Shown piece by piece: positions 1-64,000 of a stretch of DNA of 64,000 bases (position 1 is the first letter of the stretch; each line of letters opens with the position of its first letter). The notes beneath the pieces are model-generated. The model had not been told where the DNA came from and made no database searches. It was given only the letters and a program-made list of their open reading frames with translations. Both the position numbers and the translations under genes were made by a program. The stretch is from an uncultured Latescibacterota bacterium. GTDB lineage: Bacteria; Latescibacterota; UBA2968. The stretch covers positions 3,728,522 through 3,792,521 of the forward strand of contig OX638329.1 of assembly GCA_951812755.1 (NCBI GenBank), given 5' to 3'.

Positions 1-1025
1 CTTCCCTCAGGCGCATTGGATCCGCTGGCGACATAGACCGGAAAACCGTCGGCAGCATACCCGACCAATACCATCTCCTCGCCCTCCGTCCCACTCGTAA
101 TTTCATTTATCAAGCTGTGCGGCACGCCGTGGTAGTGGTAAATACCCGTTGGCTGAACATGCGCGTTATTGCAATCTGTACCCAGCCATTCAAACCGCGC
201 ATTGCCGCTCAATCGGCGTGCCATACCCGGGGTCAGTGCCTCGTAATTCCACTGCCGCTGGTTGCGATAACTCTCGGCAGTATCGCGTTCGAGTTTGATG
301 CCCTCGAGCGTGATACCAAATACAGCCATTTCAGTGGGCGTGTTCGTCTTTTGGGGATTGCGGGGAATGCGCCAGGTCTGCGTCACTGACCAGATCATGT
401 TCGGATTTCCCCGATTGGGAAACATTCCCGTCGCATGGGCAGGAATGCCATTGGTCGTGTATTCGATAGTATTTTCCAGAACGCGGGTCTGAACCTCCGG
501 AACCTCTACCGGATCCTCTTTGCACTCCCAACCAACTTTCGGCGAAAAATCAGCGACAAGCGTCAGGTCGGCGGGATTCTGTTCAGGTACGTACACCTCG
601 ATCCAAACCGTATCCGATGCTTGTTGCCCCGATTCCATCTCGGCACGCACTTCAAACAGCAATGTCTCTGCACTACTGACATCGTCAGGAACGCTAACAG
701 TCGTCTGAAGCGCGTTTGTTGAACTCATCGCCGCCGCTGTCCCGCGCACTTGCCGCCACACGACACGGGCACCCGGACCATTGGTAACCGTGGCGTTGAG
801 ATCCACCTGTGCCCCCGGAAGCACAATCCGACCGTAGCCAGCCTCCACGGATAGCGCACTCAGAGTATCCGGCATTTCAGGTGGACACGTTTCACCAAAT
901 TGAGCAGCCAACACCAGAAAGTCAGAAAACCCGACCTCGCCATCCTTATCTAAATCCGCACTACACGCATTCGTTTTCGAAGCGAACAAAAAACATGCGA
1001 CAATCACAAGCCCGACAATCCTCAT
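1..1025 (-). CDS. YHYH-domain secreted protein, 5' part, runs off window edge
   Basis: Read directly on the minus strand: an ATG at 1025 preceded by a strong AGGAGG about 6 bases away opens a frame that stays open to base 1, giving 341 codons without a stop. Residues 1-22 form a signal peptide ending near the motif TNACS. Right behind it lies one dockerin-like calcium-binding loop (DLDKDGEVGFSDF, about residues 24-37), the same type of loop that forms the C-terminal tails in the array at 7-20 kb. A beta-sandwich-like region follows, and near residue 293 the motif GIYHYHGVPHS with a downstream VGYAADGFPVY. This pattern is the hallmark of the YHYH domain family (PF14240), whose biochemical role is unknown. 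The protein is presumably exported. The C-terminus is outside the window, so total length cannot be given. Confidence 0.85.
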   Translation of the reverse strand, partial: MRIVGLVIVACFLFASKTNACSADLDKDGEVGFSDFLVLAAQFGETCPPEMPDTLSALSVEAGYGRIVLPGAQVDLNATVTNGPGARVVWRQVRGTAAAMSSTNALQTTVSVPDDVSSAETLLFEVRAEMESGQQASDTVWIEVYVPEQNPADLTLVADFSPKVGWECKEDPVEVPEVQTRVLENTIEYTTNGIPAHATGMFPNRGNPNMIWSVTQTWRIPRNPQKTNTPTEMAVFGITLEGIKLERDTAESYRNQRQWNYEALTPGMARRLSGNARFEWLGTDCNNAHVQPTGIYHYHGVPHSLINEITSGTEGEEMVLVGYAADGFPVYVASGSNAPEG

Positions 1026-1253
1026 GAAGTGACCTCCTGTATAGTCAACTGTTAGGGACATCCAGCCCCAGAACAAGCGCGCCCATTGCACCAAGTCCGG
1101 TCAGGGGAATAAAATCCCTCCGGTCAATAGAAACAGGCGATTTATGTGTGTATCTGGTCATTTTTCATTTATCCGGTGGAACGGTTACTCTCCTCGGTCC
1201 TGAATCATTAGACATCTATCTCTGGTCTGGCGTTCCCTCATCACTTTGCATAG
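1026..1253. other. Intergenic stretch, nothing recognised
   Basis: Upstream region of the YHYH-domain gene. It should contain that gene's promoter, but no convincing -35/-10 pair stands out. No RNA gene or repeat was seen. The rest of the gap up to 1535 holds a doubtful small ORF and a terminator, listed separately. Confidence 0.4.
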
Positions 1254-1385
1254 ATGATGCCAAATTTCCAAGCCCCAAAAAAAGTTTCTCATGACCCTAT
1301 TTACGACCATACTGATTGCACGGGTCAAGTCCACCTCGACGGCAAAGACGCGATAAAAATCGCGATCAAGGGCGGGCTTGTCTAA
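1254..1385 (+). CDS. Possible small protein of 43 residues
   Basis: A short frame starting with two consecutive ATG codons and ending TAA, placed about 35 bp before a good rho-independent terminator on the same strand. The predicted product ends in KDAIKIAIKGGLV and contains DHTDCTGQVHLDGKD, a composition that looks protein-like rather than random. There is no clear ribosome-binding site and I do not recognise a family. It could be a real small gene, the leftover 3' end of a larger lost gene, or chance. The terminator directly downstream is the main argument for transcription here. Confidence 0.25.
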   Translation: MMPNFQAPKKVSHDPIYDHTDCTGQVHLDGKDAIKIAIKGGLV

Positions 1386-1420
1386 ATTTTCAAAAAAGGC
1401 TTAATGCGGTAATATTGTAA

Positions 1421-1450
1421 GGGGATTCGGACAACCGATCCCCTTTTTTT
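1421..1450 (+). terminator. Rho-independent terminator
   Basis: Stem GGGGAT-(T)-CGG pairs with CCG-ATCCCC around the loop ACAA, with one bulged T, followed by seven T. Plus-strand orientation. The only candidate upstream is the 43-codon ORF. Confidence 0.7.
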
Positions 1451-1535
1451 AGCGCGTTACTGAGTATAAATATCCTGTAATTCAGTGCCCGAACAGGTTC
1501 TTATCCTGGCGGTAGGCCCTCTTCGGCATTTTATT

Positions 1536-2582
1536 TTAGTTCCTCAACTTTCTGACTATTGACTTGACGATACCCGGAAAAAGGGCAGCATAAGAAGAAT
1601 TTTGCAAACCCAACGCTTGATCTAAATTTCTTATGTTGCGCTCGATTTTTGCCAACATATATCGTTCGTATAGTTTCATTGCCGGATACCCTTGAAATCC
1701 CTCTAATAACTCATCTTCCACCTCTGGCAATTCGGTCTGAACAAAGTGAATCAAACCATTGTAACAGGGTATATGACCAGGTTCCACAGTTCTGAATTGT
1801 TGCCCGAGAATGAAATCGATAATTTTACTGAATTTACTCCATGAGGGGTGATTGCGGAATAATTGATAGACAAGTACAGCCACCAGCGGATTATTCATAA
1901 GTCCCCAGATAAATCCTGAAAAATCAATATCGTAAGACAAACGTAACCCTACCGAGGCAGAGCCACCTACCCGCCATTCCATCTCCTTGATCCGAACGCC
2001 TTGCATATTTGCGCCATGCATTTTGGCTTTTATATATCCTGACATCATTTCGCCACTACTCATTTGCAATCCAGTCATATTCCAATGCCTTGCTTGAAAA
2101 TCTCCAAAGACAGCCCCAGTTGCAATTGCTGCAGAAAAATTCGTGCCCATTCCAGTTACGTTGGTAAAATTTGCATCCTTCAACCTCGCAGCAGTAAAAT
2201 CTGAGTAGTCGAGCGTTGCCCCTTCAAAATTGGCTCCAGTAAGATCTGCTTGAACAAAATTGAAGTGCGTTAAATCCTCACCTGAGAAATCCGTCCTTTT
2301 CAAATCTGCACCCGCATAATTTTTCTTTGACTCATTGAGCAGATAGTCAGCGGATACTTCACCCTCTGTTTCCTTTTCAATATAGTTGGCCAATTTCACT
2401 GCGGTTCTGTAATGGAGCCTGTTCGTATTCCCATTGAGAATTCTGCTCACTGTTTGGCGACTGACATCTGTTCCAGACTCAATAACCACTAATTTCAGCC
2501 AGCCATTCTTTCCCTTTTTACTCCTGGTATATAGCTGTTTCAGATGTGTGGATATCCTATTAGTCACAACCTCATTAAACAT
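1536..2582 (-). CDS. Helix-turn-helix plus pentapeptide-repeat protein
   Basis: A 348-residue protein if the ATG at 2582 is used. The frame extends 20 codons further to 2642, but that upstream start would overlap the start codon of the divergent gene, so 2582 is preferred. Residues about 30-60 contain an XRE/LacI-like helix-turn-helix (SRQTVSRILNGNT). Residues about 88-195 are pentapeptide repeats with the A(D/N)LxxxxF pattern (GADLKRTDFS, QADLTGANFE). The C-terminal 150 residues have a hydrophobic patch and no recognised domain. A pentapeptide quadrilateral helix often acts in protein or DNA mimicry; its role here is unknown. Because it is divergently placed only 59 bp from the first gene of the surface-protein array, it could regulate that array, but this is inference from position. 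Confidence 0.75.
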   Translation of the reverse strand: MFNEVVTNRISTHLKQLYTRSKKGKNGWLKLVVIESGTDVSRQTVSRILNGNTNRLHYRTAVKLANYIEKETEGEVSADYLLNESKKNYAGADLKRTDFSGEDLTHFNFVQADLTGANFEGATLDYSDFTAARLKDANFTNVTGMGTNFSAAIATGAVFGDFQARHWNMTGLQMSSGEMMSGYIKAKMHGANMQGVRIKEMEWRVGGSASVGLRLSYDIDFSGFIWGLMNNPLVAVLVYQLFRNHPSWSKFSKIIDFILGQQFRTVEPGHIPCYNGLIHFVQTELPEVEDELLEGFQGYPAMKLYERYMLAKIERNIRNLDQALGLQNSSYAALFPGIVKSIVRKLRN

Positions 2583-2641
2583 AGCGCACCACAAACGTGT
2601 GAATTTTGTGAATGAAAAGTCTCGACAAAAGGTATTGAACA

Positions 2642-5600
2642 ATGCAGATTAGTTTTCAGATAATGAATTTCACTTCTGCATTTTATTTCAAAATAGTCGC
2701 GCTGTCTATCCTGCCAGCGGCAGCGCAGGACCAGGACACCACCGCCCCGGTGCTGAGGCTCGTATGGATCAACACTGAGCAACTGACGCTGACCTACGAC
2801 GAGGACCTGGACAATAATTCAGTGCCGGATGGGTCGGCGTTTACGGTCACCGTCAACGGTACTTCCCGCAACGTGACCGGGGGTTTGGTACTCGGCACAT
2901 CGATGTTGGTGTTTCTCGACCCTCCCGTGCAGGCCGACGATACGGTGATCGTGTCCTATACGGTACCCGCGACCAACCCGATCCAGGACCAGGCGGCGAA
3001 TCCGGCCGCAGCCATCACCAACCGGGCTGTCACCAACTACACCCAGGCACCCGTTACCACGACTGCGCCACCCGCACCAACGAACCTCACCGCACAGGCT
3101 GGCACCGCTCAGGTAACACTGACCTGGACCACGCCGGGCAACGGCGGCAGCGCCATCACCAAACACCAATACCGCGAAAAAGTGGGGACAGGCACATTCG
3201 GCAACTGGACCGACATCGCCAACAGTGCCGAGGATCAGACCAACGCCAACAGCTACACCGTCCCAAACAGGACCAATGGCACCACCTACACCTACCAGGT
3301 ACGTGCGGTGAACGCACAAGGCCAAAGCACCGGGTCCAATGAAGATAGTGCCACGCCAACAGCACCCGTTACCACGACCGTCCCACCCGCACCAACGAAC
3401 CTCACCGCACAGGCTGGCAACGCTCAGGTAACGCTAACCTGGACCACGCCGGGCAATGGCGGCAGTGCCATCACCAAACACCAATACCGCGAAAAAGTGG
3501 GATCGGGTTCATTCGGCAACTGGACCGACATCGCCAACAGTGCCGAGGATCAGACCAACGCCAACAGCTACACCGTCCCAAACAGAGCCAACGGCACGAC
3601 CTACACCTACAAGGTACGCGCAGAGAACGCACAAGGCCAAAGCACCGGGTCCAATGAAGATAGTGCCACGCCAACAGCACCCGTTACCACGACCGTCCCA
3701 CCCGCACCAACGAACCTCACCGCACAGGCTGGCAACGCTCAGATAACACTGACCTGGACCACGCCGGGCAACGGCGGTAGCGCCATCACCAAACACCAAT
3801 ACCGCGAAAAAGTGGGATCGGGTTCATTCGGCAACTGGACCGACATCGCCAACAGCGCCGAGGGCCAAACCAACGCCAACAGCTACACCGTCCCAAACCG
3901 AGCCAACGGTACCACCTACACCTACCAGGTGCGTGCGGTAAATGCACAAGGCCAAAGCACCGGGTCCAATGAAGATAGTGCCACGCCAGCAGCATCACCA
4001 GTATTATTGCCCTTGACAGTGACATGGCCTGAAGATATAAAGGGCACGCAGCACAGTTCCATCTGGACCTCATCAACATCTATGCCTCCTCAAATAACCG
4101 TATCCGGAGGCCGACCATCCTATACGTATGAAATAGATACAAACGGCGCACCCGCAGGTCTTTCTATTGATCAGTCGTCGGGAACCCTCACAGGCACACC
4201 CACAGTAAATGGGACTTTCACAGTAAGAGTCGTTGTGCGGGATGCCGCAGGTCAGAGTGTGAGTAATGATAACCTGAGCATAACGATTCGTCCAGCACTG
4301 AATGTCAAGTCGATAGCGTATAAAACTGTCGAGCAGGGCGAACTAATTACCCCTATCCATTTATCAGCATCCGGAGGTTGGGAATCCTATACGTATTCCA
4401 TATCTGGTGCACCGATGGGTATCTCTTTATCAAGTGGCAATCGCATCACTGGCAGCCCCTCACAGGATGGGACTTCCACAATCACTGTAACGGTGACCGA
4501 TGACCACGGCAATACTGCGGATCACAGTTTCGATATGAGTGTTTATTCACTACAACTTGCCAAAAAATTCTCTCCAATTTTAATTTTGACAAAAAACCCA
4601 ACGCAACCAGATCGCAAAGTGATATTCCCCGAACCCGTAGAAATCATGGGTGCAAAATCTGTTTCTAATCTTTGGTTTAGCCTCCATACTGTTACAGGAC
4701 AATTTTTAGAACGTTTTCAATATCCCGCGTCAGGATGGATTCCTGATCTGCTTGGTAATTACCAAAGTCAATACTCTGATATTAATTTTTCCGAGAATAA
4801 ATTTGCGTCTTTACCGGAAGTTTTAAGTTATACCGGACGTCCACTGGGGGATTACGCTACTGGAGCCTATCGGGTGACGGCACATTTTGAATACCCTGGT
4901 AACGGGGACAGGGATAATGAGAGTGAGGGTAAAGATAGCTGGTATGATTATTATTTTAACACCACGCATCCTAAGCGTGGGGATCATCCAGATTTTCCCC
5001 ATACAGCATACGTACATATTTCTGAGGAAGGGAGTCAAGTCGTAATACAGTATTATTACTTTTATCCCTTCAATGATTTTCAAAATGACCACGAAGGGGA
5101 TTGGCCGCACGTTAATGTTCGCGTAACATCCTATGACCCAAACAACGCAGCACTCGTTGGAATCGATTACAAATTTCATGGCAAAGGTATGAATTATACC
5201 AGCATGGGCGAAAGGATTTTCGATCCTCGGATAGATTTTGCACCAGCTGAAGGCGAAACGCATCCGGTTATCTATGTAGGAGTAGGCTCCCATGGCTCGT
5301 TTCCCACGGGAGGCAATTATAACAATGCTGCTGACTACAGTTATAGTGAAGATCTGACAACTGATGGAATTGTCCTGAGTACCAATGTTGAAGACACAAA
5401 TCCTGATGTTGCACAATCTTATGATTTAATACTTTTGCCCAATCCCGATCCGGATCAACCCAATAAGGGTTTGTCACCAGAAATGAGCTGGTTAGGTACA
5501 GGAGCATTATGGGGGACAGTAAACGCCCCCAACTCGGTAGGTAATAAGGCTGCTGATGGGCCGTTGCATAGCGGTTGGGGCAGTTGGGGAGCGAGTGGTT

Positions 5601-7363
5601 ACGATAAGGTTAATGTCCCATATACCGAGTTTCAACACTTCCCAATTGTGCAAAACGTGACCTGGAGTGGTACAATAAAGCTGATTGGTGATATTGTGGT
5701 CTATCCTGGTGCGACCCTGACGATTGACGCTGGCACGACGATCAGGGCCTACCCCAATCGAGATATTCACGACATGAAAGATCCAAATCGCGTCGATATT
5801 ATCAACTATGGAAGGATAGACGCCAATGGATCAAGCTCTCAGCCCATTGTATTTCGTGCTGACACTTTAATTGCCTCGGCAGGAGACTGGTATGGCATCA
5901 GGAATCACGGCCATTTGGACATGACCCATTGTACGATTCAACATTCAGTGGTTGGCCTGGATTTGCAAGGGTCGCAGACGTTGACTAATATGACATTGAA
6001 TACCAATACTTATAACACCTCTCTGACAATCACAGTAATAGCGGATGTTACAGCAACTCAAAATGGGGCAATTACAGATATAACAGTGAGTGCATCAGGA
6101 GGGTGGACACCTTATACGTATTCCACATCTGACTTACCTTCGGGTATCGTCCTGAATCAAAATCAAAACACGGCTCTCATCACTGGCACACCCACAGCGG
6201 CTGGCGAATCCGACATTACAGTGACCGTGCGAGATGCTGTAGGTGGAGAAGCATCAACAACATTTAACCTGTCTGTTTCTGCGCCTGATACAGACCTGAG
6301 TATCGAGTCAATAGCGGATGTAATAGCCACTCAGGATGTGGCAATTACCCCCATAACGGTAAAAGCGTCTGGTGGTAGCGGGTCCTATACGTATTGGATA
6401 GGGAGCAACCGACCCCCAGCGAACAGCCCTCTCCCAGCGCCCAATCCGCCCGCAGGTTCTGGTCTTTCTATTGATCGGAATAGTGGACAAATCACAGGCA
6501 CGCCAACAGCGAGTGGAGATTTTACTGTCACAGTCGCAGTGCGAAATGCTGTCGGTAGCCGTGATTTACCTACCCAGGTCACTCTCCCCTTCACCATGCG
6601 CGTGAGACCGCGCGTGACCGTCTCGGCAATAGACAATATAACGGTCACACAGAACACCGCTATTACCCCTATTCAGGTCTCAGTATCAGGCGGACAAACA
6701 TCTTATGCCTATTCCCTGTCCAGCAACTCTGCCGGTTCTGGTCTGTCTATCAACTCAAGCAGTGGACAAATCACTGGCACGCCAACACAGTCAGGCACTT
6801 TCACACTGACCGTGACTGTGACCGATGCACACGGCAGGACAGGAACGCGCAGTTTCTCTATGACTGTAAATGCGCCCACACCTGTTTCGCCGCTGACAAT
6901 CGCAGAGATAAGTGATATAACCGTTAAGATCAGTGGTGTGCAGACCAACAGCCCGATTACCCCTATTCAGGTCTCGGCATCAGGGGGACAAACGCCATAC
7001 ACGTATGCCCTGTCCAGCAATCCTGCCACAGGTTCTGGTCTTTCTATCAATTCGAGCAGTGGACAAATCACAGGCACGCCAACACAAAGAGGCACTTTCA
7101 CACTGACCGTGACTGTAACGGATAATGCAAGTGTGACTGAAACTGAAAGTTTCTCAATGGCAGTCAGTCTGATCGGCGACTTTAATGGTGATGGTGCGGT
7201 CAATGAGACAGATTTCTCACTTTTTCAAGCCGCGTTTGGTTTCTCCGAAGGTGATGATGGTTTTAATGCTGAGATGGATATGAATGGCGATGGAACCATT
7301 GGGATTCCCGATTTTCTAATCTTTGTAAGTCACTACCCTGGCACCGCTGCCCGGTTTTTTTAG
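2642..7363 (+). CDS. Giant secreted multi-domain adhesin-like protein with dockerin-like tail
   Basis: 1573 residues, probably exported. Order: signal peptide (1-29, ending AAA-QDQ); a Swm-type domain (about 33-135); three FN3 domains (about 137-450), repeated every 315 bp with near-identical DNA; two Ig-like putative domains with the motif SGxLTGTP or RITGSP (about 455-636); a Vps62-like region (about 640-1010, with HEGDWPHVNV and YVGVGSHGSFP); a beta-helix-like stretch (about 1015-1120); four more Ig-like repeats with ITGTPT; and a C-terminal pair of dockerin-like calcium loops (DFNGDGAVNETDF, DMNGDGTIGIPDF), ending in FF. No catalytic motif was seen, so an adhesive, scaffold or surface-layer role is inferred. 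The start overlaps an unused upstream start of the divergent gene; no strong Shine-Dalgarno is visible. Its 3' third is the source or relative of all F fragments downstream. Confidence 0.85.
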   Translation: MQISFQIMNFTSAFYFKIVALSILPAAAQDQDTTAPVLRLVWINTEQLTLTYDEDLDNNSVPDGSAFTVTVNGTSRNVTGGLVLGTSMLVFLDPPVQADDTVIVSYTVPATNPIQDQAANPAAAITNRAVTNYTQAPVTTTAPPAPTNLTAQAGTAQVTLTWTTPGNGGSAITKHQYREKVGTGTFGNWTDIANSAEDQTNANSYTVPNRTNGTTYTYQVRAVNAQGQSTGSNEDSATPTAPVTTTVPPAPTNLTAQAGNAQVTLTWTTPGNGGSAITKHQYREKVGSGSFGNWTDIANSAEDQTNANSYTVPNRANGTTYTYKVRAENAQGQSTGSNEDSATPTAPVTTTVPPAPTNLTAQAGNAQITLTWTTPGNGGSAITKHQYREKVGSGSFGNWTDIANSAEGQTNANSYTVPNRANGTTYTYQVRAVNAQGQSTGSNEDSATPAASPVLLPLTVTWPEDIKGTQHSSIWTSSTSMPPQITVSGGRPSYTYEIDTNGAPAGLSIDQSSGTLTGTPTVNGTFTVRVVVRDAAGQSVSNDNLSITIRPALNVKSIAYKTVEQGELITPIHLSASGGWESYTYSISGAPMGISLSSGNRITGSPSQDGTSTITVTVTDDHGNTADHSFDMSVYSLQLAKKFSPILILTKNPTQPDRKVIFPEPVEIMGAKSVSNLWFSLHTVTGQFLERFQYPASGWIPDLLGNYQSQYSDINFSENKFASLPEVLSYTGRPLGDYATGAYRVTAHFEYPGNGDRDNESEGKDSWYDYYFNTTHPKRGDHPDFPHTAYVHISEEGSQVVIQYYYFYPFNDFQNDHEGDWPHVNVRVTSYDPNNAALVGIDYKFHGKGMNYTSMGERIFDPRIDFAPAEGETHPVIYVGVGSHGSFPTGGNYNNAADYSYSEDLTTDGIVLSTNVEDTNPDVAQSYDLILLPNPDPDQPNKGLSPEMSWLGTGALWGTVNAPNSVGNKAADGPLHSGWGSWGASGYDKVNVPYTEFQHFPIVQNVTWSGTIKLIGDIVVYPGATLTIDAGTTIRAYPNRDIHDMKDPNRVDIINYGRIDANGSSSQPIVFRADTLIASAGDWYGIRNHGHLDMTHCTIQHSVVGLDLQGSQTLTNMTLNTNTYNTSLTITVIADVTATQNGAITDITVSASGGWTPYTYSTSDLPSGIVLNQNQNTALITGTPTAAGESDITVTVRDAVGGEASTTFNLSVSAPDTDLSIESIADVIATQDVAITPITVKASGGSGSYTYWIGSNRPPANSPLPAPNPPAGSGLSIDRNSGQITGTPTASGDFTVTVAVRNAVGSRDLPTQVTLPFTMRVRPRVTVSAIDNITVTQNTAITPIQVSVSGGQTSYAYSLSSNSAGSGLSINSSSGQITGTPTQSGTFTLTVTVTDAHGRTGTRSFSMTVNAPTPVSPLTIAEISDITVKISGVQTNSPITPIQVSASGGQTPYTYALSSNPATGSGLSINSSSGQITGTPTQRGTFTLTVTVTDNASVTETESFSMAVSLIGDFNGDGAVNETDFSLFQAAFGFSEGDDGFNAEMDMNGDGTIGIPDFLIFVSHYPGTAARFF
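3049..3993 (+). repeat. Three tandem 315-bp FN3 repeats
   Basis: The sequence acccgttaccacg recurs at 3049, 3364 and 3679, exactly 315 bp apart, and the intervening units differ at only a few positions. Each unit encodes one fibronectin type III domain of 105 residues in the giant gene. Such identity suggests recent duplication or homogenisation. Confidence 0.9.
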
Positions 7364-7429
7364 AGTATGGGACAACTCAAATAGTGCTCAGGTTCAGGGT
7401 TCACTCTCTATCTTTGTCAGGAGGAATTC

Positions 7430-8233
7430 ATGACACATATAGCAACAATCGTTCTGATTTTGGGTCTATGTCTGCCCCAGGCTCTGATGGCAGGGGAGGT
7501 CCTTCAAGCCGGTGAGATTGACAGCAGCAAGGTGAAAGTCGGGGCCTATGCCGAAGTCATCTATGGGACAGGTGAGCGGGATCAAGTCTCAGGGGAGTGG
7601 AAGAAACTGGAGGAGGCACAAGGATATATTAAAACTGTTGATGCAAAGAGCTTGACCATTGGACGCGGTCTTTGGAAGGAGCAGATCGCTTTTGAGCGCA
7701 TACAAAAGCTGATCATGGCAGCGTCTGGTCGTGAAATAGACAGGCTTAAAGAGACGACTGATACGCTTTCTGTGATAGAGAACAGACGACAAGGACAAAA
7801 TAGTACAGGCGGAGGACGGATTGCCAAAAAGTTGGCGGGCGGCGTTCTTGGAGGAATCCTGGTCGGTATCGCAGGGGGCATGGCCAGTATGGTGGTCGGT
7901 GACTGTCCAGAGGCCGTTTTATTCTGCGAATTAGAAAACTTTTTTATTGGTGGATGGTATGGCTATGTCGTCGGCTTACCCGTCGGCATGAACCGAATAG
8001 ATCCACACGATCGATTTATCTATTCATTGGCAGGCAGCCTGATCGGAGGTGCAGCAAGTCTTGCGCTAACAGACTCCAAAGATGAGTTCTGGACTCTTAT
8101 TATCTGCCCTCTCGTTGGCACTGCAATTATGTCCGAAGTCTTCCGAAAACCGCCAGATGGTCGTCGCGTCTCTATCGGTCTGCTACCCGGTCCCAAAGGC
8201 AGAGTATCCGCTGTAGTCACGCTTCAATTTTAA
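7430..8233 (+). CDS. Array paralog A1: exported glycine-zipper membrane protein
   Basis: 267 residues, with a Shine-Dalgarno AGGAGG seven bases before the ATG. Signal peptide 1-21 (ILGLCLPQALMAG). Residues about 37-95 form a small beta-barrel-like unit (GAYAEVIYG, GYIKTVDAKSLTIGRG, IAFERIQKLI). Then a charged linker and four hydrophobic, glycine-rich segments (about 135-158, 173-187, 198-212, 222-236). The end, RRVSIGLLPGPKGRVS followed by AVVTLQF, is a beta-strand pair with terminal phenylalanine, like the C-terminal signal of outer-membrane barrel proteins. No known family was recognised. It follows the giant gene by 66 bp and has five paralogs (A2-A6) with the same leader and RBS downstream. 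The 1.24-kb block from its RBS into F1 recurs without indels at an offset of 7952 bp (A5/F5). Confidence 0.75.
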   Translation: MTHIATIVLILGLCLPQALMAGEVLQAGEIDSSKVKVGAYAEVIYGTGERDQVSGEWKKLEEAQGYIKTVDAKSLTIGRGLWKEQIAFERIQKLIMAASGREIDRLKETTDTLSVIENRRQGQNSTGGGRIAKKLAGGVLGGILVGIAGGMASMVVGDCPEAVLFCELENFFIGGWYGYVVGLPVGMNRIDPHDRFIYSLAGSLIGGAASLALTDSKDEFWTLIICPLVGTAIMSEVFRKPPDGRRVSIGLLPGPKGRVSAVVTLQF

Positions 8234-8298
8234 GTAGCTGCCAGTGCATTCGTCTCAATGGGAATGAGCTATAACACCATGACCTGAACCATATTTGA

Positions 8299-8672
8299 AC
8301 TGCTGGCGCACCTTCAGGCATCGTCTTTGATCAAGAAAGTGCTCTCATCACTGGCACACCCAAAGCAACTGGCGAATCTGACATTACAGTGACGGTACGA
8401 GATGCTGTAAATGACGAGGCATCCACAACGTTTAACTTGTCTGTTTCTGCGCCTACTCAAGCCATGAGTATCGCGGCAATAGCGGATGTGATAGCCACTC
8501 AGAATGTGGCAATTACCCCCATAACGGTAAAAGCGTCTGGTGGTAGCGGGTCTTATACGTATTGGATAGGGAGCAGCCGACCCCCAGCGAACAGCCCTCT
8601 CCCAGCGAACAACCCGCCCGCAGGTTCTGGCCTTTCTATTGATCGGAATAGTGGACAAATCACAGGCACGCC
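8299..8672 (+). repeat. Long direct repeat, copy 1 (second copy 16251-16624)
   Basis: The sequence from the A1 start region to about 8672 recurs at a constant offset of 7952 bp (15382-16624) without insertions or deletions. The non-coding stretch after the A1/A5 stop and the first part of F1/F5 are almost identical (for example atatttgaac versus atatttaaac). The homology ends inside GQITGTP, where the second copy jumps directly to a dockerin end. Confidence 0.85.
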
Positions 8673-9211
8673 AACAGCGAGTGGAGATTTTACTGTCACA
8701 GTCGCAGTGCGAAATGCTGTCGGTAGCCGTGATTTACCTACCCAGGTCACTCTCCCCTTCACCATGCGCGTGAGACCGCGCGTGACCGTCTCGGCAATAA
8801 GCAATATAACGGTCACACAGAACACCGCTATTACCCCTATTCAGGTCTCAGTATCAGGCGGACAAACATCTTATGCCTATTCCATGTCCAGCAACCCTGC
8901 CGGTTCCGGTCTTTCTATCAATTCCAGCAGTGGACAGATCACGGGCACACCCACACAGACAGGTAATTTCACACTTACTGTGACTGTGACCGATGCACAC
9001 GGCAGGACAGGAACGCGCAGTTTCTCCATGACTGTAAATGCGCCCACACCTGTTTCAGCACTGACAATCGTAGAGATAGATGATATAACGGTCAAGATCA
9101 GTGGTGTGCAGACCAACAGTCCGATTACCCCTATTCAGGTCTCGGCATCGGGAGGACAAACGCCTTATACTTATTCCCTGTCCAGCAACCCTGCCGGTTC
9201 TGGTCTTTCTA
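8299..9211 (+). pseudogene. Fragment F1, left half: Ig-like domains of the giant gene, cut by an IS
   Basis: After an in-frame TGA the frame opens with AGAPSGIVFD-like sequence and continues through Ig-like repeats matching residues about 1150-1490 of the giant protein. There is no ribosome-binding site or proper start codon near the beginning. The frame ends artificially because an IS630-type element is inserted at a TA dinucleotide (9210-9211). The continuation is at 10382-10697. Without the IS, the fragment would read through to a complete dockerin-like tail. Confidence 0.8.
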
Positions 9212-10381
9212 AGTATCTAACCATGAGTTTTATGGTATAATGAAGACGTTACTGAAAAGCAATTTGATATTGCGTGCCCACCTGCACGAGAATATCAGCA
9301 ACAGCCTTGCTGAGGGCATCGAAACTCACATAAGCCGAAAAGGGGAGCCAAGAATACTTGATCAAACGCCACAGGATTTCGATGAGATTCAATTCTGGCG
9401 CATACGCGGGTAAAAAGTAAAGAAAGAGCCCTTTCGCCTCCCAAATCGGCACCTGTGTCTGAAAGGCCGCTGACCGATGGATGGACGCATTATCAAGGAC
9501 AACTATGGTTTTTCGCTTCAGCGTTTGACTAAAGGCATCAAAGCATCCAATCACAAGGTCGGTATTGACACAGCCTGCCGCACAAAAGGAGATCAGATCA
9601 TTATCGAGATTGAAAAATCCTAAGACATTTTGACGCTTGCCTTTTGCGGCCGGAATTTCCAGCGTTTGCCCCGTCGGCTGCCAGGCATAAGCAATGGCCG
9701 GATCAAGCGAAAAGCCAGCCTCATCAAAGTAGAAGAGGTCAATGGCTTTAACGCGATGTTTTTTTTAATGTTTCAAGCTCTTGCCGCGCGGTGCGAAACG
9801 CCTGTTCATCTCGCTTGGATTTCACAGATTTTCGCACGCGTTTCCAACGTAAACCGCTTCGTTTGGCAATCCGCCGCAGGCTGGAACTGCTGATGGTTTT
9901 CCCGGTCTTTTCCGCTAAGAGTCCCAAGACTGTCTTGGGAGCTTGCGGATGTGCCTGAATGAGGGCCTGGGCAACGGCTTGTTCTTGCTCATTCAGCTTG
10001 GGAGGACCGCCACTGCGAGGCTGATCATACAAGCCTGATAGCCCAGATGTGGTCCATCTATCGATCCAAGCAGATACCGTGTCTCGATGCACGCGGTAAA
10101 TGCGGGCAATCTCATCTATGCTTTGACCTTGTGAACTTAACAAAATACTGTGGGCACGTCTGCGAACCCGTTTGGCGACCGCTGTGTCGAGAAGATGCTG
10201 CAAGTGCCTCATCTCTTCAGGCGTCAACGCAGAGACAAATTTCGTGGCAACTTTCATAACGACCTCATCAATAAGAGTGGATAAGTCTTTACCCCTGAAG
10301 GGCGCAGACAGGGAGCAATGGCTCTTGAATATAGACATTTCCAAGACTCCCATTAGACTAAAAAACTCTTGAATGACTACT
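9212..10381 (-). mobile_element. IS630-type insertion sequence, 1170 bp
   Basis: The ends are imperfect inverted repeats of about 30 bp: the left end starts AGTATCTAAC and the reverse complement of the right end starts AGTAGTCATT; both share GAGTTTT and TAATG at matching positions. The element is flanked by TA on both sides (9210-9211 and 10382-10383), the target duplication typical of the IS630/Tc1/mariner group. Joining the flanks at TA restores the Ig-like reading frame (GLS|INSSSGQITG), proving the insertion site. Confidence 0.9.
9249..10257 (-). CDS. IS630-family transposase, two frames joined by a shift
   Basis: Start chosen at 10257 because GAGG lies five bases upstream. The first frame (to 9748) contains a helix-turn-helix region (EIARIYRVHRDTVSAWIDRW) and ends with a stop just after a run of eight A (plus-strand T8 at 9759-9766). 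The sequence immediately after the A run continues in the +1 frame as KAIDLFYFDEAGFSL, then VVLDNASIHRS, and ends at 9249 with AYAPELNLIEILW. These three motifs supply the D, D and E of the DDE catalytic triad. The homopolymer makes ribosomal or polymerase slippage plausible, as in other two-frame IS630 elements, but a simple inactivating indel gives the same picture. Confidence 0.85.
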
Positions 10382-10697
10382 TATCAATTCGAGCAGTGGA
10401 CAAATCACTGGCACGCCAACACAAAGAGGCTCTTTCACACTTACTGTGACTGTAACGGATAATGCAAGTATAACTGCAACTGAAAATTTCTCAATGACTG
10501 TCAGTCTGATCGGCGACTTTAATGGTGATGGTGTGGTCGGTGTAGCAGATCATTTACTTTTTCTGGCAGTGTTTGGTCTCTCCGAAGGTGACGATGGTTT
10601 TAATGCCGAAATGGATCTGAATGGCGATGGAACCATTGGTATTCCCGATTTTCTGATCTTTGTAAGTCACTTTCCCAATGCTGCCCGATTTTTTTAG
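10382..10697 (+). pseudogene. Fragment F1, right half: Ig-like end plus dockerin-like tail
   Basis: Continuation of F1 after the IS. It encodes NSSSGQITGTPTQRG, the end of the Ig-like domain and a full pair of calcium loops (DFNGDGVVGVADH and DLNGDGTIGIPDF) ending in AARFF, like the giant protein's C-terminus. The first possible ATG (10446) has no ribosome-binding site. The stop is followed after 32 bp by the next A gene with its own strong RBS. Confidence 0.8.
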
Positions 10698-10729
10698 TAC
10701 AGGAAATAGCTTTTTGTCAGGAGGAATTC

Positions 10730-11302
10730 ATGGCACATCTAACTGCAATCGTTCTGATTTTGGGTCTATGTCTGCCCCAGGCTCTGTTGGCAGGGCAGGT
10801 CCTTCAAGCTGGTGAGATTGACAGGCTTAAAGAGACAACGGATACGCTTTCTGTAAAAAAAGAGAACAAATCCAGACGGATTGTTGGTAAGTTGGCAGGT
10901 GGTGTCCTGGGAGGGACCCTTATCGGCCTTGCGATAGGCTCAGCTACTGAGAAGGCTGATGACTGTACGGGAACATTTTGTGGCGTGGGAAATTTTGTAA
11001 TTGTTGGATGGATTGGCTATCTCGTCGGCGTGCCCATCGGCATGAGCGCATTTGATCCATACGATCAATTTAAGTATTCATTGGCAGGTAGCCTGATCGG
11101 AGGTGCAGCAAGTCTTGTGATATTCACAGATGTAGAGTTAGCAGAAGAAAAACTCTGGCCGGCCCTTTTTATCGGCCCCCTTATTGGAGCTACAGTTATG
11201 TCCGAGTTTTCCCGAGAACTGCCAGAGAATCGTCGTGTTTCTATCGGTCTGCTACCCGGTCCCAATGGACAATTATCCGCTGTTGCCACGCTGCGATTTT
11301 GA
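10730..11302 (+). CDS. Array paralog A2, short form without the beta-barrel-like unit
   Basis: 190 residues, with AGGAGG seven bases before the ATG. It has the same leader as A1 and then AGEIDRLKETTDTLS, so about 73 residues carrying the small beta unit of A1 are missing. The deletion joins the two EID sites of A1 (gagattgacag and gaaatagacag), a likely short-homology deletion. The glycine-rich membrane segments and the C-terminal strand pair ending SAVATLRF are kept. Two cysteines remain in the loop DDCTGTFCGVGN. Membrane localisation is inferred. Function unknown. Confidence 0.7.
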   Translation: MAHLTAIVLILGLCLPQALLAGQVLQAGEIDRLKETTDTLSVKKENKSRRIVGKLAGGVLGGTLIGLAIGSATEKADDCTGTFCGVGNFVIVGWIGYLVGVPIGMSAFDPYDQFKYSLAGSLIGGAASLVIFTDVELAEEKLWPALFIGPLIGATVMSEFSRELPENRRVSIGLLPGPNGQLSAVATLRF

Positions 11303-11314
11303 ATTAGCTACTAA

Positions 11315-12130
11315 TACCTGTCTATTTCTGCGGCTACTCGGCCCCTGGAGATCGAACCAATAGCGGATGTGATAGCCACTCAGGATGTGGCAATTACCCC
11401 CATCCAGGTAGCAGCTTCAGGTGGTGGCGGAGCCTATACGTATTCGATAGAGAGCGATCCTGAAGGTTTAATAGCGAGTGATCCTGCTGATGATTCTGGC
11501 CTTTCTATAGATTCGAATGGCCGCATCACTGGCGCACCCACAGTGAGTGGAGATTTCACGATCAGAGTGACCGTGGAAGATGACCCTCCTGTCCGTGCTC
11601 CCTCCACACAAGTCAGTCGCTCTTTCTCCATGACGGTCAATGCACCTACAACCGTTTCGGCATTGACAATCGCAGAGATAGATGATATCACAGTCAAGAT
11701 AAGTGCTGTGCAGACGAACAGTCCAATTACTCCTATTCAAGTATCAGTATCAGGCGGACAAACGCCATACTCCTATTCCCTATCCAGCAACCCTGCCACA
11801 GGTGCAGGTCTGTCCATCAATGAGAGCAGCGGACAAATCACTGGCACACCCACACAGAGAGGCACTTTCACGCTTACAGTAACTGTGACCGATAATGCAA
11901 GTACGACTGCAAATGAAGGTTTCTCCATGGCTGTCAGTCTGATAGGCGACTTCAATGATGATGGCGCGGTCAATGAGTCAGATTTCGCACTTTTTCAAGC
12001 CGCGTTTGGTCTCTCGGAAGGTGACGATGGTTTTAATGCCGAAATGGATCTGAATGGCGATGGAACCATTGATGTTGCCGATTTTCTGATCTTTGTAAGT
12101 CACTTTCCCAATGCTGCCCGATTTTTTTAG
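11315..12130 (+). pseudogene. Fragment F2: Ig-like domains plus dockerin-like tail, no proper start
   Basis: The frame opens right after a TAA and reads LSISAATRPLEIEPIADVI, matching the inter-domain region of the giant protein. It continues through two Ig-like domains to complete dockerin-like loops and AARFF. A GTG at 11369 could be read as a start, but no Shine-Dalgarno precedes it and it lies inside a conserved domain. It is best read as a silent 3' copy. It differs from the giant gene at scattered positions, including a unique insert with the residues EGLIASDPADDSG. Confidence 0.75.
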
Positions 12131-12162
12131 TGCAGGAGATAGCTTTTTGTCAGGAGGCATTC

Positions 12163-12738
12163 ATGACACATCTAACTACAATCGTTCTCATTTTGGGACT
12201 CTGTCTGCCCCAAGCTCTGATGGCAGGGGAGGTCCTTCAAGCCGATGAAATTGACAGGCTTAAAGAGACAACGGATACACTTTCTGTGAAAAAAGAAAAC
12301 CCATCTAGGCGGATTGTTGGCAAGTTAGTCGGAGGTGTTCTTGGAGGGGGTCTTTTTGCCCTTGCGGGGGGCGCAACCGCAACAGCGATTGGTGACTGCC
12401 CAGAGGATGCGACATTCTGTAAATTAGGAAATTCTGTAATTGGTGGATGGTTTGGCTATCTCGTTGGCGTACCCATCGGCATGAACCGAATAGATCCGCA
12501 GGATCGCTTCACATATTCGTTGGCAGGCAGCCTGATGGGAGGTGCAGCAAGTCTTGTGTTACTCACAGATGAAGAGTTAGCAGAAAAACTCTGGCCAGCC
12601 TTTGTTATTAGCCCCCTTGTCGGCGCAGCAATCATGTCCGAGTTGTTCCGCAAACCGTTAGAGAACCGTCGTGTCTCCATCGGTCTGCTACCCGGTCCCA
12701 AAGGACGAGTATCCGCTGTTGCCACGCTTCGATTTTGA
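12163..12738 (+). CDS. Array paralog A3, short form
   Basis: 191 residues starting at the ATG preceded by AGGAGGCATTC; the longer upstream frame is dockerin sequence read out of context. Leader, glycine-rich membrane segments and C-terminal strand pair as in the family. Like A2 it lacks the beta unit and reads ADEIDRLKETTDTL after the leader. The loop GDCPEDATFCKLGN keeps two cysteines, which may form a disulfide if exposed in the periplasm. The stop lies 38 bp before the B1 start, so the two are probably co-transcribed. Confidence 0.7.
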   Translation: MTHLTTIVLILGLCLPQALMAGEVLQADEIDRLKETTDTLSVKKENPSRRIVGKLVGGVLGGGLFALAGGATATAIGDCPEDATFCKLGNSVIGGWFGYLVGVPIGMNRIDPQDRFTYSLAGSLMGGAASLVLLTDEELAEKLWPAFVISPLVGAAIMSELFRKPLENRRVSIGLLPGPKGRVSAVATLRF

Positions 12739-12776
12739 GAAAGCTGCCAGTGCCTTTGTCTCAACAGGAGAAACAC

Positions 12777-13859
12777 ATGAAAAAATTAGCTGCTGTCTTT
12801 GTAACCGCGACCCTCTTGCTCAATGCGATGGCCCCCACCCTCGCGTATGCAGCCACATACCTGCAAGGTTCAGAGGTCAATGCCAACACGCTCATTCAAG
12901 ATGCTTATGTTGCTGTCACCTATTACGATAGCAAGCATAAACAAAAATTAGACAAGGGCTGGATTGATGCGATTGACGAGACTTCGTTTACCATTCGGAG
13001 CGGTCTGTGGGGAAAGAAGACCATTGCTTACGACAAAGTCCTGTCACTGGTTATGAGCGAAGAAGAAACCACGCTAAGGCAAATAAATGAGATAAATCAG
13101 TGGTTTATTGGAAGTATGGCAGAAAGAGGATCAGAGACAGAGCAAGTCGCCATCCAACTACTCAACCAAAAGACCGTCACGATCATGCCACGCGGGCAGA
13201 TTGACCCATCAGAGATCACAAAGGGATGGTATGCTCACGTCGTCTATACATCTCAAGGAGCCACTGAAAAAGCCACCAGCCAGATTGCAGACAAGGACTC
13301 AAGCCGTATCGCACTCAAAAATGGGGCTGATACCTATAACATAGCATACAACGACATTGATACCCTCATTGTCGCCAAACGTATGCAAGAGATTGAGCGC
13401 TATCGAGAAACCGGAGTTAAATACAATGCCCGAGTGCGTGTATATGCCCCGTCCATTCAGAAGGGACAGATGGTTGGCAGACTCATTAAAATGATGCAAG
13501 ACACGCTGGTTATCCAAAAAGGGCGTCGCTTTTATGAGGTGCCTGTTTCTTCAATCTCTACATTCGACGTCAGTATCAAACAGTATAGGAACACGGGCAA
13601 AGGCTTGATAATTGGGCTTACTGCCGGGGCAAGTATGGCTGCCCTGATGAATGTTCCCGATCCGGAAACCGATTTGCAAGGATTAGGTCAAGCAATCGCC
13701 ACTGTGATAATCGTCCCCTCAATTGTAGTTATTTCCACGCTGATCGGTGCAATGAAGAAATCCGATAAATGGGTCGAAGTGTCTCCTCAACACCTCAACC
13801 TGAGCCTTGCACCCACATCCAGCAAAGGGCTTCGCGCCGCACTCACATTCAATTTCTAA
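12777..13859 (+). CDS. Array relative B1: exported protein with three repeated beta units
   Basis: 360 residues; the ATG at 12777 follows CAGGAGAAACAC. Signal peptide 1-25 (cut after AYA). Three related beta units, about 43-95 (GWIDAIDETSFTIRSGLWG), 150-203 (SRIALKNGADTYNIAYNDI) and 216-266 (VGRLIKMMQDTLVIQKGR), each resemble the single unit of A1, so A and B share ancestry. Two hydrophobic segments follow (about 277-292 and 306-325), then the C-terminal strand pair NLSLAPTSSKGLRAALTFNF. No enzymatic motif. A periplasmic or outer-membrane role is inferred. A frameshifted copy (B2) lies at 17298-17946. Confidence 0.75.
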   Translation: MKKLAAVFVTATLLLNAMAPTLAYAATYLQGSEVNANTLIQDAYVAVTYYDSKHKQKLDKGWIDAIDETSFTIRSGLWGKKTIAYDKVLSLVMSEEETTLRQINEINQWFIGSMAERGSETEQVAIQLLNQKTVTIMPRGQIDPSEITKGWYAHVVYTSQGATEKATSQIADKDSSRIALKNGADTYNIAYNDIDTLIVAKRMQEIERYRETGVKYNARVRVYAPSIQKGQMVGRLIKMMQDTLVIQKGRRFYEVPVSSISTFDVSIKQYRNTGKGLIIGLTAGASMAALMNVPDPETDLQGLGQAIATVIIVPSIVVISTLIGAMKKSDKWVEVSPQHLNLSLAPTSSKGLRAALTFNF

Positions 13860-14165
13860 TCTATCGATTCGAATGGCCGCATCACAGGCGCACCTACACA
13901 AAGAGGCACTTTCACGCTTAATGTGACAGTAACCGATGACCACGGCAGGACAGGAACAGGCAGTTTTTCTATGACTGTTCGTCTTATAGCTGACTTTAAT
14001 GATGATGGTGTGGTCGATACGTCAGATCATTTACTTTTTGTAGCCGTGTTTGGTCTCTCCGAAGGTGATGATGGTTTTAATGCGGATATGGATCTGGACG
14101 GCGATGGAACCATTGGGATTCCCGATTTTCTGATCTTTGTAGATAACTTTGGCTCCTCTGCATAG
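13860..14165 (+). pseudogene. Fragment F3: short Ig-like piece plus dockerin-like tail
   Basis: Starts directly after the B1 stop and in the same frame (TTC TAA TCT ATC GAT), reading SIDSNGRITGAPTQRG, then a half Ig-like domain and two calcium loops (DFNDDGVVDTSDH, DLDGDGTIGIPDF) ending DNFGSSA. An internal ATG at 13923 has no ribosome-binding site. Stop-codon readthrough of B1 would fuse it to B1; there is no evidence that this happens. Confidence 0.7.
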
Positions 14166-14207
14166 TTTTTTGGTGCAGAAGATAGATCTCTATCAGGAGG
14201 AATCATC

Positions 14208-15119
14208 ATGACACATATAGCAGCAATCGTTCTGATTTTGGGTCTCTGTCTGCCCCAGGCTCTGTTGGCAGGGGAGATCCTTCAAGCTGGTGAGATTGAC
14301 AGCAACAAGGTGAAAGTTGGTGCCTATGCCGAAGTCATCTATGGAAAGGGAGAGCGGGATCAAGTCTCAGGGAAGTGGGAGAAACTGGACACGGCACAAG
14401 GATATATTAAAGCTGTTGATGCAGAGAGTTTGACTATTGGACGCGGTCTTTGGAAGAAGCAGATCGCTTTTGAGCGCATTCAAAAGCTGATCCTTGCAGA
14501 GTCTGGCCGTGAAATAGACAGGCTTAAAAGGAAAGAAAGTAGGCGTGGAACTGGGCTAATGTTTGAAGTCGGCTGGAACCAGGGAATCAACACATCCTCT
14601 CAAAACATCTTCTCAGGATATCCTTCCTACCTTGATCGTAGACAGAAATCACAAGAAGGACTACCCTGGTCTTTATCTTTTTATTTTGCCCGTATGATTT
14701 CGGGCGAGAGATCCTCGCGATTTGGGCTGAAATACACTCATCAAGTAGTACAGATATTACCAATAAATCCCGAAGGCTTTCCCCCTGAGCCCAGAGATGG
14801 CAAAACATATAAGTCATTATCGCTGTTGCTGGTTTACCAACGTGTCGTTAAAAGTAGCCCGCGTGTTGTCATGCTCACGGATTTTGCAGGGGGTATAGCA
14901 TTGATAAACAACTATTTCAATAGCGACAGCCCTTGTAACTACTTGTGGGACTGCGCTCCTGAAATCGGTTCACGCTACTCTGCCGGTATGGCATTTCTAC
15001 TGCCTATTTACACACATATCGGTCTGCAAGCCACTGTACGAGCAGACTTACTGAGGGTAAAACATAAGTATCCTTTCACTTCGGGAATGTCAGTGGCATT
15101 TGGACTCCTTTGGGAGTAG
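14208..15119 (+). CDS. Array paralog A4: family leader and beta unit joined to a different C-terminal domain
   Basis: 303 residues, with AGGAGG before the ATG. Residues 1-107 match A1/A5 closely (leader, KVKVGAYAEVIYG, SLTIGRGLWKKQIAFERIQ, GREIDRLK). After KRKESRRGTG the sequence departs completely: alternating polar and apolar strands rich in aromatic residues (GLMFEVGWNQG, SLSFYFARMISGERS, SLSLLLVYQRVV, SGMSVAFGLLWE) look like an outer-membrane beta-barrel of about eight strands. The glycine-rich segments of the family are absent. This appears to be a domain swap in which the family N-terminus was fused to a barrel. Function unknown. Confidence 0.7.
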   Translation: MTHIAAIVLILGLCLPQALLAGEILQAGEIDSNKVKVGAYAEVIYGKGERDQVSGKWEKLDTAQGYIKAVDAESLTIGRGLWKKQIAFERIQKLILAESGREIDRLKRKESRRGTGLMFEVGWNQGINTSSQNIFSGYPSYLDRRQKSQEGLPWSLSFYFARMISGERSSRFGLKYTHQVVQILPINPEGFPPEPRDGKTYKSLSLLLVYQRVVKSSPRVVMLTDFAGGIALINNYFNSDSPCNYLWDCAPEIGSRYSAGMAFLLPIYTHIGLQATVRADLLRVKHKYPFTSGMSVAFGLLWE

Positions 15120-15134
15120 AGATATTATCCCACA

Positions 15135-15341
15135 TATAGTTTCTCTATGACTGTCCGTCTGATAGCCGACTTTAATGATGATGGCGTAGTCAATTCGTCA
15201 GATTATGCACTTTTTTATGCTGCGTTTGGTCTATCGGAAGGTGACGATGGATTTAATGCTGATATGGATCTGAATGGCGATGGAACCATTGGGATTCCCG
15301 ATTTTCTGATCTTTGTAGATAACTTTGGCTCCTCTGCATAG
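15135..15341 (+). pseudogene. Fragment F4: dockerin-like tail only
   Basis: The shortest complete tail: SFSMTVRLIADFNDDG and the two calcium loops ending DNFGSSA, beginning a few bases after the A4 stop. The ATG at 15147 lacks a ribosome-binding site. The tail DNA is nearly identical to that of F3. Confidence 0.7.
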
Positions 15342-15381
15342 TTTTTTGGTGCAGAAGATAGATCTCTATCAGGAGGAATTC

Positions 15382-16185
15382 ATGACACATATAGCAGCAA
15401 TCGTACTGATTTTGGGTCTATGTCTGCCCCAGGCTCTGAGGGCAGGGGAGGTCCTTCAAGCCGGTGAGATTGACAGCAGCAAGGTGAAAGTCGGGGCCTA
15501 TGCCGAAGTCATCTATGGGACAGGTGAGCGGGATCAAGTCTCAGGGAAGTGGGAGAAACTGGACACTGTAGCAGGATATATTAAAGCTGTTGATCGAGAG
15601 AGTTTGACCATTGGACGCGGTCTTTGGAAGGAGCAGATCGCTTTTGAGCGCATACAAAAGCTGATCATGGCAGCGTCTGGTCGTGAAATAGACAGGCTTA
15701 AAGAGACGACTGATACGCTTTCTGTGATAGATAACAGACGACAAGAACAAAATAGTACAGGCGGAGGACGGATTGCCAAAAAGTTGGCGGGCGGCGTTCT
15801 TGGAGGGGTCATGTTCGGTATGACAGTGGGCCTGACCGGTGCAGCGATCGTTGACTGCCCAGAGGATGTTTCATTCTGTGAAATAGAAAACTTTTTTATT
15901 CTTGGATGGTATGGCTATGTCGTCGGCTTACCCGTCGGCATGAACCGAATAGATCCACACGATCGATTTATCTATTCATTGGCAGGCAGCCTGATCGGAG
16001 GTGCAGCAAGTTTTGCACTAACGGACTCCAAAGATGAGTTCTGGACTCTTATTATCTGCCCTCTCGTTGGCACTGCAATTATGTCCGAAGTCTTCCGAAA
16101 ACCGCCAGATGGTCGTCGCGTCTCTATCGGTTTGCTACCCGGTCCCAAAGGCAGAGTATCCGCTGTAGTCACCCTTCAATTTTAA
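15382..16185 (+). CDS. Array paralog A5: near-twin of A1
   Basis: 267 residues, exactly the length of A1, with AGGAGG before the ATG. Most of the protein is identical to A1, but differences cluster in two blocks: around residues 56-72 (KWEKLDTVAGYIKAVDRES) and around 143-175 (VMFGMTVGLTGAAIVDCPED). The C-terminal 90 residues differ at only one position. Such clustering suggests gene conversion between family members. Domain order is as described for A1. It is followed by the same downstream DNA as A1. Confidence 0.75.
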   Translation: MTHIAAIVLILGLCLPQALRAGEVLQAGEIDSSKVKVGAYAEVIYGTGERDQVSGKWEKLDTVAGYIKAVDRESLTIGRGLWKEQIAFERIQKLIMAASGREIDRLKETTDTLSVIDNRRQEQNSTGGGRIAKKLAGGVLGGVMFGMTVGLTGAAIVDCPEDVSFCEIENFFILGWYGYVVGLPVGMNRIDPHDRFIYSLAGSLIGGAASFALTDSKDEFWTLIICPLVGTAIMSEVFRKPPDGRRVSIGLLPGPKGRVSAVVTLQF

Positions 16186-16250
16186 GTAGCTGCCAGTGCA
16201 TTCGTCTCAATGGGAATGAGCTATAACACCATGACCTGAACCATATTTAA

Positions 16251-16624
16251 ACTGCTGGCGCACCTTCAGGCATCGTCTTTGATCAAGAAAGTGCTCTCAT
16301 CACTGGCACACCCAAAGCAACTGGCGAATCTGACATTACAGTGACGGTACGAGATGCTGTAAATGACGAGGCATCCACAACGTTTAACTTGTCTGTTTCT
16401 GCGCCTACTCAAGCCATGAGTATCGCGGCAATAGCGGATGTGATAGCCACTCAGAATGTGGCAATTACCCCCATAACGGTAAAAGCGTCTGGTGGTAGCG
16501 GGTCTTATACGTATTGGATAGGGAGCAGCCGACCCCCAGCGAACAGCCCTCTCCCAGCGAACAACCCGCCCGCAGGTTCTGGCCTTTCTATTGATCGGAA
16601 TAGTGGACAAATCACAGGCACGCC
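16251..16624 (+). repeat. Long direct repeat, copy 2 (first copy 8299-8672)
   Basis: Partner of the copy at 8299-8672, constant offset 7952 bp; together with A5 the colinear block spans about 1.24 kb. Confidence 0.85.
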
Positions 16625-16667
16625 CGATTTTCTGATCTTTGTAGATAACTTTGGCTCCTCTGCATAG
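16251..16667 (+). pseudogene. Fragment F5: Ig-like domain fused to a dockerin end by deletion
   Basis: Second copy of the repeat at 8299-8672. After GQITGTP the frame jumps in phase to DFLIFVDNFGSSA, so the rest of the Ig-like domains and the first calcium loop are deleted. The junction uses the shared CCCGATTTT context. No proper start. It shows that the array loses internal segments while keeping frame. Confidence 0.75.
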
Positions 16668-16710
16668 TTTTTTTAGTGCAGGAGACTAATTTTTATCAGG
16701 AGGAATCATC

Positions 16711-17259
16711 ATGACACATATAGCAGTAATCGTTCTGATTTTGGGACTCTGTCAGCTCCAAGCTTTGTTGGCAGGGGAGGTCCTTCAAGCTGGTGAGATT
16801 GATAGCAGCAAGGTTGAAGTTGGTGTCTATGAAGAGAACAAACCCAGACGAATTATTGGCAAGTTAGCCATCGGTGTTCTTGGTGGGGGGTTTTTCGGCC
16901 TTGCCGGAGGCGCAGTCGGAAGAAATGTTGGTGGGGACGAAACATACGAACCATTCGTAAATACTTTAATTGGTGGATGGGTTGGCTATCTCGTCGGCGT
17001 GCCCGTCGGCCTGAGCGTATTTGATCCATACGATCAATTTAAGTATTCATTGGCAGGTAGCCTGATTGGAGGTGCGGTAAGCCTTCCACTCCTCTACTCT
17101 GAAGAAGACCTCTGGCCAGCCCTTTTTATTACCCCCTTTGTCGGCGCGGCGATCCTGTCCGAGTTTTCCCGAGAACTGCCAGAGAACCGTCGTGTCTCTA
17201 TCGGTCTGCTACCCGGTCCCAAGGGCAGAGTATCCGCTGTTGCCACGCTTCAATTTTAA
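16711..17259 (+). CDS. Array paralog A6, short form with an independent deletion
   Basis: 182 residues, with AGGAGG upstream. The leader is followed by AGEIDSSKVEVGVYEENKPRR, so the deletion removing most of the beta unit has different endpoints from that in A2 and A3. Membrane segments (GVLGGGFFGLAGGAVG, LIGGWVGYLVGVPVG) and the C-terminal strand pair ending SAVATLQF are retained. The cysteine loop of other members is replaced by GGDETYEPFVN. The B2 remnant follows after 38 bp, repeating the A3-B1 order. Confidence 0.7.
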   Translation: MTHIAVIVLILGLCQLQALLAGEVLQAGEIDSSKVEVGVYEENKPRRIIGKLAIGVLGGGFFGLAGGAVGRNVGGDETYEPFVNTLIGGWVGYLVGVPVGLSVFDPYDQFKYSLAGSLIGGAVSLPLLYSEEDLWPALFITPFVGAAILSEFSRELPENRRVSIGLLPGPKGRVSAVATLQF

Positions 17260-17297
17260 GTAGCTGCCAGTGCATTCATCGCAGAAGAAAGAAACAC

Positions 17298-17946
17298 ATG
17301 AAAAAATTAGCTGCTGTCTTTGTAACCGCGACCCTCTTGCTCAATGCGATGGCCCCCACCCTCGCGTATGCAGCCACATACCTGCAAGGTTCAGAGATCA
17401 ATGCCAACACGCTCATTCAAGATGCTTATGTTGCTGTCACCTATTACGATAGCAAGCATAAACAAAAATTAGACAAGGGCTGGATTGATGCGATTGACGA
17501 GACTTCGTTTACCATTCGGAACGGTCTGTGGGGAAAGAAGACCATTGCTTAGGACAAAGTCCTGTCACTGGTTATGGACGCAAGACACGCTGGTTATACA
17601 GAAAGGGCGTAGCTTTTATCAAGTGCCTGTTTCTTCAATCTCTAAATTTGACGTCAGCATCAAACAGTATAGAAACACAGGCAAAGGCTTGATAATCGGT
17701 CTTGCTGCCGGGGCTGGTATGGCTGTCCTGATAAATTTTCCCACGGATGAGGGACCCGATTTGCAAGGATTAGTTCAAGTATACGCCACTGTGATACTCG
17801 TACCCTCAATTGTAGTTATCTCCACTCTGATCGGTGCAATGAAGAAATCCGACAAATGGGTCGAAGTGTCACCTCAACGCTTCAACCTGAGCCTTGCACC
17901 CACATCCAGCAAAGGACTTCGCGCCGCGCTCACATTCAACTTTTAG
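17298..17946 (+). pseudogene. B2: broken copy of B1
   Basis: The first 84 codons are nearly identical to B1, then TAC of B1 has become TAG (17550-17552). Shortly after, about 440 bp of the B1 equivalent are missing (between GGTTATG and CAAGACACG), which also shifts the frame. The 3' part still encodes the third beta unit, the hydrophobic segments and the terminal strands ending TFNF. With both a nonsense codon and a frameshifting deletion it cannot make the full protein. Confidence 0.85.
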
Positions 17947-19788
17947 TGATGTAAATGATTCAAGTATAGAGATATTGTCAAATGTTGACGGGTCGGCAAA
18001 AAGTCTTGCAAGCAAGGGAGAAAGGCATCTGTAAACCCTTGTCGTGGGTACTTCAAATCGTCTGTTCGTATTCCCTGATATAGGTTTGTACGGCCCAGGA
18101 ACCCGTTGATGACCTTGCAAGGCACTCAAAAGCCTATCAAAAAGTCTTTGAGGGTAAAATGACCCCCGCCAGGCAGCGACACGATGGATATTGAGACCCA
18201 ATGCGCGTAGCAATACCCGGTATTGAACCGCACTTTGCCCACGCACCCGCAGTTTTGCCAGTCCCATTTGATGCTTCAGACGCGATATGGTCCCTTCGAT
18301 ACCTGCGCGCCAGCGGTATTGGTCGCGGAAGGCGGCAGACTGTTCAGATAGACGCCGGGCACGTTGCTTGACACGTTCGTGGGTGTATTGGAGACGCTCT
18401 TTGCCAGGGATTGGACAGCCCTCCTGCAAGGGGCATTGGTCACACACATCTATGGCAAATCGAACCTGAAGGCGTTTTTTGCTCACAGACATCTCAAGGG
18501 GTGCGTGGCCTGCTGGACATCGCTGGATGTGCCCAGAGGCATCTACTTCAAAGTCCTCCAATGTCAATTTACCTTGACCTTTGCCCTTGGGGGGCATCGA
18601 CGGAGCCAATAGGGTGACACCTTTGGCTTTGGCATAAGCAATACATTGGTTCGAGCCGTAGTGCGTATCGGCCAGCAGATGCTCGGGTGCCACACCACGC
18701 GCTTGTGTATCCTTTATAGCAGGTAAGAGGGCTTTGCTGTCATGGACCGTCATCTTGCCAAGGGCCATATGCGTGATCAGGTCTGGCTTGGCTACTTCAG
18801 ACACGGCTGATGTAGCTTCCTCTGCCTCCTCGTCTTTGTCGGTATCATCACAGAAGGTCTCCATGACCTGTATGAGATAGCCTACCCCCCGACGCTTGTT
18901 ATAGCTGGCATCCGGATCTGCCGGATTAAGCGTATTATCACACGATATAGCATGGGGATCCCGCATCTTTATGCTGCTTTGACCAGATGCCTCACAGATG
19001 CGTTCGCACTGTTCTTCAAAAACACGTTCCAACAGATGGTAGCTGTCCAACTGCGCTGCCTCGGTTGGACAAAACTGCCTCAGCAGTGCATCTATATCGG
19101 CAGCGGCTTCTGGCAATCGACGCTTTGACTGACTCGGCAGGGTGGAGGCGAAACACCCATCGCCTGTTCGGACAACATACTTGCGCCATAGTTCAGGATC
19201 CAGGCCCTGATACAACTCTGGATAGGTTCGACGCAACTGTCGCAAGAATTTACTGGTGGACTCGACCAGAATGCCCAAGCGCGTCAGGTTGCGCATAAAG
19301 CCTTGAACACCCGTCGAGTCGATCCGCTGCTTGCGGGTATTAACGCCAACCGAGTGGATGAGCTTGTCGGTCAGACTTTGGAAGAGCACCTCGTCTATGT
19401 GATGCTTTATCACCAAACGACGATAGGTTCGCAGGGTGCGCTCACAAAAATAACAGTCGGCTTCGCTGCGCACATCAAGGGCATACTGCCAAGCTATGTT
19501 GAATGCAATGGCTTCCACCGTCTGTGCATCGGTCAAATCATGCAGTTGTTGTAGCACCAGTGCCCCAAGCACAACGTGGTGGTCTTTACTCGGACGTCCA
19601 AAGTCTTTGCTGAAATGGGGGGCCAGTGCCTCAACGGGCAGTTCCAAAAGCAGATACTCTCGGAAGACGCCAGCCCAAGAACGATCAAGAAGTTGCCTGC
19701 GTTTGGCCCCAAGCTGTATCCACAGATCTGATGGGGCCGCGGAAGTGTGGTCTCGTAAGGTAAGCATAAACCAAAGATAGATCATCAT
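17869..19788 (-). CDS. IS1182-family transposase (DDE type)
   Basis: 639 residues in the longest frame; the internal ATG at 19767 is an alternative start and neither has a clear ribosome-binding site. Catalytic residues appear in RIDSTGVQGF, LLADTHYGSN and RAGIEGTISRLKHQMGL. A cysteine cluster (CDQCPLQEGCPIPG) precedes the last motif, typical of this family. Unusually, the frame does not stop inside the element: it passes through the left inverted repeat (LFADPSTFDNISI) and ends about 33 codons into the flanking B2 pseudogene. The extra tail is therefore host-derived. Confidence 0.9.
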   Translation of the reverse strand: MMIYLWFMLTLRDHTSAAPSDLWIQLGAKRRQLLDRSWAGVFREYLLLELPVEALAPHFSKDFGRPSKDHHVVLGALVLQQLHDLTDAQTVEAIAFNIAWQYALDVRSEADCYFCERTLRTYRRLVIKHHIDEVLFQSLTDKLIHSVGVNTRKQRIDSTGVQGFMRNLTRLGILVESTSKFLRQLRRTYPELYQGLDPELWRKYVVRTGDGCFASTLPSQSKRRLPEAAADIDALLRQFCPTEAAQLDSYHLLERVFEEQCERICEASGQSSIKMRDPHAISCDNTLNPADPDASYNKRRGVGYLIQVMETFCDDTDKDEEAEEATSAVSEVAKPDLITHMALGKMTVHDSKALLPAIKDTQARGVAPEHLLADTHYGSNQCIAYAKAKGVTLLAPSMPPKGKGQGKLTLEDFEVDASGHIQRCPAGHAPLEMSVSKKRLQVRFAIDVCDQCPLQEGCPIPGKERLQYTHERVKQRARRLSEQSAAFRDQYRWRAGIEGTISRLKHQMGLAKLRVRGQSAVQYRVLLRALGLNIHRVAAWRGSFYPQRLFDRLLSALQGHQRVPGPYKPISGNTNRRFEVPTTRVYRCLSPLLARLFADPSTFDNISILESFTSLKVECERGAKSFAGCGCKAQVEALR

Positions 19789-19845
19789 ACACAGCAGGGC
19801 AATCTCTGACTTTTTGCCGACCCATCAACTTTTGAATATACCTCT
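17968..19845 (-). mobile_element. IS1182-like insertion sequence, about 1.88 kb
   Basis: Left end AGAGATATTGTCAAATGTTG and the reverse complement of the right end, AGAGGTATATTCAAAAGTTG, continue into an identical GGGTCGGCAAAAAGTC, forming inverted repeats of about 38 bp. The element is flanked by the direct repeat CAAGTAT (17961-17967 and 19846-19852), a probable 7-bp target duplication; since both flanks continue with AGAG the exact edge is uncertain by a few bases. It lies 21 bp past the end of B2. Confidence 0.85.
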
Positions 19846-19911
19846 CAAGTATAGAGTCCAAGTGCGTCAAAACAACCCATACCTCCTATTCCTCAAAATC
19901 ATCCTCGAGAT

Positions 19912-20074
19912 ATCCAGAAGCGCATCGCTTGCCGTAATGGAGGCCAAAGTGGCCTTTGCCGCCCTGATAGAGAGATACTCTGCGATTCGACTGAGCGCCG
20001 AACCTGTGCGCCGGCACCAGATCACTTTGCGCGGGCGAAACGAATTGTGGGTGAATGTGGAACGCATCAACTGA
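19912..20074 (+). pseudogene. C-terminal remnant of a cytochrome P450
   Basis: The frame reads ASLAVMEAKVAFAALIERYS, then IRLSAEPVRRHQITLRGRNE and ends LWVNVERIN with TGA. This matches the conserved end of bacterial cytochromes P450 (LAR.E...AL..LL.R.P..RL...P.....LRG...L.V). The heme-binding cysteine region and everything upstream are absent. It is a remnant left between the IS1182-like element and the last array fragment. Confidence 0.65.
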
Positions 20075-20159
20075 GCGGTTTACCCCCTTTCTCCAAGACC
20101 TAAAGCTTTGTTTGACCTCTCCCAACGGCTTCATTTATTTCATCTTGCACAGCAAACGT

Positions 20160-20450
20160 GTGAGTTATGTGATTGCATCAGGCGGTTGGGCACCTTATAC
20201 ATATTCTATATCCGGCGCACCTTCAGATATCGAATTTGATCAAGAAAGTGCTCTCATCACTGGCACGCCAACACAGACAGGCACTTTCACACTGACCGTG
20301 ACTGTAACGGATAATGCAAGTGTGACTGCAACTGAAAGTTTCTCAATGGCTGTCAGCCTGATCGCCGACTTTAATGATGATGGTGTGGTCGGTGTAGCAG
20401 ATCATTTACTTTTTGTAGCAGTGTTTGGTCTTTCCGAAGGTGACGATTAG
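20160..20450 (+). pseudogene. Fragment F6: Ig-like piece with truncated dockerin-like tail
   Basis: Reads VIASGGWAPYTYSISGAPSD, then EFDQESALITGTPTQTG, one Ig-like end and only the first calcium loop (DFNDDGVVGVADH). It breaks off at EGDD-stop, where unrelated sequence leading to the nucleotidyltransferase gene begins. This marks the right end of the repetitive array. No start signal. Confidence 0.75.
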
Positions 20451-20469
20451 ACCTCAAGGTAGCCGCTTT

Positions 20470-21231
20470 ATGACACCGAATACCTCTGATAAATACAAAA
20501 ATTTACATCTATTCGACGACCAATATTTCGTTCAACTTATTCAGCGTCATATATTGGAATACCATGCACACTTTGCAGAGAGACTAATTTCAATCTACGT
20601 ATGGGGAAGCGTTCACAGAAATGAAGCCATACAAGGCGTTTCTGATCTTGATTTGTACTCCTTCATCCGAGGTCCGTTGAAAAAAATCGACTACCCATGG
20701 TGCAGAGAAACGCGGGAAAGCCTTGATCGCGAGTTCCCTTATACACATGGGCTCACCCTCCCCCGTTCAATCTATGATGCTCTACAAGGCAGACAACCGG
20801 GGGCGAACAAAGACATGCGATCACGACATCAAGCACTTGGATTTCGTTTACATTATGATGCCACGCTCGTTTGGGGAAAGGATCTTACAGGAGAGTTCGA
20901 ATTGCCAACTCTCACCCCATCGTGGGTGAGAGAATATCTTCAGCCAGCTTTGGATCTTACTGGATATGCAGCGGGATTAAAAAAGGAAAATACAACTGAC
21001 TTTTCTCTTCCCAATGAGACGCGACAAAAACTCCGCAAGTTGGCACGGCTTGGCGTATTAGGCGGGGCTTGTCTCTTGATGGCACAAGGACGCTTTCGTT
21101 CGCTTAAAGGCGTTGACACAATACCGGTGCTAAGGGCGTCATATCCACAGTGGACCGACTTTCTCAATGAGACCCAGGAATTGTATATCCACCTGGCACG
21201 ATCCTCAAACGAAAGGGCTAACGCAAAGTAG
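20470..21231 (+). CDS. Nucleotidyltransferase-fold protein, aminoglycoside-adenylyltransferase-like
   Basis: 253 residues from the ATG at 20470 (a weak AAGG lies ten bases upstream; the frame extends 15 codons further into array sequence). Residues about 40-65 contain the nucleotidyltransferase signature ISIYVWGSVHRNEAIQGVSD, then LDLYSF, that is G-S-(x)9-SDxDL with two metal-binding aspartates. A helical C-terminal half (KLRKLARLGVLGGACLLMAQ) resembles the antibiotic adenylyltransferase arrangement. It could modify a small molecule or act as a MNT-type enzyme; the substrate is unknown. It sits between the end of the array and an IS607-type element, which suggests mobile gene content. Confidence 0.6.
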   Translation: MTPNTSDKYKNLHLFDDQYFVQLIQRHILEYHAHFAERLISIYVWGSVHRNEAIQGVSDLDLYSFIRGPLKKIDYPWCRETRESLDREFPYTHGLTLPRSIYDALQGRQPGANKDMRSRHQALGFRLHYDATLVWGKDLTGEFELPTLTPSWVREYLQPALDLTGYAAGLKKENTTDFSLPNETRQKLRKLARLGVLGGACLLMAQGRFRSLKGVDTIPVLRASYPQWTDFLNETQELYIHLARSSNERANAK

Positions 21232-21274
21232 ATAAAACATTTACTTTTGCTAACTTTTTTTGTATATCATTGAT

Positions 21275-21850
21275 ATGAATTATGTTCCGAGTAGAGTTGC
21301 ATGCGAGCGACTGGGATTGCACCCCAACACATTGAGGCGTTGGGCTGATACTGGTCGTATTAAATCTTTTCGCACAAAAACGGGACAGCGCAGATATGAT
21401 GTCGATGACTACTTGCGAGGGTCAATTAGCCCTGCCGTTGTTTGCTACTGCCGAGTCAGTAGCCCAAAACAAAAAGACGACCTTGACAGACAAGTCGCGT
21501 CTATGCAAGAGCAATTCAAAGGAGCGGAAATTGTCAAAGACATTGGCGGTGGACTCAACTACAAGCGAAGAGGATTACTTTCCATATTGGAGCGACTACA
21601 TAGCGGGGAAAAACTCAAAATTGTGGTTGCCCACAAAGACCGTCTTACAAGATTTGGCTTTGAACTCATTGAGTGGATGGCGCAACAAAACGGTGGCGAG
21701 GTCGTGGTTCTCAGCAGAAATGACGAGAGTCCACAAGAAGAACTTGTCCACGATATTTTGTCCATCTTGCATACGTTCTCTCGCAGATTGCACGGACTTA
21801 GACGCTACCATAGTCAGATCAAAAAAGATACGTCTTTATCTGACGGCTGA
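21275..21850 (+). CDS. tnpA: IS607-family serine recombinase TnpA
   Basis: 191 residues from the ATG at 21275 (an in-frame TTG at 21260 is an alternative). An N-terminal MerR-like helix-turn-helix (RVACERLGLHPNTLRRWADT) is followed by the resolvase catalytic domain with the active-site serine in VVCYCRVSSPKQ and DRLTRFGFELIEW. IS607 elements carry this type of small serine recombinase that moves DNA without inverted repeats or target duplications. Its 3' end overlaps tnpB in another frame, as is usual. Confidence 0.9.
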   Translation: MNYVPSRVACERLGLHPNTLRRWADTGRIKSFRTKTGQRRYDVDDYLRGSISPAVVCYCRVSSPKQKDDLDRQVASMQEQFKGAEIVKDIGGGLNYKRRGLLSILERLHSGEKLKIVVAHKDRLTRFGFELIEWMAQQNGGEVVVLSRNDESPQEELVHDILSILHTFSRRLHGLRRYHSQIKKDTSLSDG

Positions 21851-22934
21851 ACAAAGAACGATAGTCAAGCAATGGATAGGCGTTACTCGCTATGTGTATA
21901 ACAAGACTGTTGAGTATTTAAAACAGCCTGATACAGTGGCAAGTTGGAAAGCTATAAAGGGCGACATACTCGGCGACTTGCCAGCATGGGCGAAAGACGC
22001 GCCTTATCAGTCTAAGAGCGTTGCTATACGCGACGCATGTGTTGCAATGAGTGAGGTAAAGAGAAAGAACAAGATTGACAAGCAGAGAAAACACAAATTA
22101 CGCTTCAAGTCGCGCAAGCATCCTAAGCAATCTTGTTATATACCAAAATCTGCTGTAAAGCCAAAAGGCTTGTATCACACAAAATTAGGTAAGATTCATT
22201 ATAGCGAATCATTGCCTGATAATATTCGGGATAGTCGCTTAGTTGTCCATCAAGGACGCTATTATGTGACTATTCCAACACAAGTGCAACGGCGCGTAGG
22301 CGAGAACCAAGCGCGTGTCGTTGCACTTGATCCAGGTGTTCGCTGTTTCCAAGCGTTTTTTTCAGAAAACAGTTGTGGCTTTTTAGGTCGCTTTGCAATC
22401 GGTAAAATACAGCGATTGTGCCAGCACTTAGATGACCTCATTTCTCGCGCAACAAAAGTATTGGCAAAGCGTAGATACCGCATGCTTAGAGCATGTAACC
22501 GTATCCGACACAAGATACGAGACCTCGTTGACGAGATGCACCACAAAGTAGCATGTTTTCTGGTCAAAAACTTTGATGTTATCCTGCTACCCAAATTCGA
22601 GCCGTCTAACATGGTCAAGCGTGGTAAGCGCAAATTAAGGCGCAAGTCTGTACGCCAAATGCTCACGCTTAGTCATTATCGCTTCAGCCAATTTCTCAAG
22701 CACAAAGCGTTTGAGCACGGCAAACTGGTCATAGACGCAAACGAGGCATACACGTCTAAAACAGTGAGTTGGACTGGCGAAGTTATAGACAGTCTCGGCG
22801 GGCGCAAAACAGTAACAGGAAACGACGGACAAACAATGGATAGAGACTTAAACGGCGCACGGGGAATCTTTCTCCGTGCTTTGGGAGATCACCCCCCACT
22901 ACAACAGGCAAGCATTTGTAATGGGCATCGTTAA
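21720..22934 (+). CDS. tnpB: IS607-associated TnpB, RuvC-like RNA-guided nuclease type
   Basis: About 404 residues if the ATG at 21720 is used; the start is uncertain because the homologous region begins near KKIRLYLTAEQR and the frame overlaps tnpA by about 130 bp. The three RuvC acidic residues are visible: VVALDPGVRCF, LLPKFEPSN and MDRDLNGARGIF. TnpB proteins are ancestors of Cas12 and cut DNA guided by an RNA from the element's right end. Oddly, the zinc-ribbon region between the second and third motifs (YTSKTVSWTGEVIDSLGG, then KTVTGNDG) contains no cysteine where four are normal. Confidence 0.85.
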   Translation: MTRVHKKNLSTIFCPSCIRSLADCTDLDATIVRSKKIRLYLTAEQRTIVKQWIGVTRYVYNKTVEYLKQPDTVASWKAIKGDILGDLPAWAKDAPYQSKSVAIRDACVAMSEVKRKNKIDKQRKHKLRFKSRKHPKQSCYIPKSAVKPKGLYHTKLGKIHYSESLPDNIRDSRLVVHQGRYYVTIPTQVQRRVGENQARVVALDPGVRCFQAFFSENSCGFLGRFAIGKIQRLCQHLDDLISRATKVLAKRRYRMLRACNRIRHKIRDLVDEMHHKVACFLVKNFDVILLPKFEPSNMVKRGKRKLRRKSVRQMLTLSHYRFSQFLKHKAFEHGKLVIDANEAYTSKTVSWTGEVIDSLGGRKTVTGNDGQTMDRDLNGARGIFLRALGDHPPLQQASICNGHR

Positions 22935-23086
22935 TAGGTAATTACTGTTAATGAAAAAGGATCGGTATCAAGATACCTTTCACAGCTTGTAAAGTGGATG
23001 GATTGGATAGAGAACAATTAAAATAAATCGCGGACGCGATTGGCTATTTATGAGGATTATCAAGCATTACAACTACGGAGAAAAAA
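22935..23086 (+). other. Region after tnpB, possible guide (omega) RNA end
   Basis: Contains a short hairpin GGTAT-CAAG-ATACC (22964-22977) followed by three T. In TnpB elements the 3' end of tnpB and the DNA downstream usually encode the guide RNA, so it may lie here. Only the hairpin is seen directly. Confidence 0.3.
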
Positions 23087-23713
23087 ATGGGTATTCTCAG
23101 ATCTGCTTTCGGCCCTTCCAAGGACGAAATCTGGACGCAGATTGCTACAGATATAGGCGGTGAGTTTATTGAAGGTGGCTTTTGGGGCAAGGATGTGCTC
23201 ATTTACAAACACGGTGAGTGGCAAATCCTGCTCGATACTTATACAACTTCAACCTCTACTGGACAAGTATCAACGACATACACTTATACTCGGATGCGCG
23301 CGCCATTTGTAAACAAAGATGGTCTCTGTTTCGAGATCTCGCGCGAAGGATTCTTCAGTTCAATTGGCAAATTCTTCGGCAGGCGGGACATAGAAATAGG
23401 CGATTCATTTTTTGATGAGCAGTTTGAAATCAAAGGCAATAATCCAGAAAAAATTAAATTGCTACTCGCCGATGCAAGAATACGGAAGCTATGTGAAAAA
23501 CAGCCGAATATCCATTTCAAGATCAAAGACGATGAAGGCTGGTTTGGCACTGATTTTCCAGAAGGCGTTGATGAATTGTATTTTGAATGCTGCGGCGTTA
23601 TCAAAAAGACAGAGTTACTGAAGTCTTTATTCGCATTATTCGCTCTGACTTTAGAGCGCCTGGTTCAAATAGACTCCGCGTATGAGAACGATCCCCAGGT
23701 GACGTTGAAATAG
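23087..23713 (+). CDS. Hypothetical cytosolic protein
   Basis: 208 residues; GGAG lies seven bases before the ATG. No signal peptide and no membrane span. The N-terminus GILRSAFGPSKDEIWTQIA is followed by beta-rich sequence (WQILLDTYTTSTSTGQVS, TYTYTRMRAPF) and a C-terminal helix-rich part (LLKSLFALFALTLERLVQID). The composition resembles a DUF3137-like or similar soluble domain, but I do not recognise the family with certainty. It faces the convergent gene that ends at 23749. Confidence 0.6.
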   Translation: MGILRSAFGPSKDEIWTQIATDIGGEFIEGGFWGKDVLIYKHGEWQILLDTYTTSTSTGQVSTTYTYTRMRAPFVNKDGLCFEISREGFFSSIGKFFGRRDIEIGDSFFDEQFEIKGNNPEKIKLLLADARIRKLCEKQPNIHFKIKDDEGWFGTDFPEGVDELYFECCGVIKKTELLKSLFALFALTLERLVQIDSAYENDPQVTLK

Positions 23714-23748
23714 CGATAGCTAAATAAGCATGCGCTTGAGCCGATGGT

Positions 23749-24675
23749 CTAAATCCCATCGACTTCCTCCACCCTATCCAGCAGTGTATATCCATTCTCA
23801 TCTACCGCAATCGAGCGTACTCCTCGATACTGGTCGTAAACCGCATTCATCTCATCCACCGAATCGAAATACCCCACCACATAAGCGGCTCCGATCGTGT
23901 CCCCCGCCGTCACCTTCCGACCGTGTAGTTCCTGGATGAAGCAGACGTAACCCCGCTGGTGACACCATGCCTCGTACACATCCGCCGGATCCAGCGTCAT
24001 CCCCGCCAGCCACACGGATGTGCCATCCGCTTTCCGTTGTTCGTATGCCCGGATGATCCGGTCGGGAATATCGTCCTTTTTTCGCTGATAGAGAAATCCG
24101 TCGTCAGGAGGGAAATCCGTCAGGAACTCTGAAGATTCAATATACCCTTGGTAACTCAGATAAATCCGCGTAAAAGTGTCCCCGCCCTTGTGGTGCAAGT
24201 GACCGGGCATATCGATCCGGTAGAACAGACAGTCCGCGCTATTGACGCAGGTGATCCGTTCGCACGAAAGCATGTACCGCGTATCCGGCAAAAATAGCAA
24301 CGTCTGTTCCCAGCGCGACCCGGCCTGAAAACCTTCAACCACATGCGTGAACGTAAACCATTGCCGGACAGCGAGAAACGCTTCGCCTCTGATAACCTCA
24401 TAGTCCAGCCGCCGTGCCCGCGTACAGATCTGGGGTCCTTCCACGATGTGCTTGGGCAGATTCCCGTCGTAGATCCGATTTGGCTCTGCATCTCCCCACC
24501 CCGGCACGAGCAGGAAGTCCATAATGTGCAGGCCCGAACCCAGATCGGTCGCGCCCGTCCGTTTATCTACAAACGACCTGCTCTTGATCCCACTCACATA
24601 TCCCTCGGTCCGCACAGTCGCACAAAGATGCGGTGTTTCTATCTCGAGTTCTGCTCTGCGTTCGCACCGTATCAT
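23749..24675 (-). CDS. Conserved hypothetical protein next to the thioredoxin-like gene
   Basis: 308 residues from the ATG at 24675, chosen because GGAG lies six bases upstream. No signal peptide. The sequence is mainly beta-strand with many aromatic residues (RTEGYVSGIKSRSFVDKRTG, GLHIMDFLLVPGWGD, SRWEQTLLFLPDTRYMLS, MPGHLHHKGGD, YEAWCHQRGYVCFIQE), suggesting a carbohydrate-associated beta-sandwich fold, but this is inference. It lies 43 bp downstream of the putative selenoprotein on the same strand and may share its transcript. Confidence 0.65.
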   Translation of the reverse strand: MIRCERRAELEIETPHLCATVRTEGYVSGIKSRSFVDKRTGATDLGSGLHIMDFLLVPGWGDAEPNRIYDGNLPKHIVEGPQICTRARRLDYEVIRGEAFLAVRQWFTFTHVVEGFQAGSRWEQTLLFLPDTRYMLSCERITCVNSADCLFYRIDMPGHLHHKGGDTFTRIYLSYQGYIESSEFLTDFPPDDGFLYQRKKDDIPDRIIRAYEQRKADGTSVWLAGMTLDPADVYEAWCHQRGYVCFIQELHGRKVTAGDTIGAAYVVGYFDSVDEMNAVYDQYRGVRSIAVDENGYTLLDRVEEVDGI

Positions 24676-24717
24676 TGTTTCTCCAAAAATGCGACAAAAC
24701 ACATCCCAACTATCAAA

Positions 24718-25998
24718 TCACGCATTAAAATACCGTTCCAGGCTTCCTCGACTCTGGCACGCATGCGGCGCGGTGCGATCCCTCGCCTCCTGCCCGGCAA
24801 TTGTCATCGCAATCCCGATTGGCGCAGGCTCCAAATCTTCCTGTCGTACGTTGTAGTCCGTGCCACCCCATCGAGATCCCACTGCTACAACATCGAACCG
24901 CACAAACCGTTCCGTCCGCAGATCAAAACGGAGATATCCCAGCAGCGAGGCATCCAGCCCTCGTTCCCGGCACGCGCCCTCGTACCAACTCCCCTCCGAA
25001 AACAACTGCGCGGATCCGGAAAGCCTTAAATCCACCCATTCTGGTGTCTTCTCAGTTACCGTCAACGTCATTGCTGCATCTTGGATCGCCTCGGACGGCC
25101 ACGAAGACGTTTCTCCCCGGACATAATCCGCCAGATGATAACGCACCAGCCTTCTGACCAGCCCATCGGGCATGGGAATGACATCGCCCACAGCTGCATC
25201 CGGCGGAACCATAGACAGCACCTCTTCCCGCCTGAACCAGACGTAATCCTGATTGTGCGCCTCTCGCTTCATTCCCGAAGGTCGTGTATCCACCTCCCGG
25301 GGCAGGTCCCGAACGCCCAGGTGTAAAATCAATCCGTCTTCCGGATATTCTGTCCAGCTAAATGTGGGATCCCGATAAGCCAGATCTTCGATTTCCAATG
25401 CCTCGCGCTGGGTCTTGCGGTTCTCCCAGTTCTCCAGTGCCCGTCTCAACATCCACAAAAACCGGTCTGGATCGCTACCCACACCATGGACCGAGGCCTT
25501 GCCGCCCGGAAACAGCCTGTTGCGGCTGCCCAACACTTCCCCCTCTGTCGTCACTACATATAAACCCTGATGGTTCAGCCCGTGATCGATATCCTCCAAC
25601 CTGGCCTGTGCTTCCTCAAAAGAATATCCGTACCTTCCCTGCCAGGATATCAGGCGCAAAAACCGGCCCTCATCATCGGCTTGTCGCTGCAACCGGGAAT
25701 TGTTCACAGCCACCGGGATAAACCGTTCGTTCACAAACTGGATCACGCGCGGATCTGAAAATACGAGCGCACGGCCCGTAACCCCGTTATTTCACGTACA
25801 CCCCAAGGGATGGCCGTTCATCGCCCAGATGAACAGTGGCTTCTCCTCGCGCGCCGCTTTCTGTCGCCCCTCCCAAAGTCCTCCGATCCAGGGAATATCT
25901 GTCCACCGTTCCTGTTGGGGCCGGCAGGCTTCGAACAACGCCGCAAATGTCTCGTCAGTCAACGCCGGAGCAGGATTTGTTATCTCTTTGAGCGTCAT
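24718..25998 (-). CDS. Thioredoxin-like protein with in-frame TGA, candidate selenoprotein
   Basis: ATG at 25998 with AGGAGG seven bases upstream. The frame runs 68 codons to a TGA (25792-25794), then continues without another stop for 357 codons: 426 residues if TGA is decoded. Around it, EKPLFIWAMNGHPLGCT-U-NNGVTGRALVFSDPRV and RFIPVAVNN follow the layout of thioredoxin-like proteins in which a strand (PLFIW) leads to the redox Cys pair and then a (V)FSDPxV helix. The TGA sits in that redox site, two residues after Cys67. No ribosome-binding site serves a restart downstream (the GTG at 25746 has none). The C-terminal 150 residues (LDASLLGYLRFD, RFVRFDVVAVGSRWGGTDYN) have no recognised family. 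A hairpin after the TGA fits a bacterial SECIS. The alternative is a single nonsense mutation. Confidence 0.65.
25762..25780 (-). promoter_or_regulatory. Candidate bacterial SECIS hairpin
   Basis: On the mRNA, bases +12 to +30 after the UGA fold as UACGGGC-CGUGC-GCUCGUA, a 7-bp stem with one G-U pair and a 5-nt loop. The loop has G and U at positions 2 and 3, at +20 and +21 from the UGA. The accepted bSECIS pattern asks for a G in the first two loop bases, a loop of 3-14 nt and a loop 16-37 nt after the UGA; all are met. Confidence 0.5.
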
Positions 25999-26159
25999 AA
26001 CACACCTCCGTGTTTCTTCGGGTGAAAATTGATCGCGGTTTGAAAGAATAAGTCAACAATCGTTCAATCCCTCCAACCCGAGGTGCCTGGAGAAAAAACA
26101 AGGGATTGACAAAGGGACTCCTATCCGTAAATTCGCAAATATAATACATAAAATCAAGG

Positions 26160-26188
26160 GAAGACCGTTAGTCAAACTCATGGTCTTC
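26160..26188. repeat. Inverted repeat GAAGACC / GGTCTTC
   Basis: A perfect 7-bp inverted repeat with a 15-bp spacer in the divergent interval between the thioredoxin-like gene and the CRTAC1 gene, about 95 bp before the latter's start. It could be an operator or a weak hairpin. The remaining part of this 284-bp interval shows no further feature. Confidence 0.35.
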
Positions 26189-26282
26189 AAACTTGATTTG
26201 TCTATGTTTGTAATCTAAATTTGTTTTATTCCGTCTGCTATTTGGCCTGAAGGTAGCCCGCTTGTTAGCACAAGGAGTATGG

Positions 26283-27977
26283 ATGAAACTCTGTACAGGA
26301 ATCGCTCTATTCTTCTGGGTATTCGATGTTTGGTGCCAGGAGGTACAATTTGTGGAGGTATCTGTCCAGGCGGGCATTGACTTCATCCACGTCAACGGAG
26401 CCAGTGGCAGGAAGTACGAAGTAGAGACAATGGGCCCTGGCTGTGGGCTATTCGATTACGACGGCGACGGAGATCTGGACATCTACCTGATCAATGGCGC
26501 ACCCCTGCCGGGCTATCAGACAACGGTGATACCGACCAACCGCCTTTACAGAAACGATGGCGAGTGGCGGTTTACGGATGTGACGGCAGTATCAGCGACG
26601 GGCGATCCGAGTTACGGCCTGGGATGTGCGGTGGGAGATTACAATAACGATGGGGACCTGGATCTTTACGTGACCAACTTCGGTTCCAATGTGCTCTATC
26701 GCAATGGAGGAAACGGAACCTTTGCAGATGTGACCACCCGGGCCGGAGTGGGAGATGCGCGCTGGGGTAGTACTGCGATGTTCCTCGACTATGACCGGGA
26801 TGGAGACCTGGATCTCTATCTGGTCAACTACATCGATTGTACTCTAAAAAGCGATAGGGACTGCAGAATACCCGGCACATCCACGCTGGGCTATTGTCAC
26901 CCGGATATCTATCCTGGAGTACCGGACGTACTCTACCGGAACGAAGGAGATGGAACATTTACAGATGTAACCCGCGAATCCGGCATCTACCGACCGGGAG
27001 CGAGAGGACTGGGCGTGGTGGGCACCGACTACGACAACGACGGAGATCTGGACATCTATGTGGCCAACGATTCGATGGAGAACTACCTCTTTGCCAATCT
27101 GGGCGACGGAACATTTGAGGAAATCGCCCTGCTATCCGGCGTGTCATTCAACGAGATGGGCCACGCCGAAGCGGGAATGGGGGTGGACATTGCAGACGTA
27201 GATGGGAACGGCTATTCGGATATCCTGATCGGGCACCTATCAACGGAGACAAATACCCTCTACCTGAACAACGGGGATGGAACATTTACGGATGCGACCA
27301 AGACAGCGGGCCTTGCCGCGACACTGAATGACCTGACATTCGGACTGGTCTTCTTAGACGCGGACAACGATGGAGATGCCGATGCCTTTGCCGCGAACGG
27401 GCATGTCCTGGATAACATCGAGCTTATCTCCGACGAGTCTCCCTACAAACAGCGCAATAAGCTCTTCGAAAATACGGGCAATGGTCAATTCGCGGATGCT
27501 TCGGCACGCTTCGGCCCCGGCTTGAGCATTCTCAAATCGAGCCGTGGAACGGCTGCGGGGGATATCGACAACGACGGCGATATCGATCTGCTGGTGGCCA
27601 ATGTCGCCGACCGGCCGGATCTGCTGAGGAATGAAGGAGGCAACTGGAACAACTGGCTGATGGTGAGACTAGTTGGAGGAGAAAGTGTTTCGGAAATAAA
27701 GAAAAACTCGAAACTTTCCAATCGGGACGGAATTGGGACACGGGTAACCGTGATATCCGGCGATCTGCGGCAGGTAAAAGAAGTACACAGCGCAGCCAGC
27801 TACCAATCGGCTAATGACCTGAGGTTGCACTTTGGATTGGGAAATTGGGAACAGATAGACCTCGTAGAGGTCCAATGGCCATCGGGAAGAGTGGATCGAA
27901 TCACAGAAACATCTTTCAACAAAATACTGGTGATCAAAGAAGGGGAAACCATGCCTGTACCGAGAACGCGGGATTAG
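26283..27977 (+). CDS. CRTAC1-family secreted protein (FG-GAP repeats plus ASPIC/UnbV)
   Basis: 564 residues from the ATG at 26283, preceded by AAGGAG. Signal peptide 1-20 (ends DVWC-QEV). Some eight FG-GAP/VCBS-type calcium loops (DYDGDGDLDIYLINGA, DYNNDGDLDLYVTNFG, DIDNDGDIDLLVANV) build a beta-propeller, and the C-terminus carries the ASPIC/UnbV motif (LVEVQWPSGRVDRI). Such proteins are common in marine and sponge-associated uncultured bacteria; they probably bind carbohydrate or protein outside the cell. It is the only plus-strand gene in the right-hand 40 kb and converges with the membrane protein ending at 27997. Confidence 0.9.
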   Translation: MKLCTGIALFFWVFDVWCQEVQFVEVSVQAGIDFIHVNGASGRKYEVETMGPGCGLFDYDGDGDLDIYLINGAPLPGYQTTVIPTNRLYRNDGEWRFTDVTAVSATGDPSYGLGCAVGDYNNDGDLDLYVTNFGSNVLYRNGGNGTFADVTTRAGVGDARWGSTAMFLDYDRDGDLDLYLVNYIDCTLKSDRDCRIPGTSTLGYCHPDIYPGVPDVLYRNEGDGTFTDVTRESGIYRPGARGLGVVGTDYDNDGDLDIYVANDSMENYLFANLGDGTFEEIALLSGVSFNEMGHAEAGMGVDIADVDGNGYSDILIGHLSTETNTLYLNNGDGTFTDATKTAGLAATLNDLTFGLVFLDADNDGDADAFAANGHVLDNIELISDESPYKQRNKLFENTGNGQFADASARFGPGLSILKSSRGTAAGDIDNDGDIDLLVANVADRPDLLRNEGGNWNNWLMVRLVGGESVSEIKKNSKLSNRDGIGTRVTVISGDLRQVKEVHSAASYQSANDLRLHFGLGNWEQIDLVEVQWPSGRVDRITETSFNKILVIKEGETMPVPRTRD

Positions 27978-27996
27978 GCTGTGGAAAACGCGAGAC

Positions 27997-30018
27997 CTAA
28001 AGCCGGTGGACCATGTGGCCCTGCTCGGGAAACCAGATCAGGTCGATGAAAAGCGATAACACGACACCCATGACATAGCCAACGAGCAGGCCCAGAAATA
28101 GGGGCCGGGATTTCTGATACGAGGATGCTCCCCCTACCTTTACGGTAATCCACTTGATCAACCAGGCTACGAGAATCGTCAGACTCGTCCGTCGGGCCAG
28201 AAAGGAGCCTGAAATGGCGAGGCCCGCCGGATGAAGCGGCCACCAGGGGAACCGACGCCTGAGCAGGAAGAGCAACGCGGTAGCCAGCGCGCCGAGCACA
28301 AAAAAGGCGAACTCGTCAGGATGTTCTATGAAGATCGGTGCATCGGTATCCTGCATCAGAAAGGATCTGACGGATTTTGCGGTGCGATCGTAGTGTGGAT
28401 TGCCGGATCTGATGGCCACCCAACCTGTAAAGTTCAGTGCTCCGTGTCGATAACCCAGATAAAGTGTCATCAACACGCATGTGACCACACTCGTCACAAA
28501 AGCCAGAAAAACCGCGCCTGTGAGCTGTCGCCGGCTTTCCACTTGCACACCCTCAGCCACCCGTCCGGCCTGGCTGAGAGCGGGTAAGAAGGATCCCTTG
28601 AAATTGGACAACAGGACGCCCGAGGTCCGTGCAGCTACCCGGGTGCTCGCGTGGATGGATTCTCCATCCAGAAAGGGGCTTACCAGGCCCCATCCTCCCC
28701 AAACGGGGGCGTTGACATAAGGCAACCCCGTATCGGACAGGATTCTCGCCAATCCCAAATAGGTGAAGATCGCTCCGAAGATCAGAAGTACCGCCTGAAA
28801 AGGATCGAATCCGATCCGAATCAGCCAGACCCAGATGTAGATCAGGCTGATAGCTAACCCTGCAACAGCCGTGCGGTAGGAGAGCGGTTCGTCCCTATCG
28901 TCAACCGGGGCCTGGGAGTCAAGTGCCTTCCAAAACACATCCCGGATCTGCGAACGCGCTGCCCAGATGGTAGAAAGCACCAGAAAGAAGAAGGCTCCCT
29001 TCGTCTGCCAGAAGCAGACCCCCGAGTAGTAATAGGGCGAAGTAGCCACAAATCCGATCCGGTTGAGCAGGCCCCCTTCGAGGATAAAGAGCAGATCGAA
29101 AAACCAGATACTGAACAGAACTTCCACAGTTGCGAAATAGGAAAAACAGATGGTAAAAATATCGAGGATGCCGTAGATAGGCGGAAAATTTCGACCAATC
29201 CAGATCCATCGCCCCCCCTGGTGTGCCGCACTGCCCTGCGCGTAGATAGGAAATTGGGGAAAGGTGGGGATGAAGTAGTTGACACAGTTCCAGGCGATCA
29301 TCCCGAAGACGATCCAGAAGCCAATCCAGAAGAGGATATTCCGCGTGAACGCCGGGAGAAATCCCTTTCCATCTCCCGGGTGGGAGGCCATTTCGACCAG
29401 CGGAGCCATAGCCGGAAAGGCCACTTTTTCGTAGTGTATCCACTGTTTGCGGAAGATGGTGGTGACGCAGGCATAGAGGACAAAAGCGGCAACGGTCAAT
29501 CCGCCCCACCAGAACAGGGGTAATAGCCACTTTCCCCACGGCAATTGCGCGCCCCTGGGTAGTCCCTCCCAGAACCAGGTCACCGCTTGCTCTTCGTTTC
29601 CGGGAAACAGCCACTCTGCAATATAGGGGTGCAGGTAATTGGCCCATTCGTTTTCACCCGTGGCAAAGTAGTGCGGCGCGCCCATGTAGGAAATAAGGTA
29701 GCCGGAATACCCGTAGAACAGAACCGCTGCTCCGACTATTCCCATCGCCAGAATCGTATGCCATTCCGAGGGCGACAGTGCCTGCCTCGTTCTACGCGCA
29801 ACAACTGCTCCGGCCAGGATCATCAGAACAAAGCCGATCAGTACGACCATTGGCACATGGCTATAAGCCATCATTGGGCCGCGGGGAAGCAGGTATTTCA
29901 CATAGATAGCCAGCACATCGATCCCGACGACCAGACCGAGGCCGAGAAGCACGGCGCGCGTCATGGGTCTGGTTCTTTCGGGAGAATCAGGTTGCCCGAG
30001 AGGCTCTTGCATGGTCAT
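27997..30018 (-). CDS. Large polytopic membrane protein, DUF6785/DUF6784 type
   Basis: 673 residues with about 14 hydrophobic spans, starting AVLLGLGLVVGIDVLAIYVK and ending in a cluster that includes PLFLGLLVGYVMGVVLSLFI. Conserved-looking loops include YLHPYIAEWLFP and DLLFILEGGLLNRIGF. Proteins of this kind occur in Planctomycetota and related uncultured groups near carbohydrate genes; a transport role is likely but not established, and the fold reminds of oligopeptide transporters. It stands at the downstream end of the minus-strand group and is 60 bp from the amidohydrolase upstream. Confidence 0.7.
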   Translation of the reverse strand: MTMQEPLGQPDSPERTRPMTRAVLLGLGLVVGIDVLAIYVKYLLPRGPMMAYSHVPMVVLIGFVLMILAGAVVARRTRQALSPSEWHTILAMGIVGAAVLFYGYSGYLISYMGAPHYFATGENEWANYLHPYIAEWLFPGNEEQAVTWFWEGLPRGAQLPWGKWLLPLFWWGGLTVAAFVLYACVTTIFRKQWIHYEKVAFPAMAPLVEMASHPGDGKGFLPAFTRNILFWIGFWIVFGMIAWNCVNYFIPTFPQFPIYAQGSAAHQGGRWIWIGRNFPPIYGILDIFTICFSYFATVEVLFSIWFFDLLFILEGGLLNRIGFVATSPYYYSGVCFWQTKGAFFFLVLSTIWAARSQIRDVFWKALDSQAPVDDRDEPLSYRTAVAGLAISLIYIWVWLIRIGFDPFQAVLLIFGAIFTYLGLARILSDTGLPYVNAPVWGGWGLVSPFLDGESIHASTRVAARTSGVLLSNFKGSFLPALSQAGRVAEGVQVESRRQLTGAVFLAFVTSVVTCVLMTLYLGYRHGALNFTGWVAIRSGNPHYDRTAKSVRSFLMQDTDAPIFIEHPDEFAFFVLGALATALLFLLRRRFPWWPLHPAGLAISGSFLARRTSLTILVAWLIKWITVKVGGASSYQKSRPLFLGLLVGYVMGVVLSLFIDLIWFPEQGHMVHRL

Positions 30019-30078
30019 TGCTGATCAATCCTGAAAATCCTGCCTGATACAAATATGGTCGCGCGGGATGAAATCGGA

Positions 30079-31011
30079 CTAAACAGGAACAAGCCCCTCC
30101 GCATTCTCCCGCCCGATCTTCCGCCACACATCCTCAGGAAGATCCAGGCTGCCCAGAAACGCGAGTAACTCGCCGCCATAGTAGTCCCGACCGAATAAGA
30201 ACCGGTCGGCGTACGCAATCAGCATCTCTCGGGAGAATTCCGGATCGGCCGTGAGCGCTCTGAATCCACTGCCAGCCGAAAGGTCGGCACGCAGATTCGC
30301 ATACTGGTCAAACATATCCGGCAGCCTGCCACCGCGCACCAGCGGGTCGCGGAAACTCACCTGGGGATATTCGTCGGCGTCGGCACTCAACTCCCGCCAG
30401 AACCCCGGTGCGTGCCCAATAAATACCGTATCCGAACATGCGACCAGTGCCCGCTCGAGATTGTGAATCGTCCCGCCTATCCAATTCGGATCGTATGTTC
30501 CACCTTTGGGCGGAACATAAGGGATGTCGAGGTGGAGAACCACGGGAAGGCCCTTGCTGCCTGCGAATCGAAAAATCTCAATACAGCGAGGGTCATCGAA
30601 TAATGTCTGGAACTTCCACTCCCCCAGCACCCGGATCCCGAAGATGTCGATCGCTCCTGATAGCTTCTGAATCGCTCTCGAATCCAGTGGATTGGGGCAG
30701 TACCCCGGAATCAATCGATCTGGATACCGACGGCAGGCCTCGATCACGCCGTCCAGCGGGAGCGCAGGCGCATTGTCATCACCACCTTTCCAGCGGGGAT
30801 CATAAGGCGCCAGGTTCTTCGTGATAGAAGCCGGTCGCTCCGAAGTCAACACCCAGGCCTTCTCAATACAGTACTGGTCCATATCGGCGATCAGCCCGGC
30901 GTCATCGCGTCCGTGCCAAAAAACGTGCTGGTGGCTATCGATCAGCTTCAAATCGGCGTCCCCCATCTGCTGGACGTCGTCTGAAGGGATATGGGTCTGG
31001 ATATTGGACAT
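30079..31011 (-). CDS. Amidohydrolase-family protein (HQH type)
   Basis: 310 residues, with AGGAGC six bases before the ATG. The metal-binding motif at residues 25-29 is DSHQH; later, VVLHLDIPYV, VFIGHAPGFW and LFGRDYYGGE supply the remaining histidine and aspartate positions of the amidohydrolase_2 family (TIM barrel, decarboxylase or lactonase-like). Substrate unknown. Three relatives lie at 34442, 38249 and 39016, suggesting stepwise lactone or carboxylate processing of a sugar acid. Confidence 0.8.
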   Translation of the reverse strand: MSNIQTHIPSDDVQQMGDADLKLIDSHQHVFWHGRDDAGLIADMDQYCIEKAWVLTSERPASITKNLAPYDPRWKGGDDNAPALPLDGVIEACRRYPDRLIPGYCPNPLDSRAIQKLSGAIDIFGIRVLGEWKFQTLFDDPRCIEIFRFAGSKGLPVVLHLDIPYVPPKGGTYDPNWIGGTIHNLERALVACSDTVFIGHAPGFWRELSADADEYPQVSFRDPLVRGGRLPDMFDQYANLRADLSAGSGFRALTADPEFSREMLIAYADRFLFGRDYYGGELLAFLGSLDLPEDVWRKIGRENAEGLVPV

Positions 31012-31070
31012 AGAACGCTCCTGAATCGGATTGCGGTTTTTCTGTCATTAACAGTGTTCACGGATTCACC

Positions 31071-32348
31071 TCAGGGCGCCTCGCCGTCGTGCTCCTTCTC
31101 GTAAGTCAGGAGTTCATCGGCGGCCGAAGCCACCTTGTGGTAGGCATCCAGATACTGGTTGATCAGTTCCCGACACTCCGTTTCGAGCCGAGGAGCCGCG
31201 CGGAAGGAATACTCCCTGAGATGTTCTGTCATCGGAAGCGGACCATTGGCAAACTCCGGCATCTCCTGCCCCAGCGCGCTCAATGCCGTGCGCTCCGTAC
31301 CATAGGGAAATCCCTCCGTGAAAAGCGGGTTCCCGTGCAAATAACCGTACCTGATTCGGCCAGTGCCCACACCCTCTGCGGCGAGCGCCCGCAAGAAGGT
31401 TTCAATCGAAATACCGCCGAGCTTGTCCGGATCATACCGCATGTAGTGATAGGCATACACGCGCCGACAGCCTGGAAGCACCCGCTGGGGTACCACATCG
31501 GCCACATCGGCCAGCCCGGCATCCAGAGCCGCACCGTTGCGGTCGCGAATTTCGTTCATCTCATCCAGGTGGCGAAGTTGCTCGCGGGCGATTACAATGC
31601 CCAGCGGGTGGGGTCGGTACTTGAAGCCCACCCCGGTGAAGGCAAAACGCTTCGTCCAGGACTCCTCGCGGATTTCAGCGCGTTTTTCCGGGCGGCCCAG
31701 CACGATAGCCCGCTCGTACATGTCGCGGTCGTTCGTCGTGAGCACACCGCCCTCCCCCGCCGCAACCAACTTCGATCCCTGGCAACTGAAACAGCCGACA
31801 TCGCCTACCGAGCCGACCTTCTTCCCCTGCCAGGTGGCCCCGTGGGCGTGCGCACAATCCTCAATCACAGCGATCCCCCGTGGGCGCGCCAGTTCCATAA
31901 TTGGCTCCATGTCCGCGGGATTGCCCCAGACGTGGCAGACCACGATTGCGCGGGTCCGCTCCGTAATCTTCCGCTCGATGTCGGCGGGATCCAAATTCAT
32001 AGTATCGCGATCTACATCGGCAAAGACAGTAATACCTCCCAGAGTCGGCACCGTCGTCGCTGTAGCCACAAATGTATAGGAGGGAACAATCACCTCATCG
32101 CCGGGACCCACTCCCGCCGCGAACAGGGCCGTGTGAAGCGCCGCCGTACCGCTGGTAAGCGCCAGCCCGTATTCACAGCCGACGTAATCGGCGAACTCGC
32201 GCTCGAACTCGCCGACCGATGGTGAAGTGGAGGTCTCGCCCTTGCGCATCAGTTCCACCACCGTCGCAATCGCCTCCTCACTCACAGGAGGAATCCTTCT
32301 GTCGAGTGTTACCGCCTTCGGACCGCCCATCAATGCCAGCTTTCCCAT
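31071..32348 (-). CDS. DegT/DnrJ/EryC1-type PLP-dependent aminotransferase
   Basis: 425 residues from the ATG at 32348; an ATG two codons upstream would touch the AAGGAG directly, so the second is preferred. Family features: EYGLALTSGTAALHTALFAA, DEVIVPSYTFVATATT, VVCHVWGNPADM, VIEDCAHAHGATW and the PLP lysine in FSCQGSKLVAAGEGGVLTTN. These enzymes transfer amino groups to keto-sugars, or act as dehydratases. It presumably converts a keto-sugar or related intermediate in this locus. Confidence 0.9.
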   Translation of the reverse strand: MGKLALMGGPKAVTLDRRIPPVSEEAIATVVELMRKGETSTSPSVGEFEREFADYVGCEYGLALTSGTAALHTALFAAGVGPGDEVIVPSYTFVATATTVPTLGGITVFADVDRDTMNLDPADIERKITERTRAIVVCHVWGNPADMEPIMELARPRGIAVIEDCAHAHGATWQGKKVGSVGDVGCFSCQGSKLVAAGEGGVLTTNDRDMYERAIVLGRPEKRAEIREESWTKRFAFTGVGFKYRPHPLGIVIAREQLRHLDEMNEIRDRNGAALDAGLADVADVVPQRVLPGCRRVYAYHYMRYDPDKLGGISIETFLRALAAEGVGTGRIRYGYLHGNPLFTEGFPYGTERTALSALGQEMPEFANGPLPMTEHLREYSFRAAPRLETECRELINQYLDAYHKVASAADELLTYEKEHDGEAP

Positions 32349-32380
32349 CAGCATCTCCTTTCAATCTACATCCTTCATAG

Positions 32381-34405
32381 TCACCCCTCATGGACCTTCC
32401 AGTTTGGGGAGGAGAGATGACCCCTCCGGATCGGCGCATAGATCTTTTCACCTATGGGATAGGGTGTGTCCTGCGTATAGATATACATGACCTCATCTCG
32501 GGTCAACACGACCTCATCCCGGGCATCCCCTGTCAGATCCATCTGCTGCGCCGTGATCCAGGAGCGCCAGAACGGTTTCCCCGGAGGAACAGCCGGCTTG
32601 TCTCCCGGAAATTCCACGACTTTCCGCCCGTACCCATCGTACATCCCCAGCGCCCGCACCGACGTGCTCAACAACAACAGTTCCTGCCCATCTCCACCCC
32701 AGTTCACCGCAGGTCCGGACTGACTGACGTTGTCGGGTTCCAGGGAGAGAAGCGGATCTCCCGTCCTGCTGAACTGCACCAGAAGGCCATAGGAGTCCCA
32801 CCGGTCACCCACCCACATTTCCAGCCCGGGCAGGTCCGGCCTGAAATTGCCCGCATACACATCCTGGGTGTGTCCCATCTGGTGCTGCCGAAGCACCCGA
32901 CCGTCGCGCGCATCAACCAGAAGGAACCCCTCGCTGCTGCCAGCGATGCCGATCTTAGGCCCATTCCCTTCGTCTCCGTCGATCTCTCCAAAAACGACAT
33001 TATCGACATGGTCGTTCATCTCGAAATACTCGGCACCCTCCACCCGCCAGATCAGACTTCCGTCGTCGTCGTAGAGATGATATCCGGACAGTGCCTCGTC
33101 CCGACCGTCCCCATCTACATCGTAAAAATAGATGGAATGCCCGTACCAGGGCGCATCCGCGCGCTGCTGCCACAACAGGTTGAGCCCCTCGTCGTAGGCC
33201 CAGATCGTCCATCCGCTACCCCCCGATACACCATCTCTGAGGATGAAGTCCTGTGGGCCGGAATTTCCCCGCAGGTTGCATGGGATGATGGCCCGCTGCA
33301 CATGGAGATATTCATCTGTCAGGGGCTGTCCGCGGGGCACCAGGAACGGTCCGGGTGCGGGCAGAGGTGCCTCCGCCTTCAATTCTCCCGTCATCGCATT
33401 TACGATCGACAGACGGTTCCCGCCAGCCGACACCAGTTCGTTCACGCCGTCCCCATCGATGTCCTGTATCACCGTCCGCTTTGGAGAGACGGTCTTCAGG
33501 TTCGGGTATTCCATCTCCCACACCTGTTCTCCCTCCAGGCTCACCGACCGGATCCGCGGAGCATCTTCCCCATTTGAGGGATCCTGGAACAACAGCAGTT
33601 CCTTCTGGCCCCTGATATCCCCGAATATGGGCACCCCTCCGCCAAAGGCCCTGGGATCGATTTCATTCCACAAGACGGGCTTCGGATACTTATCCCGCTC
33701 TGCCGCCACCTCCTTTTCATAGCGGCTCCGCGTATCGATAAACGCGGCATTCTGTGAGGTCGTAGCCGTCACCCAGACATCGTAGAACCTCGCCCGCGTG
33801 CAGGTGCGAATGCCCGCCCGCCCGGTCTCATAGACATTGTCGTTCGCCACCAGACACTGCCGCCCATTGAAACTGCAAACGATCCGGTCCCCACGGCACT
33901 CGGCCTTCAGGTGGTGGTAACGCGATCGGTCCACCGGCACGGCCACCTCACCCAGCACATGCCAGTGCGCGTGCTCACGGCGGTAGAGCACCAGCCGGTC
34001 GTAGCCCTCGATACAAAAGAAATAGTACTGCCCCAGCGTCCGGTACCTGAACATCAACCCGCTCCGACCCACAAAGCAGTACGGATCGTCCGAGTTCGGC
34101 TCGCTGGTAGCGGCCATCTGGCGGACATATGCCTCCACCGCATAGTCCCCCCACAGGAAATCGCCCACAACCAGCGGCCGGTCGGTCATATTGACATGGT
34201 CCAGCACCAGCCTGCCATCCTCATCCAGTACCCGGAAATTGCTGGGCCTGTCGGGGCCGCGTCTCTTTTCCCGTATTCTGGCCAGAGGACACTCCCAGTC
34301 GGGGAAGTGACGGTCCTCAATGGTCCAATCCAGTTCTGGCCAGTCGAACACCTTCCCCTCCGGACAGCCCGAAAGATCTATTTTTGCAAGCATAACATCA
34401 GCCAT
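32381..34405 (-). CDS. LamG-like plus beta-propeller protein, rhamnogalacturonan-lyase-like
   Basis: 674 residues, GGAGG before the ATG, no evident signal peptide. The N-terminal third contains a concanavalin/laminin-like sandwich (WGDYAVEAYVRQMAATSEPN, YYFFCIEGYDRLVLYRREH, RYHHLKAECRGDRIVCSFNG). From about residue 270 there is a propeller with calcium-loop repeats (IQDIDGDGVNELVSAGG, FYDVDGDGRDEALSGYH, QMDLTGDARDEVVLTRD), as in polysaccharide lyase family 11 rhamnogalacturonan lyases. Whether it is catalytic cannot be decided from sequence. It lies in the lyase-rich locus and probably binds or cleaves a polysaccharide. Confidence 0.7.
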   Translation of the reverse strand: MADVMLAKIDLSGCPEGKVFDWPELDWTIEDRHFPDWECPLARIREKRRGPDRPSNFRVLDEDGRLVLDHVNMTDRPLVVGDFLWGDYAVEAYVRQMAATSEPNSDDPYCFVGRSGLMFRYRTLGQYYFFCIEGYDRLVLYRREHAHWHVLGEVAVPVDRSRYHHLKAECRGDRIVCSFNGRQCLVANDNVYETGRAGIRTCTRARFYDVWVTATTSQNAAFIDTRSRYEKEVAAERDKYPKPVLWNEIDPRAFGGGVPIFGDIRGQKELLLFQDPSNGEDAPRIRSVSLEGEQVWEMEYPNLKTVSPKRTVIQDIDGDGVNELVSAGGNRLSIVNAMTGELKAEAPLPAPGPFLVPRGQPLTDEYLHVQRAIIPCNLRGNSGPQDFILRDGVSGGSGWTIWAYDEGLNLLWQQRADAPWYGHSIYFYDVDGDGRDEALSGYHLYDDDGSLIWRVEGAEYFEMNDHVDNVVFGEIDGDEGNGPKIGIAGSSEGFLLVDARDGRVLRQHQMGHTQDVYAGNFRPDLPGLEMWVGDRWDSYGLLVQFSRTGDPLLSLEPDNVSQSGPAVNWGGDGQELLLLSTSVRALGMYDGYGRKVVEFPGDKPAVPPGKPFWRSWITAQQMDLTGDARDEVVLTRDEVMYIYTQDTPYPIGEKIYAPIRRGHLSSPNWKVHEG

Positions 34406-34441
34406 TTCACATCCTCCACAGAATTGAATACCGTTCCTTCA

Positions 34442-35311
34442 TCACGGCGCAGTATCAGAAAGCCCCAGCAGACTCAGAGTATCGCGGTGCAGAATCTGGT
34501 CCGGCAGATCTTCCGGCAGCGGAGGCAGTCGCATCTCCTGAGAAAGCCGGACCACCTGGTGCAATCCTTCCACTGTTTCCTCAAAAGTGGCCACAGGATA
34601 ATCTGTTCCAAATAGCAGTTTATCCACAACCCCGTATTCAACCGCCAGCCGCAGCGAGTTGTAAAACTGCCAGGGCCGGTAGAACAGACCCGAAATATCC
34701 GAAAACACATTCGGCTGCTTCCGAATCAGGACAATGGTCTCCGCCTCCCAGGGATGCCCCAGATGAGCGATCACCATCTTCAGATCTGGAAACCGGAGCG
34801 CGATCTCCTCCAACAAAACGGGATTCGCGTACTTCAGCGGTGCCCTGCGCGGAAAAGTCGCTCCCTGATGGAACATAATGGGCAACCCATACTCCTCTGC
34901 CCTGGCAAAAATAGCCAGCGCAACCGCATCCAATGGATCCCATCCACCGTAGATCGGACTCATCTTCAGGCCCCGCAACCCCAGCTCTTTGACTGCGCGC
35001 TCCACCTCCTCAAGAGCGTTGTCCTCCGTTGGACAGATCGCAGCAAAACCGATCAGCTTTTCCGGATGGGTATGCACGTAATCTGCAACCGTATCGTTGA
35101 CAGTCAGAAAGCCAGTCAGCGGCGCCCGTAACCCGAACACGATAGCGCAGTCCACCTCTGCCACGGCTGCCGTGTGCATATCGGGTGTAATATCCAGATC
35201 CACTTCCTGATTGCGCATAATAAAAGTCTCGCGCGCCAATTCATCGGTCAACTCACCCGGATAGCGCCAGAGATGTGTGTGGCAATCCACTCGATAACCT
35301 TTCCGAGACAT
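34442..35311 (-). CDS. Amidohydrolase-family protein (HTH type)
   Basis: 289 residues, with GAGG before the ATG. The first metal-binding motif is at residues 9-13, DCHTH. LPIMFHQGATFPR, MVIAHLGHPWE and LLFGTDYPVAT give the remaining histidines and aspartate of the amidohydrolase_2 family. The enzyme is cytosolic; its substrate is unknown. It is encoded between the propeller protein and a heparinase-like gene. Confidence 0.8.
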   Translation of the reverse strand: MSRKGYRVDCHTHLWRYPGELTDELARETFIMRNQEVDLDITPDMHTAAVAEVDCAIVFGLRAPLTGFLTVNDTVADYVHTHPEKLIGFAAICPTEDNALEEVERAVKELGLRGLKMSPIYGGWDPLDAVALAIFARAEEYGLPIMFHQGATFPRRAPLKYANPVLLEEIALRFPDLKMVIAHLGHPWEAETIVLIRKQPNVFSDISGLFYRPWQFYNSLRLAVEYGVVDKLLFGTDYPVATFEETVEGLHQVVRLSQEMRLPPLPEDLPDQILHRDTLSLLGLSDTAP

Positions 35312-35377
35312 CGATTATCCTCAATTTTTTTAATAAATCACCGCAGATCCTTGAAGAACGGATGATCTCTCACCAGA

Positions 35378-38221
35378 CTACGAATCGGCACATAGCCAGC
35401 GTGCATTGAGCACGGCGACCTGCTTACAATCGATCGCGGGATATTCGCATACTGCGATCGAATCGGATCCAACCGACTCGACCCTGTATCCCGTCTGCGG
35501 CATTTCTCCCGCCAGCATCGTCGAACCGGCAGAGACGTCCGCGGAAGGGGGTTCTGCGAGGTGAAAAGTCCTGTCAGCTACGGACGCGACCTCCAGACGG
35601 ATCTCGGGTTCGGGAAAGTTTATGTGCAACTCTCCGCACATCAAGCGAGTGCCTTTGAGCAGATAGGCCTGGACCCCACGGCCACCTGTATCAACCGAGG
35701 CAAATGCGAACTCGCCCGCGACAGTAGCGTGTCCGAACTGCCGCTCCTGCTGGTCGCCTGTGGAGACAATATAGTCCGTCCGGTCTTCGAATTGCACTTC
35801 AATGGCAAGCACTCCCGAATCCGGATCGTTGGCGAGCAATCGCGCGTCCAGGACAGGAGAATCCGCTGTTTGGTAAGGTACCAGGACGGCGGCGTATTGG
35901 GTAACCAGTTCGCCTTTGGGATACTCCGATCGATGCTCGGCCAGGATCTGCTGGATCGGCGGCTTCTCAAACTCCGCGAGATCGGCGTGACGCCATGCCG
36001 GAGCATCGGCAATGATCACCCGGTCGAGCGTATCGCTGGTGTTGAGAAGGTGCGTGTCGAGGCGCACATCTCCGAATCTCCAGGTAAAGATATTGGGGAC
36101 ATCCGGGGTGACAACGCGTGGTTTTTCAAGCCAGTCGCTCCAGGCTTCTGAGAGTTCTACAGGCTGCGATGTGGGCCGATTGGGACTCGCATCGATCAAT
36201 GATCCGTTGCAATGGAAGCTGTACTGATGGGTACTGCCACCCGATACCCGAAAAAAATCGACAACATAAGGGGTACCTCCCGGTGCCTGAACAAGGGCGC
36301 AGGTCCGGCGGTACTGACTACACTGGGGATAAATATTGACCCCAGAGGCCTGCAGGATCTCGATACCCGGCGCAAAACCGATAAGTTCCATGGTGGAGCC
36401 GCATTCCTGGGAAGCCTGTTCGTCCTCGTCAACCACAACCAGGTTGTGGGCGTGCGTACTGCTGGTCCAGCGCTGTCCAGAGCGTCCGTCCGGTGTCAAC
36501 TGGGAACTGCCGGAGAAATAGCCCCGGTCTGAGACCAGTTCCTCGCCGAAGGCATAGAAGCTAATGCTCAAACAATCGCGATGGCGATGGGTGGTATGCG
36601 CGGTCCACCGGTTTTCATTGCCGTTAAAATAGAGTGCCGTATCATTTGTCTTTGATCCACCGCGCATGACCCCTACATGCCATCCCGGAAACCACTCTGT
36701 GCACAGCGGCAATTCTGTCGCACCCCGGGCGATGAGATCGAACGGCCGGTACCAGAGGGCATATTCGCTACCCTTCTCCGCCAGCCCGGCGTCCTGAACC
36801 GTTTCGAGAAGCCCGGCATACCGCCCGCCGAGTCGGGCGGCCATGACCTCGGCGAAGATCGGGCTTATGCCGCTGTCGAAGTGAGTATCTCCGATCACGG
36901 GTAACCGATTACCGGGAGCAAGCATCCGCAGCATGGATTCGAGAGCCAGTCGAAACCGGCCGGTGGCAAACGGGTTCAGAGTTTTTCCCCCCGCGCCTTC
37001 TTCGTTACTTTCCGGATCGCTATATCCCATCAGGAGGTCGGGCAATTCGCGCATAGTCCCGAAATTGGTGATGGCATAAGAAGGTGTTTCGGTATAGAAG
37101 CCATCGAAATGGTAGCGCTGCTCAATGATCCGGTTCCACCCATCGACAGCCCGGCGTACTCTGTCGGGCTGATTGAGTAAAAGCCCGACAGCAGCAGATA
37201 GGGAAAAAGTGACCACACCCAGATTGGAAAGTGTATCGAGCTGTTCCGCATCAACACACCCGGCCACAAGCAGATCCCGGACAATGCGGTTCCGGGTCTC
37301 CTCATCGAGAAGATCGCGCTCATCGGCAAAACGCGCTTCGCGGACCAGATCGTACGCAACTGTCATATCGAGCAGCATCCCGGCACCGCTCCCCTTGCCG
37401 TGCGTACTCAACCGCCCCGCGCCCCAGAAGCCGTTGAACAGTGTGGAATAGTCCTCGTACTCGTTCAATCCGTACGCGTGGCGGATCACCCCCTTCGGGA
37501 ATCGCCCACCCCGAAGCCCGCCCGAATTTTCATTTTTCCCCATATTGGCGGCGACTTCTGCGGGCGGCCAGTCTGCAACACTGCCATCGTAAGAATGGTA
37601 GAGATAATTAGGGAACACCCGGGCAAAGCGGTCGAGAATCCACACAACGCGTTCGGCGCAGGCGATATCTCCGGTGAGTGCATAAAGTCGGGCCAGCGTA
37701 AGGGCCTGACGGCTTGCCCATTCGACCTTTCGAGTGCGGATAAGACCAGTGAAACTCGTCATTTCGGGGCGATCTCCAAGCCACCTGAAAGCGTATCGAG
37801 CCCGGTCATCGGGATGGGCGCGCTCTTCTGGCGTCTCGTAGTAGGTAAAGATCTGTCCCATCCGAGGACATGCCAGCACCCCGGTCTCGGGATAGTCCGG
37901 GTTGGGGTAAACCGTGCCACAGGCCTCACAGATGGTCTGGTCCGGTTCAGTGACGGTCCACCGGAAGCGACCAGCACCCATCAGCGACTGCTTGCCGACA
38001 CAGTGGGGACAACTCTGCCCATAGTGCGTGCCGGGGGTCAACTCGGGAATCAACTCGTCAAAAAAATCCCGATTCCGTTCCAAAACAAATGCCACATCCT
38101 CTTTCCATGCATCTACAATTTCCCGCGCCCACCCGTAGCGTTCGACATTTCGTCGGGCGTTCTCGATATCGGACGGTTTGTAAAGGGTACGCGGGTACGA
38201 CAGTATTCGTGTGCCATCCAT
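35378..38221 (-). CDS. Heparinase II/III-family protein with a zinc-ribbon-like insert
   Basis: 947 residues, AGGAG about ten bases before the ATG, no signal peptide. After a helical start there is a CxxC pair (QSCPHCVGKQ, about residues 70-79) and a second (TICEACGTVYPN, about 98-109) that could bind zinc. An alpha/alpha toroid follows (WASRQALTLARLYALTGD, WILDRFARVFPNYLYHSYDG), then a beta-sandwich (TTHRHRDCLSISFYAFGEEL, DRGYFSGSSQLTPDGRSG) containing the catalytic-type histidine and tyrosine region of heparinase II/III lyases. It probably cleaves a uronic-acid-containing polysaccharide. It is separated from the downstream amidohydrolase by 66 bp. Confidence 0.8.
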   Translation of the reverse strand: MDGTRILSYPRTLYKPSDIENARRNVERYGWAREIVDAWKEDVAFVLERNRDFFDELIPELTPGTHYGQSCPHCVGKQSLMGAGRFRWTVTEPDQTICEACGTVYPNPDYPETGVLACPRMGQIFTYYETPEERAHPDDRARYAFRWLGDRPEMTSFTGLIRTRKVEWASRQALTLARLYALTGDIACAERVVWILDRFARVFPNYLYHSYDGSVADWPPAEVAANMGKNENSGGLRGGRFPKGVIRHAYGLNEYEDYSTLFNGFWGAGRLSTHGKGSGAGMLLDMTVAYDLVREARFADERDLLDEETRNRIVRDLLVAGCVDAEQLDTLSNLGVVTFSLSAAVGLLLNQPDRVRRAVDGWNRIIEQRYHFDGFYTETPSYAITNFGTMRELPDLLMGYSDPESNEEGAGGKTLNPFATGRFRLALESMLRMLAPGNRLPVIGDTHFDSGISPIFAEVMAARLGGRYAGLLETVQDAGLAEKGSEYALWYRPFDLIARGATELPLCTEWFPGWHVGVMRGGSKTNDTALYFNGNENRWTAHTTHRHRDCLSISFYAFGEELVSDRGYFSGSSQLTPDGRSGQRWTSSTHAHNLVVVDEDEQASQECGSTMELIGFAPGIEILQASGVNIYPQCSQYRRTCALVQAPGGTPYVVDFFRVSGGSTHQYSFHCNGSLIDASPNRPTSQPVELSEAWSDWLEKPRVVTPDVPNIFTWRFGDVRLDTHLLNTSDTLDRVIIADAPAWRHADLAEFEKPPIQQILAEHRSEYPKGELVTQYAAVLVPYQTADSPVLDARLLANDPDSGVLAIEVQFEDRTDYIVSTGDQQERQFGHATVAGEFAFASVDTGGRGVQAYLLKGTRLMCGELHINFPEPEIRLEVASVADRTFHLAEPPSADVSAGSTMLAGEMPQTGYRVESVGSDSIAVCEYPAIDCKQVAVLNARWLCADS

Positions 38222-38248
38222 CGGGATTGCTCTCCTGTGAGGTGGGAC

Positions 38249-39019
38249 CTACAGCCCCAGGATTTTTTTTGCGTGCCGGTAGCTGATGTTTTCCAGCGTA
38301 TCTTTGTCAACTTTCAGGATCGCGCGTTTGACCAGCGCCGATCCCGGATACGAAAAGGGAACATGAGATCCGAAGACAAGGTGGTTTGCACCGCCCTGCT
38401 CCACGAGCACTTCCACATCCCGGTGGACTTCGGCAAGGGAGAGATCCAGATACCAGGATTTATCGCGCAGGTCCTCTCGCTGCCAGAGGGCACAACTGGC
38501 CATGCCGCGCAGGTTGGGGATTGTGATGGTAGCTTCCGGGACAGCCGCGAGCAGGTTGGCAATGGCGGCGACATCTACAACATTGCCGGGATCCATCCAA
38601 TGGCGCTCGCGCACATCTTCCAGACGGTGGGGAATAAAGATGGGCAGGTTCCGTTCGGCGCAGGCTTTTGCGACGCTTTGGGCAAGTGGGCCATCTATAG
38701 GGAAGTTCTGGTACTGTGGAAAGAGGCGAACCCCCTTCATGTTCAAGTCTTCGTGACAGGCTTTGAGATCGTCTTCCCAGTGGGTATAAGTGGGGTTGAG
38801 GGTAGCCAGTGGAATAAAGCGATCACTGAATGGCTCGATGTCTTCCACCAGTTTTTCATTGGCGAGCTGCACATTGCGGTGGAAAACCGCTTCGATAGGA
38901 GATACAGCGGCTTTCTGGATACCACAGCTATCGAGCCGGGCGGCGAGCATTTCTGGGGTGTTGTCCCGAAGGGCGCGAAAGGGCCAAACGCCAAGCCAGG
39001 CATTGATATCGATGATCAT
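38249..39019 (-). CDS. Amidohydrolase-like protein lacking the HxH motif
   Basis: 256 residues. The ATG overlaps the stop of the upstream gene by 4 bp (ATGA), which indicates translational coupling. The fold is that of amidohydrolase_2 (PIFIPHRLEDV, LVFGSHVPFSYPGS), but the N-terminal metal motif is replaced: DINAWLGVWPFR has no HxH, and the C-terminal aspartate is a histidine in FGSHVPF. It may be metal-poor, use a different chemistry or be a non-catalytic partner of its neighbour at 39016. Confidence 0.7.
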   Translation of the reverse strand: MIIDINAWLGVWPFRALRDNTPEMLAARLDSCGIQKAAVSPIEAVFHRNVQLANEKLVEDIEPFSDRFIPLATLNPTYTHWEDDLKACHEDLNMKGVRLFPQYQNFPIDGPLAQSVAKACAERNLPIFIPHRLEDVRERHWMDPGNVVDVAAIANLLAAVPEATITIPNLRGMASCALWQREDLRDKSWYLDLSLAEVHRDVEVLVEQGGANHLVFGSHVPFSYPGSALVKRAILKVDKDTLENISYRHAKKILGL

Positions 39020-39846
39020 GAAGCCACTCCTTCCGAGTTCGCGTGCAGGGTCTTCGCGCCCTGTTGCGCCAGAATGTATTCGGCATTGTCCCAGAAAATG
39101 CGCTCTTTTTCTTCATCGGTGAGTTTGGCATCCAGAACTTTGCCGATGCAGCCAGCCATCGTGCCATCGGATCCGAAGAGGACGCGATCCACTCCGAGTT
39201 CTGCGACGGCGAATTCGATCTGTCCGTCATCCAGATTGCTGCCGCTGGTGTCGATATAGACATTGGGCGAGGCATTTCGCATAGCGCGCACGGTCCATTC
39301 CCAGTCTCCGCCACCACCGATGTGGGCGTGGATAAATAGGGTCTCCGGGAATTTTTCACTGGCCTTCGTGAAATCTTCCCCGTGAGAAATAAGCGGCTGC
39401 TTGTCCAGATGCTCCCGGCCGGTCAGATAACCCGCGTGTTCCAGGACCGGGATGCGCCGTTCCGCCGCGAGTTGGAGCACGGGCCAGACAGCGGGGTCCC
39501 AGAGTTTGTACTGGTTGTAGAGCTTGATACCGACCATGCCAGCGTCCAGGCAGCGTTCGATTTCGGCAATGGCTTCTCTTCCGTAACCCGGAATGACATA
39601 ACACAGGCCCCGGATGTGGTCCGGACGGTATTCTGCGGCGCGCAGGACGCCGTCATTGCAGTTGCGGACTTCATCTACAGAGGCTATGCGCCCGCCACCA
39701 ATAGGGCGAGAACACCAGTATTCTGTAACGCCGACGGGATCTCCGCTGGCGATGAGAGAATCAGCAGAAGCATCCGAATTCGGTTGGGTAGCCACATGGC
39801 AGTGTACGTCGATTTTTGGGCGATTGAGCCCCACTCTGATGTCCAT
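39016..39846 (-). CDS. Amidohydrolase-family protein (HCH type)
   Basis: 276 residues, AAGGAG before the ATG. The metal motif is at residues 13-17, DVHCH. RIPVLEHAGYL, LFIHAHIGGGGDWEW and VLFGSDGTMAG hold the other ligands of the amidohydrolase_2 family. Its stop overlaps the start of the degenerate relative, suggesting the two proteins are made in equal amounts and may form a heteromer (inference). Confidence 0.8.
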   Translation of the reverse strand: MDIRVGLNRPKIDVHCHVATQPNSDASADSLIASGDPVGVTEYWCSRPIGGGRIASVDEVRNCNDGVLRAAEYRPDHIRGLCYVIPGYGREAIAEIERCLDAGMVGIKLYNQYKLWDPAVWPVLQLAAERRIPVLEHAGYLTGREHLDKQPLISHGEDFTKASEKFPETLFIHAHIGGGGDWEWTVRAMRNASPNVYIDTSGSNLDDGQIEFAVAELGVDRVLFGSDGTMAGCIGKVLDAKLTDEEKERIFWDNAEYILAQQGAKTLHANSEGVAS

Positions 39847-39895
39847 CGATTACTCCTTATCTTTATCAGCCGATCTTGACTTTTTCGCTCACAGC

Positions 39896-40771
39896 TCAAA
39901 CTCTCCCCAGAATGGCATCCATACCCGCCGACGTATGACTGAGCACCACATCGCCGTGATACTTATAGGGAAACATCTCGGCCGTCACAAAGCCATCGAA
40001 TCCCACTTCATTCAAAGCAGCCATCACCTCCGGCCAGTTCACATCTCCTTCCAGGAGCTGTACAAATCCATCGATGGTCCCGACATTTGCCCTGAAATCC
40101 TTAAAATGCACCTCCTTCACCCGTTCGCCCAGCAGGCGGATCCACTGTTCGGGGTACCCGAATAGTATCACATTGCCCGTATCCAGGAGCACATTTACGT
40201 ATTCGCTACCCACATCGTCAATCAGGCTGCGCATCTCAAGGGGCGTCATAAGCATTCTGTTCCAGACATTCTCAACCAGCACATGCGTCTTCAGACGCTC
40301 GGCATCGGATGCAACGGCGACCAGACCTGCTTTCGTTCGATCGCACGCCTCTTCGTAAGGGACCAGTTCCACAGATGAGTCCCAGGGAAGCCCCACATAG
40401 CCCGGGATGACCAGCACACCCGGCATACCCATTGCCGATGCGATCTCCAGCGCACGCCGAACGGTCTGCTCTGCTTCCTTTCTCACTTCCGGGTCGGGAT
40501 CGGTGAAGAGGTAGGAAAACGGGGCGATCTCCAGGCTGGCGAGCACCACACCGGCCTTCTCTGCCCGCTTCGCGATCTCCTCGGCCACCTTCAAATCGGA
40601 AGTTAGCGAAAAATAACCCTCGTGATCGGCGTAAAGCTGCACGGCATCGAAACCCGTCTCCACGGCCCGGTCAAAGCAGCGCGAAAAATCGTCTGCACCG
40701 CTTAGAAAACCGACGTCACCCAGAAAGTCCGGATTTCCGGAAAATGCGCGAATGACGATGCCCTTTTTCAT
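39896..40771 (-). CDS. Sugar phosphate isomerase/epimerase-type TIM barrel
   Basis: 291 residues, GAGG before the ATG. A xylose-isomerase-like barrel: RAVETGFDAVQLYADHEG, KAGVVLASLEIAPF, HVLVENVWNRMLMTP, YVNVLLDTGNVILFG, VKEVHFKDFRANVG, FDGFVTAEMFPYKYHGD. The acidic and histidine residues at strand ends (E in VLVENV, D in LLDTGN, H in EVHFKD, E in TAEMF) are typical for the divalent metal site. It likely isomerises or epimerises a sugar or sugar acid of the locus. Confidence 0.85.
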   Translation of the reverse strand: MKKGIVIRAFSGNPDFLGDVGFLSGADDFSRCFDRAVETGFDAVQLYADHEGYFSLTSDLKVAEEIAKRAEKAGVVLASLEIAPFSYLFTDPDPEVRKEAEQTVRRALEIASAMGMPGVLVIPGYVGLPWDSSVELVPYEEACDRTKAGLVAVASDAERLKTHVLVENVWNRMLMTPLEMRSLIDDVGSEYVNVLLDTGNVILFGYPEQWIRLLGERVKEVHFKDFRANVGTIDGFVQLLEGDVNWPEVMAALNEVGFDGFVTAEMFPYKYHGDVVLSHTSAGMDAILGRV

Positions 40772-40811
40772 GCTGCCTCCCGTATATAGATCCTCTACTC
40801 TTCCTGCAAGC

Positions 40812-41360
40812 CTACAGATCCTTCAACATCCACACCAGATCTGAGATCCCGCCCGGCGCAAGATCCGAGCGGATCCAATCTGGAAATCGCCCGATTTCCC
40901 GGTAGCCCCTGCTGGTGTAGAGGTGGTAGCCTCGCTCGTTGGCACTCCAGACCGTTAAATCAATCCGCCGTTTGCCGAGCCGGCGCGCCTCGTCCTCCAG
41001 TGCATCCATCAACCGCCGTCCTATTCCCCTATCGCGAAAATTCTTGAGAATCAGCAGCCCCAGAGTAATCGAACCGTCTCCGTTGGAGCGCTGAAGCGTT
41101 CCCTCTCCCACGATCCGCCCATCCGTCTCCACGACCAGCAGCACACCTGTGCCGCAGGCCATATCCGTAAGTCTCCTGCCGAGTTCTTCTCCTGCGACCC
41201 GGGTATCGGCGTTCCTCGGACTCGCCATCACCCGCTCCCGATACAGCTCCTGGTGCATCGCTCCGTAAGGCATCAGATCGCTCCACCGCGCCGTGCACAT
41301 CACGAATTCCCTGCCGTCAACGCTCCATTGCTCGATCAGACGCCCTTCATCCGTATCCAC
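40812..41360 (-). CDS. GNAT-family N-acetyltransferase
   Basis: 182 residues; a GTG start is used because GGAGG lies five bases upstream. The acetyl-CoA-binding motif appears as LGLLILKNFRDRGIGRRLMD, with the following helix ALEDEARRLGKRRIDLTVWS and the family end NERGYHLYTSRGYREIGRFP. Substrate unknown; it might acetylate an amino sugar or a small metabolite. It is encoded between the isomerase and the second heparinase-like gene. Confidence 0.85.
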   Translation of the reverse strand: MDTDEGRLIEQWSVDGREFVMCTARWSDLMPYGAMHQELYRERVMASPRNADTRVAGEELGRRLTDMACGTGVLLVVETDGRIVGEGTLQRSNGDGSITLGLLILKNFRDRGIGRRLMDALEDEARRLGKRRIDLTVWSANERGYHLYTSRGYREIGRFPDWIRSDLAPGGISDLVWMLKDL

Positions 41361-41421
41361 TGAACCCTCCGGTCGCTATCGCACAAACAGTATTCGCCCA
41401 CAATCTCGGTTCACCCAGGAC

Positions 41422-44400
41422 CTACCTCTGCGCCGCCTCTGTCCACGCATCCAGGGCGAACGCCGTCGCCTCGCCCCCCTCTTCCAATTGCACATCGTCA
41501 ATCCACACATCTCCGCCCAATACCTGGTGCTCTCGCTTCACCATCACATATACATCTGCGATCTCTGGCCCAAAGCTCCGCGTCCAACTAATGCGCTGCC
41601 ACTCTGTACCCACCTCGAACCGGGGCGACACACCGCCATCGAAATCTCTTCCCCACGCCGGGTTCCAGCCGTAGATGCACAGCCTCACACGCGTCGGATT
41701 CAGACTCGACTTCACCCATGCGGAAAGCGTATATGTCTTGTTCGCTCCGGAACTGGAAACCTTCTGCTCGATCCACCCATCCCGCGTCGCCTCATTCGCC
41801 CAGTTTTCCCGCGGGATCTTGAGCGAATACGTTCCGCTATGCACCACCTCGCTATCGTAATGATATGCAGGACGGAACTTTGCCCAGTAATATGAGTTCC
41901 AGCACTCCCAGGGGTCTTCGACTTCGTCATGCGTCTTATAATTGACTTCAAATCCCCCGTTCGCTGTTTTGTTCTTTCCCGCAAGTGGACCATACTCCGC
42001 CAGGGGCATTTCCGCCTCATTCTCCGGTTCGGTCGCACGCTCCTCAAGATCGGCCTCTGCCGCTCCTACCTGAGCTTCAAGCCTCACGCGCTCCCATTCG
42101 AGCACGCCGGAAAGCTCGTAGGACGCCTGCGCCGCCACCTCAAAAACGACCTCATCCCCGACCTCTGTCTCCACCTCCTCGCCATCCCGCTCCACCCTGA
42201 CTTCATCCGACAGCCTGCCTTCAATTGCCATCCTGCCGGTGCCATTGTCCCCAGTTTTCACCAATAGTCGGTCCCCGGCCAATCGCTCGACGTAAATTGA
42301 AGCTGGCGCGCTGGCTTCTACCGAATGCGAGCCTCGTCTGAGTAAAACGCCGTTCACCAGATAAACATAAGCTGGTTCTTCCCCACTATTTCCCCATCGG
42401 CCAGCAGCCATCTTTCCGTCTAATTCGATATCCCCATACCGTTTCAACCCGGACTTATAAGAAGCTAAAAAGCACTCTGCTTCGCCCTCACCTTCTCTGA
42501 CTACCTCAATCCCAACTCCCTCGGATTCTCTCACCTTGCCCCCATTGTCTTCCACCGGCAAGGACACGATCTGCGACAGGAAAGGCTTTTCCCGATAAGG
42601 CTCCCATACCGCGGCGAACACCGTCCTCTGCGCTGACCGACGGGCAATTAGGGCATTCACATCGTCGTCCCGGTCCGTATTGCTCGGCGAGGTGCAGGCG
42701 ATCACCTCCGTCTCAGGCCCACCTACAACGGTAAGTCTGACTGCGCTATCCTCGGCCTGACGCCAATCTGCGGACCACGTTTCATCGGTACGCTTGCTCC
42801 GTACATCCGTCAGGTACTGATAGCCGTACCCCACGCCCAGAGGCTCCTCTCGGCCCTCGAACGGCAGCGGGCAACTCAACTCCCCGAAGCTCCGGTAGCA
42901 CAGGTCGTACCGGTGCCGTCCGCTTTCGGCATATACGCCCGAAAGGTCCACCGCGTACCCGTCCGTGAGAAACAGCGTCCGATCCAGGGCGATATCCCCA
43001 TAGGCGCCGTTATCCACTGCCCGCATCAGCTTCACGCGGGGAGCCGCTTCAAAGGCGATCAACTTTCCTTCTGTGCGGCCCCACTGATCTGTGTCATCGG
43101 CCGTGATGGAATTGTGCGCCAGAGGATTGCGGGACCATCCCCCGGTCAGCGGATGCCCATAACCTGAAGGCATCCCCCTTGGGGTCAGCAACCGGTGGTT
43201 CGCATAGAGCACCAACGCGAACTTCAGCGCGGGGGCATGCCCCATAAACATCGCCTCTTTGCCATAGCTCATCGAGAGATAGATCTGATCCTCTCCCTCC
43301 CCCGAGCGCAGCACCCCATACCCAAAATGCTTGAAATTGAACGATGAGGAGGGAATGACCTTAACCCTATCCTCCTTGTCAAACGGGAACTCTATCGCCT
43401 CCCCCAATTCGGCAAACCTTCGACAAGCAATCTCATACACGTCCAACAGGCTATGGCGAGATTCCGGATCTACCTCCCCGGGCAGAAACACCTGTAGCGG
43501 CGCCTCGAACACCTTGCGGTACGCGGGATCACCATAGACATTGATCCCGATCCGGTACGCCATCTCCGCAATGGGAGAAAGGCCGACCAGTGTGTAGGTA
43601 TGGTAACCGAATCCCTCCCACGCCAGACCGTCCGGATCGAATATGCGCGCCGCCAGCGTGTGAAATCCCGAATGCGGACTGTTGAGTGCTTGATCTACAA
43701 ACCCCCTGTCGTTAATGGCCGACCCAATGGCCATCACATTCCGATTGTGGATCGCACCCCGGTTGTTCATACGCCCATTTGTATCGGCGTGGTTTGAATA
43801 ATACTCGCCAGCCACCCGGAAGAAATCTTCTTCGATCTTTCGGTGGTCTTCCGCTGATAAAACACCGCTGTCATAGATATAATCGTACGCCGTTGTACAG
43901 GGAATGAGAAACCCATTGGACTCCCGCAACATATAGAGCACCGCGTGACCGCCCCCGCCCCATTGCTTGTAGCGCCCGGCAAACCCCACCAGGATCTCCG
44001 CAGCCCGGCGGGCATACCGCACATCGCCGGTGAGCGCATAAGCCTTGCCCAGCCAGCCAGCGCCACGCGCCATCTGTTCGTTGTACATCGCACGCGCACA
44101 CGCCCTGTGTTCCTCGTTTCGATAGATTCGGTCGCACTCCGGACATTTCATCTCGGTTGTACCATCGGGATGTATAATCGGCTCGAGAAGCTTGGCATCT
44201 ACCGGACAGTGGCGCCCGATTGTCCAGTATTTTTTGAAGTCGTACCCCTCCTCAAAGAAATGTAGCTGCTTCTCAAGCCACGGGTCTGCATTCTCCACCC
44301 ACGCGTGCTCGTGGATATCACGCCCTTGCATAGACCGCTTGATCTCCTCAATATCTTCCGAGGTATGCTCCAAACGCGGCCGGTGTTCGGGAAACACAAA

Positions 44401-45021
44401 ATCAGAAAGATCTGTCTTCTGAATAGGGGGCCTGTCATCCTCGGCTTCTATCTCCCTGACCTCCACATCATCGATATAGAACCGCTCAGCCAGTCCGCCG
44501 AGTTGATCAAACTGAATGCGTCCCGAAGTGGTCCCGAACTCTGTGCGGAATATAACCGTAGATTTCCGCCAACTCCTCCCCACGCTCAAATCGAATAACT
44601 CGCTGTGGGTGTTGGCACGCACCTGCATGCGAACTGTATCCTTTGGGAACCGACTGTCCATCCTCAACCAGACGCTTACCTCATACGCTACATCTGGCTC
44701 GAGATCAAAGTGCGGAGAACGCAGGTCCGTCCCCCGTCTGCCCATGCCCTTCTCAACGCAGAAGCTGTACCGACCTGAATGGGATTGGGTAGATAATTTA
44801 CTTGTAAGCAGGAAATCGTCTGAATCCACATCCAATTCCCACCCATCGGGCATACCGCCGGTATCGGCCTCAAATCCCCCATTGGGTACCACATTGGGTT
44901 GCATCATCTCCAGTACCTCCTTCATCTGGCCAGAACACGCCCACACCGCTCCAAGCATCACCCCTAACACTAACAACGCGTATAGATGCCCAACAGCGCG
45001 GGTCACAATGCCGAATTTCAT
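41422..45021 (-). CDS. Exported heparinase II/III-family protein with two carbohydrate-binding modules
   Basis: 1199 residues. The start overlaps the stop of the upstream gene by 4 bp. Leader GHLYALLVLGVMLGAVWACS has a lipobox-like AC, so it may be a lipoprotein. Next a CBM4/9-like module (VVPNGGFEADTGGMPDGWEL), then two CP/CxxC pairs (GRHCPVDAK, EMKCPECDRIYRN), the alpha/alpha toroid (GAGWLGKAYALTGDVRYARR, NRGAIHNRNVMAIGSAINDR), a beta-sandwich (SRNPLAHNSITADDTDQWGR) and a C-terminal CBM (TANGGFEVNYKTHDE, VWIDDVQLEEGG). It probably depolymerises an acidic polysaccharide outside the cytoplasm, feeding the intracellular enzymes nearby. Confidence 0.8.
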   Translation of the reverse strand: MKFGIVTRAVGHLYALLVLGVMLGAVWACSGQMKEVLEMMQPNVVPNGGFEADTGGMPDGWELDVDSDDFLLTSKLSTQSHSGRYSFCVEKGMGRRGTDLRSPHFDLEPDVAYEVSVWLRMDSRFPKDTVRMQVRANTHSELFDLSVGRSWRKSTVIFRTEFGTTSGRIQFDQLGGLAERFYIDDVEVREIEAEDDRPPIQKTDLSDFVFPEHRPRLEHTSEDIEEIKRSMQGRDIHEHAWVENADPWLEKQLHFFEEGYDFKKYWTIGRHCPVDAKLLEPIIHPDGTTEMKCPECDRIYRNEEHRACARAMYNEQMARGAGWLGKAYALTGDVRYARRAAEILVGFAGRYKQWGGGGHAVLYMLRESNGFLIPCTTAYDYIYDSGVLSAEDHRKIEEDFFRVAGEYYSNHADTNGRMNNRGAIHNRNVMAIGSAINDRGFVDQALNSPHSGFHTLAARIFDPDGLAWEGFGYHTYTLVGLSPIAEMAYRIGINVYGDPAYRKVFEAPLQVFLPGEVDPESRHSLLDVYEIACRRFAELGEAIEFPFDKEDRVKVIPSSSFNFKHFGYGVLRSGEGEDQIYLSMSYGKEAMFMGHAPALKFALVLYANHRLLTPRGMPSGYGHPLTGGWSRNPLAHNSITADDTDQWGRTEGKLIAFEAAPRVKLMRAVDNGAYGDIALDRTLFLTDGYAVDLSGVYAESGRHRYDLCYRSFGELSCPLPFEGREEPLGVGYGYQYLTDVRSKRTDETWSADWRQAEDSAVRLTVVGGPETEVIACTSPSNTDRDDDVNALIARRSAQRTVFAAVWEPYREKPFLSQIVSLPVEDNGGKVRESEGVGIEVVREGEGEAECFLASYKSGLKRYGDIELDGKMAAGRWGNSGEEPAYVYLVNGVLLRRGSHSVEASAPASIYVERLAGDRLLVKTGDNGTGRMAIEGRLSDEVRVERDGEEVETEVGDEVVFEVAAQASYELSGVLEWERVRLEAQVGAAEADLEERATEPENEAEMPLAEYGPLAGKNKTANGGFEVNYKTHDEVEDPWECWNSYYWAKFRPAYHYDSEVVHSGTYSLKIPRENWANEATRDGWIEQKVSSSGANKTYTLSAWVKSSLNPTRVRLCIYGWNPAWGRDFDGGVSPRFEVGTEWQRISWTRSFGPEIADVYVMVKREHQVLGGDVWIDDVQLEEGGEATAFALDAWTEAAQR

Positions 45022-46184
45022 TTTTTTTCTCTCCGCATATCCAGCCTGGATGCCTCCGGTCGGTACCGGTACTCTTTTTCCAGATCTTTCGGAAGTTCCA
45101 CCCCCAACCCAGGCGTTGTTGGAGGATAAACCATCCCGTCTTCAATCCGCGGTTTTTCCACAAATAGCGCATCTGTGAGCGGAAAATGCCAGGTCGGATA
45201 CTCGGCAAGTACAGTATTGGGCGTGACAAACGCCCATGCCAGGTTGGCTGCGACTGTGATCGAAGTTCCCCAGGCATGGGGTGCCACTTTCACACCATAG
45301 GCGTCGGCCATCGCAGCCACCTTTATGCACTCTAAGATGCCCCCTGCTTGGCACGCATCCGGCTGGGCCACATCCAGTGCCTGCCGCTCGAAAAAATGTT
45401 TGAACTCATACCGCATACACGAACTTTCGCCGCCCGAAATGGGAATACAGGTATTCCGGCGGACATGGGCGTAGCCCTCGTAGTCCGCTGCAAAACAAGG
45501 CTCCTCCAGCCAGAACAGATCGTAAGGCTCTAAAGCCTTCGCTACCCGCACCGCATCCGCCGCTGTCCACGGATCCGGGTTGTGTCCCATCACCGCGTCC
45601 GCCATCAACTTCACCTCCGGTCCCAGCACTTCTCGGCACGCGGCCACCCGTTCCAGATCGTGTTCCCGGTTCACGCCAATCCGCATCTTTACAGCCCGAA
45701 ATCCTGCCTCCCAGTGCGCCTTCATCTCTGCTTTCAGATCCTCCAGGGGCTGCTCCAGGCCCCCGCTGGCGTAAATCGGGAGCTTCTCATGGCACAGCCC
45801 TCCCAGCAGGCGGTACGCCGGCACGCAGGCCGCTTTTCCCGCAATATCCCACAGGGCGTTCTCCACCGCACTGGCCGCTGCCACCGCCAGCCCGGACCGC
45901 CCCCAGTACAGGATGCGGCGGTACATCATCTCGTAACACCCGGCCACGTCCCGTGGGTCTTTGCCCTGGAGAAACTGCCCGAACAGACGAAACAACTCGG
46001 CCGTGGCCTCACCCGCGGCAAACCCCGGCCCGTAGCAATCTCCCAGGCCGGTGATGGATTCGTCGGTATGTACCCGCACCAGTGCACAGTTTACGCTGGT
46101 GGCTTCACCCCCCGACCATCTCAAAGGATGCTCTTCCGGCATATCAACCGTGAGCAGGATGGGTTCCACCTCGGTGATCTTCAT
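45018..46184 (-). CDS. Mandelate racemase/muconate lactonizing enzyme-family dehydratase
   Basis: 388 residues, GGAG upstream. Enolase-superfamily features: the lysine in RAVKMRIGVN, metal ligands in LMADAVMGHNPD, FWLEEPCF and PISGGESSCM, and the aspartate/histidine pair of the mandelate-racemase subgroup in DVAQPDACQAGGI and KVAPHAWGT. Such enzymes typically dehydrate sugar acids, for example uronate or aldonate derivatives, which fits products of the lyases. The stop overlaps the start of the exported heparinase gene. Confidence 0.9.
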   Translation of the reverse strand: MKITEVEPILLTVDMPEEHPLRWSGGEATSVNCALVRVHTDESITGLGDCYGPGFAAGEATAELFRLFGQFLQGKDPRDVAGCYEMMYRRILYWGRSGLAVAAASAVENALWDIAGKAACVPAYRLLGGLCHEKLPIYASGGLEQPLEDLKAEMKAHWEAGFRAVKMRIGVNREHDLERVAACREVLGPEVKLMADAVMGHNPDPWTAADAVRVAKALEPYDLFWLEEPCFAADYEGYAHVRRNTCIPISGGESSCMRYEFKHFFERQALDVAQPDACQAGGILECIKVAAMADAYGVKVAPHAWGTSITVAANLAWAFVTPNTVLAEYPTWHFPLTDALFVEKPRIEDGMVYPPTTPGLGVELPKDLEKEYRYRPEASRLDMRREKK

Positions 46185-46213
46185 CGGTCATTTCTCCTAT
46201 TTGACGCAGGTTT

Positions 46214-47509
46214 CTAACTTTCCGCATGGAGAACAACAGCACCGGCAAACAGATCTTCAAGCCCCGGCATCAATGGTCCTGACCACACACTGGGCAGATA
46301 GCTACTGGTCTCGTACCCACCGCGCTTCATCTCCTCTGTATCGGGGGTATAGCCGATGCAGCCGTTCGTATATCCCATAAGGATCGCCTGCGCCGGTGCA
46401 ACCGCCTCCTCAACCGTCTTCGCCAGGCCACAGAGTGGCTCCACATCCAGACCGATCAGAGCCATATCCCGATTCAACCACAGCGTCTGAATCCGAAACG
46501 CCACCTCATCGGGAATCGCTTCCCCCGTACCCAGGCGCGCCAGACCCGCTTCCGCATACTGCTGCAGGAGTCCGCCTTCGCCCTTCAAAGACTCGAGTTG
46601 TTCGCGAGTGGTATATTGCTTCTCGCAGGGAGCCTGTACAGTATTAATCTTCCCTTGCAGCATCAGATTATCTACCGGACGGAGATGCGTTCCCGTGAGG
46701 ACCGCCAGAGTCTCCGCCATCAACTCGTCGCCAATCTCGGCGAGTTCAGCGTGCTTCATCACCCGCCAGTGGTCCCCCTCTGCTACATGTCGGGGGCGCG
46801 CATCCGCACCCGCACCTTGCAGGAAAAACGGGATCACATCCGGACCAAACACATTGGAAAACGCCGCACGCCACGCCCCCGGCCAATCTGCGGTGATCAA
46901 ATGTTGCGCACCCGTAGCAACGGGATGGCACGATACCTTGATGCCCACCGCCGCCGCTTCTCCCGTGGCCTTTCTCAAAAGCAGAAGTTGCATCCGGTCA
47001 TCTACCGGACCATCTGGATTCGGCGCATTCACAACCCGACCATCCCGCTCCGGACGCCGGTTCATCGGCAAGCGCGTCTTCCCCTCTCCATACCAGAGGC
47101 TCCCTTCCACCAGATTGTCCGCAGCCTCGCGGGCAGCCTCCAGCACCTGCGCGTAGAGTTGCTCCCTGTACTCCGCTACAGTTCGCGAAAAAAAATCTCT
47201 CCAGTACAGAGAAGAACTCGGCATCTTCGGACCCCCGTGGGTATGCGAGGCATTGAGCATCACACTCTCCGCCGGACAGCCAATCGCCTTTCCAACCTGC
47301 TCCAGAAAGCCCGGCACACTCCCGTCATTTGGAAATGTGCAGATATCCGCAGCGCCCACCAGTGCGCGCCGGCCTCCCTCTTCCATCACAATCGCTGTAA
47401 ACGTCAGGGGATCGTTCACCCCATCGTTCGTATCTCGCCTTGCCGCGTACCCGTGCATATAAGTGTAAAGCGGCGGGGTGATCTCCCTGCGACCGATACC
47501 AAAACGCAT
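46214..47509 (-). CDS. Neutral ceramidase-like protein, copy 1
   Basis: 431 residues from the ATG at 47509, with AAGGAG upstream. It matches the N-terminal domain of the neutral/alkaline ceramidase family: GIGRREITPPLYTYMHGYAA, LNASHTHGGPKM and SCHPVATGAQHLITADWPGA with QGAGADARPR, that is the zinc-binding histidines. It lacks the C-terminal domain of true ceramidases and has no signal peptide, so a different amide substrate is possible. A paralog follows directly upstream in transcription order. Confidence 0.8.
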   Translation of the reverse strand: MRFGIGRREITPPLYTYMHGYAARRDTNDGVNDPLTFTAIVMEEGGRRALVGAADICTFPNDGSVPGFLEQVGKAIGCPAESVMLNASHTHGGPKMPSSSLYWRDFFSRTVAEYREQLYAQVLEAAREAADNLVEGSLWYGEGKTRLPMNRRPERDGRVVNAPNPDGPVDDRMQLLLLRKATGEAAAVGIKVSCHPVATGAQHLITADWPGAWRAAFSNVFGPDVIPFFLQGAGADARPRHVAEGDHWRVMKHAELAEIGDELMAETLAVLTGTHLRPVDNLMLQGKINTVQAPCEKQYTTREQLESLKGEGGLLQQYAEAGLARLGTGEAIPDEVAFRIQTLWLNRDMALIGLDVEPLCGLAKTVEEAVAPAQAILMGYTNGCIGYTPDTEEMKRGGYETSSYLPSVWSGPLMPGLEDLFAGAVVLHAES

Positions 47510-47540
47510 GGCATTTTCTCCTTGTGTATTGAGAGACAAT

Positions 47541-48788
47541 TCATTTCACAACAGCGTCAGCCAGGAACTTCTCAAGGCCAGGTTCGGGAGGCCCCGACCA
47601 TCCCCTGAAAAGATAGGTAACGATCTCCGTGCCACCGCCGCGTTCTGTCTCCTTTCCGTCCATTGCATAGCCAATACAGCCGTTCGTATATCCCAGGAAC
47701 AACGCCTGTCTGGGAGCAACGGAATTCTCTATGGCCCGGCCCAGAGCGTGGAGTGGCTCGGCGTCGAGGCCGATCAGGGCGAAATCTCGGTTCAACCAGA
47801 GAGTCTGAACGTGAAATTCCGCACGATCCGGAACTTCCTCTCCCGCATCGAGATGCTGCAGGCATTTCTCCGCATAAGAACCAAATCTTCCACCCCGTTC
47901 CCTGAGCAATTCGAGTTCCTCGCGCGTGGTATAAAGCCTCTGGCAGGGCGCCTCAACCCGATTGATCTTGCCCGCAAGCCTCAGATTGTCGATCTGTTTG
48001 AAGTCCGCCTCCAGGAGGATCTTCAGCATCTCCCTCAAAAGTTCCTGCCCCATGCCGGGAAGTTCGGTGTGCTTCATCGCCCGCCAGTGATCCCCTTCAG
48101 CTACATGTCGGGGCCGTATATCTCCGCCCGCTCCCTGCATGAAAAACGGCGTCACATCCGGACCAAACGCTTTTGAGAAGGCAGTTCTCCAGGCCCCGGG
48201 ATACTCCGCTGTCAGCAGGTGCTGTGCCCCCGTAGCAACCGGATGACACGCCACGGACATCCCGAGTGCAGCGATCTCTCCCGTTGGTTTTCTGAAGACC
48301 AGGAGCCGCATGCGATCATCTACGGTACCCCCCGGATTGGGCGCATTCACGACCTGACCATCTCGCTCCGGGCGGCGGTTCATCGGCAAGCTCGTCTTGC
48401 CTTCGCCGTACCACAACGTCCCTTCACTCGCATTCTCCGAAGCCTCCTGAACAGCTTCAAGGACCTTTTCGTACAACCACTCCCTATATCGCTCGTCCGA
48501 CACCGTCGCGGTCCCGTGAGAGTGCGAGCAGTTCAGCATGATATGGTCTCTCGGACATCCGACGATCTCTCCGAGTTGATCCATAAAGCCGGACAACTCA
48601 TCAAGCCTCGGAAATGTGCCCAGATCCGCAGCGCCCAACAACGCACGGCGGTTCCCCTCTTCCAACACAATCGCTGTGAACGTCAACGGGTCGTTGACGT
48701 CTTCGCAGAGATCTACCCGCGCACCATACCCATACATTCTTGTGCGAAACGGTGGAACGATATCCCGACAGGCAATTCCAAAACGCAT
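47541..48788 (-). CDS. Neutral ceramidase-like protein, copy 2
   Basis: 415 residues from the ATG at 48788 (GGAGGAG upstream). Closely related to copy 1: GIACRDIVPPFRTRMYGYGA, LNCSHSHGTATVS, ACHPVATGAQHLLTAEYPGA, QGAGGDIRPRHVAEGDHWRA. A stretch around the first histidine motif is shorter than in copy 1. The two genes are 31 bp apart and clearly arose by tandem duplication. Confidence 0.8.
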   Translation of the reverse strand: MRFGIACRDIVPPFRTRMYGYGARVDLCEDVNDPLTFTAIVLEEGNRRALLGAADLGTFPRLDELSGFMDQLGEIVGCPRDHIMLNCSHSHGTATVSDERYREWLYEKVLEAVQEASENASEGTLWYGEGKTSLPMNRRPERDGQVVNAPNPGGTVDDRMRLLVFRKPTGEIAALGMSVACHPVATGAQHLLTAEYPGAWRTAFSKAFGPDVTPFFMQGAGGDIRPRHVAEGDHWRAMKHTELPGMGQELLREMLKILLEADFKQIDNLRLAGKINRVEAPCQRLYTTREELELLRERGGRFGSYAEKCLQHLDAGEEVPDRAEFHVQTLWLNRDFALIGLDAEPLHALGRAIENSVAPRQALFLGYTNGCIGYAMDGKETERGGGTEIVTYLFRGWSGPPEPGLEKFLADAVVK

Positions 48789-48841
48789 TTCGATCTCCTC
48801 CTGCAAAAAATCCTGCGAGCGACGTAAAGCAGAATGGACTC

Positions 48842-51800
48842 TTATTTGTCCGTGAAATCCTGTGGCGTCAAAACCATCTTTGCGGAAGGATGAGAACGGT
48901 TGCCCCAGTTATCAACCGCCACAACGCAGTAATAATACTTCGGGTGCGTTATGCCTACATCCACAAAACCCGGCTCCCGCGAACTTCCGATCAAATTCTC
49001 CTGGGTGGGTGTCACATCCACTGCCGTACTGCGGTAGATACTGTAGTAACGAATCCCCTGCGGCGCAGTCGAAGCGTTCCAGACCAGTTTCACATACGGC
49101 ACTGCAGGATCAGACGGATCGGGCTTTTCGGCTGGTTTCAAGACGGCCTTTTCAATCCGAATCTCGGACGGCGTTGAAGGCGGTTCCATCGGCGTGTTGC
49201 CCTTTTCTCTCGGCCTGAAGTCAAGATCGTTGGTCACCAGAATCTTGTCCAGAGCGATATCAACTGCCGAAGTAGCAAACCGCAGTGCCACATTCCCGGC
49301 AGATAGCATCGCCAGACCGCCTTTCAGTTCCACCCAGTGCCAGACCGGTTTTTCAACGTCCAAATCGCCGGCGGCTACACCGCTTACTTCGATGCTGAAA
49401 CTGCCGCGTGCGCTTTTTGACAGAGATCGAACGCGGCCAAAAATCCTGTACGAATGGTAGAAAGGAATCGAAATCTGAAGTTTCCCAACTCCCCGCAACC
49501 CTTTCCGAAGACGGTCCCGGTAGAGCAGGTCTGGATCCGTGATCGCCAGGGCATAGCCATTCCCGGCCCCTTCGGGATCGAAAACCGGCGTCAGAGGCTG
49601 CTCGAACTCCGCGGTCTCGGCCTCGTAGAAATGGCGCACAGTGCGGCCGGGTCCCACGACCACCTCGTTGGAAAACAGGCGGCTCTCCAGCCCGGAGTGC
49701 TCCACGGAGGTCAGGACATAGAAGCCCTCTTCCTCTCCTCGAGACAGTTCATAGCTCAACCCCTCTACTGTCTCCGAATGAAGCTTTTGATATCCCACAC
49801 CGCTCTGATCGGATCGGTAGATATTGAATCCCCAGATCTCTCTGTGGCGCAGCGGTCGGTCCCATACAAGGCGCTTCCCCTCACACCGCACGTTGACAGG
49901 CGGCTGTGGATAACGGGCCACCGCGATGTACACATCTCCCTTGTCGCGCATGCTGTGGGCAAGCATGGCCGATGCATAGATCACCTTGGTCCCGTCTGGA
50001 CTGCTCGTTTGGCCGGACCAAAAGATGTACCCCTTCCGCTCCGTGCCAAGCCTCTGCCCGTCGCGGTAGTCCTTCAACCGCTGTCCGTAGTCGTAGAAAT
50101 TCATCACAGCAATCGGCCACAACGCCCGGTGTTTCAGGTCGAAGAACAGAAGCGGTTGCGGGGCCAGTTCACCCCTTATGGACCCGAACTCCCAACTCTG
50201 GCTCCACTCGATATGCTCCATCCACGGATATGAGCCGATATACGTCACCTCCCCCGTCTCAATGTTCTCCACAGCCAGCGTATTGACCTTGGATGCATCC
50301 ATCCGGTAGCGCAGGGACCCATCCATCGCCTTGTGCCCGCCAACTAAGGCCTCTGCCCGCTGCACAACCGACCCGTCTTCCAGCCTCATGCCCTGCAGTT
50401 TCTCGAATCCGCCCGTCACGTATAGCGGTCCCCTATAATCGTTCCTGGAAATCGGCAGTGCCCAGACCTGCCCGGGGTTAATACTGTTCTCCGGAGTCTT
50501 GAGAATCTGATTGTGCAGTGGAAGCCAGTTGAGGACGTAGCCGACGTACCAACCGCCGTCCCACCCCTTGCACCAGAATGGCTCGTTGAGGTAATCCTTC
50601 TCCGGATCGGCCGAGTAGGTCTTCACCCTGACCTCGCGGAAATCTCTCCCACTGACATCGGACAGACCGATGGTGCGCTTGTCGTTTGAGACCCAGACCA
50701 GCGTCTCATTCGGCGCACCCTGTCGCTCCAGCATTGGGCTCTTTACGGAGGGCAGCAAAGCCAGAGTCCAGCCGTCCCGCGTGGGAAACTCGACGCGCAT
50801 TTCGTCGCGCGTGATCAAGTTGCGCAGGGTCACGGCTTCGGAGGTGGTCTCCACTTCCACCCAGTCATCGGGATCGGTTCCCTGCTTCTGTAACCACGCG
50901 GGGAGCCACGGCGTGCCGCCGCGCTTGCGCTTGTAGCCCGTAAACCGGGCAGACCCGTCCGTCCTCAAGACAATTCCGGGGTTGGACACAAAAACGTACT
51001 TGCCGCTGTCGCTGAAATACGATACCCCGGGGTATTGCAGGTGCGACCTCCGGCCCTGCGTAATCAGCCAGAGCTCCGCCCCGGTATAAGTATCGGTGAA
51101 GATCGCAAACCCGGGCCGATTAAAGTCGGCCGATTCCCGCAGCCCAGTCAACCCGTGAGTACGGTCCACCGGCAGATTCTGCGCCCAGCGCCGCTTCAGT
51201 TCTGTGTCCCCAAGCCAGCTGAGGGAGATCGTCTTGATCTCAATCAGCTTTGACTTCCGATCTTGTCCCTCCAGACCGGCCCTGGCCTCTCGTGCCTGCA
51301 GACCGAGGGGCACGCTCTCCAATTTCCCACCGTCTTCGACGAAAAACGGCAACTCCACGGTCTTGAAGCCCTTCGAAACACCGACCGGAATCCGGAAAAG
51401 TCCGTAAGCAGGTGAGATGAAGTTCGTATCCGTTACATCGTAATCCAGCGCGTCGGCAAACAGCCTGGCCTCATTCGAATTCGTGCGTATCACCACCTGC
51501 AGCAGATAATGGCCGGGGAGCAATTTCACCTCCTGTACCAGACGGGTGGATATCTCGTATTTCAACGTGCCAACCTGTCGCCCCGCATCATACGTGAAAT
51601 CGCCTTCTACCTCCCATCCCCGCGGTCCCTCCCCCTCCAGCATCGACAGGTCCGCGTTGACCAGATAAGCGTCGCGTTGAACTGTCACTGTCTTCTCTCC
51701 CTTATGCTGAGCACCATCTGCAATGCAGTTATGCGCCGTCAGAATTACTGCTGCAATAAATAAAGTCGCACCCAGGCGATAAGAACCGAAAACGCCGATC

Positions 51801-51874
51801 TGTCGCCCACCTGTTATCCACTTTAAAGGCAACCCCAATGCACTCTGACTCATCCGAGCAACTCCGCGCTTCAT
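48842..51874 (-). CDS. Large exported beta-propeller and FN3-type protein
   Basis: 1010 residues; the ATG overlaps the stop of the upstream gene (GTATGA). A hydrophobic leader lies at about 30-50 (LGATLFIAAVILTAHNCIAD). A sandwich domain follows, then a long WD40/TolB-like region (YPGVSYFSDSGKYVFVSNPG, GQTSSPDGTKVIYASAMLAH) similar to oligogalacturonate-lyase-type propellers, then FN3-like parts (IYRSDQSGVGYQKLHSE, YSIYRSTAVDVTP). No catalytic motif was certain. It probably binds or processes oligosaccharides in the periplasm or outside. Confidence 0.7.
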   Translation of the reverse strand: MKRGVARMSQSALGLPLKWITGGRQIGVFGSYRLGATLFIAAVILTAHNCIADGAQHKGEKTVTVQRDAYLVNADLSMLEGEGPRGWEVEGDFTYDAGRQVGTLKYEISTRLVQEVKLLPGHYLLQVVIRTNSNEARLFADALDYDVTDTNFISPAYGLFRIPVGVSKGFKTVELPFFVEDGGKLESVPLGLQAREARAGLEGQDRKSKLIEIKTISLSWLGDTELKRRWAQNLPVDRTHGLTGLRESADFNRPGFAIFTDTYTGAELWLITQGRRSHLQYPGVSYFSDSGKYVFVSNPGIVLRTDGSARFTGYKRKRGGTPWLPAWLQKQGTDPDDWVEVETTSEAVTLRNLITRDEMRVEFPTRDGWTLALLPSVKSPMLERQGAPNETLVWVSNDKRTIGLSDVSGRDFREVRVKTYSADPEKDYLNEPFWCKGWDGGWYVGYVLNWLPLHNQILKTPENSINPGQVWALPISRNDYRGPLYVTGGFEKLQGMRLEDGSVVQRAEALVGGHKAMDGSLRYRMDASKVNTLAVENIETGEVTYIGSYPWMEHIEWSQSWEFGSIRGELAPQPLLFFDLKHRALWPIAVMNFYDYGQRLKDYRDGQRLGTERKGYIFWSGQTSSPDGTKVIYASAMLAHSMRDKGDVYIAVARYPQPPVNVRCEGKRLVWDRPLRHREIWGFNIYRSDQSGVGYQKLHSETVEGLSYELSRGEEEGFYVLTSVEHSGLESRLFSNEVVVGPGRTVRHFYEAETAEFEQPLTPVFDPEGAGNGYALAITDPDLLYRDRLRKGLRGVGKLQISIPFYHSYRIFGRVRSLSKSARGSFSIEVSGVAAGDLDVEKPVWHWVELKGGLAMLSAGNVALRFATSAVDIALDKILVTNDLDFRPREKGNTPMEPPSTPSEIRIEKAVLKPAEKPDPSDPAVPYVKLVWNASTAPQGIRYYSIYRSTAVDVTPTQENLIGSSREPGFVDVGITHPKYYYCVVAVDNWGNRSHPSAKMVLTPQDFTDK

Positions 51875-53577
51875 ACACTGCCATACATAATGCCAACCGA
51901 TATAGCCGTTTTCCGGGGCGGTATAGGCACAAGTGCGAGGTTCTCACCGTAGCGCCGGACCGTCTGCCACTCTGCACGCTCCCCGTCCAGCTTCACCTCA
52001 GCAAGAGATATCTCCGAGTCTTTCACTGGAACCGCAAGACACAGGGTACTGTGTGATCTTTCCCCCTCAAGCGCGAATTGCAGCCTGCATCCCTGCCAGG
52101 TCATCCCGTTGAACCGCCACGTATCGCGCGCTTCCCAGAACCCCAGCCACTCGTCGAAAGACCAGATTGGGAATCGTCTTTCATTCGCCTGGCGAAGCAG
52201 TTCTCGTCCTTGCGGCCGCGAAAACCTCACCCAGTTGCCGGGGTGGATACACACGCTATAAGGCGTGTGAAAGCGGGTCTCGATATCCGTGAAAATCCGG
52301 TCCAGCACACCGGCAAAGACCTGCGGCGATAGCCGATAGGAATATTCTGCGGTCCCGAACATAATATCATCTGCAAGCTGCGTGTGTTGCTGAAAGACAT
52401 TGAGCACCCGGCCATCCGGCCAGCAGAAACGCATCGGCATCGCCCCTCCAAACGCAGCATACGGCGCATCCTCCCGGCTGTATCCATACGTGCCCGAAAA
52501 GTAATTCCCATCCATACCCACACCCAGTTTCTCCATAACCTCGACCGGTTCCAGATACCCGGCCCAGGCTGTGCAGTGGTTCCTCAGGGATCGCGCAGGC
52601 GTATCGAACTGGTCTTGAAACATCCGGATCTGTCGCTCGAACTCTGTTAGACGTTCCGATATAGAGCATCCATCCAGCGGGCGAAGATTCGGATGTGGTC
52701 CCACATCGTGCTGGACGCGGTACCTCTCCACATCCGATGCCGTAGATTGGGTCCGGTCCGGAATAATATAGAGATTCATGCGCCCGCCTGCGGCTGCCAC
52801 ACACCCGAATTCCGCATCATTGCTCGCCACGTCCGCATTGTCTTCATCACCGGAGTAAAGGAGGATGCCAGGCGCCGTCCCCGGCAGATGTGACAGGAGC
52901 GGCACAGGCCCCGGCAAATAACGCCGCACCGTATCCACTAACAGCCTGGAAAGCAGATCGGCAAAGGGAACCCAGCCTGAGTCCAAAGGACCCATATCGC
53001 TCGCCATGCTGGACGGGCGGGCGCATCCTGTGCCCCCGGGAATCACCTCGGCGCGGTTCGGGTCGCCCTGCCGCAGCAACAGGACACAGAGAGCCAGATC
53101 AAACGCGAAAGCCACGATCCTCCCCCGCCCCACCGCTGTTTCTGTAATCCCGACAGTTTCCCCCTCATAGCGATCTGTATATGAAAGATAGCCCTGCACC
53201 TGAACCTCAGGTGCCTGCCTGTAATTCTTCGCACAGCCCACAATTGGAAATCGCTCTCCTGTCATGCCTGCAGCCGGGTACGCGGTAACGCGCAACCGCA
53301 ATGGCACATCCTTTTCCCCCTCATACACAAGCCCGGCTGCCTCGGCCAGAGGCCCCTCGGGAAGAAAGCAGATCACTGCCCCACCTCGGCGTGCGAAATC
53401 GACCAAGGGACGGCTACTTTGAGACGCAGGGCAAACCACCACTGGCACATCTTCGGGATCCAGCTCTGAAATATGGTCCGGTCTCACCATCTCGCACAGG
53501 ACCAATCCCCACGTCTTGAACATCTCTCCCAGATAGGCCGAAAGATCAGGTCCATCGGATAAAATGGCGACACGCAT
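51871..53577 (-). CDS. Polysaccharide deacetylase-like protein with GATase-like N-terminus
   Basis: 568 residues from the ATG at 53577, with GGAG seven bases upstream; the start lies two bases past the previous gene's stop. N-terminal glutamine-amidotransferase-like Rossmann part (VVVCPASQSSRPLVDFARRG, GRGRIVAFAFDLALCVLLL). From about residue 235 a NodB-like barrel (APGILLYSGDEDNADVASND, RSLRNHCTAWAGYLEPVEVM, GVGMDGNYFSGTYGY) with the metal-binding D/D/H set. Might deacetylate amino-sugar polymers. A signal peptide is lacking. Confidence 0.7.
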   Translation of the reverse strand: MRVAILSDGPDLSAYLGEMFKTWGLVLCEMVRPDHISELDPEDVPVVVCPASQSSRPLVDFARRGGAVICFLPEGPLAEAAGLVYEGEKDVPLRLRVTAYPAAGMTGERFPIVGCAKNYRQAPEVQVQGYLSYTDRYEGETVGITETAVGRGRIVAFAFDLALCVLLLRQGDPNRAEVIPGGTGCARPSSMASDMGPLDSGWVPFADLLSRLLVDTVRRYLPGPVPLLSHLPGTAPGILLYSGDEDNADVASNDAEFGCVAAAGGRMNLYIIPDRTQSTASDVERYRVQHDVGPHPNLRPLDGCSISERLTEFERQIRMFQDQFDTPARSLRNHCTAWAGYLEPVEVMEKLGVGMDGNYFSGTYGYSREDAPYAAFGGAMPMRFCWPDGRVLNVFQQHTQLADDIMFGTAEYSYRLSPQVFAGVLDRIFTDIETRFHTPYSVCIHPGNWVRFSRPQGRELLRQANERRFPIWSFDEWLGFWEARDTWRFNGMTWQGCRLQFALEGERSHSTLCLAVPVKDSEISLAEVKLDGERAEWQTVRRYGENLALVPIPPRKTAISVGIMYGSV

Positions 53578-53579
53578 GC

Positions 53580-54755
53580 TCAAACTCCTTCCGGCATCTG
53601 CCCGGAAGCCCGCGATCTGTTCGGACGAAAATCGGGAACTTTCATTAGCTCGGTGCCCCGGGCAATAGACTCCGCGGCCAGAACCGCAGGTGCCGCCGTT
53701 TCCATCGCCCTGTACACATCGAACTCCAGAGGTTTATTTTCAACCACGGCATTCCGAAAAGCGGTGTGGACGTAATAATCTGCATCCCCATGTCCACTGC
53801 CGTGCGCTTCTGCAGGCGCGTCTGTGCGCTCAAAATTCCAATCTACTTCGGCCAGATCGTGCATCTGGGAATCCGCCAGCCACATCAGAGGGCGACCCTT
53901 TTCTGACCGTTTCCACTCCACACACCCCCTCGTCCCGATAACCTGGTACCAATGATGCCCCCTGCGGCTCGGGATCTTCTGCATAAAACCGGCCGCCATC
54001 CGCAATAACCTGTCCTTCTCCGTCTTCATCAATGCGACCTGAATATCCGGTTGATCAATCTCTGGATGCGAATAGCTGGGCGACCCGGTGCTCATCGCCG
54101 TTACTTCAACTACCCGGTCATCTAAAACCTTCAGCATCGGACTCAACTCGTGCGGAAGATAGTGAATCGGAGGCATCAGGTGCAGCCACGTAGGCTCTGC
54201 CCCTGGATGCGATGGAAGCTCTTCTACCCGACACTGCTGCCCTGTCTTATAATCCTGAAAAAACTGGCGCGTGCCGTAATAGCCGATATACTGCCCCTCG
54301 CAATAGGTCACCCGCCCCAACCGTCCCTCAGCCACCAGGTCCCGCCAGGCATCCACAAAACCCCAGTAGCGCGTCTGTTCCGCAAGCTGATAGACCCGTC
54401 CCGTGCGTTCTGCCGCCGTTACGATCCGCCAGCAGTCCTCCATTGTATGTGCGGCGGGAACCTCCATATTCACATGCTTCCCAGCCTCCAGAGCCTGCGC
54501 CGCCATCGCTCCCTGGTCCTTCCTGCGGACGACCAGACCGACCGCGTCCATATTCTCATAGGATAAAAAATCCTCGTAGTCGCTGAACACCACGACATCG
54601 TTCCGGTACTCAATCAGGGATAGCGCCCGCTCGTGCAGCGGTTCAATCCAGTCGTAGAGTGCCGTGATGCGGTAGCCCGGCATCTTTAGCAGGGTACTGA
54701 TCCAGCGTCGAGAACGGCCGCCCAACCCGGCAATGCCGATGCGTATTTCATCCAT
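53580..54755 (-). CDS. Gfo/Idh/MocA-family protein with altered EKP motif
   Basis: 391 residues. Rossmann start RIGIAGLGGRSRRWISTLLK, then the family region HVNMEVPAAHTMEDCWRIVT, where the usual catalytic lysine (EKP) is a valine (EVP). The C-terminal dimerisation sheet is present (HPGAEPTWLHLMPPIHYLPH). Normally these enzymes oxidise sugar hydroxyls with NAD(P); lack of the lysine suggests a changed reaction or loss of activity. Confidence 0.85.
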   Translation of the reverse strand: MDEIRIGIAGLGGRSRRWISTLLKMPGYRITALYDWIEPLHERALSLIEYRNDVVVFSDYEDFLSYENMDAVGLVVRRKDQGAMAAQALEAGKHVNMEVPAAHTMEDCWRIVTAAERTGRVYQLAEQTRYWGFVDAWRDLVAEGRLGRVTYCEGQYIGYYGTRQFFQDYKTGQQCRVEELPSHPGAEPTWLHLMPPIHYLPHELSPMLKVLDDRVVEVTAMSTGSPSYSHPEIDQPDIQVALMKTEKDRLLRMAAGFMQKIPSRRGHHWYQVIGTRGCVEWKRSEKGRPLMWLADSQMHDLAEVDWNFERTDAPAEAHGSGHGDADYYVHTAFRNAVVENKPLEFDVYRAMETAAPAVLAAESIARGTELMKVPDFRPNRSRASGQMPEGV

Positions 54756-54822
54756 CTCTCAACCTCTCCGTTCATAAAATACATGGTCACAATAGCTACG
54801 GGGAATAGAGTAAAAATCCCTG

Positions 54823-55761
54823 CTACTCCCTGCGCGAAAGCCGCCAGACATCCGACTCCATATTATTTCCCGCCACCATCCATAGCGACCCGTCGCAAAC
54901 GAACACACTCGCCGCGTGCCTGGGTGCCCAGGGTGTATCGGGCAATTCGGTCCAGTTCACCCCATCCGCAGAATACCACACATCGCGGCGATTCCCACTC
55001 TTTGCCCCATAGCCTTCCAGCACCCACATACGGTCGTCGAACGCGGCCACCTCGTGGTATTGCCTGGGTACCCACGGAGCGTGTGTCATGTGCTGTTCCC
55101 AGTTCACTCCATCTTCCGAACGCCACACATCATTGTAATAATTGCGGGTAGGCGTTGCAGGCGTATCGTATGTCCCTCCACCCAGAATCCACATCCTGTT
55201 CTTATGCACAACGGCTCCTCCGATCATCCCTCTGGGCACCCACGGAGCGCACGCGATAACCCGGGTCCAGTTCACCCCATCTTCCGAATTCCATACATCG
55301 TTGTAAAAGACCTCATTCCCGCCTGCAAAACCGGGCATTGTCTGCCCGCCCATCACCCATATCCGACCGTCAAAAGCCAGGGTATAATGGAGCGCCCGGG
55401 GAGCCCACGGCACGCGATCATTAACCAGATCCCATTGCACACCATCTGCACTGCTCCAGACGTCGTTCTGATAATGCCCCTGATTGCAGTCCCCGCCCAC
55501 GATCCACATTCGGCCATCGTGTACCACATATCCGGCCGTATGCCTCCCCTCCCACGGCGCGTGAGGGTTCTCAAGAATCCACGAGACACCATCGGCAGAC
55601 GACCAGACCTCGCTGTTGCAAATCAGGGGAAAATGGACTTTATCTCTGGGATTCCATCCACCCAGCAACCACATTTTATCTTTGAACACCAGTGCGCCAG
55701 CACCATCTCGAGCCTCAAATGCAGCTTTGCCGATAACGAGGTGCCACTCATACTGGTTCAT
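54823..55761 (-). CDS. Kelch-like beta-propeller protein
   Basis: 312 residues from the ATG at 55761, which overlaps the stop of the upstream gene by 3 bp. Five or six blades with the repeat (K/G)DxMWxLGG ... NDVWxSxDGVxW (DGRMWIVGGDCNQ, NRMWILGGGTYD, NDVWRSEDGVNWEQ). No signal peptide. Likely cytosolic or bound to the upstream glycosidase-like protein through translational coupling; the role is unknown, but sialic-acid mutarotase-like or protein-binding functions occur in such propellers. Confidence 0.8.
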   Translation of the reverse strand: MNQYEWHLVIGKAAFEARDGAGALVFKDKMWLLGGWNPRDKVHFPLICNSEVWSSADGVSWILENPHAPWEGRHTAGYVVHDGRMWIVGGDCNQGHYQNDVWSSADGVQWDLVNDRVPWAPRALHYTLAFDGRIWVMGGQTMPGFAGGNEVFYNDVWNSEDGVNWTRVIACAPWVPRGMIGGAVVHKNRMWILGGGTYDTPATPTRNYYNDVWRSEDGVNWEQHMTHAPWVPRQYHEVAAFDDRMWVLEGYGAKSGNRRDVWYSADGVNWTELPDTPWAPRHAASVFVCDGSLWMVAGNNMESDVWRLSRRE

Positions 55762-58106
55762 TTGGCATATTCCATGCTCAGTGAGGCCAGATACCCATCG
55801 GACGCATATTCCGTCACCCGTTTCCCGGCCTCGAATTGGACTGCATCTACCCATATCGCTCCCGTTCCCAGGTTAGCCAACCGGATCCACACCGCCGACC
55901 AGTCCATCCCCTCCCCTGATTCGGGAATGGCGCAGATTAGCTGGTGCCTCTGCCAGTCGGAACTCAGTTCGATCTCCTGCTGGAAGCGTCCCTCTCCATG
56001 GAAATTCGCGACTTCCAGACGGGCTTTCAACCCCGGGTATTCTGCCTTGAGATAGGCCGACAACACATAGGTTCGGCCTCGATCCACGGGCAGTCCGGGA
56101 TGCCTCCGCTTCGCTTTGGGATACGGGTGCTTATAGGTGGCACGGGCGCTTCCCGTGTTATCCTTTTGGCCGAGGATCTTGAGCGAATACCGGCCGTGTT
56201 GGGCGGTCGTGCCGTCCTGTCCCGGCCCCCTGGGATCCCCCACCATCGCCGTGGGCGATAGAGCCGCCCTCGAGAGTTCCCAGCAGTCCGGCCAGCCCGG
56301 CAGGGCGGATTCTTCGAAACTCGAGTTGGCAAGGAGGTTCTTCGATGGTCCCGGTCCTTCCACGGTGTCCGGTGCCGCGTCCACGCCCTCGCCCGATAGG
56401 CTCGCGCGGATGTCCACGCGCGAAAACGGTTTTCTCGAAACGCCGGCCACCCGGTAAGCCCGGGTCGCGTAACCCTCCAGGCGGTCGGAGAAGATCCCCT
56501 CCCGTAATTTGAATACCCGACCTTCATGGAAGTCGGAGACCCGTGTCGTCAAGCCCATTGCGGAGAGATCCCACCTGACCTCAACGGCGCGTGGGCTACT
56601 GTTGGCCGCCAGGAGCAGCCCACCCCCCTCAGGACAATCCTTGAACAAAGCCTGGACAACCGGAAATGCCTCAGGTGGCGAAGGCGCTGGCTCCACTGCG
56701 ATACGCTGCGGGGGAGTACGCGTAAGCAGCGCTGGTGCCATCGCGTGGAGCTCTGCCGAAAGCGCCTTCATATCCTCGTAGGTCGCTCGGTGGCGAATCG
56801 GAGACGCGAAGTACAGGACCGACTTCGCCCCGTGGATGAGTGCCAGATAGACGTTCAAGCGGCGCTCCTGAGGCGTGTGTGGCCGCCGCGCGCCTGAGTA
56901 GAGCTCTCCTTGCGGTATCATCAGCATAGGCTGGTGCTGTGGCTCCGTGATCCGTCTGGCGGCCTCGGCACATCGCGCCATGTAGTTGGGGCGATGGTTC
57001 ATATAGTCGTATGCGGGAATCACCCCGACAACGGGACTCCAATAGACGTGCACGCCCAGCACATCGGCAATTCGGTACCAGTCGGCGTCAATCCGCCTCG
57101 ACCCGGAGATATAGACCGGATGGTGAGGATCCAGGTCGTGGATCGTGTCGTAGAAATTCTCGAGCAGCTCGGGCGATTTGTCCCAGGGCTGATGCGGCTC
57201 ATCCGGGCCGTAGTAGGCGATCACCGACGGATGGCTCCGCACGGCGCGAATGAATTCGGGAATCTCCCCCACGGCCTCTCTGAAGTCCTGGGGAAAGGTA
57301 GGCGAGCGGTAGAGCAGCTTGCGTTCCTTTCCGGTGAAAGAAAGCGGTTGCTCGACCACATAGATCCCGTTGCGACGGGCTTCCTCCAGTGTCTCCAGTG
57401 CGCTGGGAATAGAATGGGCGCGGCCCATCCCCCACCAGCGAATGACGGTGTTGAAACCCGCCTCCCGATACAGCTTCAGGGCCGCCTCGTCCATCTCCAG
57501 ACTCACCATCCCCACCGGGAAGAATGGCTTCCCATCTATCAGCAGCACCTGGTTTACCTGGTCAACTTTGACCTCCGTCGTCCCTTCCGTAGCAGAGGGA
57601 TGTTTGAGCAAAGGCAGGTTCAGTTCGGTCACAGGCTCGCCAGATCCATCGCCCAATCGCAGGTGTACCCGGTGGCGTCCGGGTGGGAGTTCGCGAATGG
57701 GCAACTCAATCTGCGATTCCTCCCTCGCCTGGACAAGAGATACATGGGCGTTGGGAGGTAGTTCTTCCGTGACGGGTGAGGTCACATCCGCCGTAGCGAC
57801 CCTGAGTTCATGCGTGGTGATCACCTCGCCGCCCTCATCAATCAGAGACACAGAGAGCCTCAAGTCGTCGGTCCGCGCCTTCGAGGCCTCCAGATGGACT
57901 GAGGCCGCGAGACGGGCAACATCCTCTGTGGTGTAGTAGTTGCGGTCCAGATAGGCGTCCAGCACATCGGGCGCCTCCGTAGCAGATACATCCATAGTTA
58001 TCAGTCTCATCTTCGCAAGTCCCTCCCAGACTCCAGCAAGACAAATCGCCATCGTGAGAATCCCAGTCAGCCATCCCACTATTGCCTTCATCTTTACCTT
58101 AGCCAT
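55758..58106 (-). CDS. Glycoside-hydrolase-like TIM barrel with CBM
   Basis: 782 residues. Hydrophobic N-terminus (AIVGWLTGILTMAICLAGVW) probably a signal anchor. An Ig-like part precedes the barrel: NGIYVVEQPLSFTGKERKLL, PSVIAYYGPDEPHQPWDKSP (acid/base glutamate in DEP), MIPQGELYSGARRPHTP (second glutamate), ALIHGAKSVLYFA. The C-terminal third is a CBM4/9-type module (LLANSSFEESALPGWPDCWE, IWVDAVQFEAG). It fits clan GH-A but I cannot assign a family. Start overlaps the upstream gene by 8 bp. Confidence 0.75.
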   Translation of the reverse strand: MAKVKMKAIVGWLTGILTMAICLAGVWEGLAKMRLITMDVSATEAPDVLDAYLDRNYYTTEDVARLAASVHLEASKARTDDLRLSVSLIDEGGEVITTHELRVATADVTSPVTEELPPNAHVSLVQAREESQIELPIRELPPGRHRVHLRLGDGSGEPVTELNLPLLKHPSATEGTTEVKVDQVNQVLLIDGKPFFPVGMVSLEMDEAALKLYREAGFNTVIRWWGMGRAHSIPSALETLEEARRNGIYVVEQPLSFTGKERKLLYRSPTFPQDFREAVGEIPEFIRAVRSHPSVIAYYGPDEPHQPWDKSPELLENFYDTIHDLDPHHPVYISGSRRIDADWYRIADVLGVHVYWSPVVGVIPAYDYMNHRPNYMARCAEAARRITEPQHQPMLMIPQGELYSGARRPHTPQERRLNVYLALIHGAKSVLYFASPIRHRATYEDMKALSAELHAMAPALLTRTPPQRIAVEPAPSPPEAFPVVQALFKDCPEGGGLLLAANSSPRAVEVRWDLSAMGLTTRVSDFHEGRVFKLREGIFSDRLEGYATRAYRVAGVSRKPFSRVDIRASLSGEGVDAAPDTVEGPGPSKNLLANSSFEESALPGWPDCWELSRAALSPTAMVGDPRGPGQDGTTAQHGRYSLKILGQKDNTGSARATYKHPYPKAKRRHPGLPVDRGRTYVLSAYLKAEYPGLKARLEVANFHGEGRFQQEIELSSDWQRHQLICAIPESGEGMDWSAVWIRLANLGTGAIWVDAVQFEAGKRVTEYASDGYLASLSMEYAK

Positions 58107-58971
58107 CGCTCAGCACCGATTTCAGATAGTGGATATCCTGCTGCGCGAACCACTCCCGATCCCCCTGCCTGGGCCCCTCAATGCAGATCGGCCCGTCGAA
58201 TCCATCCTCCCGCAACAGTCGCAGGAATTCCCGGTTGTTGATCATCCCCTCGCCCAGCGGGCACTTGACCATCACCGTGTGATCGCCCACATTGACCGCG
58301 TGAGAATTCTTCAAATGCACCATGTAGATCCGTCCGCTCAGCGTGGAAACTGCCTCGCTCAACGTGGGTGCTTTGGCAAAATACGCCATATTGCCGTAAT
58401 CCAGATTCGCCCCTACTGCCGGTGAATCGATCATATCCAGGAGCTTTGCCGTCGGCTCCGGAAGATCTGTCAAGCACCCCATATGTGTCTCGAACGCCAT
58501 TTTAAACCCGAACTCCTCCGCTACCGCGCCCAGTTCGCGGAAGCCTTCAGCCGCCCACTTATAGTGATCCTCTGTAGCCGCTCCCGATCCACTCGCGTGG
58601 TAATTCCAGGATGGCGCACTCCGATCCCTCCTCGGTATGCTTCCTGCACCCACATTGCACACCGTCAACTCGACGCGTTCGGCTGCCATCCGGTAGAAAT
58701 GCACACCTTCTTCGACCTGCGCCTTCCGCTCCGCTGCATCCTCCGTCGCCAGATTGACCCCCGGCCCACCGAAGAGCACATGTTCGAGACCCGCATCCTC
58801 CGCTGCTCTGGCTACTTCATCTACATACGCTTCCGGCGTCTCGTCAACGCCTCGCCGCACCCGCCGGAACTCGATCCCGTCAAACCCCCAGGCCACTGCC
58901 TTGCGGCACATCTCTGGAATTGTCTGACCCTGTTCGCAGTAGTTTACATGCATAATAATGGGCAACGACAC
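58099..58971 (-). CDS. Sugar phosphate isomerase/epimerase-type TIM barrel
   Basis: 290 residues; GTG start with AAGGAG seven bases upstream. Barrel motifs: AVAWGFDGIEFRRVRRGVDE, GFKMAFETHMGCLTD, VGANLDYGNMAYF, RIYMVHLKNSHAVN, DGPICIEGPRQGDREW, carrying the acidic and histidine metal ligands. It overlaps the glycosidase-like gene and probably works on a sugar released by it or on a related intermediate. Confidence 0.85.
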   Translation of the reverse strand: MSLPIIMHVNYCEQGQTIPEMCRKAVAWGFDGIEFRRVRRGVDETPEAYVDEVARAAEDAGLEHVLFGGPGVNLATEDAAERKAQVEEGVHFYRMAAERVELTVCNVGAGSIPRRDRSAPSWNYHASGSGAATEDHYKWAAEGFRELGAVAEEFGFKMAFETHMGCLTDLPEPTAKLLDMIDSPAVGANLDYGNMAYFAKAPTLSEAVSTLSGRIYMVHLKNSHAVNVGDHTVMVKCPLGEGMINNREFLRLLREDGFDGPICIEGPRQGDREWFAQQDIHYLKSVLSDG

Positions 58972-58999
58972 ACACTATCTCCTTTCTGTAGCACCGCGT

Positions 59000-60217
59000 T
59001 CAGCCTGTCCCGTCCCCTCCCATTTCCCAATAACTACTCAGCGTAAACTTCTCGGGAGGATCGTAAAGCCAGGCGCCCGGCGAAGGCTCATCAAGCGCCC
59101 GAAACAATGCCCAGATCGTCTTTCGTCCGGTCTCCCGTACGTCATCTGGCGTTCTGCCAAACCAGGGAAACTCCAACCCTACGCCTTGTGCGCCAAACTC
59201 GCGGCGGCAATACTCCCCCATCAACTCGCGCTGCGGTCGTGTGGAGCTTATCGGCCGAGGCTCTCGGATATGCCACTGTTTCCCAAACTCGACCTGATCG
59301 GGCATAAACTTCAGGAACCGATTCCGAAGATGAGGCTCCAGCCCCAGGAGTCCATCGCTGTGTTTGTTCTGCCAGTTGTGCAGACCGATACACAATTGAG
59401 GCTTAACCCGATCCACCATCTCCCAGAGCACCCGGTGCGCCCTGTCCTGTGCCGTAGATGACATAATCAGGTCTGCGCCCTGGGGGGCGGTCAACCGTCC
59501 CATACCGTTCACCACCCCATCTGGATTGGCCATCGGGACGATGTAAAAGACGTAGCACCGCAACGCCGCAATCGCCCATGGATCTTCGCTCAAGAGCCAC
59601 TGAACCATTCCCTCTATCGCATAGCTCGACGCGCTCTCATACGCGTGGTAGCGCGAAACGATCAGCACGCGCGTCTTCTCGCGTTTCCCTGAATCTGTAA
59701 TTGTCAAAAGCGGTAGATTGCGCCCCTCCTCGCTCTTCCCGATCTGCTCAACCTGCACCAGCGGATGCGCCCGAAGCGAATCTACAAAAGCTTCGCTTTG
59801 CGTATATGTATATGGCGGATGCCAGTGAACCTCCGTCTCACCCGGCGGAATATTCAGCTCAAATTCTGCCACCGAACCTTCCACATCCCCCATCACCGTG
59901 CGCCACGCCTCGTGCCCTGGCTCGCGGACGACCACAAAATCGCGATAGGACATATACGTGCTCGGGCTGAAACCCCGGGGCATATCCGGCGGTGCTTCGT
60001 CGCACTGCCAGTCTATCAGGAGTGCCAAAGTCTCATCCGCCTGCGATTCATTCACCAATTTCAGACCCAGCCGGGTGCTGTGCCCCACGGCCTCTTCGCT
60101 GATCCCGGGACTTGGACGCCACGAAGGAAAAATGCGAAATCGGTTCTCGCCCTCCTGTCGCACACCCTGCTCGCTTTGCGGACAGCTTCCCTCAAAACCG
60201 ACGATAATTCTTGCCAC
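59000..60217 (-). CDS. M14-family zinc carboxypeptidase-like protein
   Basis: 405 residues; GTG start with AGGAGG seven bases upstream, no signal peptide. An N-terminal beta-domain of about 140 residues precedes the peptidase domain. The zinc motif HxxE is HAYE in VLIVSRYHAYESASSYAIEG; the third ligand is in QLCIGLHNWQNKHSDG; the catalytic glutamate is in GVGLEFPWFGRTP. A domain layout with N-terminal sandwich recalls cytosolic carboxypeptidases of the AGBL/CCP type. The substrate may be a peptide or amide-linked sugar acid. Confidence 0.8.
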   Translation of the reverse strand: MARIIVGFEGSCPQSEQGVRQEGENRFRIFPSWRPSPGISEEAVGHSTRLGLKLVNESQADETLALLIDWQCDEAPPDMPRGFSPSTYMSYRDFVVVREPGHEAWRTVMGDVEGSVAEFELNIPPGETEVHWHPPYTYTQSEAFVDSLRAHPLVQVEQIGKSEEGRNLPLLTITDSGKREKTRVLIVSRYHAYESASSYAIEGMVQWLLSEDPWAIAALRCYVFYIVPMANPDGVVNGMGRLTAPQGADLIMSSTAQDRAHRVLWEMVDRVKPQLCIGLHNWQNKHSDGLLGLEPHLRNRFLKFMPDQVEFGKQWHIREPRPISSTRPQRELMGEYCRREFGAQGVGLEFPWFGRTPDDVRETGRKTIWALFRALDEPSPGAWLYDPPEKFTLSSYWEMGGDGTG

Positions 60218-60229
60218 AAATAACCTCCT

Positions 60230-61033
60230 TTACCACTCTGTCTGGTTCGCCTGCGGGGTAGCCTCATCGATATTCGGACTCACGTCGGCATCCACTAAGC
60301 CCAGCGTCCACCGGATGGCTCCCAGCATCATCTCCCGGAAGATCGGATTGGTCCACGTCTCGTCAAAGTTGCCCATGCTCGTGTAGAACACCCGCGACTT
60401 ACCATTCACGCGAGCCCAGGTGGCCGGATACAGGGGACGCAGAATCTTCTGATGCATCTCCTGCCGCTCGGGCGGCACCTCAGCCTTCTTCGCCACCTCC
60501 GTATCCTGCGCGAGAATCACATGCGTATCCTTCTTGAACGCTTTGAACGTGTACCACGGATCCCGGATACAGAACGACTCTGCGGTGTTCTCAAGGCCGG
60601 GGAAATTCGGGGACTTCACCACCATCCTCCCCTCCTGCGTCGGCGCATGACCATTGTAGGAACATCCGATGATGTCCTGCGAACACGAAACCGCATTCCG
60701 AAGCCCCACGAACCCGGCACCTTCGACCAATGCCTGAAAAAACCGCGCCTTGCCGCGTTCGGAAATCGGGGGTGACCCCTGCGTGCTCTCTGTTCCCATC
60801 AACTGCTGAAGCGATCCCGACGAGAAGAATACAAACGCTCCATACGCGCTCAGATCGCCGTCGAACACCTCTCCGTTCCGCGTGCAATCCACCGCGAACC
60901 CTCCCTTTTCACCGATCTCCATCATCACCTGATCCGACAGGCTCGGCCCCTTCAGGGGCTTCAAAGGACTGGGAAGCGCGTTGAGAGTATATACCGTATG
61001 CCGTGTGAAATACAATACCTTCTTGCCTCCCAT
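60230..61033 (-). CDS. ThuA-like protein (trehalose-utilisation family)
   Basis: 267 residues from the ATG at 61033, with AGGAGG upstream; the 24 codons above it overlap the next gene and are not needed. The glutamine-amidotransferase-like fold is seen in KVLYFTRHTVYTL, YGAFVFFSSGS, GFVGLRNAVSCSQD and RVFYTSMGNFDETWTNP, the last typical of the ThuA family. ThuA proteins are often linked to Gfo/Idh oxidoreductases and sugar degradation, exactly the arrangement found here. Confidence 0.85.
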   Translation of the reverse strand: MGGKKVLYFTRHTVYTLNALPSPLKPLKGPSLSDQVMMEIGEKGGFAVDCTRNGEVFDGDLSAYGAFVFFSSGSLQQLMGTESTQGSPPISERGKARFFQALVEGAGFVGLRNAVSCSQDIIGCSYNGHAPTQEGRMVVKSPNFPGLENTAESFCIRDPWYTFKAFKKDTHVILAQDTEVAKKAEVPPERQEMHQKILRPLYPATWARVNGKSRVFYTSMGNFDETWTNPIFREMMLGAIRWTLGLVDADVSPNIDEATPQANQTEW

Positions 61034-61055
61034 CGAGATACCTCCTTTGCACCTA

Positions 61056-61994
61056 TCAAAGCGCAGCACCCATCTCCTCGAGTTGTGCGATAATTTTATC
61101 CACATCCTGCATGGTTCTCGCCGCGCTTTGTATGGGAGAAATATCTTCTTCTATCCCACGGACCGCGTTCAGATAATTCTCCACATCCCACCAACTTCCA
61201 GACGCATGGTGCGGTCCTTCACCCGCTTCGAGCACTCCGATTCTCTCCTCGGACTTTCCGGGCGCCTTATACCGCCGGTCAGTCAGCACATGGCCCTCTT
61301 CTCCGACGATCTGGACATCCATAATCTCGCCCCCCATCATGCCCGAGCTGAAATTGAAGGTCCCGACAGCCCCGCTTTTGAATGACGCAGTCGCCACATA
61401 GCTGCGAACGCCCTCCTGCCAGCCTCCTTCGACCTTCAGTTCCTCAATATCCCCCATAAAGAACCGGCCAGCATCTACCGCGTGCGAGTTCATATCAATC
61501 GCCGCGGCCCTCAGGTCCGATCCGGTGCGGACCATGTAGCGCACGATACACAGCGTCGGTCTGCCAAATGCCTCATTTTTCATCACGCGCTTCATATCTC
61601 GAAATGCCTTTGAAAATCGCAACGTGAATCCGGTGTGTGCTACCACGCCCTTGCGCTTCGAAATATCCGCCATCTCTTGAGCCATCTGCCCGTTAGCCGC
61701 TGGCGGTTTTTGCGTGTAAAGAGGGAAGCCCATCTCGAGCACCTTCTTTCCCACGCCATAGTGCATCCGGTGAGGCCCCACGCAGAAAACCGCATCCGGT
61801 TTCTCTTTTTCCAGCATCTTCCGGAAATCGGTGTACACCTTTCCAAACCCGTACTCCTCCTGTGCCTTTCGCGCCTTCTCCTCTTCCAGATCGCAGACCG
61901 CAACGAGATCTACGTCGTGCTCTGCGAGATGCGGAAAATTGCGCCGGTTTGTAAACCGGCCCGCGCCGATATAACAGATGCGAAGCTTATCCAC
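61056..61994 (-). CDS. Gfo/Idh/MocA-family oxidoreductase
   Basis: 312 residues; GTG start preceded by GGGAGGGCAGG. Rossmann motif RICYIGAGRFTNRRNFPHLA, with the catalytic lysine present in PLYTQKPPAANGQMA, and the C-terminal domain around DMNSHAVDAGRFFMGDIEEL. It probably oxidises a sugar or inositol-like compound with NAD(P). ThuA follows 22 bp downstream. A terminator of the preceding gene separates it from the PorV-like gene. Confidence 0.9.
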   Translation of the reverse strand: MDKLRICYIGAGRFTNRRNFPHLAEHDVDLVAVCDLEEEKARKAQEEYGFGKVYTDFRKMLEKEKPDAVFCVGPHRMHYGVGKKVLEMGFPLYTQKPPAANGQMAQEMADISKRKGVVAHTGFTLRFSKAFRDMKRVMKNEAFGRPTLCIVRYMVRTGSDLRAAAIDMNSHAVDAGRFFMGDIEELKVEGGWQEGVRSYVATASFKSGAVGTFNFSSGMMGGEIMDVQIVGEEGHVLTDRRYKAPGKSEERIGVLEAGEGPHHASGSWWDVENYLNAVRGIEEDISPIQSAARTMQDVDKIIAQLEEMGAAL

Positions 61995-62018
61995 GCCCTG
62001 CCCTCCCTGTGTATAGAC

Positions 62019-62066
62019 AAAAATAACCGGCAGTTCCCTTCTATTTAAAAAGAGAACCGCCGGTCC
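62019..62066 (-). terminator. Rho-independent terminator of the PorV-like gene
   Basis: On the minus strand, ACCGGC-G-GTTC pairs with GAAC-T-GCCGGT (10 bp with one mismatch), followed by a T-rich tail (TATTTTTG). It lies between the PorV-like gene's stop and the Gfo/Idh gene, so the two are separate transcription units. Confidence 0.75.
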
Positions 62067-62158
62067 GTAGAGTCATGGGCTATCCGATCTCTTTGGACCG
62101 AACAGCCCTCCCGGCTTGTCTTTGCCCTATATACAAACAGTCAGCCATCGATCTTTTC

Positions 62159-63142
62159 TCAGAACACCCCCCCGATCGTCACTCGAATGGGGGCATTGAA
62201 CCACTGCATCTTTGAATAAGCCACATCCACGGTCAACGCCCGGTCGCCGGCAATCTCCTTTTTCAGCCCCACGCCCAGACTGTAACTGTCCGTCTGGTAG
62301 GCGAACTTGTAGCCACCCCGCAGTGCAAGCATATTCTGCACCCACAGTTCGGCTCCCAATAGGGCGCGCAGGTCGTAATCCGTGGCATAAAGCGTCTCCC
62401 CCGACACCGTCAGATACGTCGGATCGCCCTTCTGCCCGAAAACCTCTGCGGCCAGAGCCACATTGTACTGCAACGGCATGAGAAAAGTACTCGACAGAAC
62501 CCTCTTGTCCGGACCGAAGTTCCGCAACCCCATGCCCAGACGCAGGCTCTTAAAGCCCGTGTGGAAATGTGTCCCCACATCGATGGAGACTTGATTGAGA
62601 CTAAATGTATAAAGGGTTTGGTGCAGCCAGGATATCCGCGCACCAAACGAAAACTTATCCGTCAGCCTCAACGCATAGACCGCGCTGATACCTATGTCCC
62701 CGGAAGATACATTCTGCCCCGTGCCCAGCGGCTGGAAGATCGTGGTTTCTTCGATCTCGCCGGGCTGAAAGCCGACCACGCTCATCCCGATCACCCCGCC
62801 CAGAGCCGTGCGCGTATTCCAGGCCACGCCTCCAGAAAAAACATAGGAATCCACCAACCACTTCGTATAGGTGGCCGTCCAGGCCAGGCGGCGAATCTCG
62901 GTCAGCCCCGCTGGATTCCAGAAAATCGCGTTGATGTCATCGGCCACGGCCATATACGCATCTCCCATGGCCACGGGTCGTGCGCCCTGTCCAATCTTGA
63001 GAAACTGAAAACCGCCCAGGCCAGAAAACTTGTGCATGTCAAAGCGGTAATCTATAAATTCCTGCACATCCGCTCTGCCCGGAGGTGCAGACAGGAGCAC
63101 CCCCATTCCGGCAAGCAGGAGTATCAAACAAAATTGTCTCAC
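62159..63142 (-). CDS. PorV/PorQ-type outer-membrane beta-barrel protein
   Basis: 327 residues; GTG start preceded by AGGGGG. Signal peptide 1-24 (ends GRA-DVQ). The family signature is clear: FQFLKIGQGARPVAMGDAYM followed by AVADDINAIFWNPAGLTEI. The rest consists of alternating strands (LALRGGYKFAYQTDSYSLGV) ending with IRVTIGGVF. In Bacteroidota such proteins serve the type IX secretion system; in related uncultured lineages their function is less clear. It follows a protein with a FlgD-like C-terminal domain, as is often seen for secreted proteins of these groups. Confidence 0.9.
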   Translation of the reverse strand: MRQFCLILLLAGMGVLLSAPPGRADVQEFIDYRFDMHKFSGLGGFQFLKIGQGARPVAMGDAYMAVADDINAIFWNPAGLTEIRRLAWTATYTKWLVDSYVFSGGVAWNTRTALGGVIGMSVVGFQPGEIEETTIFQPLGTGQNVSSGDIGISAVYALRLTDKFSFGARISWLHQTLYTFSLNQVSIDVGTHFHTGFKSLRLGMGLRNFGPDKRVLSSTFLMPLQYNVALAAEVFGQKGDPTYLTVSGETLYATDYDLRALLGAELWVQNMLALRGGYKFAYQTDSYSLGVGLKKEIAGDRALTVDVAYSKMQWFNAPIRVTIGGVF

Positions 63143-63160
63143 GGTTCTACCCCCTTTTAT

Positions 63161-64000
63161 CTATCGGACGATCATGAAAGTGCCCCTCTGTATCTTCCCT
63201 TTGTCAGCCCCATCGATCAGATTCTCCACCACGTAGAAATAGACCCCTGTGGCGATCTCCGTCAGGTTGTTCCACGAAAGCTGATCGTAGTCGGCCTCTC
63301 CCTTGTTCCGATCGTTATGCGTAATATCGCCCACCAGTTCTCCAGACACAGAGAAGATGCGGATCCGGCAGTGCGATGGAATACCCACAAATCGGATCTT
63401 GGGCGCGCCCCCATAGGAATGCGACTCCTCGCCTACCACGCTGGCAAACCCGGATCCGATATAGGGGTTGGGCACCACCCGCACCCGGGCCTCGGACGCA
63501 TCCGATTCTCCGGAAGGAACCGCAAAGGGCGATTCGGATGCGAAGATCCGCTGTGTCTGTGCAGACCAGCCTCCCTCTTGCCCCACCTGCAGGTGCGAAG
63601 CGATATGCGACGGCAGGTCTGCCATAGATAGCGGATGAAGCGTCGGATCGCTACTCCCCGATGTCCAGTCCGCGTGAGGCATCTGGTAGGCGCGCACACT
63701 GTAGTGGTAAAAGAATCCGGCTACAGAAGTCTTGTCGGTGAACACGTAATCGGCACCGTTGCGCTCTACCTTATAGCCGGTTTCATCTGGCGTCTCACCC
63801 ACCCTGAAATCGGCGATCAACTCCCAGGGGCCTATATCGAACCAGGTGGAACGATAGACCCGGTACCCCGCGATATCGGTTGTACCGTAGTCCGGATGCA
63901 CCGCGTTCTCAATATCGGCCGACCATTCCAATTGCATCTGCGCGTCCGGGCTACTGCCGCTCCGGAAATTCACATCCGGGGGGGCGTCCGGAATATCATA
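63161..64000 (-). CDS. Secreted protein with FN3-like and FlgD-like C-terminal domain, 3' part
   Basis: The frame is open to the right edge, so only the C-terminal 279 residues are seen. They include an FN3-like segment (DIAGYRVYRSTWFDIGPWEL, HYSVRAYQMPHAD), the linker VRVVPNPYIGSGF and the final FlgD-like Ig domain (IRFVGIPSHCRIRIFSVSGE, LVGDITHNDRNKG, ATGVYFYVVEN), which often works as a surface anchor or sorting signal. The PorV-like gene follows 18 bp downstream on the same strand, suggesting an operon. Confidence 0.8.
   Translation of the reverse strand, partial: YDIPDAPPDVNFRSGSSPDAQMQLEWSADIENAVHPDYGTTDIAGYRVYRSTWFDIGPWELIADFRVGETPDETGYKVERNGADYVFTDKTSVAGFFYHYSVRAYQMPHADWTSGSSDPTLHPLSMADLPSHIASHLQVGQEGGWSAQTQRIFASESPFAVPSGESDASEARVRVVPNPYIGSGFASVVGEESHSYGGAPKIRFVGIPSHCRIRIFSVSGELVGDITHNDRNKGEADYDQLSWNNLTEIATGVYFYVVENLIDGADKGKIQRGTFMIVR

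Follow-up and report, generated by a model that had tools for sequence, protein, structure and literature searches.

A selenoprotein family with predicted selenocysteine at a thioredoxin nucleophile position and apparently no cysteine form

The gene at positions 24718..25998 on the minus strand of the window (the whole 64,000-nucleotide stretch of Latescibacterota DNA analysed here) very probably encodes a genuine selenoprotein with selenocysteine (Sec) at the thioredoxin nucleophile position, although we have no direct evidence of selenium or of activity. That UGA69 is read as Sec under the guidance of a SECIS element is strongly supported, as an inference from sequence. The protein is predicted to combine two domains, a DsbH-type thioredoxin carrying Sec at the N-terminal nucleophile site and a family-specific C-terminal domain, an architecture supported by modelling. 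Within the bounds of the libraries and phyla searched, its family appears to be new among selenoproteins, and the apparent absence of a cysteine (Cys) form makes it unusual.

The gene and the conservation of its TGA codon

All features described here lie on the minus strand. The reading frame opens at an ATG (25998) placed 6 nt after a Shine-Dalgarno-like GGAGG (26005..26009) and ends at a terminal TGA (24718-24720), giving 426 residues including Sec69. The Sec codon (TGA, 25792..25794) is placed both by the TGA column in homologues and by hhalign against the first Cys of the CxxC motif in DUF255/DsbH thioredoxins. It is the single in-frame interruption, with 68 codons before and 357 after, as the preliminary description had stated. 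The automatic call within the window recovers a 342-aa product from a GTG at 25746, and across the family standard annotation yields truncated ORFs only.

Close behind the gene lies an ORF of 317 aa and unknown function (23749..24702), which is probably outside the selenoprotein system since it is retained in the nearest relatives only. No neighbour proved to be conserved when flanking ORFs were compared across family loci; sulfatases and genes resembling oxidoreductases show weak recurrence. The neighbourhood being uninformative, a conserved operon was dropped as a clue to function. Elsewhere in the window, an IS607-like resolvase ORF overlapping a TnpB-like ORF was recognized by eye 2 kb from the gene (21260-22934), and an FG-GAP/ASPIC-UnbV protein (26262-27977) and a DUF6785/DUF6784 protein (27997-30018) are encoded beyond it.

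In a codon alignment with 22 homologues (31-95% identity to the window protein), the residue-69 column is TGA in every one. When relatives were first searched, 18 of 41 genomes proved to carry the gene, and every copy has TGA in the matched frame; a second TGA listed in one copy proved to be its own terminal stop. An independent pattern scan of 84,980 species genomes, whose patterns exclude residue 69, returned twelve relatives, the distant ones from Verrucomicrobiales and Kiritimatiellia likewise reading GHPxxC-V-U-NNG. A wider search brought the number of copies readable around the Sec site to 72 (L017 and L103 being one gene), five of them remote relatives matching over the thioredoxin part only (L137-L141). 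All 72 have TGA at the Sec site, down to about 30% identity, and four further fragments agree. The family thus ranges over Latescibacterota (carried by 18 of 64 genomes), Verrucomicrobiales (about a fifth of the sample, 74 of 387 genomes) and Kiritimatiellia, and a plasmid search gave no match.

No Cys-coded version was found in the genomes searched, the in-depth search being limited to Latescibacterota and Verrucomicrobiota and, in large samples, to the four or five top-scoring candidates in each genome. Even in the 269 Verrucomicrobiales genomes without detected selA, no Cys-coded two-domain protein was reported among the best four candidates per genome. Because only these four were scored, the absence sets a limit and is not proof. 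The five candidates for a Cys form (L133-L136 and L079) were rejected: they are DUF255 proteins or thioredoxin-like proteins with an ordinary CxxC or a single Cys, and their weak similarity is confined to the thioredoxin part; this assessment leaves out three similar weak matches (G881, G884 and G932). Most matches to the C-terminal part alone fall at contig ends or frame breaks; one has no thioredoxin part within reach (L153) and another has its upstream sequence masked by N (L083). Whether the family is Sec-obligate, a Cys version being nonexistent because the chemistry needs selenium, we can put forward only tentatively, with slightly more doubt than belief.

The sequence beyond the TGA is under purifying selection. 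In seven of eight same-genus comparisons dN/dS after the TGA is 0.10-0.13, and in the closest pair (L020) 0.19; values before the TGA are similar, with dS mostly 0.2-0.4. Two checks proposed at the outset, for Cys or TGA at residue 69 in homologues and for constraint on the downstream codons, therefore both came out in favor of the Sec reading: TGA in all copies read with no Cys, and dN/dS of about 0.1.

A SECIS-like hairpin and the Sec machinery

A SECIS-like hairpin of bacterial type follows the TGA (25762..25780), and its stem shows compensatory changes among homologues. The preliminary description of this element holds: seven pairs (25780-25774 with 25768-25762) close a 5-nt loop, CGUGC (25773-25769), lying 19-23 nt past the TGA. 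The hairpin meets the bacterial SECIS criterion of a loop 16-37 nt after the TGA with G among the first two loop bases. Across 20 distinct sequences, 97.5% of cells in the stem (nt 16-21 with 27-32, counting the TGA as 1-3) are paired, and five of the six pairs have changed at both bases. Covariation in the stem scores 0.68; the value after shuffling is 0.32 (0 of 500), and sliding the register gives no more than 0.16. In 47 copies the loop reads CGUG with A, C or U as its last base, and in 11 it reads AGGUU. Of the 72 copies, 60 form five or more of the six pairs in the canonical register, against 29.2 ± 3.5 (maximum 42 in 500) under a null of synonymous codon resampling, which preserves the protein and ignores relatedness among sequences. 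Since the hairpin exceeds this null, protein constraint does not explain it. About 12 of the 72 copies lack a hairpin in the canonical register, several of them having one nearby, and an Rfam scan around the TGA returned nothing. The proposed search for a SECIS element thus found a SECIS-like structure downstream of the TGA, with compensatory changes in homologues.

The window genome, a single contig of 6.5 Mb, contains the Sec machinery that the preliminary description had asked for: selA (579.9 bits) with selB (385 bits) adjoining it, selD (365 bits, with one TGA of its own) and, beside selD, a tRNA-Sec with anticodon TCA (73.3 bits). Near selD and tRNA-Sec, and adjoining selD, we also observed a TlpA-like frame with an in-frame TGA (WASW-U-GC; L053), which resembles the known UGC-containing TlpA family. 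Carriage of the gene goes together with selA, which is present in all 18 Latescibacterota carriers and in both genomes behind the distant loci. Among the 387 Verrucomicrobiales genomes, sampled from the order of G064, selA was detected in 69 of 74 carriers vs 49 of 313 non-carriers (Fisher p about 1e-37). The five carriers without detected selA are possibly incomplete assemblies. Four close relatives lack the gene (G002, G005, G008 and G011), three of these four having selA; in G008, a single contig, the absence is probably real.

From one genome alone, a single TGA could pass for a nonsense mutation or a sequencing error in an ordinary gene, but its presence in all 72 homologues, in two phyla and in independent assemblies, rules out a pseudogene or assembly error, and with dN/dS of about 0.1 past the TGA we attach practically no weight to this explanation. 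Sec insertion, preferred at the outset over one nonsense mutation, is thus strongly supported by the conserved TGA, the machinery, the covarying hairpin and selection. It remains conceivable, if very improbable, that the TGA is recoded otherwise, as Trp, by read-through, or as a regulatory stop, the GTG at 25746 then starting a separate product. The codon alone cannot separate read-through from Sec, and the 342-aa automatic ORF fits such a downstream product; against this, the hairpin covaries at SECIS distance, the gene is tied to selA and the window genome has tRNA-Sec. General reassignment is excluded because TGA is also the terminal stop of the window gene and of many homologues. In the Sec reading that we prefer, SelB and tRNA-Sec would decode UGA69 as Sec, guided by the hairpin whose loop begins 19 nt downstream.

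Fold, active site and variation across the family

Folded separately with AlphaFold2, residues 16-196 (25411..25953) give a predicted thioredoxin-fold domain of DsbH/AGR/ERp18 type (pLDDT 80.5, pTM 0.83). Foldseek matches of this model are 3f9u, Thioredox_DsbH 7tkv, DsbH 2ju5, AGR2/AGR3 and ERp18, at modest E-values (best 3.9e-4) and TM-scores around 0.5. The thioredoxin-like identity first assigned to the protein is thus backed by the structure model and its matches, and a DsbH/AGR-type thioredoxin fold for the first 195 residues is supported, as a model. A Foldseek search with the full-length model gave no significant match and a PDB sequence search nothing meaningful. When aligned to a DUF255 protein by hhalign, Sec69 is paired with the first Cys of CxxC, and Gly72 with the second; the window protein has no CxxC active site and reads UxxG instead. 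An invariant Gln144-Gly145 precedes the third strand, where thioredoxins have a cis-Pro (judged from the sequence and the modelled strands). As Gln-Gly replaces this proline, ordinary thioredoxin chemistry is not assured. The C-terminal domain (residues 205-426, 24721..25386), conserved in the family and mainly antiparallel beta in the model, has no match in Pfam, NCBIfam or PDB and contains invariant W, R, D and G, with no invariant Cys, in the 22-member alignment. Signal-peptide-like starts were read by eye in several Verrucomicrobiota members and in none from Latescibacterota.

In the window protein, Cys67 (TGT, 25798..25800) is a candidate resolving Cys within a C-x-U pair. The accompanying Cys varies across the family: it lies at -2 in 58 of 72 copies, at -1 in nine and at neither position in five; in three of these five it is found at -4 and in a fourth at -3, and the last has no Cys nearby on the upstream side. 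A further subgroup reads UGAC, that is UxxC, with Cys at +3. The C-x-U center initially proposed thus holds for most members, including the window protein, but does not define the family, the Cys shifting to -1, -3, -4 or +3. The Sec nucleophile is constant across two phyla, with a resolving Cys, whose role is inferred, shifted or lost. In a tree of the 66 longer rows, Latescibacterota copies fall on one side of a branch (99/87), and those of Verrucomicrobiota and Kiritimatiellia form several deep groups; one genome (G065) has five family matches.

Two outlying groups were also observed. One, with the pattern LFGxxDEE[FY]C-U-ANGxLARxVTFSD, comprises L081 (1500-1680, genome G306) and L137-L139; it is a second group of Sec proteins related via the thioredoxin part only. 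The C-terminal part of this group differs, its N-terminal part gives a weak match to HEAT, and no NCBIfam model matched. The other, L140 and L141, is remote and reads IDLPxDDKRC-U-VFAGAxRE; its loop, which keeps the same register, is CGUGA.

Most likely, the selenolate would attack an oxidised substrate, whose identity is unknown, and the intermediate might then be resolved by a nearby Cys (here Cys67) or by an external thiol; both steps are inferred. We favor such thiol-exchange chemistry with moderate confidence, neither activity nor substrate having been shown. Alternatively, Sec could be a ligand for a metal or metalloid, or form a peroxidase center, with the C-terminal domain binding the substrate. 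The unfixed accompanying Cys (five members have none at -1 or -2), the lack of a cis-proline and the conservation of a C-terminal domain with invariant W, R, D and G and no invariant Cys all leave room for such a role. However, in most members a Cys lies no more than four residues from Sec, which is what a Se-S intermediate would lead one to expect, and the fold matches are thiol-disulfide proteins, so that we consider chemistry other than thiol exchange unlikely, though by no means dismissed.

Relation to known selenoproteins

Neither Pfam nor NCBIfam offers a model for the family, none matching above its cut-off. The inventory in a 2026 review (PMC13188914) counts 119 families or subfamilies of prokaryotic selenoproteins, none of which fits by domain and motif. 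The families of Haft and Tolstoy 2025, insofar as that review gives them with NCBIfam accessions, were unmatched by our scans. The preliminary description of the gene as undescribed therefore stands for Pfam, NCBIfam and this inventory, but it is bounded by the libraries, literature and phyla covered.

Methods for discovering bacterial selenoproteins depend on Cys-containing homologues. According to the deep-Sep paper, all known selenoproteins seem to possess Cys homologues, and proteins without them may be filtered out (PMC12013277). Apparently lacking a Cys form, the present family would escape such discovery. It offers a natural test of why proteins retain Sec, since the nucleophile stays Sec and the resolving partner varies.

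Several known proteins share features with the family. Motifs of TsoC (NF045708, NEPxGxxU) and TsoX (NF045809, HSGNPxU) are superficially alike in spelling, but their HMMs matched none of the 22 aligned members at E<=1. The CxU motif recurs in Sec.1, a bacterial thioredoxin-like selenoprotein assigned to PF13192 (PMC13188914, 2026), yet PF13192 was unmatched in every member scanned. SELENOF (Sep15) also has a C-x-U redox pair in a thioredoxin-like domain (PMC9304195); it is however eukaryotic, shows no sequence or fold match here, and the Cys at -2 is not universal in our family. Like the window protein, NF041383 (Trx_VPGUxxT_two, thioredoxin-like (seleno)protein, hypothetical protein OS_HP5) is a Sec-containing thioredoxin-like protein. 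It gives a weak local match to the family around Sec in the thioredoxin domain (best E 6.7e-4), but scores 16.7 bits against a cut-off of 275 for the window protein, does not reach the C-terminal domain and differs in motif, VPGUxxT as opposed to UNNG. PF03190 gave no match with the window protein, and the best family member (E 0.005) remained under the gathering cut-off. With DUF255/Thioredox_DsbH (PF03190) and Thioredoxin_7 (PF13899), the family shares the fold and the pattern KPxF...FSDPxVIxxxNxxFIPV (hhalign probability 95), but it scores far under their gathering cut-offs, has UxxG in place of CxxC and joins the thioredoxin domain to a different C-terminal partner.
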